Positions 1 to 30,602 of a stretch of DNA of 30,602 nt are shown in pieces (the first letter of the stretch is position 1; every line of letters starts with the position of its first letter). The notes beneath the pieces are model-generated. The model had not been told where the DNA came from. It made no database searches and worked only from the letters and a program-made list of their open reading frames with translations. This DNA comes from a virus, in IMG/VR virus record IMGVR_UViG_3300037189_008019, positions 1 to 30,602 of that record; one strand, written 5' to 3'. Both the position numbers and the translations under genes were made by a program.

Positions 1-1
1 A

Positions 2-403
2 ACCACCGAGCAAAGCACGTATGTTGCCCCAATCAAAACAGATACCATAATTGTTAATAAAATAAAGACCGATACTATTACGATTGTTAAGGCTACAAAG
101 CCTAAAACAACCTATGTCTACCTCCCAGATACTGCCCGCCGTAAACGTGCCGAGGCTTCCACTATCATTACGGGCGTAACCATTAGCCCACGGGAGGTAA
201 GTATAGAGCGTATAGATACGGCAGGTGTAGTGTCAGTTGATACGCACCAGTTGCCACAGACGTTGGACACTATGCTGATTAACGGGCAAGGTGAGGCAGA
301 AATTAAGGCCGCTCCAGACGTTAAACCACCCCGCAAAAACAGAGGCTTATGGGCTGCCATTGGTGCAGCTGCAATGCTTACCATTATCTTTTTAACCCGA
401 TGA
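2..403 (+). CDS. 5'-truncated tail-anchored protein, function unknown
   Basis: This reading frame is open from the left edge to a TGA at 401-403 and has no plausible start inside the window, so the N-terminus lies upstream. The 133 visible residues are rich in Thr, Lys and charged residues. They end in a basic stretch (PPRKNRG), then a hydrophobic segment of about 17 residues and a terminal Arg, which is the layout of a C-terminal membrane anchor. The stop overlaps the next start (ATGA), so the two genes are translationally coupled. Its place before two small membrane proteins would fit a lysis or envelope role, but no family was recognised. Confidence 0.7.
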   Translation, partial: TTEQSTYVAPIKTDTIIVNKIKTDTITIVKATKPKTTYVYLPDTARRKRAEASTIITGVTISPREVSIERIDTAGVVSVDTHQLPQTLDTMLINGQGEAEIKAAPDVKPPRKNRGLWAAIGAAAMLTIIFLTR

Positions 404-573
404 GCGAACTAAAACTAGGTCTATTCTTTTTTACATGGTTCGGCTTCTTTACAGCAGTCGGATCTGTTATTGAGCCTTACGGATATGTGCAATGGTACAT
501 CGCTTTGGCCTTGCTAATTGTAGGCTTTGGCTTAGCGGTTTTCGTTTACAAACAACTTAGCAGATGGTTTTAA
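400..573 (+). CDS. Small two-helix membrane protein (holin-like size)
   Basis: A 57-residue protein with two predicted membrane helices, about residues 6-24 and 33-50, separated by a short polar turn, and with a basic C-terminal end (KQLSRW). I chose the ATG at 400 because it overlaps the upstream stop as ATGA. An earlier in-frame ATG at 349 would run through the upstream gene. Size and topology resemble small holins, and a papain-like hydrolase lies downstream, but there is no sequence signature that proves a holin. It overlaps the next gene by 10 bases. Confidence 0.7.
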   Translation: MSELKLGLFFFTWFGFFTAVGSVIEPYGYVQWYIALALLIVGFGLAVFVYKQLSRWF

Positions 574-932
574 TCGCTATCATATTTGCCGTTTGCGGAT
601 TTATCAAAGCACTCAAAGATGGCTTAGTTTTCCGTGTATCATACAGCCGAATTGCTAAACTATTGCCGACTTATTTTGGGTGTAATAATTGGCGATGGGT
701 TTACAAATACCGTAACCCTAAATTTGGGTACAAGTACAACCGTGTACAACGGGCTATTCTTACACCGTTTATGTCGGGGTGGCATCTACTTGATGCGCTC
801 CAATTACTAGGTTATTGCGGGGCTGTATGTCTCGCAATACACATATCAATTCTTTGGGCTTTTGCCCTTTGGATATTACAACAAATATGCTTTACGGCTA
901 TTTGGAAAACACCAATAATTGAAACCGAATAA
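564..932 (+). CDS. Membrane protein of unknown function
   Basis: A 122-residue protein with a short hydrophobic N-terminus, a basic aromatic-rich middle (many Arg, Lys, Tyr, Trp) and one or two hydrophobic segments at about residues 82-112. It overlaps the previous gene by 10 bases, and its stop overlaps the next ATG by one base, so it is part of a tightly packed operon leading into the baseplate genes. The layout suggests an integral membrane protein with a positively charged cytoplasmic loop. I do not recognise the family. A lysis-associated role is possible from context only. Confidence 0.7.
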   Translation: MVLIAIIFAVCGFIKALKDGLVFRVSYSRIAKLLPTYFGCNNWRWVYKYRNPKFGYKYNRVQRAILTPFMSGWHLLDALQLLGYCGAVCLAIHISILWAFALWILQQICFTAIWKTPIIETE

Positions 933-1225
933 TGGCAACTTTCACAGCACTATCTAACCAAACGCTGTTTGACATTGCCCTGCAAGTTTACGGGGTGATG
1001 GAAAGCGCCGTTGATATTGCCTATGCAAGTGGCTATGATTTGGCAAGTGTATTTAACGGAGGTGAGCTAATAACTTTACCCGAAACCACTGCCTCAAATG
1101 ACAACACCTTGCGACGTGTGCTGCAAACCCAATTAAATGTATCAACGGGCAGTCCTGACATTGCGATTGCAAACGGCCTGTGGATATTAAATGTTAGTCT
1201 GTTAGGAGGAGATACATACTTATGA
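932..1225 (+). CDS. LysM-like baseplate protein (tail gpX-position)
   Basis: A 97-residue protein. Residues 9-50 follow the LysM pattern: a TLFDIALQVYG block, then a helix, then a GGELITLPE end comparable to the usual G..L.IP. In myophages, small LysM proteins such as P2 gpX or T4 gp53-type proteins sit in the baseplate and are thought to contact peptidoglycan or the tail hub. Its position directly before a J-like baseplate wedge gene agrees with this. It overlaps the next gene by 4 bases. The family is inferred from motif and context. Confidence 0.65.
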   Translation: MATFTALSNQTLFDIALQVYGVMESAVDIAYASGYDLASVFNGGELITLPETTASNDNTLRRVLQTQLNVSTGSPDIAIANGLWILNVSLLGGDTYL

Positions 1226-2049
1226 GTGCTTTAGACAATTACAATCAGATTGTATCTGCAAAACAGGCTGAAAGCGGCCTTAATGGTTTAACGAGTACAA
1301 GCCGTTATTCCGTTTGGCGTTCGCTTGCCTATGCCGTTGCCTTTGCATGGGAGAATGTACGTCTATCTCTTAATGCCTTGCGCTTAGACGTTATCCTAAC
1401 GGCCCAACGTGCAAGCACAGCCAATTCGGCATGGATAGTAGATAGGGCGAAAGAGTTTAGGTGGAACGCCGCTGGTGGGCCTAGTGGCACAGGGTATGCG
1501 TATGCCTTAGACCCGTCTAGTAAAAAGGTTGAGTACATAGATGGTGATAACGACCCAAATGCTTTGATTGTAACCTTTGCGGCGATAGATGAAAGCGGGC
1601 CCGTACCGATATTGATTGTTGCCACTGGCCCAATAGGTGCAAGGGTTCCTTTAGAGGCTTCACAGCTAAACGCTTTTGAGCAATATACAGCCGATAGGTT
1701 ACGCCCTTGGCCGGGTAGACTAGGTGTTGCAAGCCGTGCCGCAGATCGTGTGCAAGTAGAAGGCATTTTAGAATACTATGCTAATCAGGGAGACCAACAA
1801 TCCGTAGCGCAGACTGCTATTGAGGACTATATAAATAATCTACCTAGCACTGGTAAAATTAACCGTAATGATTTAGAGCAAGCGGTACGTGCGCTTGAAG
1901 GTGTTAAGGACTTTCAAATATCCTTGCTACAATTCAGAGCTGCAAGTGCCGTATCTTGGCAGAATGTAGGCAACGAAGCACAGCTTTACGCTTGCTATGC
2001 CACGCTTGATAACGTAGTATTTACCCTAAAAGAAGCCGCCTACTTATGA
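1222..2049 (+). CDS. Baseplate wedge protein, J/gp47-like
   Basis: A 275-residue protein. The C-terminal part contains the pattern seen in J-like wedge proteins: AIEDYINNLP followed by GKINRNDLEQAV and then a short beta-rich end. The middle has a GP-rich beta section (about 110-150) compatible with the J-like fold. J proteins form the periphery of the contractile-tail baseplate and join the tail fibre connectors. It overlaps its neighbours by 4 bases on both sides. An AGGAGG sequence at 1204-1209 lies about 12 nt before the ATG, a longer spacing than ideal. Confidence 0.75.
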   Translation: MSALDNYNQIVSAKQAESGLNGLTSTSRYSVWRSLAYAVAFAWENVRLSLNALRLDVILTAQRASTANSAWIVDRAKEFRWNAAGGPSGTGYAYALDPSSKKVEYIDGDNDPNALIVTFAAIDESGPVPILIVATGPIGARVPLEASQLNAFEQYTADRLRPWPGRLGVASRAADRVQVEGILEYYANQGDQQSVAQTAIEDYINNLPSTGKINRNDLEQAVRALEGVKDFQISLLQFRAASAVSWQNVGNEAQLYACYATLDNVVFTLKEAAYL

Positions 2050-2588
2050 GCATAGCGCAAAGTCCATTAGGGTCAATACCTAAATACGCAAAGACTATCA
2101 CGCCGCCCGATGTGCGTGTAGGCTTGCCTTGGTATAGCTTGTTTTTAGGCGCTTTGCTTAAACCATTGGATATATGGGTAGCAGCCTATTGGCCCTCGCT
2201 GTACGCCCTTGTGCAAAGCCAAAAAGGCCGCAATCCTAATAGGTTGTTTATTCAGTACGAACTGAATCGAGTGTTTAATACGACTGGCTTTCAAGTCCTT
2301 TTTAATAATGTCTATATTTCCGACAGTTATATAGGCTTTTTTACCGAAGGCGGAGCAGATGAGTACGATGGGTTTTTCACCGAAGAGCCTTCTACCAACC
2401 TTAATTTTGAAGGGTTCCAATACGAATACAAAACCAACCCATTAGGCTTTGTCATCGCACCAGATGGCTTTGACTATCCGCTATCCGACCCGTTTAATGC
2501 GATTGCAGCCGTTGTAGATGGCTTACGCATCCCCTGTCAACTATATCAAATTACCGTAAACGGTACGACCCAAAACAGACCGATATGA
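2046..2588 (+). CDS. Baseplate protein at the gpI position
   Basis: A 180-residue protein immediately after the J-like gene and before the fibre genes, the place occupied in P2- and Mu-like phages by gpI/gp48, which links the baseplate to the fibres. It has a hydrophobic start (WYSLFLGALLKPLDIW), then an Asn/Phe/Tyr-rich region with two similar stretches (GFFTEGG and GFFTEEP) and a C-terminal beta section. No specific motif identifies it, so the assignment is from synteny. ATGA-type overlaps join it to both neighbours. Confidence 0.5.
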   Translation: MSIAQSPLGSIPKYAKTITPPDVRVGLPWYSLFLGALLKPLDIWVAAYWPSLYALVQSQKGRNPNRLFIQYELNRVFNTTGFQVLFNNVYISDSYIGFFTEGGADEYDGFFTEEPSTNLNFEGFQYEYKTNPLGFVIAPDGFDYPLSDPFNAIAAVVDGLRIPCQLYQITVNGTTQNRPI

Positions 2589-3523
2589 AGTCATTAAATT
2601 TTACTCAAGGGTTTTACCCCCGCAGACTTGATACCCATACGTGGGACCAAGAGGCTTTTCAGGAAGCAATTCTAGGATGGGCTAAAAGCCAAGTGCCATA
2701 CACAAATTACACCGTGCCTACGGTTGTAGAGGGTGTAAACATTACAGTTGGCGCAAATATACAAGTATCGGCTGGGTGGGTACTTTGGCAAGTTAGTGGT
2801 GTACTTAAATTGCTAAGAGTAGCAGCTGCTACTGTTTCTGTAAGCACAGAAGATAGCATGAGTTTGCAGCTGCAAACGGCTTATGGTACAGCATCACCCT
2901 TAAACGGTGTAACATATCCAGCCTCTGTTACAACACGTGACATAACAGTAGACACACCAGCAGGCTTAGGTTATCCGTACAAGGATGAATTTCTTTTGCC
3001 CGTTGCGGGTGCGACACCGGGCGGCACATTCTTTGTTTTGGACACGCTGCGCTATGGAGGTGCAGCCGTTGGAGAAACAAAAGATTTTGATTTAACGGCT
3101 GCTGAAATGACCGCACTTGGATTTAATCTAAGCACTGGCAGAGGTTCTGGGTTTTACAATGGATGGCAAATACAATCTGCCTACGCTGGCCGTTCCTTTA
3201 TCGGTGCTGGCACATTAAGCGGAGGTGAAACATACACGGCAAAAGGAACTGGCGGCACAGAAAGACACTTGCTATTATCAGCAGAATCAGGTGTTGCTGC
3301 CCACCACCACGTAGATACAATTTCTCAAAGTGGAGACCCTTCGATTGTAGTATCTGCATTAGTAGATGGTGAAAATACGGTTGTAACAACCAATTCTACA
3401 CCGGGCGAATTAAACCTGACTAATGCAACCTATAAACACATAAAACCAACGGCAAACGCAGCACAGGCACACGAAAACCGTTCACCCTACTACGTAGTCT
3501 ACAAAACCAAAAAAGTACGATAA
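2585..3523 (+). CDS. Tail fibre / collar-type protein
   Basis: A 312-residue beta-rich protein. Near its C-terminus (about 240-310) it has a His cluster (AAHHHVD) and ends in AHENRSPYYVVYKTKK, close to the conserved end of phage tail-collar and short-tail-fibre proteins, where His residues bind metal along the trimer axis and an N-R-P-P-Y-Y block closes the fold. The N-terminal 100 residues probably attach to the gpI-like protein. It is likely a receptor-binding or adaptor fibre. Its stop overlaps the next ATG by one base. Confidence 0.65.
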   Translation: MKSLNFTQGFYPRRLDTHTWDQEAFQEAILGWAKSQVPYTNYTVPTVVEGVNITVGANIQVSAGWVLWQVSGVLKLLRVAAATVSVSTEDSMSLQLQTAYGTASPLNGVTYPASVTTRDITVDTPAGLGYPYKDEFLLPVAGATPGGTFFVLDTLRYGGAAVGETKDFDLTAAEMTALGFNLSTGRGSGFYNGWQIQSAYAGRSFIGAGTLSGGETYTAKGTGGTERHLLLSAESGVAAHHHVDTISQSGDPSIVVSALVDGENTVVTTNSTPGELNLTNATYKHIKPTANAAQAHENRSPYYVVYKTKKVR

Positions 3524-4797
3524 TGGCAGAAGTTGGAAGAACAGGCTTAAAAAATCAATTTGTAAACAACGAGGTTGTTACAAAGGCCGATTTAGACAAT
3601 CTAATCGATTCGGGTTATAACGTAAACGATGACCAGATTTGCTACACGTTTAGCACGTCTAAAATTTACCGTGTGGGCAACCTAGTCATCCATAATGGTA
3701 AGCTATGCCGTGCCAAAGTATACGTTACACCAAGTGCCTTTAATGCAGGGCAATGGGATTGCTACGATTTAGTACAAAATGTGACAAGCAACTATTCGGC
3801 CTACGATTCACTGCTAACCTATGCAATTAACAACACGGTTACGCAAGATGTAAGGCTGTGGAAGGCTAAGAGTGCCGTACCTGCAGGCCAAGCACCGCCT
3901 ACTAATTCAGACGTTGAAAACACGTATTGGATAGAGGTATCAAAATCGGAGGGCGGATACATCGGTACATACGGTTCTAGCTTAATGATAGGAGGCCAAT
4001 TATGTATCTACCAAAACACGCTCTATGTAGTGCCGGGTACTAAAGGCCAAGTACAGACATTTAACGGTGCATTAACCCCCGAAACAAACGGATTTATTCC
4101 AGCGCACGGCGTACCGATTAAAGACGGGGGAGGTGTAATTACCGATTGGGTAGTGGGGTTTCAACCAAGCGGCAATATTTCAATAGACGAAGATGGGATA
4201 ATGTTTGTGCCTCCGTTTATAGTCGCCAAAACACGCACAGAGGCATTGGCCTTGGTTACGGCTGATGCGCTTGTGGTAGGTCAAGAATACCAAGTTACGG
4301 CTTGCGTAGATGGCACTAAGACGATGCGTTTGCTGGCCTTAAATGAGGACACATTTAGTATCGAGGCGTTTAACGAAACCGATGGGGTCGCTTGTACCTA
4401 TGTACTAAGCACTAACACTGCCACATCTATTTATGGAGCAGCCGTTACAAGTAAAATAAATCGTAATTTATTACCTACGATTGCTAGTTACATTTTTAAG
4501 ACGGGCGCTTTAGTTAGTAGAGATTCCTACATTTTGGCAAAGCCTACTATTCATGCTTTGCGTTCTGCTGGATGTAGTTCTGTTTCCTTTCAGCTTGTAA
4601 ATACGGTTAATACAACTACAATCGGTGCGGCAGTTTCTTGGGATGGAGCAAATGGTACATCGGCAGCAGCCGTAAGCGATTTGAATAGTCGCATTGCATC
4701 GGCCTCATTACCTTTTGACATACAGACAACGGTAGTGCTAACTAGCACAAATGGTGCGGTTGAAAACATCCTATTCTTGCCTGATTTAGCATCATGA
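3523..4797 (+). CDS. Tail fibre with carbohydrate-binding-like repeats
   Basis: A 424-residue, Thr/Asn/Val-rich protein. Between about residues 45 and 180 are three aromatic repeats: SKIYRVGNLVIHNGKLC, LWKAKSAVPAG..PPTN..YW and LCIYQNTLYVV. These resemble chitin-binding (CBM5/12) small beta modules that recur in phage fibre proteins. The rest is probably beta-structured stalk or tip. It is the second gene of a three-gene fibre cluster and overlaps the next gene as ATGA. It probably takes part in host surface recognition. The module call is by pattern only. Confidence 0.6.
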   Translation: MAEVGRTGLKNQFVNNEVVTKADLDNLIDSGYNVNDDQICYTFSTSKIYRVGNLVIHNGKLCRAKVYVTPSAFNAGQWDCYDLVQNVTSNYSAYDSLLTYAINNTVTQDVRLWKAKSAVPAGQAPPTNSDVENTYWIEVSKSEGGYIGTYGSSLMIGGQLCIYQNTLYVVPGTKGQVQTFNGALTPETNGFIPAHGVPIKDGGGVITDWVVGFQPSGNISIDEDGIMFVPPFIVAKTRTEALALVTADALVVGQEYQVTACVDGTKTMRLLALNEDTFSIEAFNETDGVACTYVLSTNTATSIYGAAVTSKINRNLLPTIASYIFKTGALVSRDSYILAKPTIHALRSAGCSSVSFQLVNTVNTTTIGAAVSWDGANGTSAAAVSDLNSRIASASLPFDIQTTVVLTSTNGAVENILFLPDLAS

Positions 4798-5966
4798 GAA
4801 AACGAATAATACCTGCAGAAGGCACATCTCATACGCCCTCGACACCTCCGCAAATACGGATGTTGAGGCGTTGGGGATATGGCAATAATTCGGCTGGATT
4901 GTTTCCGGGCGCATCGCAAGACTTCACGCTTGTGGCCCGTGTGTTTTTGTGCAATAACTTTAATTTTGGCGAAACCTTTGCCATTCATTTTAGCAGTCAA
5001 GATAGCGGAAATAACCGTTTGTTTTTTCGCTTTAATGCGACGGGTACGATTGCAGGTGTTGCCTATGTAAACAGTGCTGGTTCAACCAACACGGTAGGAA
5101 CTACTACTGCAAGTGTTGGTACTTACCCTAGAGGCAGATGGTACACGCTTGCGGCAAAACGCACAGGCACAAGCTGGCAGTTTTTCGTTGATGGCCTTCA
5201 AGTCGGTGCAACGGCTACACAATCTGGCACGTGGGACACAAGCGGTGAATCAAATAAGTATTTGCGAGTTGCCCCACGCTTTTCATACACTGCCGCACAA
5301 TTTGCAATTAAGTACATTACACTACACTTTAGATCTTTAAGCGATGCTGAAATATTGGCACTCGGAACGTCTATGTCGCCTACTGTATCAGCAACTAATT
5401 TGGTAGGTCATTGGATTTTCTCTAATACAAGCGGCTTTAATATTCCAGACTTAAGCGGTAATAGCTACACACTTTCACCAATAGATTATCCCGTAAATGC
5501 TGGTTCTGCACCCGCTACGCCCGTTATTAATACGGCTGATTTTTGGACTAGTATATCTGACCAAGCCATATCATTTTGGGAAGGCATACACGCAGTAAGT
5601 AGTGTATCTAGCCCGTCATTGCCTTACACAGCCTCGTTTACCGTGCCTAACGATTGCTTTCTTAGAAGGCTAGGCATTATAGCAACCGTAAGCAATACAG
5701 GCGCAAATTCGGGCGGTTCTTATCAGCCTTGGAAAAGCATTGCAGCTAATTTCTCAATGGGCCAATATCGCATAAATGGAGGCTCTTTGTTTTCTATTGT
5801 TTCGGATAACACGACTTTACAGAATTACGTTACCACCCGCTTAGACGTTCAACTATTTGCAGGTGATGTAATTGAATGGATTTTACCCGTTGGATTCCAG
5901 TCTGACGGTACGACACCTTTTGTACTTTCTTACGGAATGGGCCTCGGGGCAATTTTAACAGCTTAA
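4794..5966 (+). CDS. LamG/concanavalin-like tail protein
   Basis: A 390-residue protein whose first 210 residues look like a laminin-G/concanavalin jelly roll: FTLVARVFL, then FFRFNATGTI..VAYV, then RGRWYTLAAKRTGTSWQFFVDG and FAIKYITLHFRSLSDAEI, the usual signature of LamG3 domains in surface and phage adhesins. The C-terminal 150 residues are a separate beta-rich region. Such domains bind glycans, so a receptor-binding role on the tail tip is likely. It is followed after 12 bases by a small conserved-looking gene. Confidence 0.65.
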   Translation: MRKRIIPAEGTSHTPSTPPQIRMLRRWGYGNNSAGLFPGASQDFTLVARVFLCNNFNFGETFAIHFSSQDSGNNRLFFRFNATGTIAGVAYVNSAGSTNTVGTTTASVGTYPRGRWYTLAAKRTGTSWQFFVDGLQVGATATQSGTWDTSGESNKYLRVAPRFSYTAAQFAIKYITLHFRSLSDAEILALGTSMSPTVSATNLVGHWIFSNTSGFNIPDLSGNSYTLSPIDYPVNAGSAPATPVINTADFWTSISDQAISFWEGIHAVSSVSSPSLPYTASFTVPNDCFLRRLGIIATVSNTGANSGGSYQPWKSIAANFSMGQYRINGGSLFSIVSDNTTLQNYVTTRLDVQLFAGDVIEWILPVGFQSDGTTPFVLSYGMGLGAILTA

Positions 5967-5978
5967 CAAACAAAAAAC

Positions 5979-6383
5979 ATGGCAATTTTTGGAATTTCAA
6001 ACGACCCAGTGACATCCCTTGACAGAAAAGTAGACGCTTTTCAATTTGAGGAATTTGCCCCCGAAATGGGAGGCTCTTTTACGCCGCACATTAAACTAAA
6101 ATGTCGGGTGTTTCAATTTAAGAACGGCGCTATTGTTCGCAATAGTTCGGTTTCCGATTTTGTCGTAGAGCTTACGGCAAACAATACGACACGAGTAGAT
6201 GCTCAAACGGGTGACTTCTTATTTACAAACGATGATAGCGGTAACACAGTACTTGCCACCGAGGGCGGTGTAGGTGAATATGATTTCATCAAACAAGCTA
6301 TTGGCGCAGGTGTTTTCACCGTTGCCCAATTTATTGAGTTAGCCGTTAGCCGTGCTGACCAATACGGCAGGTTTAATATCTGA
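5979..6383 (+). CDS. Small tail-module protein, unknown
   Basis: A 134-residue soluble acidic protein starting at an ATG with an A-rich leader (AACAAACAAAAAACATG). It is predicted to be mostly beta, with a final helical segment. No family was recognised. It lies between the fibre genes and a papain-like enzyme, so it could be a fibre-associated or chaperone-like protein. The stop is one base before the next ATG. Confidence 0.65.
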   Translation: MAIFGISNDPVTSLDRKVDAFQFEEFAPEMGGSFTPHIKLKCRVFQFKNGAIVRNSSVSDFVVELTANNTTRVDAQTGDFLFTNDDSGNTVLATEGGVGEYDFIKQAIGAGVFTVAQFIELAVSRADQYGRFNI

Positions 6384-6384
6384 C

Positions 6385-6900
6385 ATGAAAGCTAAGCCAC
6401 TAAGCTATAAACAGACTGCTCTATTGTTAGACCAATGCACAGGAATGGCTTGTGTGTTGGTACGCAATAGGCGGCCTTTCTGGCATCCAGAGGCTTGGCT
6501 TTATTGGGGATTACAAAAGGCATTTGATAGCCCCTACAATCATTCAGCAGTATTTTTTTATAGGAATGGTTCGCCCATCCTAGTATGTCAAGCTATTGGC
6601 CGAGGTGTAGTATTTGAGACTTACAATGCGTGGGCCTTACGTGAAGAGCGAGATACAAGGGAGTTAAGCAAATACACAATAGGTTACACTAAAGTAGCGC
6701 AAGTGCTTAGTACATTTTATTGCAAGTATGATTATTACAAGTATTTGCGTGGTATCTTCGTCGAGCAAAGCAAATGGGCAAAAACTAAATTTATTGAGCG
6801 CACACGTTCGCCTTTTTACTGTCATGAGATTTTCCCGTATTTTATGCGTGAAAGAATTGGCCCTTGGCATCCCAACAAATTGATTTCAACCTTTAATTAA
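6385..6900 (+). CDS. Permuted papain-like (YiiX/NlpC-P60-type) hydrolase
   Basis: A 171-residue protein. I started it at the ATG at 6385, one base after the upstream stop; an earlier ATG at 6352 lies inside the upstream gene. It shows the order expected for circularly permuted papain-like enzymes: His53 in YNHSAVFF at the start of a strand, a polar residue in the following hairpin (Glu78 in VVFETY), then Cys146 in FYCHEIFPYF at the head of a helix. Members cleave amide or ester bonds in peptidoglycan or lipids. Placed between fibres and a polysaccharide lyase, it could be a lysis enzyme or part of cell entry. There is no signal peptide. Confidence 0.6.
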   Translation: MKAKPLSYKQTALLLDQCTGMACVLVRNRRPFWHPEAWLYWGLQKAFDSPYNHSAVFFYRNGSPILVCQAIGRGVVFETYNAWALREERDTRELSKYTIGYTKVAQVLSTFYCKYDYYKYLRGIFVEQSKWAKTKFIERTRSPFYCHEIFPYFMRERIGPWHPNKLISTFN

Positions 6901-6906
6901 CGCAAG

Positions 6907-8838
6907 ATGAAAAAAACACTGATTTTAATTGTCCAGTTTTTTATCGTATTAACTGGACATTCACAGGTCTTAGTCTCTAAGCAACAGCGAGATACAATTG
7001 CTACACGTTTGGTAAATGGAGGCAGGTACTTTGCTTTAGGGCATGGCTACACTAACAGCCCTGCCGATGGAAGCACAACCGTTGCTAATGCTACTAACTT
7101 CTTAGCACAACCGCTTTGGGCGGGCGCAGGTAATGGTGACCCTATACACGCATCGGTTTGGACAGGTTATCCTAATGGCAGACCCGATACCGATATGCGT
7201 TATCCGCAAAAGCATTTGTATCAAGCTAAAGACGCTGCATTGTGTTACGCTGCAAACCCTAACACATATCGGGCACATGGCCTAAAAGTTGTGCAAGCCT
7301 TGTTAGCTCAAATAGATGTTGCTAACAACGGTACAATCGCTGGCCGCACCACTTTCTTGCCCAACTGGCACACAGCTAACAACGACACGACTGGGGGCAT
7401 TACAGCCGAAATAAGGGCGCAAGGTAGATCCAATAAAACAAATGATAGAACGTACCGAATTGCCATTGCATCGGGTACGCAAGAGTGCGCATGGGTTGCA
7501 CGTTATACTATCTGTTATGACCTTGTGAAGCCATTATGTACGCAAGCTGAACGTACACGTATAGAGACCTACATTGCCGCACAAGCCATGTGGGTAGCCA
7601 CTAGAGAAGCAAGTAAAAGCCTACACTTTACAGCGCTTTACCCAAACTGGCTAACAGGTAATTTTGTTACTAAGGGCTACTTAGCAGCCGATACGTTAGC
7701 TAACTTCTTAGGGGAGAAATGGAATAAGGCAAATGCTAACAATCCTAGAGAGGCCGTTTGGGCAAATGCAAGTGACGGTGGGGGGTATCTCTATACACAT
7801 CGCAAGTCAAATGGTGCGCTTTCTTACCGCATAGCCAAGTCGCACGAGTTCGCAAACAACCAAAGCTCTATTAGGATGCAATTTGTTGCCATCGCTTCTG
7901 CCGTTTTGCCGCTTACACATCCAAATAATGCTTACTTGTATAACGTCTCGCAAAGGTATGGGCAGTTGTTTATCGTAAACAGCGTTTACCCTGATGGCAC
8001 GACAGCCGAGCAATTGCGTAACGGCGACTATGCGATACCCGCAGAAGGGGCAGGGCCGTACAACTCGCATAACGTGCAATTCTTGCTTGTGGCTTGCCAT
8101 ACGGGCCTACTTAGGGGAGATAGCACGATGGTAAAGTTTTCGACTTCCCTTGGCTCACACGGCACAATAGGCGGGCCTAAGACGGTGCGTAAGGTGCTAG
8201 ACCGTTTAGTTAATATCTTCACCGATACGGCCATCTATCACGGCCCCGTACTAGCTGCAAATAAGATAAATGAGTTCGTGCCTACACGTACTTACGTTCA
8301 ATCAGGTAAGACGCTTACAGCCCGTGCGGCTTATCTACCACACATCCGCTACATGATGCTTTGGGCTAACAAGTTTTACCCATCGGCACGGTTTGTAAAC
8401 TTTGCCAAAGGTGCATTATCTGGACAAACAGCCGTACCTGCAGCACTTGCAACGTCTGGCATCGAAACCCGTAATAATGGCCCTATACCCGATGCTTGGC
8501 GTGGATCCTTTGCAGACTGGCTACCCTATCATCTTGTTTACGCAGATGCTACTACTATTCCAACTTATCCAAACGACATGGGCCTTGTTATCACAGGCGG
8601 TGGTACGTTCAGTAACGTAGTTGCCAAACAAGTACAAGCCACAGGCGGCGTAACCTATTCGTGGCGCATTATAGGTGGTAACGGAACCGCTATACTTGAT
8701 AAGGTCAAAGGCCCGATTGTCAGCATCCAAAGCAGAAACGGGAAGCCTTTAATTGCAGGAACGTATCGGGTGCAATGCACGGCTACTCTAGCCAGTGGAC
8801 AGAAGGCGACGAGACACGTTGATATTAACATTAACTAA
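6907..8838 (+). CDS. Secreted polysaccharide lyase-like protein with C-terminal Ig-like domain
   Basis: A 643-residue protein with a clear signal peptide: MKK, a hydrophobic core to about residue 16, then GHSQ and a likely cut near residue 20. Residues about 45-480 resemble the helical-toroid alginate-lyase/heparinase type. They include long helices with repeated aromatic pairs, an FANNQSSIRMQ block (comparable to the catalytic Asn loop) and PDGTTAEQLRN followed by YNSHNVQFLLVACH. Residues about 550-643 form a PKD/Ig-like domain (YSWRIIGGNG, GTYRVQC). A Sec signal is unusual for a virion protein, so this may be a host-secreted depolymerase or cargo gene. The substrate is unknown. A terminator follows. 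Confidence 0.6.
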   Translation: MKKTLILIVQFFIVLTGHSQVLVSKQQRDTIATRLVNGGRYFALGHGYTNSPADGSTTVANATNFLAQPLWAGAGNGDPIHASVWTGYPNGRPDTDMRYPQKHLYQAKDAALCYAANPNTYRAHGLKVVQALLAQIDVANNGTIAGRTTFLPNWHTANNDTTGGITAEIRAQGRSNKTNDRTYRIAIASGTQECAWVARYTICYDLVKPLCTQAERTRIETYIAAQAMWVATREASKSLHFTALYPNWLTGNFVTKGYLAADTLANFLGEKWNKANANNPREAVWANASDGGGYLYTHRKSNGALSYRIAKSHEFANNQSSIRMQFVAIASAVLPLTHPNNAYLYNVSQRYGQLFIVNSVYPDGTTAEQLRNGDYAIPAEGAGPYNSHNVQFLLVACHTGLLRGDSTMVKFSTSLGSHGTIGGPKTVRKVLDRLVNIFTDTAIYHGPVLAANKINEFVPTRTYVQSGKTLTARAAYLPHIRYMMLWANKFYPSARFVNFAKGALSGQTAVPAALATSGIETRNNGPIPDAWRGSFADWLPYHLVYADATTIPTYPNDMGLVITGGGTFSNVVAKQVQATGGVTYSWRIIGGNGTAILDKVKGPIVSIQSRNGKPLIAGTYRVQCTATLASGQKATRHVDININ

Positions 8839-8847
8839 AACTTAAAC

Positions 8848-8866
8848 AGCCCCGAAAGGGGCTTTT
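8848..8866 (+). terminator. Rho-independent terminator after the tail module
   Basis: A 6-bp stem AGCCCC / GGGGCT with a GAAA tetraloop, followed by a short T run. It lies 10 bases after the lyase stop and only 3 bases before the next start codon, so any read-through transcript would carry the hairpin just upstream of the phosphoesterase start. Confidence 0.85.
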
Positions 8867-8869
8867 ATC

Positions 8870-9766
8870 ATGCTACCAATTCGCAGAGAGCAGCGTTCAT
8901 CCAATGTCCACATCTACGATTACGAGAGCAATTTTGAACCGTTTAAGCAAGTCTACACAGCCGATGGACACTTTGATAACCCCGACAGCGCACAAGGCGC
9001 ATTTGTAAACCTACTTAACCATTGCCTAAAAAATAACATCATCATACACCACATAGGCGATTTGATAGATGTTATGCAAGGGCGTAATGATAGGAGAGGC
9101 TCTAAAAGCAAGGTAAAGGAGGAACTAAACAGGGCGGATTATTTTAACGGTTTAGTAGATAGCTTTGTTGAATTGCTTGCACCGTATGCACCGATATTAG
9201 GTAGCATTACATACGGTAACCATGAGACTGCCGTAATCAGCAAGATTGAAATAGACTTGCTAAAAATGATAATACACCGCTTGCAAGTGGAGCATGGCAG
9301 CTCCGTTATGTTAGGTGGGTATAGTGGCTTCATCATTAGCCGATGGACACCTATGACTAAACAGAATTGCGTTATAAGCACAAAGGTATTTTACAGACAT
9401 TCGGGTGGCTCTTACGGTGAAGTATCAAAGGGTGTGTTAGGTGTTGGCAGAATGAATGGAATGGTAGAGGGAGTTGACATGATAGTATCTGGCGACAACC
9501 ACGAAAAATGGTTAGTTTATGACGGTATTACAACCGTAGATCACAAGTTCAAAATCATAAATAAGGAAATACCACACGTTAAAATACCTACTTTTAAGGA
9601 CGAATACAAAGACGGTCACGGAGGCTACCATGTAGAGAAAAATCGCAAATACAAGCCTACGGGTTTTGTTGAGGTAACCTACACGCCATACCGCAAAAAA
9701 CCACACACAAGTACATTGGCTTTGGACATTGGCGTAAGTTTGCTCAACTTGAGCCGTTTTGAGTAA
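8870..9766 (+). CDS. Calcineurin-like metallophosphoesterase
   Basis: A 298-residue protein with all core motifs of the binuclear metallophosphoesterase fold: D32-x-H34 (TADGHFD), G63-D64 (GDLID), G116-N117-H118-E119 (YGNHE), and later a GDNHEKW block around residue 207 for the final His ligands. Family members hydrolyse phosphodiesters in nucleotides or DNA. The lack of a signal peptide points to the cytoplasm. Its ATG is just behind a terminator, and no consensus promoter was found between the hairpin and the gene, so its expression is unclear. It is separated from the replication genes by 230 bases. Confidence 0.85.
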   Translation: MLPIRREQRSSNVHIYDYESNFEPFKQVYTADGHFDNPDSAQGAFVNLLNHCLKNNIIIHHIGDLIDVMQGRNDRRGSKSKVKEELNRADYFNGLVDSFVELLAPYAPILGSITYGNHETAVISKIEIDLLKMIIHRLQVEHGSSVMLGGYSGFIISRWTPMTKQNCVISTKVFYRHSGGSYGEVSKGVLGVGRMNGMVEGVDMIVSGDNHEKWLVYDGITTVDHKFKIINKEIPHVKIPTFKDEYKDGHGGYHVEKNRKYKPTGFVEVTYTPYRKKPHTSTLALDIGVSLLNLSRFE

Positions 9767-9858
9767 TTTAGTTTGATGCCAAAAAGCATCGTTAGCCTTA
9801 AAAACCCGCCCTTTTGATGTTTATAGGTTGCAAAGATAGGTAAGTAGTTTATGTTTTC

Positions 9859-9930
9859 ATGGAAGAAGAAGGTGTTTTAGATTACCTTAAAAAGCATCTG
9901 CATTGCGGGGGCTTTTTTATTTGCTTATGA
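9859..9930 (+). CDS. Possible 23-residue leader peptide
   Basis: A very short ORF reading MEEEG, a short amphipathic helix (LDYLKKHL) and a CGG/hydrophobic end, terminated by TGA. Its codons run across the AAAAAGC...GCTTTTT weak terminator, which is the arrangement of a translated attenuator, but the stem is poor. It may equally be chance. Confidence 0.2.
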   Translation: MEEEGVLDYLKKHLHCGGFFICL

Positions 9931-9945
9931 AAAAATTGAGAATCA

Positions 9946-9978
9946 TTTGCAGAAATGAATACCCTTATATTACCTTTG
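9946..9978 (+). promoter_or_regulatory. Bacteroidetes-type promoter for the early region
   Basis: TTTG at 9946-9949 and TACCTTTG at 9971-9978, separated by 21 bases, match the -33/-7 consensus (TTTG, TAnnTTTG). The expected start of transcription is a few bases downstream, giving a leader of about 10-15 nt before the ATG at 9997. Confidence 0.7.
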
Positions 9979-9996
9979 TGATACCTTAATAAAGCA

Positions 9997-10665
9997 ATGC
10001 AAATGAAGTACGAACTAACGGAAAACAAAAAAGGCGAACTTACTCAAATTCGCGCCCTAATTGACATACCCTCAAAGTCAGTCTACAAGGGCGATTTGGG
10101 CGGGTGGATTCAATCTAGAAAAAACCTTAGCCAAGATGGCTCGGCATGGGTCTCTGGCTCGGCACAAGTCTTTGGCTGGGCACAGGTCTTTGGCGAGGCA
10201 TGGGTCTTTGGCTCGGCACAGGTCTTTGGCGAGGCAGAGGTCTCTGGCTCGGCACAGGTCTCTGGCTCGGCACAAGTCTCTGACGAGGCACAGGTCTCTG
10301 GCTCGGCACAAGTCTCTGGCTCGGCACGGGTCTTTGGCTCGGCACAGGTCTTTGGCTCGGCACGTGTCTTTGGCTCGGCACAGCTCTTTGGCTCGGCACG
10401 GGTCTTTGGCTCGGCACGGGTCTTTGGCGAGGCACAGGTCTTTGGCGAGGCACGGGTAGGAGATTACAAAGACTACCTATGTATCGGCCCGGTTGGTTCG
10501 TTCCGCTTCATAACCGCTACTAAATCCAACAAAAAGATTGCCGCAGGTTGTTTCTTGGGCACTCTGCCTGAATTTACGCAAGCCGTAACCAAAAAATACG
10601 GCACATCAGGCTCGGATTATCACGCTATCATTCCTGCTATTGAGGCATGGTTCAATTTTTCTTAA
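9997..10665 (+). CDS. YdcK-like hexapeptide-repeat (left-handed beta-helix) phage protein
   Basis: A 222-residue protein in three parts. Residues 1-47 resemble the N-terminal cap seen in YdcK-like proteins (KYELTENKKGELTQI...GDLGGWI). Residues 48-155 are 18 uninterrupted hexapeptides of the form G-(S/E)-A-(Q/R)-V-(F/S), expected to coil into a left-handed beta-helix. Residues 156-222 form a conserved cap (CIGPVGSFR...GCFLGTLPEFTQAV..YGTSGSDY) known from many phage homologues. The function of the family is not established. The initiator could also be the ATG at 10003. It is driven by the promoter at 9946-9978. Confidence 0.8.
   Translation: MQMKYELTENKKGELTQIRALIDIPSKSVYKGDLGGWIQSRKNLSQDGSAWVSGSAQVFGWAQVFGEAWVFGSAQVFGEAEVSGSAQVSGSAQVSDEAQVSGSAQVSGSARVFGSAQVFGSARVFGSAQLFGSARVFGSARVFGEAQVFGEARVGDYKDYLCIGPVGSFRFITATKSNKKIAAGCFLGTLPEFTQAVTKKYGTSGSDYHAIIPAIEAWFNFS
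10138..10461 (+). repeat. 18 tandem 18-bp repeats encoding hexapeptides
   Basis: Eighteen direct units of about 18 bp with a core like GGCTCGGCACAGGTCTTT. Most differ by only a few bases (GGCTCG/GGCGAG, CAG/CGG, TTT/TCT). The high DNA identity, not only protein identity, indicates recent expansion or continuing gene conversion, and repeat number is probably variable between relatives. The repeats also create long spurious ORFs in other frames. Confidence 0.9.
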
Positions 10666-10666
10666 A

Positions 10667-10879
10667 ATGCGTAAGCGCACATCCACACACATATACAGGG
10701 CGGTTATATCAGAAATGGTTAGGCAAGGCTTTGATCCCTATAAAAACCACCAAATGATACGCAAGCTATGTAATGGGCAAATAAAACCCGCTACACCTCG
10801 CGCCGCCGCTTGTATTGTAATCTACAATAACCTTTTAACCCAAATGGCTAAGGCCGTACCTAGAGACCTTTCAGTTTAA
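10667..10879 (+). CDS. Small basic protein, unknown
   Basis: A 70-residue protein beginning at the ATG one base after the upstream stop. It is basic and helical (IYRAVISEMVRQGFDPYKNHQMIRKLC.. and then AAACIVIYNNLLTQM), which could suit a small DNA-binding protein, but no defined helix-turn-helix was recognised. It is part of the chain of small early genes. Confidence 0.6.
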   Translation: MRKRTSTHIYRAVISEMVRQGFDPYKNHQMIRKLCNGQIKPATPRAAACIVIYNNLLTQMAKAVPRDLSV

Positions 10880-10904
10880 CCGTAAATCTTAACCCACCTG
10901 CAAA

Positions 10905-11144
10905 ATGAACTTCATTGAAGCGACCGAAGCAAAATTGAAAGAAATCGACGATAGATTTCAGCGACTAGAAGCGTTACAACACAATTTGCCGCCGCTAGTG
11001 CCAGTACAGCAACCCGAACCTAAGGCCGTGGTTGATACAAAGGAAAAATGGGCACAAGATGTGTTTGAGTATTTAGGCCGCAATAGGACGCTAATCAGTG
11101 CTGAAAAACTTAGAGAACGCTACCAAGCCCTAACCGCCAAGTAA
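10905..11144 (+). CDS. Small coiled-coil protein, unknown
   Basis: A 79-residue protein. The N-terminal 30 residues form a charged heptad-like helix (EAKLKEIDDRFQRLEALQ), followed by a Pro-rich linker and a C-terminal helical pair (WAQDVFEYLGRN..AEKLRERYQALTAK). It is probably an oligomeric accessory protein. The stop TAA is followed by T and the next ATG, the same TAATATGG junction as at the following gene. Confidence 0.6.
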   Translation: MNFIEATEAKLKEIDDRFQRLEALQHNLPPLVPVQQPEPKAVVDTKEKWAQDVFEYLGRNRTLISAEKLRERYQALTAK

Positions 11145-11145
11145 T

Positions 11146-11253
11146 ATGGAGGTTATCCCGTTCTGCCCTTTATCATCCTTTGCTTTTTATAAAGCATCCT
11201 TTGGAATATGGATATTAGGAATTAAGCGTTTTACCCCACTAACCAAAAAGTAA
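11146..11253 (+). CDS. Possible 35-residue hydrophobic peptide
   Basis: An ORF with ATG one base after the upstream stop (TAATATGG) and TAA one base before the next start (again TAATATGG), so it fits exactly into the gap. The peptide has a hydrophobic centre (SFAFYKASFGIWILGI) and a basic tail (KRFTPLTKK), possibly a single membrane helix. The matching junctions support a real gene, but at this length it could be chance. Confidence 0.4.
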   Translation: MEVIPFCPLSSFAFYKASFGIWILGIKRFTPLTKK

Positions 11254-11254
11254 T

Positions 11255-11440
11255 ATGGCAAAGTTTAAGGTGGGGGATAGGGTAACCGAAAAAGGCCACC
11301 TATCGAAAGGTACAATAATCAGTACCAAAAATGGCTTTAATAAAAATCAGTATGAAATACGTTTTGACAACGGTAGAACTGATTATTACATGGCAAATAA
11401 ACTCACCCTTTACCCCATCCTAACCCCCGAAACGAAATGA
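11255..11440 (+). CDS. Small KOW/SH3-like protein
   Basis: A 61-residue protein. FKVGDRVTEKGHLSKGTIIS..., followed by YEIRFDNGRTDYYMANKLTL, is typical of small SH3/KOW-like beta barrels found in many phage accessory proteins. The partner is unknown. It overlaps the next gene by 4 bases (ATGA). Confidence 0.6.
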   Translation: MAKFKVGDRVTEKGHLSKGTIISTKNGFNKNQYEIRFDNGRTDYYMANKLTLYPILTPETK

Positions 11441-11748
11441 ACACACAACCGAAACCGACGAGAGAGGAATTAGACAAGCTAATTGTCGCTCATGCAGATT
11501 GCCCCGATTTCGTATATGCAGCAATCGAATTAAACGAAGCCCTTGACCGCCTCTACGCCACCGACTGGGTGAAGATTGAGGAGGGGGGTGTGATGCCTGA
11601 AGTAGGTAGGCTAGTAGAAACACATGGCAAGTATGGCCGAGATGTTTTTATGTACCAAGCCGATGGCTTTAATGTAGAATTTGATTTTGGAGGCCCAGTA
11701 CAAACCCACTGGCGTTACGCCACACCACCCCCAGACGAAACCATTTAA
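11437..11748 (+). CDS. DUF551-like small phage protein
   Basis: A 103-residue protein. The pattern DWVKIEEGGVMPEVGRLV, followed by a beta section and a closing VQTHWRYATPPPDE, matches the DUF551 type (W-.P....-P..g..VL ... THW-.P-PP), common in phage early regions and without a known function. The first 40 residues form a helical extension. Confidence 0.6.
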   Translation: MNTQPKPTREELDKLIVAHADCPDFVYAAIELNEALDRLYATDWVKIEEGGVMPEVGRLVETHGKYGRDVFMYQADGFNVEFDFGGPVQTHWRYATPPPDETI

Positions 11749-11787
11749 CAAATCTCCGCTTGAGAATAACTAGCACCAATTAAGACA

Positions 11788-12066
11788 ATGGCTTACGAAC
11801 AAAAAGAAGGAGATGTAATCATCTTCAAAAACCAAACAGACAACGAACGTGCGCCGCAATACAAGGGCCATGTATTTTTGAACGGTGAAAAGCGGCAAAT
11901 CAGCCTTTGGGTAAAAGATGGCGCTAACGGTAAGTTCTTCGCAGGTAGCATTGAGCTTGCACCTAGACAGGCAGCACCAGCACCATCGCAAACGTCGCAG
12001 ATTGTCCACCCTGCCCCTATTACATTTGCAGCCGTAAACAGTGCCGACGACGATCTGCCATTTTAG
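11788..12066 (+). CDS. Small OB-like protein with an SSB-type acidic tail
   Basis: A 92-residue protein. The first 55 residues (GDVIIFKNQ...YKGHVFLNGEKRQISLWVKDG..GKFFAGSI) resemble the DUF736/compact beta-barrel pattern. An Ala/Pro/Gln-rich linker follows, and the protein ends in DDDLPF, nearly identical to the conserved DDDIPF tip of bacterial SSB. This suggests a phage ssDNA-binding protein or an SSB mimic that recruits host repair and replication proteins. It is half the length of typical SSB, so it is not a standard SSB. A terminator follows after 34 bases. Confidence 0.6.
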   Translation: MAYEQKEGDVIIFKNQTDNERAPQYKGHVFLNGEKRQISLWVKDGANGKFFAGSIELAPRQAAPAPSQTSQIVHPAPITFAAVNSADDDLPF

Positions 12067-12100
12067 TAGTTAGAGAGAAAGGTTAAGCAACTTTGAAAAC

Positions 12101-12126
12101 GCCCCTGCATTTGTAGGGGCTTTTTT
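12101..12126 (+). terminator. Strong Rho-independent terminator
   Basis: GCCCCT at 12101-12106 pairs with AGGGGC at 12115-12120 across an 8-base loop, followed by six T. It closes the first early operon (9997-12066). Confidence 0.9.
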
Positions 12127-12228
12127 GACCCTTATATATTACCTGAAAGCGTGTAAGTATTTAAGTGTTTATGCATAAATTTATATGTATTATAGTATGC
12201 ATATTTGTATCAACAAAACGGAAACACA
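12127..12228. promoter_or_regulatory. AT-rich regulatory region with twin TATGCATA palindromes
   Basis: Two copies of the 8-bp palindrome TATGCATA (12170-12177 and 12196-12203) lie 26 bases apart. The right one overlaps a near-consensus -7 box CATATTTG (12200-12207; the consensus begins with T). No good -33 box is visible, so activation or repression through the palindromes is plausible. The element ATATTACCT (12136-12144) also occurs at two other promoters of this window. Confidence 0.45.
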
Positions 12229-12423
12229 ATGACAAACGCAACAGCAACCAAAGCAATGGAAACTCTTTTATCAACTGTTAAAAGTGTTAAAACCATCAAA
12301 AAGGCAATTTTACTAGCTTATGAAGATGATACAACACCAAGCGAAGTTTTTACCGCTTTGCTTAACTCTTTAGAAAGCAAAACATCAGAAGAGGATTTTA
12401 TATCATTTTGCAATTCTCTTTAA
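12229..12423 (+). CDS. Small acidic helical protein, unknown
   Basis: A 64-residue Thr/Ala/Lys-rich helical protein with an acidic C-terminal half (ESKTSEEDFISF). The ATG at 12229 was chosen over an upstream TTG at 12205, which overlaps the probable promoter. It is the first gene after the terminator and the palindrome region, hence first of a new transcript. Family not recognised. Confidence 0.6.
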   Translation: MTNATATKAMETLLSTVKSVKTIKKAILLAYEDDTTPSEVFTALLNSLESKTSEEDFISFCNSL

Positions 12424-12500
12424 TCAACCCCAACCTTGCGGTGTATAGGCTAACCGCATTTTTTCACCCTTTTAATTTTTCACTTTTTTCCAACACTACA

Positions 12501-12779
12501 ATGTCTAGTAACTTCTTTGATGCACCCCAAAAACGTATACGTGATGAGTTTAACTTTAAGCCTCACCCTTTGACAAGTTCTGCATTACGTGCTGTAAAGA
12601 AAACAAATGGTTTTCAGGTTTCGGTTGTCAAGCTACGCAAAGGTTGGCAATGCAACTTATTTAAGAATCTTTCAAATGGCAACTTTGATGTATTTGTAAT
12701 AGATTCTCTAGGCAATGCCGTACACCGTAACCCAAATGCTAATGCACAAGAAGTATTAGACATCTTTTTTAACCTTTAA
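12501..12779 (+). CDS. Small protein, unknown
   Basis: A 92-residue protein. The start at 12501 is preferred over an upstream in-frame ATG at 12408, because the 12408-12500 stretch encodes an improbable Phe-rich leader and includes a T-rich, A-rich leader sequence that is repeated before the next gene. The basic N-terminal half and the beta pattern (FQVSVVKLRKGWQCNLFKN...FDVFVIDS) suggest a compact soluble protein. No family recognised. Confidence 0.6.
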   Translation: MSSNFFDAPQKRIRDEFNFKPHPLTSSALRAVKKTNGFQVSVVKLRKGWQCNLFKNLSNGNFDVFVIDSLGNAVHRNPNANAQEVLDIFFNL

Positions 12780-12804
12780 TTTTTCACCTTTTTTCAAGCA
12801 AACA

Positions 12805-13326
12805 ATGCAAGTTACACCTCAATTATTCCCCTCCGCTTCTGAACTTCGCAGCGGTCAGCTAGTACGCCTTACCGATGGCCGCAAAGGCGAGCTTATCTTC
12901 CAAACTGCGGACAAGAATATCTGGTTATTTTATGACCACGCATATTTGGCCGATACCGAGGAAATCGAATCAGAGCAAGTTGAAAGCATCTTAAAGTGTT
13001 ACCGTGTAGACCACAAGTATGCAAGCTCTATATTGGTGGGTTGCACGATTGACGCAAGAACGCTTTTCCTTTACTTGGCAGGCTACGACCTTACGGGCGA
13101 ATATCCGACCCTACAAGAAAGTGGCGAACTAGAAGATGCCATCTACGAGGCTCTATCCCGTGCAATGTCATGGTGCGGCCATAACCAATTCGGCTGGGAT
13201 GTTTGCTCTAAAGATGTACTTGATTACATCGCTGGCGAGGAATACATGGCCAATGAACACGCCGAGGCCATCAACAAAGAAGAGAACGATAACATAATGG
13301 CATACCGGACACAATCGCTTCTTTAA
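12805..13326 (+). CDS. Acidic protein with KOW-like start, unknown
   Basis: A 173-residue acidic protein. The N-terminus (LRSGQLVRLTDGRKGELIFQ) looks like a small SH3/KOW barrel. The rest is helical, with conserved-looking Trp, Cys and Asp positions (SWCGHNQFGWDVCSKDVLDYIAGEEYM). It is preceded by a leader similar to that of the previous gene. No function can be assigned. Confidence 0.6.
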   Translation: MQVTPQLFPSASELRSGQLVRLTDGRKGELIFQTADKNIWLFYDHAYLADTEEIESEQVESILKCYRVDHKYASSILVGCTIDARTLFLYLAGYDLTGEYPTLQESGELEDAIYEALSRAMSWCGHNQFGWDVCSKDVLDYIAGEEYMANEHAEAINKEENDNIMAYRTQSLL

Positions 13327-13329
13327 CCT

Positions 13330-13452
13330 ATGTACAAGCTAATTTTTTACGGGGTGCTAGTCGCACTATCACCCCTGCTTTTTTATTGCTTATATCAAGC
13401 CTATAAAGCGGCAAAACGTAACGAACAAAACACCCTCAAAAACAAACGCTAA
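13330..13452 (+). CDS. Small single-helix membrane protein
   Basis: A 40-residue ORF starting three bases after the upstream stop and ending two bases before the recombination gene. Residues 3-22 are hydrophobic (LIFYGVLVALSPLLFYCLY), followed by a strongly basic tail (KAAKRNEQNTLKNKR), a textbook N-out or signal-anchor microprotein. Tight packing supports it as real. The function is unknown. Confidence 0.6.
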   Translation: MYKLIFYGVLVALSPLLFYCLYQAYKAAKRNEQNTLKNKR

Positions 13453-13454
13453 TC

Positions 13455-14216
13455 ATGTCCACCGAACTAACAAACGACAAACAGGTAATGAATTTACCAA
13501 TACCTCAAAACTCTCAACAAGTGGAGAGTGCAGCCAAGTTGGTGTTTGAATCTGGCTTATTCCCCGACCTTAAAAGCTATGCACAGGCATACATGAAAGT
13601 GCAAGCTGGTGCCGAGATAGGCATAGGGCCATTTGCATCAATAGGCGGCATACACGTAATCCAAGGCAAGCCGATGATAGGAGGGCCAATGCTGGCCAAA
13701 CTTATCAAGCGCACAGGCCGATACAATTATCGGGTAACGGAACACACCGATAAGGTCTGCACGATTGAGATTTACGAAAAATGGATGAACGATGGGCAAT
13801 GGACACTGGTTGGTACATCCTCCTTCAATCAAGAAGATGCACGTAAGATGTCCACCAAGAACATGGATAAGATGCCCCGCAATATGCTCTTTGCACGGGC
13901 TATATCAAACGCAGCCCGCTGGTATTGCCCCGATGTAGTAGGTGCAACGGTGTACGTCGATGGCGAACTATCGGAGCCACATACCATAGATACAATGGCT
14001 GAACCCGTGACACCTCCGAGCGAGATAACGCAAGACCAGCTAGACGAATTTAACGAGTTGCTTTTAAGCGATGCTTTTACTAAAGAGCAAAAAACAAACA
14101 CGTGGAATATCATAAACGCCAACGGGTATACACAAGATAAAGCCGTTAAACTTTTGGAATTAGCACGTAAGAAGGTAGCAGATTTTAACCTAGCAAACGA
14201 AACTAACAATGGATAA
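13455..14216 (+). CDS. Candidate ssDNA-annealing recombinase (RecT/Bet-like role)
   Basis: A 253-residue protein with the pattern AAKLVFESGLFPD..SYAQAYMKVQAGAEIGIGPF.SIGGIHVIQGKP and later MPRNMLFARAISNAARWYCPDVVG. These conserved blocks are found in phage proteins encoded beside YqaJ exonucleases and resemble the core of RecT/Redbeta annealing proteins. It is followed directly (8-base overlap) by such an exonuclease, so the pair would form a two-component annealing recombination system. The C-terminal 80 residues are helical, perhaps for exonuclease or SSB contact. The role is inferred from context. Confidence 0.6.
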   Translation: MSTELTNDKQVMNLPIPQNSQQVESAAKLVFESGLFPDLKSYAQAYMKVQAGAEIGIGPFASIGGIHVIQGKPMIGGPMLAKLIKRTGRYNYRVTEHTDKVCTIEIYEKWMNDGQWTLVGTSSFNQEDARKMSTKNMDKMPRNMLFARAISNAARWYCPDVVGATVYVDGELSEPHTIDTMAEPVTPPSEITQDQLDEFNELLLSDAFTKEQKTNTWNIINANGYTQDKAVKLLELARKKVADFNLANETNNG

Positions 14217-14946
14217 CTTTGACGATTTAATCGCATTACAGACCGAGCAATTAGCGGCATCAATACCGCAGAGGTCTATGGACTGGCATCAGCTACGTGC
14301 TGGCCGAATAACTGCCTCCAAAGTATCTGAAATCATGAAGCCCAAAGGGTTCGGCATATCAGGTATGGAGTATTTACGCCTCAAAAAGTGGGAGCGTGAC
14401 AATAAGCGAGGGGCTGAATTTAGCAACTATCGCAGCGCAGAAATGCAGCACGGTATTGATAACGAAGAAAAAGCCCTTGCAATGTTTACCGAAACATCAA
14501 AGGTTAGGATTGTAGATAGGCCCGAATTTGTTATTAAAGGCGACTATTTAGGTGCAAGCGTTGATGGCTTGACCAACTTAGGCTACCCCGTAGAGACTAA
14601 ATGCTTAAACTTTAATAACTACCTCAAGCACTGCCAAATAAATAACAACGAAACCTTTGCTAAGGTATCATTTGACTATTACTGCCAAGTGCAGCTTCAG
14701 ATGTATGTGCTGGATGTGGCTAAGGCTTTTTTTGTGGTGCTTTACACCCCTCAAATGCTCTGGGATAAGCAGTCTCAATGCCACGTACCAGAGAGGCCGA
14801 ACGGAGCAACAGAGCCGCTACCCGATATGCTACACTATGTCCACGTAACAAGGGATGATAAATGGGTAGAGCTTTTGGAAAGTAGGCTGGAGCTTGTAGT
14901 TGAGTTTTTTAACGGTATTATCAAAAAGGAGGCTACCAATGACTAA
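14209..14946 (+). CDS. YqaJ/lambda-exonuclease-family 5'-3' exonuclease
   Basis: A 245-residue protein with the ordered motifs of YqaJ viral recombinases: RSMDWHQLRAGRITASKVSEIM near the N-terminus, MQHGIDNEEKALAMF (Glu metal ligand), GASVDGLTNLGYPVETKC (Asp and the E-x-K catalytic pair) and YYCQVQLQMYVLDVAKAFFVVLY (Gln motif helix). It is close to the family length. It would resect duplex ends for the upstream annealing protein. It overlaps that gene by 8 bases and the following gene by 8 bases. Confidence 0.85.
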   Translation: MDNFDDLIALQTEQLAASIPQRSMDWHQLRAGRITASKVSEIMKPKGFGISGMEYLRLKKWERDNKRGAEFSNYRSAEMQHGIDNEEKALAMFTETSKVRIVDRPEFVIKGDYLGASVDGLTNLGYPVETKCLNFNNYLKHCQINNNETFAKVSFDYYCQVQLQMYVLDVAKAFFVVLYTPQMLWDKQSQCHVPERPNGATEPLPDMLHYVHVTRDDKWVELLESRLELVVEFFNGIIKKEATND

Positions 14947-15142
14947 AGAAGAAGCATACCAAAGCGTGTATTTGGCAACGGAGTACTATTACCGCACCTG
15001 CCAAAGACTTGAATACCAAAAAAACAGCCCAATAGGTTCACACTTTCAAACACAGCGTACAGAGGCTTTTAAGAAGCTATCTGCGGCCATTGAAAAAGCA
15101 CGACCATTTCTTAACCAACAAAGCAAAGCAACCAATGGGTAA
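14939..15142 (+). CDS. Small helical protein, unknown
   Basis: A 67-residue helical protein (YQSVYLATEYYYRTCQRLEY...EAFKKLSAAIEKARPFL). The start at 14939 is decided by a perfect AAGGAGG at 14926-14932 with a 6-base spacer. An earlier in-frame ATG at 14900 lacks this. It overlaps both neighbours by 8 bases in the same way (ACCAATGxxTAA). No family recognised. Confidence 0.65.
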   Translation: MTKEEAYQSVYLATEYYYRTCQRLEYQKNSPIGSHFQTQRTEAFKKLSAAIEKARPFLNQQSKATNG

Positions 15143-15515
15143 AATTAAAACATCGGAGGGCGTGTGGATTGTAACACGCCCAGCAAAACGTAAAGGCGAC
15201 AAAGCAGATACTGCCATAGCAGTGCCTAAGCCTACCAAGCAAATAAGGGGTAAAGCATCAGACAAGGCCCTACCAGTGCCGAAGCCTAAGCCTAAGCGTA
15301 TCAAAGTAGATAAAAACGGGCTATCAGTAGGCAAGCCCTATATGATTAAACCAACGGCCTTATACTTGCAGTCCAACTGGCAAATGCGTGACAGTAAGCG
15401 AGCCGTATTTAAGGCATGGTGGGTATCAAGCAACCGCTTTTATATGCCTCTATTTGGCCCCGCTTATTGCGAATTAAGCGATGTAATTGAATGGAAGGAG
15501 GTAAGCTATGAATAG
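15135..15515 (+). CDS. Small basic protein with Lys/Pro linker, unknown
   Basis: A 126-residue protein from the ATG at 15135, which overlaps the upstream stop by 8 bases. An upstream ATG at 15090 is less likely. Residues 15-60 contain repeated VPKPxK units (AVPKPTK, PVPKPKPKRIK), a flexible basic linker. The C-terminal 60 residues look like a compact beta domain (FKAWWVSSNRFYMPLFG). It may be nucleic-acid associated. Function unknown. Confidence 0.6.
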   Translation: MGKIKTSEGVWIVTRPAKRKGDKADTAIAVPKPTKQIRGKASDKALPVPKPKPKRIKVDKNGLSVGKPYMIKPTALYLQSNWQMRDSKRAVFKAWWVSSNRFYMPLFGPAYCELSDVIEWKEVSYE

Positions 15516-15630
15516 TCAGCAATACCGAATTTTTGTAGATATACTAGCCATATTTGCAGCCCTTTGTTTAATCGCTAGCCTATGCGCTTGCACGCCTCAA
15601 ATACACCTTCCAAATTACAGCAACAAATGA
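15508..15630 (+). CDS. Small lipoprotein-like peptide
   Basis: A 40-residue ORF with a polar start, a hydrophobic segment (VDILAIFAALCLIASLC) and the lipobox-like LCAC followed by TPQ, suggesting a lipid-modified Cys at position 28. It has a full Shine-Dalgarno sequence AAGGAGGT at 15495-15502, 5 bases before the ATG, rare in this genome. It overlaps the upstream stop by 8 bases and the next start as ATGA. Phage lipoproteins often act in superinfection exclusion, but that is only a possibility here. Confidence 0.6.
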   Translation: MNSQQYRIFVDILAIFAALCLIASLCACTPQIHLPNYSNK

Positions 15631-16034
15631 CAAACCTTTCAGCAGTAACAGACCTAGAGCCGAAGCGCAAAGCACGTAAGGCGGGGCCACCGATTGTACG
15701 GGTTTACCGTTCAGGGGCAATATCATTGACCGTGAAAGCATATCAGATGCTCAAAGGTGAAAAGTACGGCTTTGGCTACGGGCTATATGGCGTAATTAAG
15801 ATAAACCGTATACATGACAAATGGAGTGTATTGCCATTGTTTGAGCCATGTGCAACCGTGAAAGGATCCATACGTTCATATCGGGCGAATGTCTATACAC
15901 CCAATCTTCGCACCAAAGATGACAAGGCACGTAAGCTGTTTATTGCTAATTGTGTACCGCCTAATCAGTCGAAGCAAGTGTACGAGCTTACACAAGTTGA
16001 AGATGAGTACGTTTTAACGCCTATCATCTTATGA
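15627..16034 (+). CDS. Basic protein, unknown
   Basis: A 135-residue protein starting at ATG 15627, overlapping the upstream TGA. An earlier in-frame ATG at 15582 lies within the lipoprotein-like gene. The N-terminus is basic (EPKRKARKAGPP). The body alternates beta segments (IVRVYRSGAISLTVKAYQML, GYGLYGVIKINRI..WSVLPLF), perhaps a small DNA-binding or SH3-like fold. It overlaps the ATPase start by 4 bases. No family recognised. Confidence 0.6.
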   Translation: MTNLSAVTDLEPKRKARKAGPPIVRVYRSGAISLTVKAYQMLKGEKYGFGYGLYGVIKINRIHDKWSVLPLFEPCATVKGSIRSYRANVYTPNLRTKDDKARKLFIANCVPPNQSKQVYELTQVEDEYVLTPIIL

Positions 16035-17263
16035 TCGATATACTCGAAAGTGCCACAAAATTGGCGCTGGAAACGGAGAGCGCTTTAGAGAAGCGATTAG
16101 AGGCAACAACCGCTTTTAAGCTAAATACTGGCTATTGGCCCGACAATACACCGCCTGTATTTTCGCTAAATGACCAGTCACTTATCTGGCCGGGTGAGTT
16201 TTTCTCCCTTGCTGCAAAGCCCGGTGCTGGTAAGTCTAACACGTGCGAGGCCATCATCAGCGCATGGGTGCTTAGTTACTATGACAAGCAAGGCTACAAG
16301 ATAGATGCTGATACATTAGGGTTTAATGCCTGCGTACAACAAACCACAGAGGGTACTTTGCGCCGTGGCTTATGGTATGACTTCGAGCGCACCAAGCGTG
16401 ACGCATGGCAGTCATGGAGCCGTATATACAAGCGTTTAGGCTTGCACCTTGCACGGCCTGATGAGGATAAGCCACAAGGTCTGCCCTACGATGCACAAGG
16501 CAACATCAATGCAATGGACTTTTACAGTTGCCGACACATTAAAGGTGTAGAGGAACGGTTAGTAGAAATATCACGGCTGATGGAACTTGAGTACGAAAAG
16601 ACGGGCAGTCATTACGGCTTCATTATGTTAGACGGAGGGCTTAAAATGGTCAACGACTTTAACAACATACAAGAGTGCAGTATGTTAGTTGATACGCTCT
16701 GCGAGATAGCCGAGAAGTACGATACTTCCATTGGTATTACTTTACACGTAAACCCCGGCAGTGACAAAATCACGGGCCATCTTGGTAGTATTGTAAACAG
16801 GTATTGCCGAGCTAGTCTACTTATCAAAAACCACGACACCGAAAAGCAAGTGAGAATCATTACCACCGATTTTGGGATGGGTAAGTCCTCCTTTTCAGAT
16901 GGTGGGGATGTTGCATTTAAATGGGATGAGGAACTGGGGTACATGGTTACGTGCGAAACACCTGAAATAACGAAGCCTGCTAAGTTTACACCCGACTATT
17001 TTATACAAGCCTTTAAGAAGCTGGCTGCTTTAGGCAAAACAGGGTGGATAGCGTCGAACGTAGTTAAACAAGCGTACATGGATGTTAGCCATGTAGGCGA
17101 AGAGGCTGCCAAGAAAGCCATAAGAAAAGCAAGCACATCACCCTACAACTACCTTGAAAAGTCAGGATCTACAAAGGACACATTCATACGGATTGTGGTA
17201 TCTGAAGCAAAAAACGACACAAAAAAGACCGAAATACTCGATTATGACAATGTGCCTTTTTGA
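16031..17263 (+). CDS. RecA-fold replicative ATPase (RepA/AAA_25-like helicase or loader)
   Basis: A 410-residue protein with Walker A AAKPGAGKS (residues 61-69), a Walker B-like strand FIMLDGG near residue 205, and a following helicase-type stretch GITLHVNPGSDKITGHLGS, comparable to the sensor or H-motif of RepA/DnaB-like hexameric helicases. The C-terminal 100 residues include a winged-helix-like part and end in DYDNVPF, similar to the SSB tail. With the TOPRIM gene downstream it probably forms the replisome core. The iteron region follows immediately. Confidence 0.7.
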   Translation: MIDILESATKLALETESALEKRLEATTAFKLNTGYWPDNTPPVFSLNDQSLIWPGEFFSLAAKPGAGKSNTCEAIISAWVLSYYDKQGYKIDADTLGFNACVQQTTEGTLRRGLWYDFERTKRDAWQSWSRIYKRLGLHLARPDEDKPQGLPYDAQGNINAMDFYSCRHIKGVEERLVEISRLMELEYEKTGSHYGFIMLDGGLKMVNDFNNIQECSMLVDTLCEIAEKYDTSIGITLHVNPGSDKITGHLGSIVNRYCRASLLIKNHDTEKQVRIITTDFGMGKSSFSDGGDVAFKWDEELGYMVTCETPEITKPAKFTPDYFIQAFKKLAALGKTGWIASNVVKQAYMDVSHVGEEAAKKAIRKASTSPYNYLEKSGSTKDTFIRIVVSEAKNDTKKTEILDYDNVPF

Positions 17264-17421
17264 CCCCGTAGGGGGTGTATTTGATTCGGGTATTCGGGTA
17301 CTCCCCTATATATATAGGGAGTACACGAATACCCGAATAAACCCCCTAAACCACCAATACACGAATCTACCCGAATAATACCCGAATCCGTACCCGAATC
17401 GTACCCGAATCCTACACACCC
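17264..17421. other. Candidate replication origin: iterons and large inverted repeat
   Basis: A 158-base non-coding region between the ATPase and the primase-like gene. It holds nine copies of TAC(C/A)CGAAT: two reversed at 17284 and 17292, and forward copies at 17322, 17330, 17358, 17368, 17379, 17391 and 17402. The last four are perfect and 11-12 bases apart, close to one helical turn. A 22-base inverted repeat (17284-17305 / 17317-17338, one mismatch) surrounds TATATATATA, and an outer perfect 8-base pair TAGGGGGT / ACCCCCTA (17269-17276 / 17341-17348) extends it. Iterons, an AT core and hairpins next to replication genes suggest an origin. An operator array is the alternative. Confidence 0.65.
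17284..17338. repeat. Near-perfect 22-base inverted repeat around an AT core
   Basis: The arms pair 21 of 22 bases (the only mismatch is G17297 against A17325), and the 11-base loop is C plus (TA)5. Each arm consists of two iteron copies, so the palindrome is an iteron pair and its mirror image. Confidence 0.9.
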
Positions 17422-18540
17422 ATGTTCACAGCCAAGACAACCCAATCTCAAACCATACTCGGTGACAATACTAGGTTCTGTTTGGAGCGCACATCTAAAA
17501 AGCGTACTTGCCCAAGCTGCAAACAAAAAACGTACAAGTGCTACACCGACACCGAAAACCAAGTAAACTTTGATTACGACGTAGGCCGATGCGACAGAGA
17601 GAATACCTGCAAATACCACAAAACACCTAAAACCTTCTTTGAAGAAAACCCCGACAAAAGTCCGTCTAAAAACCGACTAAAAACCGACACAACCCCAAAG
17701 CCCCACGCTCTACTTAGACCTTTTGGCCTACCCACTCAAGATACAAGCCCCCCACAAATGAGCAGACAAAACCCAACATTCGGCTACCAACCAGACCTTT
17801 TTGCAAAGGAGCAATCATTCCCCGCCCCGATTGGACAGTTTAACCAATCAACCAAAGAGGAACACTTAGCCCACAATGCCCTTGTAATCGCGCTCATGGA
17901 CATCTTTGAGCATGAGACGGTGTGGGACACCATAAAGCTATATAAGGGCGGCACAGCCAAAATGGGGGCCTTTGCGTACTGGTATGTAAATCATAACGAC
18001 GTTGTGCTTAATTGCAAGGTCATTCATTACAATGGCCTAAAGCGTAACAAAGCACTAGAGCCGATTTGGAAGTACACTGCAGCCCTTGGGTATGGGCGTT
18101 GCCTTTACGGCATACACCTAGTGCCACAACATCCCAATGCTTTGGTTTACATACACGAATCAGAGAAATCAGCGCTCGTCTGCCAAATAGCCCAATGGCC
18201 TCATGCAGGTATCGTTCACATCGCCAAAGGTGGGGCAAGTATGTTAAATTACGAAAGGGCTTTGCCATTACGCAATCGCAATGTAGTTTTGGTGCTAGAT
18301 TGCGACGATGCAGGGCGCAAACGTGCAGAGCATGATTTTAAGATACTAAATGCAGCCCGTGCGAATGTTCAGATACTAGACATTGCACCGAATAGGTCTG
18401 ACGGCTACGATGCTGCCGACATGATACTTGAAGCCTACACGGCAATACCACCAAATGAACCAAACAAGGCTGAACCAATGCCCACCGATTTATTCTTCTA
18501 CCCAAACATGGAACCTACCCCATTTGATGCCATCGATTAA
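17422..18540 (+). CDS. DUF6371-like zinc-finger TOPRIM protein (primase-like)
   Basis: A 372-residue protein. Residues about 29-65 form a zinc-ribbon type module (CPSCKQKTYKCYTDTE ... VGRCDRENTCKYH). After a low-complexity linker rich in Pro and Gln comes the DUF6371-type core (NALVIALMDIF.....LYKGGT..MGAFAYWYVNHNDVV). A TOPRIM region follows, with VYIHESEKSAL (Glu), VVLVLDCDDAGRK (DxD) and GYDAADMIL. TOPRIM proteins of this kind are thought to act as primases or primase-associated factors. It starts 11 bases after the last iteron, so it may be autoregulated. Confidence 0.75.
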   Translation: MFTAKTTQSQTILGDNTRFCLERTSKKRTCPSCKQKTYKCYTDTENQVNFDYDVGRCDRENTCKYHKTPKTFFEENPDKSPSKNRLKTDTTPKPHALLRPFGLPTQDTSPPQMSRQNPTFGYQPDLFAKEQSFPAPIGQFNQSTKEEHLAHNALVIALMDIFEHETVWDTIKLYKGGTAKMGAFAYWYVNHNDVVLNCKVIHYNGLKRNKALEPIWKYTAALGYGRCLYGIHLVPQHPNALVYIHESEKSALVCQIAQWPHAGIVHIAKGGASMLNYERALPLRNRNVVLVLDCDDAGRKRAEHDFKILNAARANVQILDIAPNRSDGYDAADMILEAYTAIPPNEPNKAEPMPTDLFFYPNMEPTPFDAID

Positions 18541-18892
18541 ACCACCCACCGAAAGCCAAATACAGCAGGACTGCCTAAAGTGGTTAAAACTTCAGTATCC
18601 TGAACTATTAGCAGTTCACATTCCCAATGGCGTTAAACTTGCAAACGGTTTTCGTAGCTTTGGAAAACTAAAGGCCGAAGGTGTAAAGGCTGGATTCCCT
18701 GACCTTGCTATCTACGGCCCCAATGGCAAGCACATCCTGATCGAGATGAAGCGAGGCAAGCTAGGTAAGCTATCCGAAAATCAAGTCAAGATGCACAAAC
18801 AGCTATTTGACCTCGGACACGATCTACTTGTGGCCAGTAGTTTTGAGCAGTTTCAAATGATTATCAACTTGACTTTTAACCCTAATTTGTAA
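18527..18892 (+). CDS. VRR-NUC domain nuclease
   Basis: A 121-residue stand-alone VRR-NUC protein. ESQIQQDCLKWLKLQYPELLAVHIPNG provides the N-terminal Glu/Gln motif. GVKAGFPDLAIYGPNGKHILIEMKRGKLGKLSENQVKMH provides the catalytic Asp and E-x-K, and FDLGHDLLVASSFEQF the final helix. Such phage nucleases resolve branched DNA or cut replication intermediates. The start at 18527 overlaps the TOPRIM gene by 14 bases; earlier in-frame ATGs lie further inside that gene. Confidence 0.85.
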   Translation: MPSIKPPTESQIQQDCLKWLKLQYPELLAVHIPNGVKLANGFRSFGKLKAEGVKAGFPDLAIYGPNGKHILIEMKRGKLGKLSENQVKMHKQLFDLGHDLLVASSFEQFQMIINLTFNPNL

Positions 18893-18993
18893 AGTAATAG
18901 CTTGACAAAAAAAAAACGCAAAAAAGATATTAAAAACAAATATATATATTCTAAATTGTTTGCAGAATCGAATCTATGTGTTACCTTTGATAC
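18893..18993 (+). promoter_or_regulatory. AT-rich region with a consensus, probably leaderless promoter
   Basis: Very AT-rich with a run of ten A and a (TA)n stretch. TTTG at 18959-18962 and TACCTTTG at 18982-18989 are separated by 19 bases, a full Bacteroidetes match. The ATG at 18994 is only 4 bases after the -7 box, so transcription probably starts at or next to the start codon. Confidence 0.75.
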
Positions 18994-19308
18994 ATGGAAA
19001 CGACATCAACAACAGCAATTGCAACCCAAGTAGCTCAATCAATCGGCCTAAAAGGCTCGGTTTGGAACAAAAAAGGTTCACGTTTTTATGTAAACGGTGG
19101 CCACATCAAGTCATGTGCTATCAGCGTTTACAACACGTCTAAATGCAAACAATCAGCTTACATAGACCTTGAGAGCTTTGAAGTACGTGTATTCACCGAC
19201 TGCCCCTCACAATCAATCGCATGGTGTCAAAACGAAAGCGCTAAATTGGCTCAATCACTGGCTAAAGTAGCGCGGCTGATACGCATTAAAGCCCACACTA
19301 ACGCTTAA
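18994..19308 (+). CDS. Unknown protein behind a leaderless promoter
   Basis: A 104-residue protein, Ser/Thr/Lys-rich, with four Cys and beta character in the middle (GSVWNKKGSRFYVNGG, AYIDLESFEVRVFTDC) and a C-terminal helix (SAKLAQSLAKVARLIRIKA). It is the first gene of a transcript separate from the replication operon. No family recognised. It could be an early takeover or regulatory protein from its position and promoter. Confidence 0.65.
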   Translation: METTSTTAIATQVAQSIGLKGSVWNKKGSRFYVNGGHIKSCAISVYNTSKCKQSAYIDLESFEVRVFTDCPSQSIAWCQNESAKLAQSLAKVARLIRIKAHTNA

Positions 19309-19339
19309 TTTTCCCCACAACCTAATCCAAATTTCAACA

Positions 19340-19723
19340 ATGAAACACCTTATAAACCTTCAAGCCCCAAACGCAAATTTCTACTCAAATCACAAATCTA
19401 GCTTAGATACTGGTAGTGGATTTGACCAACGCCTTTACAATAACATAAAAGAAGCCCAAGAAGATGCAGTTGGTAAATGTGTTGCTGCATGGTGGCACAC
19501 TGAAACTGGCAAAGTTAAAGTTGTTTACCGTTCATTCAAGGACGCTTACAAACACATGAAGCTAATCTTAAAAACCAAAACAGGCAAGCCAACGGACGAT
19601 GATTTAGCCAAACTCTTTGGTTACGAAACTGGTGTAACCTTTCGCAATGCAATCAATTCTGGCGAATCAGCAAGAACTTTACACGGTATCATAACTGCAT
19701 TTTTTGCCAACTATCCGCTTTAA
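19340..19723 (+). CDS. Unknown soluble protein
   Basis: A 127-residue protein with Lys-rich helices. It contains AAWWHTETGKVKVVYRSFKDAYKHM and ends in TFRNAINSGESARTLHGIITAFFANY. The stretch DDDLAKLFGYETGVTFRNAINSGESARTL looks somewhat like a helix-turn-helix, but this is weak. It probably shares the promoter upstream of the previous gene. Function unknown. Confidence 0.6.
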   Translation: MKHLINLQAPNANFYSNHKSSLDTGSGFDQRLYNNIKEAQEDAVGKCVAAWWHTETGKVKVVYRSFKDAYKHMKLILKTKTGKPTDDDLAKLFGYETGVTFRNAINSGESARTLHGIITAFFANYPL

Positions 19724-19729
19724 TTTAGT

Positions 19730-19761
19730 TTTGCAAGAAAAGCAATAATCTTTTATATTTG
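19730..19761 (+). promoter_or_regulatory. Consensus promoter, probably leaderless
   Basis: TTTG at 19730-19733, 20 bases, then TATATTTG at 19754-19761. The ATG of the next gene at 19766 follows after 4 bases. Confidence 0.8.
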
Positions 19762-19765
19762 TGCT

Positions 19766-20377
19766 ATGAGCGACTTGTTTAGTTTTGCCCCAAATGCAGA
19801 CAGCATAATACAAGACAATAACGGCAAAGCGTCTATTCGGAAAGGCGCTTTTGCAAAAGTTACACGTGGTCTAAAGCGTGATGACAGCTTTGCAGAGCTT
19901 ATGTTATCAATTAACAATGAATTGCCAAAACTCGATCAGGCACTATTTATCAAAACTACTGGCCAATCAGACACTGGTGGTATTTTTAGATGGTTACTTC
20001 AAAACTTGGGGCATATTAAAGAATTGTACATTGCGACTTGGATTATTTCACCGCAAAATATAGAATGTCTTTGCAAAGCTATTGATGAAGGGAAAATAGA
20101 TTCGTTAGTATTTGTTGCATCTGGTAGAATGAAGGAACTTAAAAAGGCGCATCATAACCAGCTTATTACATCTTTTCAAGAAAGAAAAGGCAAAATAAAG
20201 TTTCGTGTATGCAACAGCCATGCTAAGACTTTTAGCTTATCTGATGGTAAAGGCAATTATTACACGTGCGAAGGTTCTGGCAATTGGACTGAAAACCCAA
20301 GAATTGAAGCCTATACTTTGGCCAACTTAAAAGAACTTTTTGATTTTAATAAAGAATGGATGAGCGAATTGATGTAA
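19766..20377 (+). CDS. PLD-like (HKD) protein upstream of terminase
   Basis: A 203-residue protein. The phospholipase-D-like signature is CNSHAKTFSLSD (H-x-K-x5-D) followed by GSGNWTENPRIEAY (the G-S-x-N element) at about residues 150-180. The N-terminal half has the alternating strands and helices of the PLD fold (ALFIKTTGQSDTGG..., KELYIATWIISPQNIECL, DSLVFVASGRM). Only one HKD is present, so it would act as a dimer, like Nuc/BfiI-type nucleases. It overlaps the small terminase start by 22 bases, suggesting a packaging- or DNA-cutting role, or a defence role. Confidence 0.7.
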   Translation: MSDLFSFAPNADSIIQDNNGKASIRKGAFAKVTRGLKRDDSFAELMLSINNELPKLDQALFIKTTGQSDTGGIFRWLLQNLGHIKELYIATWIISPQNIECLCKAIDEGKIDSLVFVASGRMKELKKAHHNQLITSFQERKGKIKFRVCNSHAKTFSLSDGKGNYYTCEGSGNWTENPRIEAYTLANLKELFDFNKEWMSELM

Positions 20378-20820
20378 AACCAAAAAACAAAAGGTGCGAG
20401 AAAGCAGAAGTGCAGCTACGCATACAGACAGTTGCCGAAATGCTTGCCAAAGGATTAAGCAACGCAGAAATATTGCGCATAATTCAATCCACAGATACCA
20501 AAGCACAAGGATGGAGCCTAAGCCAAGACAGAGCCTATGTTTATTTGCGCTTGGCAAAAAGGGTTTTAAGGGAAAATGCAAACGATAAAGTACCCGATTT
20601 AATTGCATTGGCAGTAACCAGATATACGGATTTGTATAAACGAAATTATCAAATACAAGACTTTAGAGAATGTAGGCAAATTCAAGATAGCTTAAACAAA
20701 TTGCTAGGTTTGACCATAGAACAACAAAATAATATTACTTTGAATCAGCAAAATAATATCATAACGAATAATAACGCAGACTTTATTATTATTACTGATG
20801 CCAAAGCCATTCAAGAGTAA
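20356..20820 (+). CDS. Terminase small subunit
   Basis: A 154-residue protein with an N-terminal helix-turn-helix (VAEMLAKGLSNAEILRIIQS), a central helical oligomerisation region (YLRLAKRVLREN...LAVTRYTDLYKRN) and an Asn/Gln-rich C-terminal tail (QQNNITLNQQNN) that may contact the large subunit. It overlaps the large terminase by 23 bases. It would recognise the phage packaging site and load the motor. Assigned from the domain order and gene order. Confidence 0.7.
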   Translation: MDERIDVKPKNKRCEKAEVQLRIQTVAEMLAKGLSNAEILRIIQSTDTKAQGWSLSQDRAYVYLRLAKRVLRENANDKVPDLIALAVTRYTDLYKRNYQIQDFRECRQIQDSLNKLLGLTIEQQNNITLNQQNNIITNNNADFIIITDAKAIQE

Positions 20821-22153
20821 TAAAGCCTATAAGGGCTATCAAGAATTTCAAGGCGAAATAGCCGTACTGTACGGCGGTGCAGGTAGCGGCAAATCAGTAG
20901 CCGCAGCCCAAAAGCACTTAAGGAGAGCGTTCAAATCAGGCGGTGAAAGGTTTTATGTCTTTCGTAAAATTGGTGCAACAATTCGTGATAGTTTATGGCC
21001 TTTGCTTACAAGTTTAGCATCTGAAGCCGAACTGCCCTGCAAGTTTAACAAGTCAGATCATACCATAACTTTTGATAATGGTTCTCAAATAGTTTGCAGA
21101 GGACTTGATGAGCCAGAAAAACTAAAATCATTGGCTGGAGTAACGTCTGTTTGGCTAGAAGAAGCCGACCAAATGACAGAGCAAGATTGGCGGCAAGTAG
21201 AAGCACGTGTAAGGGGAGGCGCACCCACGTATAAACAATTTACACTAACATTTAACCCCGTTGATGAGTCAAGTTGGCTTAAAAAAACATTTTTTGATAA
21301 TCACATAGAAGGCTCATATGTTAGCCATAGTACATATAAAGATAACCTTTGGGTAACAGATGATGATATTGCCCGGTATGAACGGTGGAAGTTGGTAGAT
21401 GAAGATTTCTATAATGTCTACTGTTTAGGCCGTTGGGGCAATCCCAATAGAGGCGGTGAATTTTACAAAAAATGGAGCCTAAGATGTGAGCAAGACGGCC
21501 TACAATACGACAATTCCAAACCCTTACACCTTTCCTTTGACTTCAACGTAAACCCGCACATGACCTGTACGGTGTGGCAATTAGAAGGCAAACACGCAAG
21601 GCAAATAGATGAGGTATGCCTTGAAGACCCACGCAATACAACGCCTGCAACGTGCATAGAACTAATTAACCGCTATTCTAACCACAAAGGCGGGGCATTT
21701 ATTTACGGCGATGTAAACGGCAAACAGCAAGACACCCGTAAGCTAGAAAAGGATAGTAATGATTACAATATCATTATGAAAGAGCTTGCTATTTGGAGGC
21801 CAACTATGCGTGTGCCGACGTCGAACCCATCCGTTGCTATGCGTGGCCTTTGGATTAACGCAATCTTTGCGGCAAACGAGGGCGGCATATCAGTATTGGT
21901 AGATCGCAAGAAGTGCGTTAAGACTATCCAAGACTATTACAATGTCAAAGAGGCTCCCGATGGTACAAAGCACAAAAAGAAGATACCGCACCCAGTCACA
22001 AAAGTGCCGTTTGAGCCACACGGCCACACATCTGATGCCAACGATTACTTTTTATGCGAAGCCTTCAAGACAGACTTTGACATATTCCAGCGTGGCGGCC
22101 CGAAACCAAAACCGATTGTAGGCGTACGCCGCACGGGTTCAGTACGATTATAG
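20798..22153 (+). CDS. Terminase large subunit (Terminase_3/PBSX type)
   Basis: A 451-residue protein. The ATPase has Walker A GGAGSGKS (residues 26-33), the adenine-binding FRKIGATIRDSLW block, Walker B SVWLEEAD and the coupling motif FTLTFNP. The RNase H-like nuclease has the three acidic clusters LSFDFNVNP, IYGDVNG and HTSDANDYFLCE. The length is normal. It drives DNA into the procapsid and cuts headful or site-specific ends. It belongs to a pac/cos-type packaging system even though the next genes resemble phage Mu. Confidence 0.92.
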   Translation: MPKPFKSNKAYKGYQEFQGEIAVLYGGAGSGKSVAAAQKHLRRAFKSGGERFYVFRKIGATIRDSLWPLLTSLASEAELPCKFNKSDHTITFDNGSQIVCRGLDEPEKLKSLAGVTSVWLEEADQMTEQDWRQVEARVRGGAPTYKQFTLTFNPVDESSWLKKTFFDNHIEGSYVSHSTYKDNLWVTDDDIARYERWKLVDEDFYNVYCLGRWGNPNRGGEFYKKWSLRCEQDGLQYDNSKPLHLSFDFNVNPHMTCTVWQLEGKHARQIDEVCLEDPRNTTPATCIELINRYSNHKGGAFIYGDVNGKQQDTRKLEKDSNDYNIIMKELAIWRPTMRVPTSNPSVAMRGLWINAIFAANEGGISVLVDRKKCVKTIQDYYNVKEAPDGTKHKKKIPHPVTKVPFEPHGHTSDANDYFLCEAFKTDFDIFQRGGPKPKPIVGVRRTGSVRL

Positions 22154-22161
22154 CCCAAATA

Positions 22162-22193
22162 TTTGCATATTACCTAACACTTTGCGTACTTTG
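22162..22193 (+). promoter_or_regulatory. Promoter-like element before the head genes
   Basis: TTTG at 22162-22165, 21 bases, then TACTTTG at 22187-22193 (one base shorter than TAnnTTTG), with the ATG at 22199. It also contains ATATTACCT (22167-22175). The same 5-base gap to the start codon suggests a leaderless late-gene promoter. Confidence 0.5.
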
Positions 22194-22198
22194 CGCCT

Positions 22199-22633
22199 AT
22201 GGCATTTCAAGTCTTAACGAGTTCCATAATCACGAACGCAATCGGGGCCAATGATTATGCAGTCTTTACGGAGGTAAGCGCAGCCATGTTAGAGCAAGCC
22301 GAGGATGTCGCAATCGGGGAAATTAAGAGCCGTTTAGGCCATAGGTTTAACGTAGTTGCCTCCTTAACTGCTAATCCGATAGATCCTATGCTGAAGCGTA
22401 TTTTGTTAGACCTTACGCTTTTTGAGGCTTACAAAGTGCTGGCTCCGCAAAACATACCAGACATACGGGTTAAGTGTTCAGACATGGCACGGGCGGACTT
22501 GAAAGCGTGGGGTAACGGTTCTACCTATTGCCCATTGCCGCTAATTGTAGACGAAAAGAAAGGCCGAGGCCGCATTGCCTTTGGGGCCATATCAACCAAC
22601 GAACTGCCATCTGGCTTGAAAACAAACTACTAA
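22199..22633 (+). CDS. Mu gp36-like (DUF1320) head protein
   Basis: A 144-residue protein with the DUF1320 pattern: MLEQAEDVAIGEIKSRLGHRFNV, then RILLDLTLFEAYKVLAPQNIPDIRVKCSDMARADLKAWGNG. In Mu the homologue gp36 lies between capsid and tail genes and belongs to the head-tail connector. Here it stands between terminase and portal. It is close to the family length. The stop is one base before the portal ATG. Confidence 0.75.
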   Translation: MAFQVLTSSIITNAIGANDYAVFTEVSAAMLEQAEDVAIGEIKSRLGHRFNVVASLTANPIDPMLKRILLDLTLFEAYKVLAPQNIPDIRVKCSDMARADLKAWGNGSTYCPLPLIVDEKKGRGRIAFGAISTNELPSGLKTNY

Positions 22634-22634
22634 C

Positions 22635-23870
22635 ATGGGAGTATTTGACCGCTTATTTGCCAAGCCTAAGTTAGTAGAGTTGCCAAAAGTGCAAACATTC
22701 GAGGCTGCAAGACGTGCGCCTAAGCCAGCGACCAAAGATGCGTTAAAGCGTACTACTCCGTTATTTAGCGATGATACACGCACGTTCCGCACAGCCTTAG
22801 AAGCGGCCCTATCTAAGACGAACCCGAACAGATTGCAATTGGTAGACATTTACGATAGATGCGAATTTGAGCTACACTTGCTTTTTGTCTTAGAGCAACG
22901 CTATAATTCAATTCTATCAAAGCCTTGGATGTTGGTAGATGCCGACGGCCAGCCAGACGAAGAGGCAAAGGAGCGTTTTAGCGGCGAATGGCTTACAGCG
23001 TTTATCCGTGCTGCATCTAAGGCAAGCGTAAGAGGTACGCAGTTGGTGCAAATTGCAAGCGATGAATATCCACTTACAAGCGATGGACTGCCAACCTACA
23101 TCGAGGATATAGACCAACGCTACTTTGTGCCAGAATTTAGCATTATCCGTGATAGCACGGCTGGCATAACAGGCACCAACTACTTTGATAAGCCCTATGT
23201 AGACTGGGTTATCCAAATAGGGGATAAAAAGCAATTGGGCCTAATGGTTGCAGGGGCGACTATTACTATCCTTAAAAAGATAGGGTTATCGGGGTGGGCA
23301 GAACGTACCAACATCATAAGCGGATTGCTACGTGTAGGCAAAACCGACATTGGCGATGATACACAAAAGGGTTACATGGAAGAAGCTCTGCAATTAGCGG
23401 GCAATCTTCTGTACATGGTTATTGGCAAACACGATGAGGTAGAGATCATAGACCCTTCACAAGGCAGCGGTCAAAGCCAGCACGACACGTTAATGCAATA
23501 CTATGATAGCGGCATTACCCGTCTATTCTTAGGGCAAACCTTAACATCTGACACGGGTGCAAACGGTAATAAGGCTTTAGGTGAAGTACACCAACAAACG
23601 CTTGATATGATAATCGGGGCTGAATGTGGCCGTATTAAGAATATCATCAACACGGAGCTATTACCCCGCCTAATAAATGCAGGTGCTACATGGTTGCAAG
23701 GCTACACGTTTAAGTATGATACCACCGAGCGTCTAAGCCTGCCGCAGTTGATGGAGTTTGTGCCTAAGCTCTTGCCACATGGTAGGGTGGATGCTGAATG
23801 GTTGCAAGCTAAGTTAGGCGTACCGTTTGAATATACCGATGCGGAGGTATCGGCGCTGCCGGGAAAGTAA
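22635..23870 (+). CDS. Portal protein (Mu gp29-like, DUF935)
   Basis: A 411-residue protein with DUF935 features: LVDIYDRCEFELHLLFVLEQRYNSILSKPW near the start, RYFVPEFSI..., WAERTNIISGLLRVGK and a typical C-terminal part (DSGITRLFLGQTLTSDTGANGNKALGEVHQQTL). It forms the dodecameric DNA gate of the capsid. It ends in GGGAAAG-TAA with the Mu F-like ORF open in the -1 frame directly behind, so a fusion of about 688 residues is likely made by frameshifting. Confidence 0.85.
   Translation: MGVFDRLFAKPKLVELPKVQTFEAARRAPKPATKDALKRTTPLFSDDTRTFRTALEAALSKTNPNRLQLVDIYDRCEFELHLLFVLEQRYNSILSKPWMLVDADGQPDEEAKERFSGEWLTAFIRAASKASVRGTQLVQIASDEYPLTSDGLPTYIEDIDQRYFVPEFSIIRDSTAGITGTNYFDKPYVDWVIQIGDKKQLGLMVAGATITILKKIGLSGWAERTNIISGLLRVGKTDIGDDTQKGYMEEALQLAGNLLYMVIGKHDEVEIIDPSQGSGQSQHDTLMQYYDSGITRLFLGQTLTSDTGANGNKALGEVHQQTLDMIIGAECGRIKNIINTELLPRLINAGATWLQGYTFKYDTTERLSLPQLMEFVPKLLPHGRVDAEWLQAKLGVPFEYTDAEVSALPGK
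23843..23870 (+). promoter_or_regulatory. Candidate programmed -1 ribosomal frameshift site
   Basis: GGAGGT (23843-23848), a 12-base spacer, the slippery heptamer G-GGA-AAG (23861-23867) in the correct zero-frame phase, and then TAA (23868-23870). The same heptamer serves in lambda G/GT, and an upstream Shine-Dalgarno-like element stimulates dnaX. After slippage the ribosome reads GTA-ATT-GCG-GCA-AGT into the MuF frame. A bulged hairpin at 23903-23924 lies further downstream. Confidence 0.75.
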
Positions 23871-24700
23871 TTGCGGCAAGTTTGTATGCCTATTATGGCA
23901 AAGTGCCTACAAAGTTTGTAGCACGTGAAAACGTATTTGATGAGGCGTACATAATCCAACTGGCAGAGTCTATTTATTCAGGGCTATACAGTGGCCGTGA
24001 CTTGCCAACGGATGTATACAATAGGGTTTTAGACTATCTAACTAATGGGATGTACACAGGGCTGCAAAAGGTGGCAACTTTAGACGAAGTAAGGCGGCGT
24101 GACCCGTTTATGATAACTAAGCTAAGGCAGAACCTGCAATACTTTAGTGCGGGAAAAACGTACCGCCAAGTTCGAGACGTTGCCAAGCTAATCAACACGC
24201 CTAAAGGTTTACGGAGCCGTTCTGACTTTTTAGATAAGGCATTGCCCTTACTAAATGATTACAACCGTAACTACTTAGGCATTGAATACGATGCAGTGGT
24301 AGGGCAATCGCAGTCTGCAAGTGCGTGGCTAAATTATGAGACCGATAAAGAGTTGCTACCATTTCTAAAATACGTCACGGCAGGCGATAGCAATGTGCGG
24401 CCCGAACACGCAGCCCTTAATGGCATTGTTAGGCGTGTAGACGATAAGTTTTGGGATAGGTATATGCCGTTGAACGGTTGGGGATGTAGGTGTGATGTCG
24501 TGCAATTAGATGAAGCCGAGGAAAGCGATATGACAGACTTTGCCGACCTATCTAATGAGCAACAACCGCCTATATTCCAGTTTAATGCAGGCAAGCGTAA
24601 GCAAGTATTTGGCAAAAGTCACCCTTACTTCTACGTTCCAAAAGAGGATAAAACGTGGGCGCAGGCAGGGTATGGATTATTCACACCTACAAATGAGTAA
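23871..24700 (+). CDS. Mu F-like minor head protein (probably made as portal fusion)
   Basis: The 272-residue region from TTG 23882 to the TAA at 24698 shows the Mu F signature: GIEYDAVVGQSQSASAWLNYE...DSNVRPEHAALNGIVRRVDDKFWDRYMPLNGWGCRCDVVQL, with conserved His, Cys and Trp. The protein sits inside the procapsid with the portal. No ATG occurs in this frame until about residue 57, and upstream the frame stays open through the portal stop to 23831. Translation therefore starts at TTG 23882 or, more likely, continues from the portal by -1 frameshift. The start given here follows the portal stop. Confidence 0.8.
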
Positions 24701-25169
24701 ACCAAACAAAGACATAATAGCCCTTGCCAACCGCCTTAAGCGTGGGCAATTATCCATTTTACGTGGCATGGGTGGCCTTGCAGTTACCCATTTTAAGGAT
24801 AGCTTTACAAAGCAAGGCTTTACGGATTCACGGCTGGTGAAGTGGAAAGAGGTAAGACGCAGGCAACGTACCGAAAGCGGCAAAAGATACCAGTACAAGG
24901 GCTTTAGAGGGGCAAAATACACGGCAGCGGACAGGACACGTGCTATATTGTTTAAGTCGGGCGCATTGCGTAGGTCTGTACACATTAGCCAAATAAACGG
25001 CAGAATGGTGGAGGTCTTATCCAATATGCCCTACTCAAGTACGCATCAATTTGGCCGTAAGAAAGGCAACATACCTGCCCGACCTTTTATGGGCAATTCA
25101 CGAAAACTAAACGTACACGTAGAAAGATTCGTACGTCAATCTTTCGATAAGTTAATCAGCAAGCGATGA
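24693..25169 (+). CDS. Mu G-like virion morphogenesis protein
   Basis: A 158-residue protein starting at the ATG at 24693, which overlaps the MuF stop by 8 bases; the upstream in-frame Met codons lie inside MuF. Pattern: VTHFKDSFTKQGF...VKWKEVRRRQ...RAILFKSGALRRSVHI...VEVLSNMPYSSTHQFGR...ARPFMGNS, typical of Phage_tail_S/gpG proteins that complete heads and set tail length. It overlaps the next gene by 4 bases. Confidence 0.8.
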   Translation: MSKPNKDIIALANRLKRGQLSILRGMGGLAVTHFKDSFTKQGFTDSRLVKWKEVRRRQRTESGKRYQYKGFRGAKYTAADRTRAILFKSGALRRSVHISQINGRMVEVLSNMPYSSTHQFGRKKGNIPARPFMGNSRKLNVHVERFVRQSFDKLISKR

Positions 25170-25681
25170 AAAACCTACACAACGCAATAGCCAACTATTT
25201 GATGGGCAAGGCTTCAATCAAAGAAGTTAAGGTCTACAATCGGCAACCCGAAAACCCGCAGTTTCACAAGCTGTTCAAAAGCCCGTGCGTGTTTTTGGAA
25301 ATGTCAGTTGCCGAAATACAGAGTGGCACACAGTACGGCCAACTTTGGACAGTTGATGTAGCGTTTCACGTGTGCGTAATGCGTAAGGATGGAGATAAGC
25401 CCGATTTCTATGATGTGCCGAGTTCAGTTATTGAGGTAATGTCGGGCGTGTCATTCGAGGAAACGGTTACGGTTAACAATACACCAGAAACAAGGGCAAT
25501 AACCCGTTACCCTTTGCGGCCTATTGATTGGAACGTAGACCATGACCATGATAACGTAATAGACAATGTTATCACGTTCCGTTGTAGCTACTACTTCAAT
25601 AACAATCCAGTGCAGAACGCTTTGACCGATTGGGTAACAGACCCAACCGCCACAATAGTGCAAACAATTACGTTTCCCTAG
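25166..25681 (+). CDS. Mu gp37-position (DUF1834-like) connector or tail terminator protein
   Basis: A 171-residue protein directly after the gpG-like gene. It has a short N-terminal helix (LHNAIANYLMGK) and then beta segments (VKVYNRQPENP, LWTVDVAFHVCVMRK, VITFRCSYYF), comparable to small alpha/beta tail terminators. The position corresponds to Mu gp37 (DUF1834). The motif evidence is modest. Its stop overlaps by three bases the stop of a convergent minus-strand gene. Confidence 0.5.
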   Translation: MKNLHNAIANYLMGKASIKEVKVYNRQPENPQFHKLFKSPCVFLEMSVAEIQSGTQYGQLWTVDVAFHVCVMRKDGDKPDFYDVPSSVIEVMSGVSFEETVTVNNTPETRAITRYPLRPIDWNVDHDHDNVIDNVITFRCSYYFNNNPVQNALTDWVTDPTATIVQTITFP

Positions 25682-25851
25682 CTGTTCTTTAGTCCCAGCT
25701 GCACGAGCCTACTAACGATTCGGCTTTGGGATTCATTACGTGCGTTGGCTAAGTAGATTATCTTTTCCCTAATTTCATTCGAGGGGTAAAAGGCCAGCTT
25801 ATTACGGCTTGTAATCTCCCTATCTGGTTGCTTTGGCTTTTGTGATTCCAT
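25678..25851 (-). CDS. Ribbon-helix-helix (Arc/CopG-like) regulator
   Basis: The only convincing minus-strand gene: 57 residues, starting at the ATG at 25851 (an upstream in-frame extension to 25926 would pass through the promoter region). The basic N-terminus (SQKPKQPDREITSRNK) is followed by the strand LAFYPS and two helices, NEIREKIIYLANARNE and SQSRIVSRLVQLGL, the Arc/CopG ribbon-helix-helix arrangement. Such proteins bind DNA as dimers of dimers. It is divergent from the head protease, with about 70 bases between, so it probably regulates itself and the downstream head genes. Confidence 0.7.
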   Translation of the reverse strand: MESQKPKQPDREITSRNKLAFYPSNEIREKIIYLANARNESQSRIVSRLVQLGLKNS

Positions 25852-25920
25852 CGCCCGTAAATATAAGAAAGTAGGCCATATTAAAAGCAATGCTGTTTTA
25901 ATAAAATAGTTTTGCTCCGT
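25852..25920. promoter_or_regulatory. Divergent promoter region of RHH and protease genes
   Basis: Plus strand: TAGTTTTG (25907-25914), 6 bases before the ATG at 25921, with no good -33 box. Minus strand: TATATTTA (complement of 25858-25865), 6 bases before the RHH ATG, with a possible TTG 22 bases further upstream. Both suggest leaderless transcripts, and the 69-base interval is the natural operator site for the RHH protein. Confidence 0.5.
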
Positions 25921-26952
25921 ATGCAAGAGTGCAAGCTATACGTTTACGGTGACATAGGGGAGGACTATAATCAGATTGATTGTAGTTGGTTGGCCCGTCA
26001 GGTTCACGAGGCCAAAGAATACGGGTGCGAATATTTCGAGATTCGAGTAAACAGCGCAGGCGGTGACTTAATGAACGCATACTCGCTTTATGCGGCTATA
26101 ATGGAAGCACGCTCCGAGGGCTGCATGGTAGAGACGTATAACGATGGCATTGCAGGATCCGCAGCATCGGCAATATTCCTAAGTGGCAGCGTTCGCAAGA
26201 TGGCCGAACACGCCACTATTATGATTCACCAAGCAACAGGTGGAACGAACAAAGAAGCCATTGAAAAAGTCAATGCGGGGCTTATGCAAGCCTACATGAC
26301 AACAACGGGTGCATCTGAAGAGACCGTGATGGGCTGGATGTCAAAAGATACTTGGTTTACAGCGCAAGAAGCTCTACAAATGGGCCTTGCAACGGAGATA
26401 TACAAGCCCGGTGAAGTTGAAATCGCCGAAAACTACATTGCACTTGGCACTCAATTCTATGCCAAGGCTAACAAAACGCCACTATTTGAGGCACAAACAA
26501 CCGAAGATATGACAGACAACGAAAAGGCTTTGCAAGCCGAAAAAGAGCAACTAGAGGCACTAAATGCCGAGTTGCAAGCTAAGGTTCAGGCTTTTGAAGA
26601 TGAAAAGGCCGAGGCTTTATCATCAATGGCCGAAGCCCTTGTCAACGAGGGTATCGAAGTAGGCTTTGTAGAGGCCGAAAAAAAGGAGGAAGAGCTAGTG
26701 ACTGCAAAAGCAAACACTGCCTTTTATGCTTCAATCCTAGAGCGCTTTAAGGCTGCATCTGCAAAGGCTAAACCTATGCCGATTCCTTCTTTGAACCCGA
26801 AGCCAAAAGAGGACAATACATCTTTTGAGGCAAAAACCTACAAAGAGCTTGACCGTAAGCACCCGAAGGTTTTAGCCGAAATTAAAGCAAACGACCCAGC
26901 CCGTTTCATTTCACTTTACAAAGCAGAATTTGGCGTAGAGCCAGTCATCTAA
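25921..26952 (+). CDS. ClpP-type (S14/S49-like) head maturation protease fused to scaffold
   Basis: A 343-residue protein from the ATG at 25921 (a TTG at 25912 lies within the -7 box). Residues 1-170 form a ClpP-like fold: LYVYGDIGED, EIRVNSAGGD, GIAGSAAS with probable catalytic Ser80, and ATIMIHQATGG with His103. Residues about 195-300 are a charged coiled coil (AEKEQLEALNAELQAKVQAFEDEKAE), ending in a Lys/Pro linker and a helical tail that is typical of scaffolding. It would shape and then cleave the procapsid. Confidence 0.85.
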   Translation: MQECKLYVYGDIGEDYNQIDCSWLARQVHEAKEYGCEYFEIRVNSAGGDLMNAYSLYAAIMEARSEGCMVETYNDGIAGSAASAIFLSGSVRKMAEHATIMIHQATGGTNKEAIEKVNAGLMQAYMTTTGASEETVMGWMSKDTWFTAQEALQMGLATEIYKPGEVEIAENYIALGTQFYAKANKTPLFEAQTTEDMTDNEKALQAEKEQLEALNAELQAKVQAFEDEKAEALSSMAEALVNEGIEVGFVEAEKKEEELVTAKANTAFYASILERFKAASAKAKPMPIPSLNPKPKEDNTSFEAKTYKELDRKHPKVLAEIKANDPARFISLYKAEFGVEPVI

Positions 26953-26953
26953 C

Positions 26954-27298
26954 ATGGAGCCAATCCTCAAATTTCCCTTCGGTGCTGCAAGCACTGCGAC
27001 CCTAACAGCTACGGGCGCACAAGCCATTACCATCGCCAATAACGTAACTGTTATTGACGGTGTAACCACACAAGGCACGGGTAACCGTACCCTAAACCTT
27101 ACTATTGACAGTGAGATTAAGGCAGGTGCGCAAATCCTATTGCTTACTAAAACTAACGGCACAGAGACAACCGTTGGTGGCACAGGCATAGCCAAATCGG
27201 CCTTGCTTACAGGCGTTGCAGGCAAGACGTTTGCACAAGTGCTAGTATACAACGGCACATCTTTTTACCAAGTTGCCGCTCCTTCACAGCAAGACTAA
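26954..27298 (+). CDS. Head decoration or cement protein
   Basis: A 114-residue Thr/Ala/Gly-rich all-beta protein (GAASTATLTATGAQAITI, NNVTVIDGVT.., RTLNLTIDSEIKAGAQILLL) between protease-scaffold and capsid. Size and position match lambda gpD or Mu-type decoration proteins. No specific motif was identified. It lies one base after the protease stop. Confidence 0.55.
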   Translation: MEPILKFPFGAASTATLTATGAQAITIANNVTVIDGVTTQGTGNRTLNLTIDSEIKAGAQILLLTKTNGTETTVGGTGIAKSALLTGVAGKTFAQVLVYNGTSFYQVAAPSQQD

Positions 27299-27324
27299 CC
27301 AACCAAAAACCACAATAACCAAAC

Positions 27325-28242
27325 ATGGCTCTTTTAACAGAAATTTGGGTAACGGACATCCAAGAAAAATTGACCGAAAATTTAGGCTACCTAAATATGT
27401 CGGTGGATGAATCCAGCTTTGCCACACCATTGGCAAGTGGCAAGTATGCCGTACACCGCCCGATGGCAGGCACTATGCCTAGCGTCGAGAAAAACCGCGC
27501 CGTACTTCCAGCACAAATCGAAAAGCGTACAGATACCGACGAGGTGTACTACGTGAACGATTACACGACTGCCCCAATGTTGGTATCGCAGTTGGAAACG
27601 TACCAAATCAGCTATGACAAGCGCCAGTCTATCTTGCGTGAGTCTCTTAACCGCATCAGCGAGCGTATGGCTTACGATGCTTTGGTTGAATGGGCAACTA
27701 CATCATCTTCTAAAATTGTACGTACATCGGGTGCTGCAACTGGTGCTTTGCCTCCATCTGGTACAGGTACACGTAAGAAAGCTGCTATCGCAGACGTTGC
27801 CAAATTGGCTACCATCTTCGACAAAGACAAAGTACCTGCCAATGGCCGTGTGCTTGCCTTGCCTCCTGATTTGTACGAGGACTTGGCTACACAGTCAGAC
27901 GTTCTATCTTCATTCGTATCTGGTAAGACTGTATACCCTGACGGGCAGCTTCCACGTGTATACGGCTTTGAGGTTATGAAAATTGTAGACTTGCCAGTTT
28001 ACACTACAGCCCTTGCCGTTCGCCCATTCGCTGAAGCAGGCGCAGCCGCAGACAACTTTGCAGGCTTAGCTTGGCATCGTGACTTCGTTGCAAAGGCAAT
28101 GTTAGCCCCTCAAATTTTCGAGTCTAGCAGACAGCCTGAATATTACGGTGACCTTGTAAGCATAATGGCTTACATGGGTGCTGCCAAAGTTCGCCCGACT
28201 ACTCAAGTTGGTGTAGGTGCTCTAGTTCAAGCCGCAGGTTAA
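27325..28242 (+). CDS. Major capsid protein
   Basis: A 305-residue protein after protease and decoration genes. It starts with a helical LLTEIWVTDIQEKL segment, followed by VDESSFATPLASGKYAVHRP and the E-loop-like region. It contains VLALPPDLYEDLATQ and the C-terminal AWHRDFVAKAMLAPQIFESSRQPEYYGDLVSIMAYMGAAKVRP, which resembles the conserved A-domain end of HK97-fold capsids. Codon use is more uniform than in neighbouring genes, as expected for a highly expressed gene. An A-rich leader precedes the ATG. Confidence 0.8.
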   Translation: MALLTEIWVTDIQEKLTENLGYLNMSVDESSFATPLASGKYAVHRPMAGTMPSVEKNRAVLPAQIEKRTDTDEVYYVNDYTTAPMLVSQLETYQISYDKRQSILRESLNRISERMAYDALVEWATTSSSKIVRTSGAATGALPPSGTGTRKKAAIADVAKLATIFDKDKVPANGRVLALPPDLYEDLATQSDVLSSFVSGKTVYPDGQLPRVYGFEVMKIVDLPVYTTALAVRPFAEAGAAADNFAGLAWHRDFVAKAMLAPQIFESSRQPEYYGDLVSIMAYMGAAKVRPTTQVGVGALVQAAG

Positions 28243-28253
28243 TCTACTAAGAT

Positions 28254-29393
28254 ATGCCAATTTCTATTACACTTCAAGACGGGGGGCTTAACCAAAAGCC
28301 TCCCGGTACTGACCATATCACGGGCATAATATCATACTCCGACGATGCGAGTGTGTTTGCCTATGCTGGTTATGGCAGTGTGGCCGAGGTGTTAGCGGGT
28401 GGCATTACGGCTTCGGCTGCTCCACACGCAAACCACATACTTACTAAGCAGTTTTTTCCAAAGGCTGCCGAGGTAAACGGTACGGCTCCACAAGTATATT
28501 TCTCTAGCCATGCCGTGCCAGCAGGTGCGCATGACTTCGCAGAAGTATTGTCGATGGTGCGTAACTCCAATGGTGACATCAAGCAAGTGGTTGTCTACAC
28601 CGAAAAAACCTTTGCAGATGCTCAAATAGGCGTATTGCAAGGTGTTTGTAACACGTTAGCAACTGAAGGCAAACCTATTGTGGCCGTTCTAGGTTATGCA
28701 GCCACAGAGGCACACGCAAGTGCTACCAATTTGGTTACATCGGGTACGTCTAAAAACGTAGCTGTAATAAATGCACGTGGCACTAATGCTTTAGCCTTGC
28801 CTCCTATTGGACAAACTGCCGCTTTGCTTGCGACATTTGACGTAGCTACATCCATCGCACAAGTTGGCGGTACAGGTGGCCTATTATCGGGCAACTTAGA
28901 CTTGCCAGATGATTTAGTTAATAAGCTAGGTGATGGCACGGGTGTAAAGGCAGTAAGCGAGGCAACTCTAACGACACTAGCTAACAAGGGCTATTTAGTT
29001 CCAGCGGCGGTTGTAGGCATTTCAGGCAACTATTACATGAAAGACATTACGGCAACGGCTGCAACATCTGATTACAACCGTATTCGCCGTAACCGTGTTA
29101 TCAATAAGGCAATTCGTCTTATTCGTGAAGCAGGCGCACGTCGCCAAAATTCTAAGTTGATTTTGGATAGCAATTCTAAGTTGCTAAAAGAAACTATCGG
29201 AGAATTGGAAGGCGTGTTTAGATCTGCTTTAGCCCCAATGGTTGAAGCGCAAGAGATTAGCGCATTTGGTATTCGCATACCAGCCGACCAGACGGTCACA
29301 GACAGCGAGATTGATATTACTATCAAATTGATTGAAGTATCAACTGCCGAGGAAATCAACATTGTACTTTCTTACGCATTAACCCTAAGCTAA
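28254..29393 (+). CDS. Contractile tail sheath protein (DUF2586-like)
   Basis: A 379-residue protein. The C-terminal part has the signature of sheath proteins: SDYNRIRRNRVINKAIRLIREAGARR, then LEGVFRSALAPMVEAQEISAFGIRIPADQTVTDSEI with a final beta strand (INIVLSYALTL). The N-terminal region (ISITLQDGGLNQ, GIISYSDDASVF) fits the DUF2586 type found in Bacteroidetes phages. It forms the contractile outer tube and identifies the particle as a myovirus. Confidence 0.8.
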   Translation: MPISITLQDGGLNQKPPGTDHITGIISYSDDASVFAYAGYGSVAEVLAGGITASAAPHANHILTKQFFPKAAEVNGTAPQVYFSSHAVPAGAHDFAEVLSMVRNSNGDIKQVVVYTEKTFADAQIGVLQGVCNTLATEGKPIVAVLGYAATEAHASATNLVTSGTSKNVAVINARGTNALALPPIGQTAALLATFDVATSIAQVGGTGGLLSGNLDLPDDLVNKLGDGTGVKAVSEATLTTLANKGYLVPAAVVGISGNYYMKDITATAATSDYNRIRRNRVINKAIRLIREAGARRQNSKLILDSNSKLLKETIGELEGVFRSALAPMVEAQEISAFGIRIPADQTVTDSEIDITIKLIEVSTAEEINIVLSYALTLS

Positions 29394-29394
29394 T

Positions 29395-29853
29395 ATGCCA
29401 GTAGCAGCAACCACAACCAAGCTAATTAACGGCAAAGGGGAGCAACTACAAAACGGTGCGTTGTACATCAACGGCGTACCGTACTATGACTTTACAGGTT
29501 TAACCTATTCACAAGGCAATAGGGAGCCAGTATTTGTCAAAGGTAGTAACGGTCAAGCCGTTGCACAGTATGATAACTTCATCGACATGACGTTCACTAT
29601 CACGGCTTACCCCGATATGGTGACTAAATTGCAAGAAGGAGCCAAAGCTGCAAGCGGTTACCCCGGCATATCAGGTTTAGGGCAATGCGAACTAAAGTTT
29701 GTTACCCTTAACGGGCCTTTGGGCCTAAAGACAGAGATATTGCAAGGTGCTTTCTTTAAGGACACCGATGCAAATTATCAGTCCACACCAGGAGAGACTG
29801 TATCTATTACAGGCATATTTGCAACCTACGTTAATAACGACAGCCGAGGCTAG
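29395..29853 (+). CDS. Tail tube protein
   Basis: A 152-residue protein directly after the sheath. It has an all-beta pattern: KLINGKGEQLQNGALYINGVPYYDFTGLTYSQGNREPVF, then FIDMTFTITAYPDMVTKLQEG and a C-terminal ETVSITGIFATYV strand. This resembles Hcp/gpFII-type tube proteins. The sheath-tube order is standard for contractile tails. Confidence 0.75.
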   Translation: MPVAATTTKLINGKGEQLQNGALYINGVPYYDFTGLTYSQGNREPVFVKGSNGQAVAQYDNFIDMTFTITAYPDMVTKLQEGAKAASGYPGISGLGQCELKFVTLNGPLGLKTEILQGAFFKDTDANYQSTPGETVSITGIFATYVNNDSRG

Positions 29854-29855
29854 TT

Positions 29856-30143
29856 ATGGCATACGTTTATAAAGTAACAGAAGAGGATGGCACCGAAAGG
29901 ACTATCACCTTTGCCAAAGCAAGTTGGGCGGTAACACAAGTCATTTGGCAACAGATGGCCGAGAATAACGTACCTGCAGCGATGGAGGCCGCTTTCACGA
30001 ACCTTTGTAATGAAGGTGACCGAAAGTATCTACACGAAAACGGAGCCGTTGTATGGCAGTTAGCAAGTTCAGGTAGCATCCTTGACAAAATCACGGGAGG
30101 GGTTACGGTGGATTTTATACAGCCCTCGAAAGAAACAAAATAA
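29856..30143 (+). CDS. Tail assembly chaperone (G-like)
   Basis: A 95-residue protein between tube and tape-measure genes, the standard place of the tail assembly chaperones. It is helical (FAKASWAVTQVIWQQMAENNVPAAMEAAFTNLC) and acidic. It ends in ACA-AAA-TAA. A second ORF in the -1 frame overlaps and runs on to the tape-measure start, as expected for a G/GT pair. Assignment from position. Confidence 0.65.
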   Translation: MAYVYKVTEEDGTERTITFAKASWAVTQVIWQQMAENNVPAAMEAAFTNLCNEGDRKYLHENGAVVWQLASSGSILDKITGGVTVDFIQPSKETK

Positions 30144-30319
30144 GCGGAAGTAAGCCGTTCCCTTACACAAAAGGAAGCGGTATATCTGGCATTTATTGGG
30201 CGGAGGATTTTTATAGGTTTCACTATAAGCAATCCCCGCCCGTTTCTTTAGAGGCACTAGCAAGAGGGCTTCAAAACCTTATGGACTTATTAGAGCGCAG
30301 AGCAAGCGCAAACAAATAA
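30087..30319 (+). CDS. Start-less -1 frame ORF, tail chaperone GT-like extension
   Basis: An ORF open from after a TGA at 30084-30086 to a TAA at 30317-30319, with no early start codon (the first ATG is at about 30280). It lies in the -1 frame relative to the chaperone gene and overlaps its end. The product after the overlap has an aromatic YWAEDFYRFHY motif and a helical end (LEALARGLQNLMDLLERRASANK). No ideal heptamer is visible; the best point is A-AAA-TAA at the chaperone stop (giving a protein of about 154 residues). Confidence 0.55.
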
Positions 30320-30320
30320 C

Positions 30321-30602
30321 ATGGCAAGTGCTGGAAGTGTAACCTTTTCGATGGCATTACCTAACTCTAAGGCTTTACGGGCTTTAGAGGAAGTAGCGGC
30401 AAAAGCAAATCAGGTAGGCCAAAAGATACAAAAGGCTTTTACTGGTGGTGTTACGCCTAAAATGCCTAAAATGCCCGCTGGGCCTAGTGGCATGGCTGGT
30501 ATGGGCGGAAGCCTTGCAAGCGGTGGCGCAGGTCTTGTGGGCCAATTAGGCGGTGCTTTAGGTATAACGGCAGGCATTGCGGGTGTTGTGGGTTTTGGCA
30601 AG
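30321..30602 (+). CDS. Tail tape-measure protein, N-terminal part (cut by window end)
   Basis: The ATG at 30321 opens a frame that runs past the right edge (94 codons visible). The start (SAGSVTFSMALPNSKALRALEEVAAKANQVGQKIQKAF) is a short strand plus amphipathic helix, followed by a Gly/Ala/Met-rich hydrophobic stretch (about residues 55-94) typical of tape-measure proteins. It lies immediately after the chaperones. The length cannot be judged. Confidence 0.6.
   Translation, partial: MASAGSVTFSMALPNSKALRALEEVAAKANQVGQKIQKAFTGGVTPKMPKMPAGPSGMAGMGGSLASGGAGLVGQLGGALGITAGIAGVVGFGK

Follow-up and report, generated by a model that had tools for sequence, protein, structure and literature searches.

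The window analysed here comprises an entire virus contig (30,602 bases), in which the portal gene of a Mu-like head module ends on a slippery heptamer and the MuF gene behind it lies open in another frame. The question raised by this locus is whether the two genes are expressed as separate proteins or whether some ribosomes pass from one into the other, as the original prediction proposed. Judged by its sequence, the junction is quite probably a programmed −1 ribosomal frameshift site, which would make both a portal protein and a portal-MuF fusion.

Anatomy of the portal-MuF junction

All the features of this junction are on the plus strand. The portal gene (22635 to 23870, taken as the 0 frame) is of the Mu gp29 type, encodes 411 amino acids and matched Pfam PF06074 (Portal_Mu) with an E value of 1.8e-49 (169.4 bits; curated cut-off, 23.9). 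Directly downstream is the MuF gene, which matched PF04233 (Phage_Mu_F) with an E value of 2.7e-12 (47.8 bits; curated cut-off, 29.6). Its frame is −1 relative to that of the portal gene and is open back to 23831, both as predicted, and as far as 24700. The head module of the window was found to contain, in order, a terminase (PF04466), a gp36-like protein (a weak match, under the Pfam cut-off), the portal, MuF, a tail completion protein (PF05069) and a ClpP-type protease, with a DUF2586 protein encoded further along.

The 3′ end of the portal ORF reads GCG CTG CCG GGA AAG TAA. It contains the heptamer G GGA AAG at 23861 to 23867, in the exact X XXY YYZ phase, abutted by the portal stop TAA at 23868 to 23870, and a Shine-Dalgarno-like GGAGGT is located at 23843 to 23848, 12 nt upstream of the heptamer. 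These points of the original prediction were all confirmed. A shift at the heptamer would be followed by 277 amino acids of MuF, read from 23867 on, so that the predicted product has 411 + 277 = 688 residues, the size that had been foreseen. Its N-terminal MuF arm, VIAASLYAYYGKVPTKFVARE (23867 to 23930), carries an L-Y motif, as indicated by alignment and motif counts.

If MuF were instead a separate protein, it would have to be made either by termination-reinitiation at the portal stop, from an ATT at 23870 overlapping the TAA, or from TTG 23882 or GTG 23903, and the heptamer would be a coincidence. These three weak starts are the only ones in the MuF frame before its first ATG, at 24050 to 24052, which lies within the conserved MuF region. 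ATT is a very rare start codon, which argues against its use. The distance to the ATG also argues against a separate start, as it is 56 codons past TTG 23882 (about 57 had been claimed), whereas in the five other window ORFs listed with a TTG or GTG start an ATG is found 3–31 codons inside.

The gene after MuF (24693 to 25169) has an ATG at 24693 that overlaps the MuF stop (ATGAGTAA) and is a likelier start than the listed TTG 24540.

Chance expectation

Our count over the window genes gave 36 in-phase heptamers per 8,729 codon positions (0.41%). Among these 36, the one at 23861 to 23867 is the only one with a stop no more than 6 nt away, and also the only one that opens at least 100 codons in the −1 frame. 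A heptamer exactly at the stop is expected by chance at about 0.4–0.5% per codon, which is a further point against a separate start with a coincidental heptamer.

Heptamers at the junction of related loci

We gathered 245 loci from phage records, IMG/VR contigs and bacterial genomes and located portal and MuF in them by profiles; both genes were found in 222. MuF was in the −1 frame in 147 of 189 separate portal/MuF pairs. An overlap class, in which the −1 MuF frame extends at least 7 nt over the portal end, comprised 134 of the 222 loci, and 119 of these 134 possessed an in-phase heptamer, as counted on raw loci uncorrected for relatedness; a set at ≤90% identity contained 95 frameshift, 53 separate and 20 fused loci. 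The 119 heptamers were T6C in 57 loci, A3T4 in 24, A7 in 14, A6G in 10, A3T3C in five, G3A3G in four, T7 in four and A6C in one. The other loci with GGGAAAG were L107, L114 and L146, and the portal of L107 ends in ALPGK followed by the stop, where the window portal ends in SALPGK.

The heptamers are concentrated near the portal stop: of the 402 codon positions no more than 9 nt from it, 102 (25%) had an in-phase heptamer, against 174 of 32,162 (0.5%) upstream and 3 of 180 in the other separate portal/MuF pairs, while out-of-phase heptamers stayed at about 2% across the last 45 nt. A portal stop 0–6 nt past the heptamer is the rule among these relatives. The −1 frameshift between portal and MuF is therefore well supported among relatives by the 119 heptamers in 134 overlaps, by the hairpins of T-type loci and by the single-ORF fusions described below; for the window itself the case is good, though less firm.

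Where a phylum was named, 56 of 59 genome loci with a frameshift site were from Bacteroidota. The few others came from metagenome bins, for which mis-binning is possible. Mis-binning is likely for the loci L098, L115, L127 and L144, whose bins are named Bdellovibrionales, Rickettsiales, Falkowbacteria and Alphaproteobacteria and whose phage modules are of the Bacteroidota type.

Two further observations were made on single groups of loci. L046 has A_AAT_TTT and a GGAAC...GTTCC hairpin at the portal stop, yet its MuF is in frame 0 beyond the stop, perhaps because of a contig indel or a changed arrangement. In L009, L011, L014 and L015, from gut Bacteroides-type phages, the frameshift-type MuF has long, variable C-terminal extensions, which are reminiscent of MuF polymorphic toxins (PMC5576092).

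The window among its relatives

On the tree the window forms a lone long branch (1.5) within a clade of 53 rows that contains 42 separate, 7 fused and 4 frameshift loci. Its nearest MuF relatives (L017–L020, L097 and L177–L186) are 40–45% identical, start MuF at the portal stop with TAATG or TAGTG and have no heptamer. The original prediction proposed to check whether heptamer and frame are kept among homologous phages; they are kept in 119 of the 134 −1 overlaps but not in these nearest relatives. The ATT at 23870 of the window sits at exactly the position where they place the ATG or GTG that overlaps the stop, which makes initiation at an unusual codon there a serious alternative. Mu, D3112 and other Mu-like phages also have separate portal and MuF genes.

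The details of the junction, however, differ from those of that clade, as the window arm does not have its M-C-x-x-C start and the window portal does not have its L-Y tail. An L-Y motif (e.g. NRLDNLYK) was present in 58 of 64 start-codon-type portal tails but in only 14 of 119 frameshift-type tails; in the frameshift-type loci it is often encoded after the slip. The window portal ends in EVSALPGK and VIAASLYAYYGK comes next in the −1 frame, as in the frameshift type. ATG-initiated MuF genes without a heptamer, which the original prediction regarded as evidence against itself, do therefore occur in the closest MuF relatives, but at a junction that differs by the portal L-Y tail. When the N-terminal arm of the window was scored against an arm profile it ranked above 298 of 300 shuffles, but nine start-codon-type arms scored equally high, so that this comparison did not discriminate between a fused and a separately started MuF. 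Taking the differences at the junction together with the points on start codons and chance given above, we regard a separately started MuF as unlikely.

The L-Y motif is at the portal end in start-codon-type loci (e.g. L017–L020, L097 and L184–L186) and post-slip in frameshift-type loci, as if the same tether peptide sits on different proteins.

The slip position of the window coincides exactly, in the alignment, with the linker KKK of the fused relatives and with the place where L192 and L197 would slip; the slip sites aligned there are A-rich. The fused relatives L029, L098 and L201 are near the window on the tree and align through its junction, as would be expected if this phage has, or recently had, portal and MuF in one ORF and the split arose in the GGG or AAA run, either through a one-base error of sequencing or assembly or by recent mutation. 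The window contig has no close copy for comparison, which also leaves room for such an error. No close relative was found by single-protein searches, a degenerate pattern across the exact window junction gave no match, and a class-wide search of 395 genomes yielded no closer relative. But an error would place the 0-frame stop at a random distance and not abutting an in-phase heptamer, three-base runs are not error-prone, and the split state with a heptamer is the commonest one among relatives. A split by error or recent mutation is accordingly highly unlikely.

Downstream RNA structure

For the T-type loci, folding of the RNA just 3′ of the heptamer gave a median z of −2.38, with z < −1.5 in 79% of the loci against 11% of controls. 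Of 52 distinct junctions, 51 had a stem of at least 5 bp; the 5′ arms of these stems came in 32 versions, and in all counted cases but one the stem begins 3–7 nt after the heptamer. As the arms were picked for pairing, the fair comparison is with control stretches, of which only 0.17% were as good as the median T-type stem. Compensatory changes were seen at positions +11 to +13 of the stems, where C-G or G-C pairs swap to T-A or A-T and the reverse. Heptamer and predicted hairpin together make the T-type junction a classic example of a frameshift signal, shared by hankyphage p00 (L253) and the jmh47 isolate (L014), among other loci.

Such a strong hairpin was sought by folding downstream of the window heptamer and was not found. 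The predicted stem-loop there (23872 to 23923, beginning 5 nt past the heptamer; MFE −15.5) is weak, with a z of −0.98 over 63 nt, which is no better than chance, and of −1.90 over 55 nt. In a separate comparison, 29% of control stretches had an equally good stem.

The frame could in principle be changed by RNA polymerase slipping on a homopolymer run rather than by the ribosome. This is a real possibility for the many A-type relatives with runs of 9–10 A, but the window has runs of only three bases, and the T-type sites have a C after six T, their conserved hairpins standing at the spacing expected for ribosomal shifting. For the junction of the window, polymerase slippage is thus extremely improbable. 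Among the A-type loci, L043, L045, L057, L058 and L083 have 9–10 A at the slip site, which could permit it.

The Shine-Dalgarno-like sequence

The duplex of GGAGGT with the anti-Shine-Dalgarno sequence (−10.8 kcal/mol) was the best among 396 positions tested in the portal ORF of the window. According to the original prediction most genes here lack Shine-Dalgarno sequences (SDs), and indeed only 3 of 34 starts (1222, 8870 and 29856) scored well. Upstream of A/G-type sites an SD of −9 kcal/mol or stronger was present in 3 of 29 loci against 7 of 580 controls (p 0.009), while at a threshold of −6 kcal/mol there was no significant enrichment (4 of 29 against 42 of 580 controls, p 0.17). Strong SDs were also found upstream of the A/G-type sites in L066, L114, L235 and L029.

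We infer that the host of the window phage belongs to Bacteroidota because of its relatives and the lack of SDs in the window. The ribosomes of Bacteroidia do not respond to SDs, because bS21, bS18 and bS6 form a pocket that sequesters the anti-SD at the 16S tail (PMC9976891), which makes a stimulator role doubtful. Given the mild enrichment at A/G-type sites and the sequestered anti-SD, we regard GGAGGT as no more than a possible stimulator in the window. As a general stimulator the SD was set aside, since its enrichment is significant only at −9 and weak at −6 kcal/mol.

Relatives with portal and MuF in a single ORF

Portal and MuF form one ORF in 23 loci (24 with L263), and phrog_35074 is a profile of such a fused portal-MuF. 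In Porphyromonas gingivalis phages the fused ORF is annotated as one portal gene product of some 852 residues; examples are L012 (BK068090) and nine records of similar P. gingivalis phages, whose annotated portal is a portal-MuF fusion with T_TTT_TTC and a GCCCCG...CGGGGC hairpin in the linker.

A slippery run was found in the linker of 23 of the 24 fused ORFs, compared with 11 of 66 start-codon-type portal tails. The phase of the heptamers in these linkers is uninformative because A-runs give matches in every phase (20, 23 and 19 of 24), and what was counted as evidence is the presence of the run, plus the T- and AT-type cases. Two linkers are clear cases: that of L012 has T6C (T_TTT_TTC) and then a GCCCCG...CGGGGC hairpin, and that of L117 has A3T4 and then GCTCCC...GGGAGC. 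In nearly all fused loci a −1 slip at the site reaches a stop within 31 codons, so it would yield a short portal.

A natural fused relative, L098, was modelled with AlphaFold to stand in for the fusion of the window. The model has a confident portal part (about residues 37–390), a low-confidence linker at 394–447 (pLDDT below 50), in which the KKK site is located, and a MuF part that begins near residue 454; with an overall pLDDT of 69.8 and a pTM of 0.45, only the domain layout can be read from it. The best structural matches of the portal part were the JBD30 and Mu portals. In the model the slip site is flanked by two folded units, and termination at that site would leave a complete portal.

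Fused and frameshift loci are intermixed on the tree, with 26 changes among the three states, as expected if a single-base indel interconverts them without loss of function. Fused and split states would then both serve the same two products.

Proposed mechanism

Under the preferred reading of a programmed −1 frameshift, most ribosomes would terminate at the TAA at 23868 to 23870 and give the complete portal subunit of 411 residues. A fraction of ribosomes would slip from GGA AAG to GGG AAA at 23861 to 23867, enter the MuF frame and make the 688-residue portal-MuF. A few of these longer subunits would probably join each 12-mer portal ring and so bring MuF into the head at low copy number. For this phage we infer the slipping itself, its rate, the composition of the ring and its use.

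Comparison with known systems

In phage lambda, gpG and gpGT are made by a −1 frameshift at GGGAAAG, and Xu et al. reportedly described this lambda G/GT frameshift of the tail assembly chaperones in 2004, a study to which PMC3483164 refers. The window resembles lambda in that an X XXY YYZ heptamer, a candidate site for a −1 shift, comes right before the stop of a phage morphogenesis gene. It differs in that the lambda ORFs are tail chaperone genes before the tape measure, whereas the window pair is a portal and a MuF gene of the head module. A position between major tail protein and tape measure, as in lambda, was looked for and not found, the window pair being located between the gp36-like and tail completion genes. 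In Escherichia coli dnaX, the source of tau and gamma, a −1 frameshift heptamer is likewise preceded by an SD. The window too has a heptamer with an SD-like sequence upstream, and the slip in the linker of fused relatives would, as in dnaX, give the shorter product. The protein is another one, however, the slip in the window would give the longer product, and Bacteroidia ribosomes normally do not use SDs.

In SPP1 the portal gp6 brings a few copies of the MuF protein gp7 into the procapsid (PMC6316719, PMC5576092), but unlike the window pair these are products of separate genes that bind non-covalently. Frameshifts of SPP1 are known in the tail genes 17.1 and 17.5 (PMC6316719). The tail tube protein gp17.1 and its C-terminally extended form gp17.1* occur 3:1 in tails by a +1 shift (PMC6316719); they resemble the proposed pair as a structural protein and its extended form at a set ratio, and differ in the direction of the shift and in belonging to the tail tube. 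Portal-MuF gene fusions have been reported in Microbacterium phages of clusters EA and EB (PMC7302621). There too portal and MuF are in one polypeptide, but the fusions are permanent, belong to another lineage and have no slippery linker described. MuF-like genes were remarked among the unexpected predictions of PRFect (PMC10885494).

We found no programmed frameshift between portal and MuF in the open-licence full text of PubMed Central. Frameshifts in genes for phage morphogenesis and gene fusions of portal with MuF are already known, and a programmed portal/MuF frameshift is apparently new with respect to this open-licence literature.

Biological meaning

On a wider scale, we lean slightly towards the view that Mu-head phages of Bacteroidota keep an output of portal and portal-MuF by recoding, in two mirror-image ways: split frames in which a slip makes the fusion, and one ORF in which a slip makes the short portal. 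These two would interchange by single-base indels, with a covalent tether, made at a set rate, taking the place of the non-covalent MuF recruitment known from SPP1.

If the frameshift is real, several consequences would follow. Annotations would need correction, as hankyphage p00 and other Bacteroides phages have MuF annotated separately from an internal start. The junction would serve to study frameshifting where ribosomes keep their anti-SD hidden, and the slip ratio would set the dose of any cargo carried on the long, variable C-terminal parts that some MuF proteins of these phages have. The covalent tether would reach, at a set rate, the same end as the portal-borne entry of MuF in SPP1. 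It would also provide a simple handle on how the copy number of a scarce head protein in the virion is controlled: a portal ring of nominally identical subunits would be mixed by design, with the ribosome setting the number of MuF.
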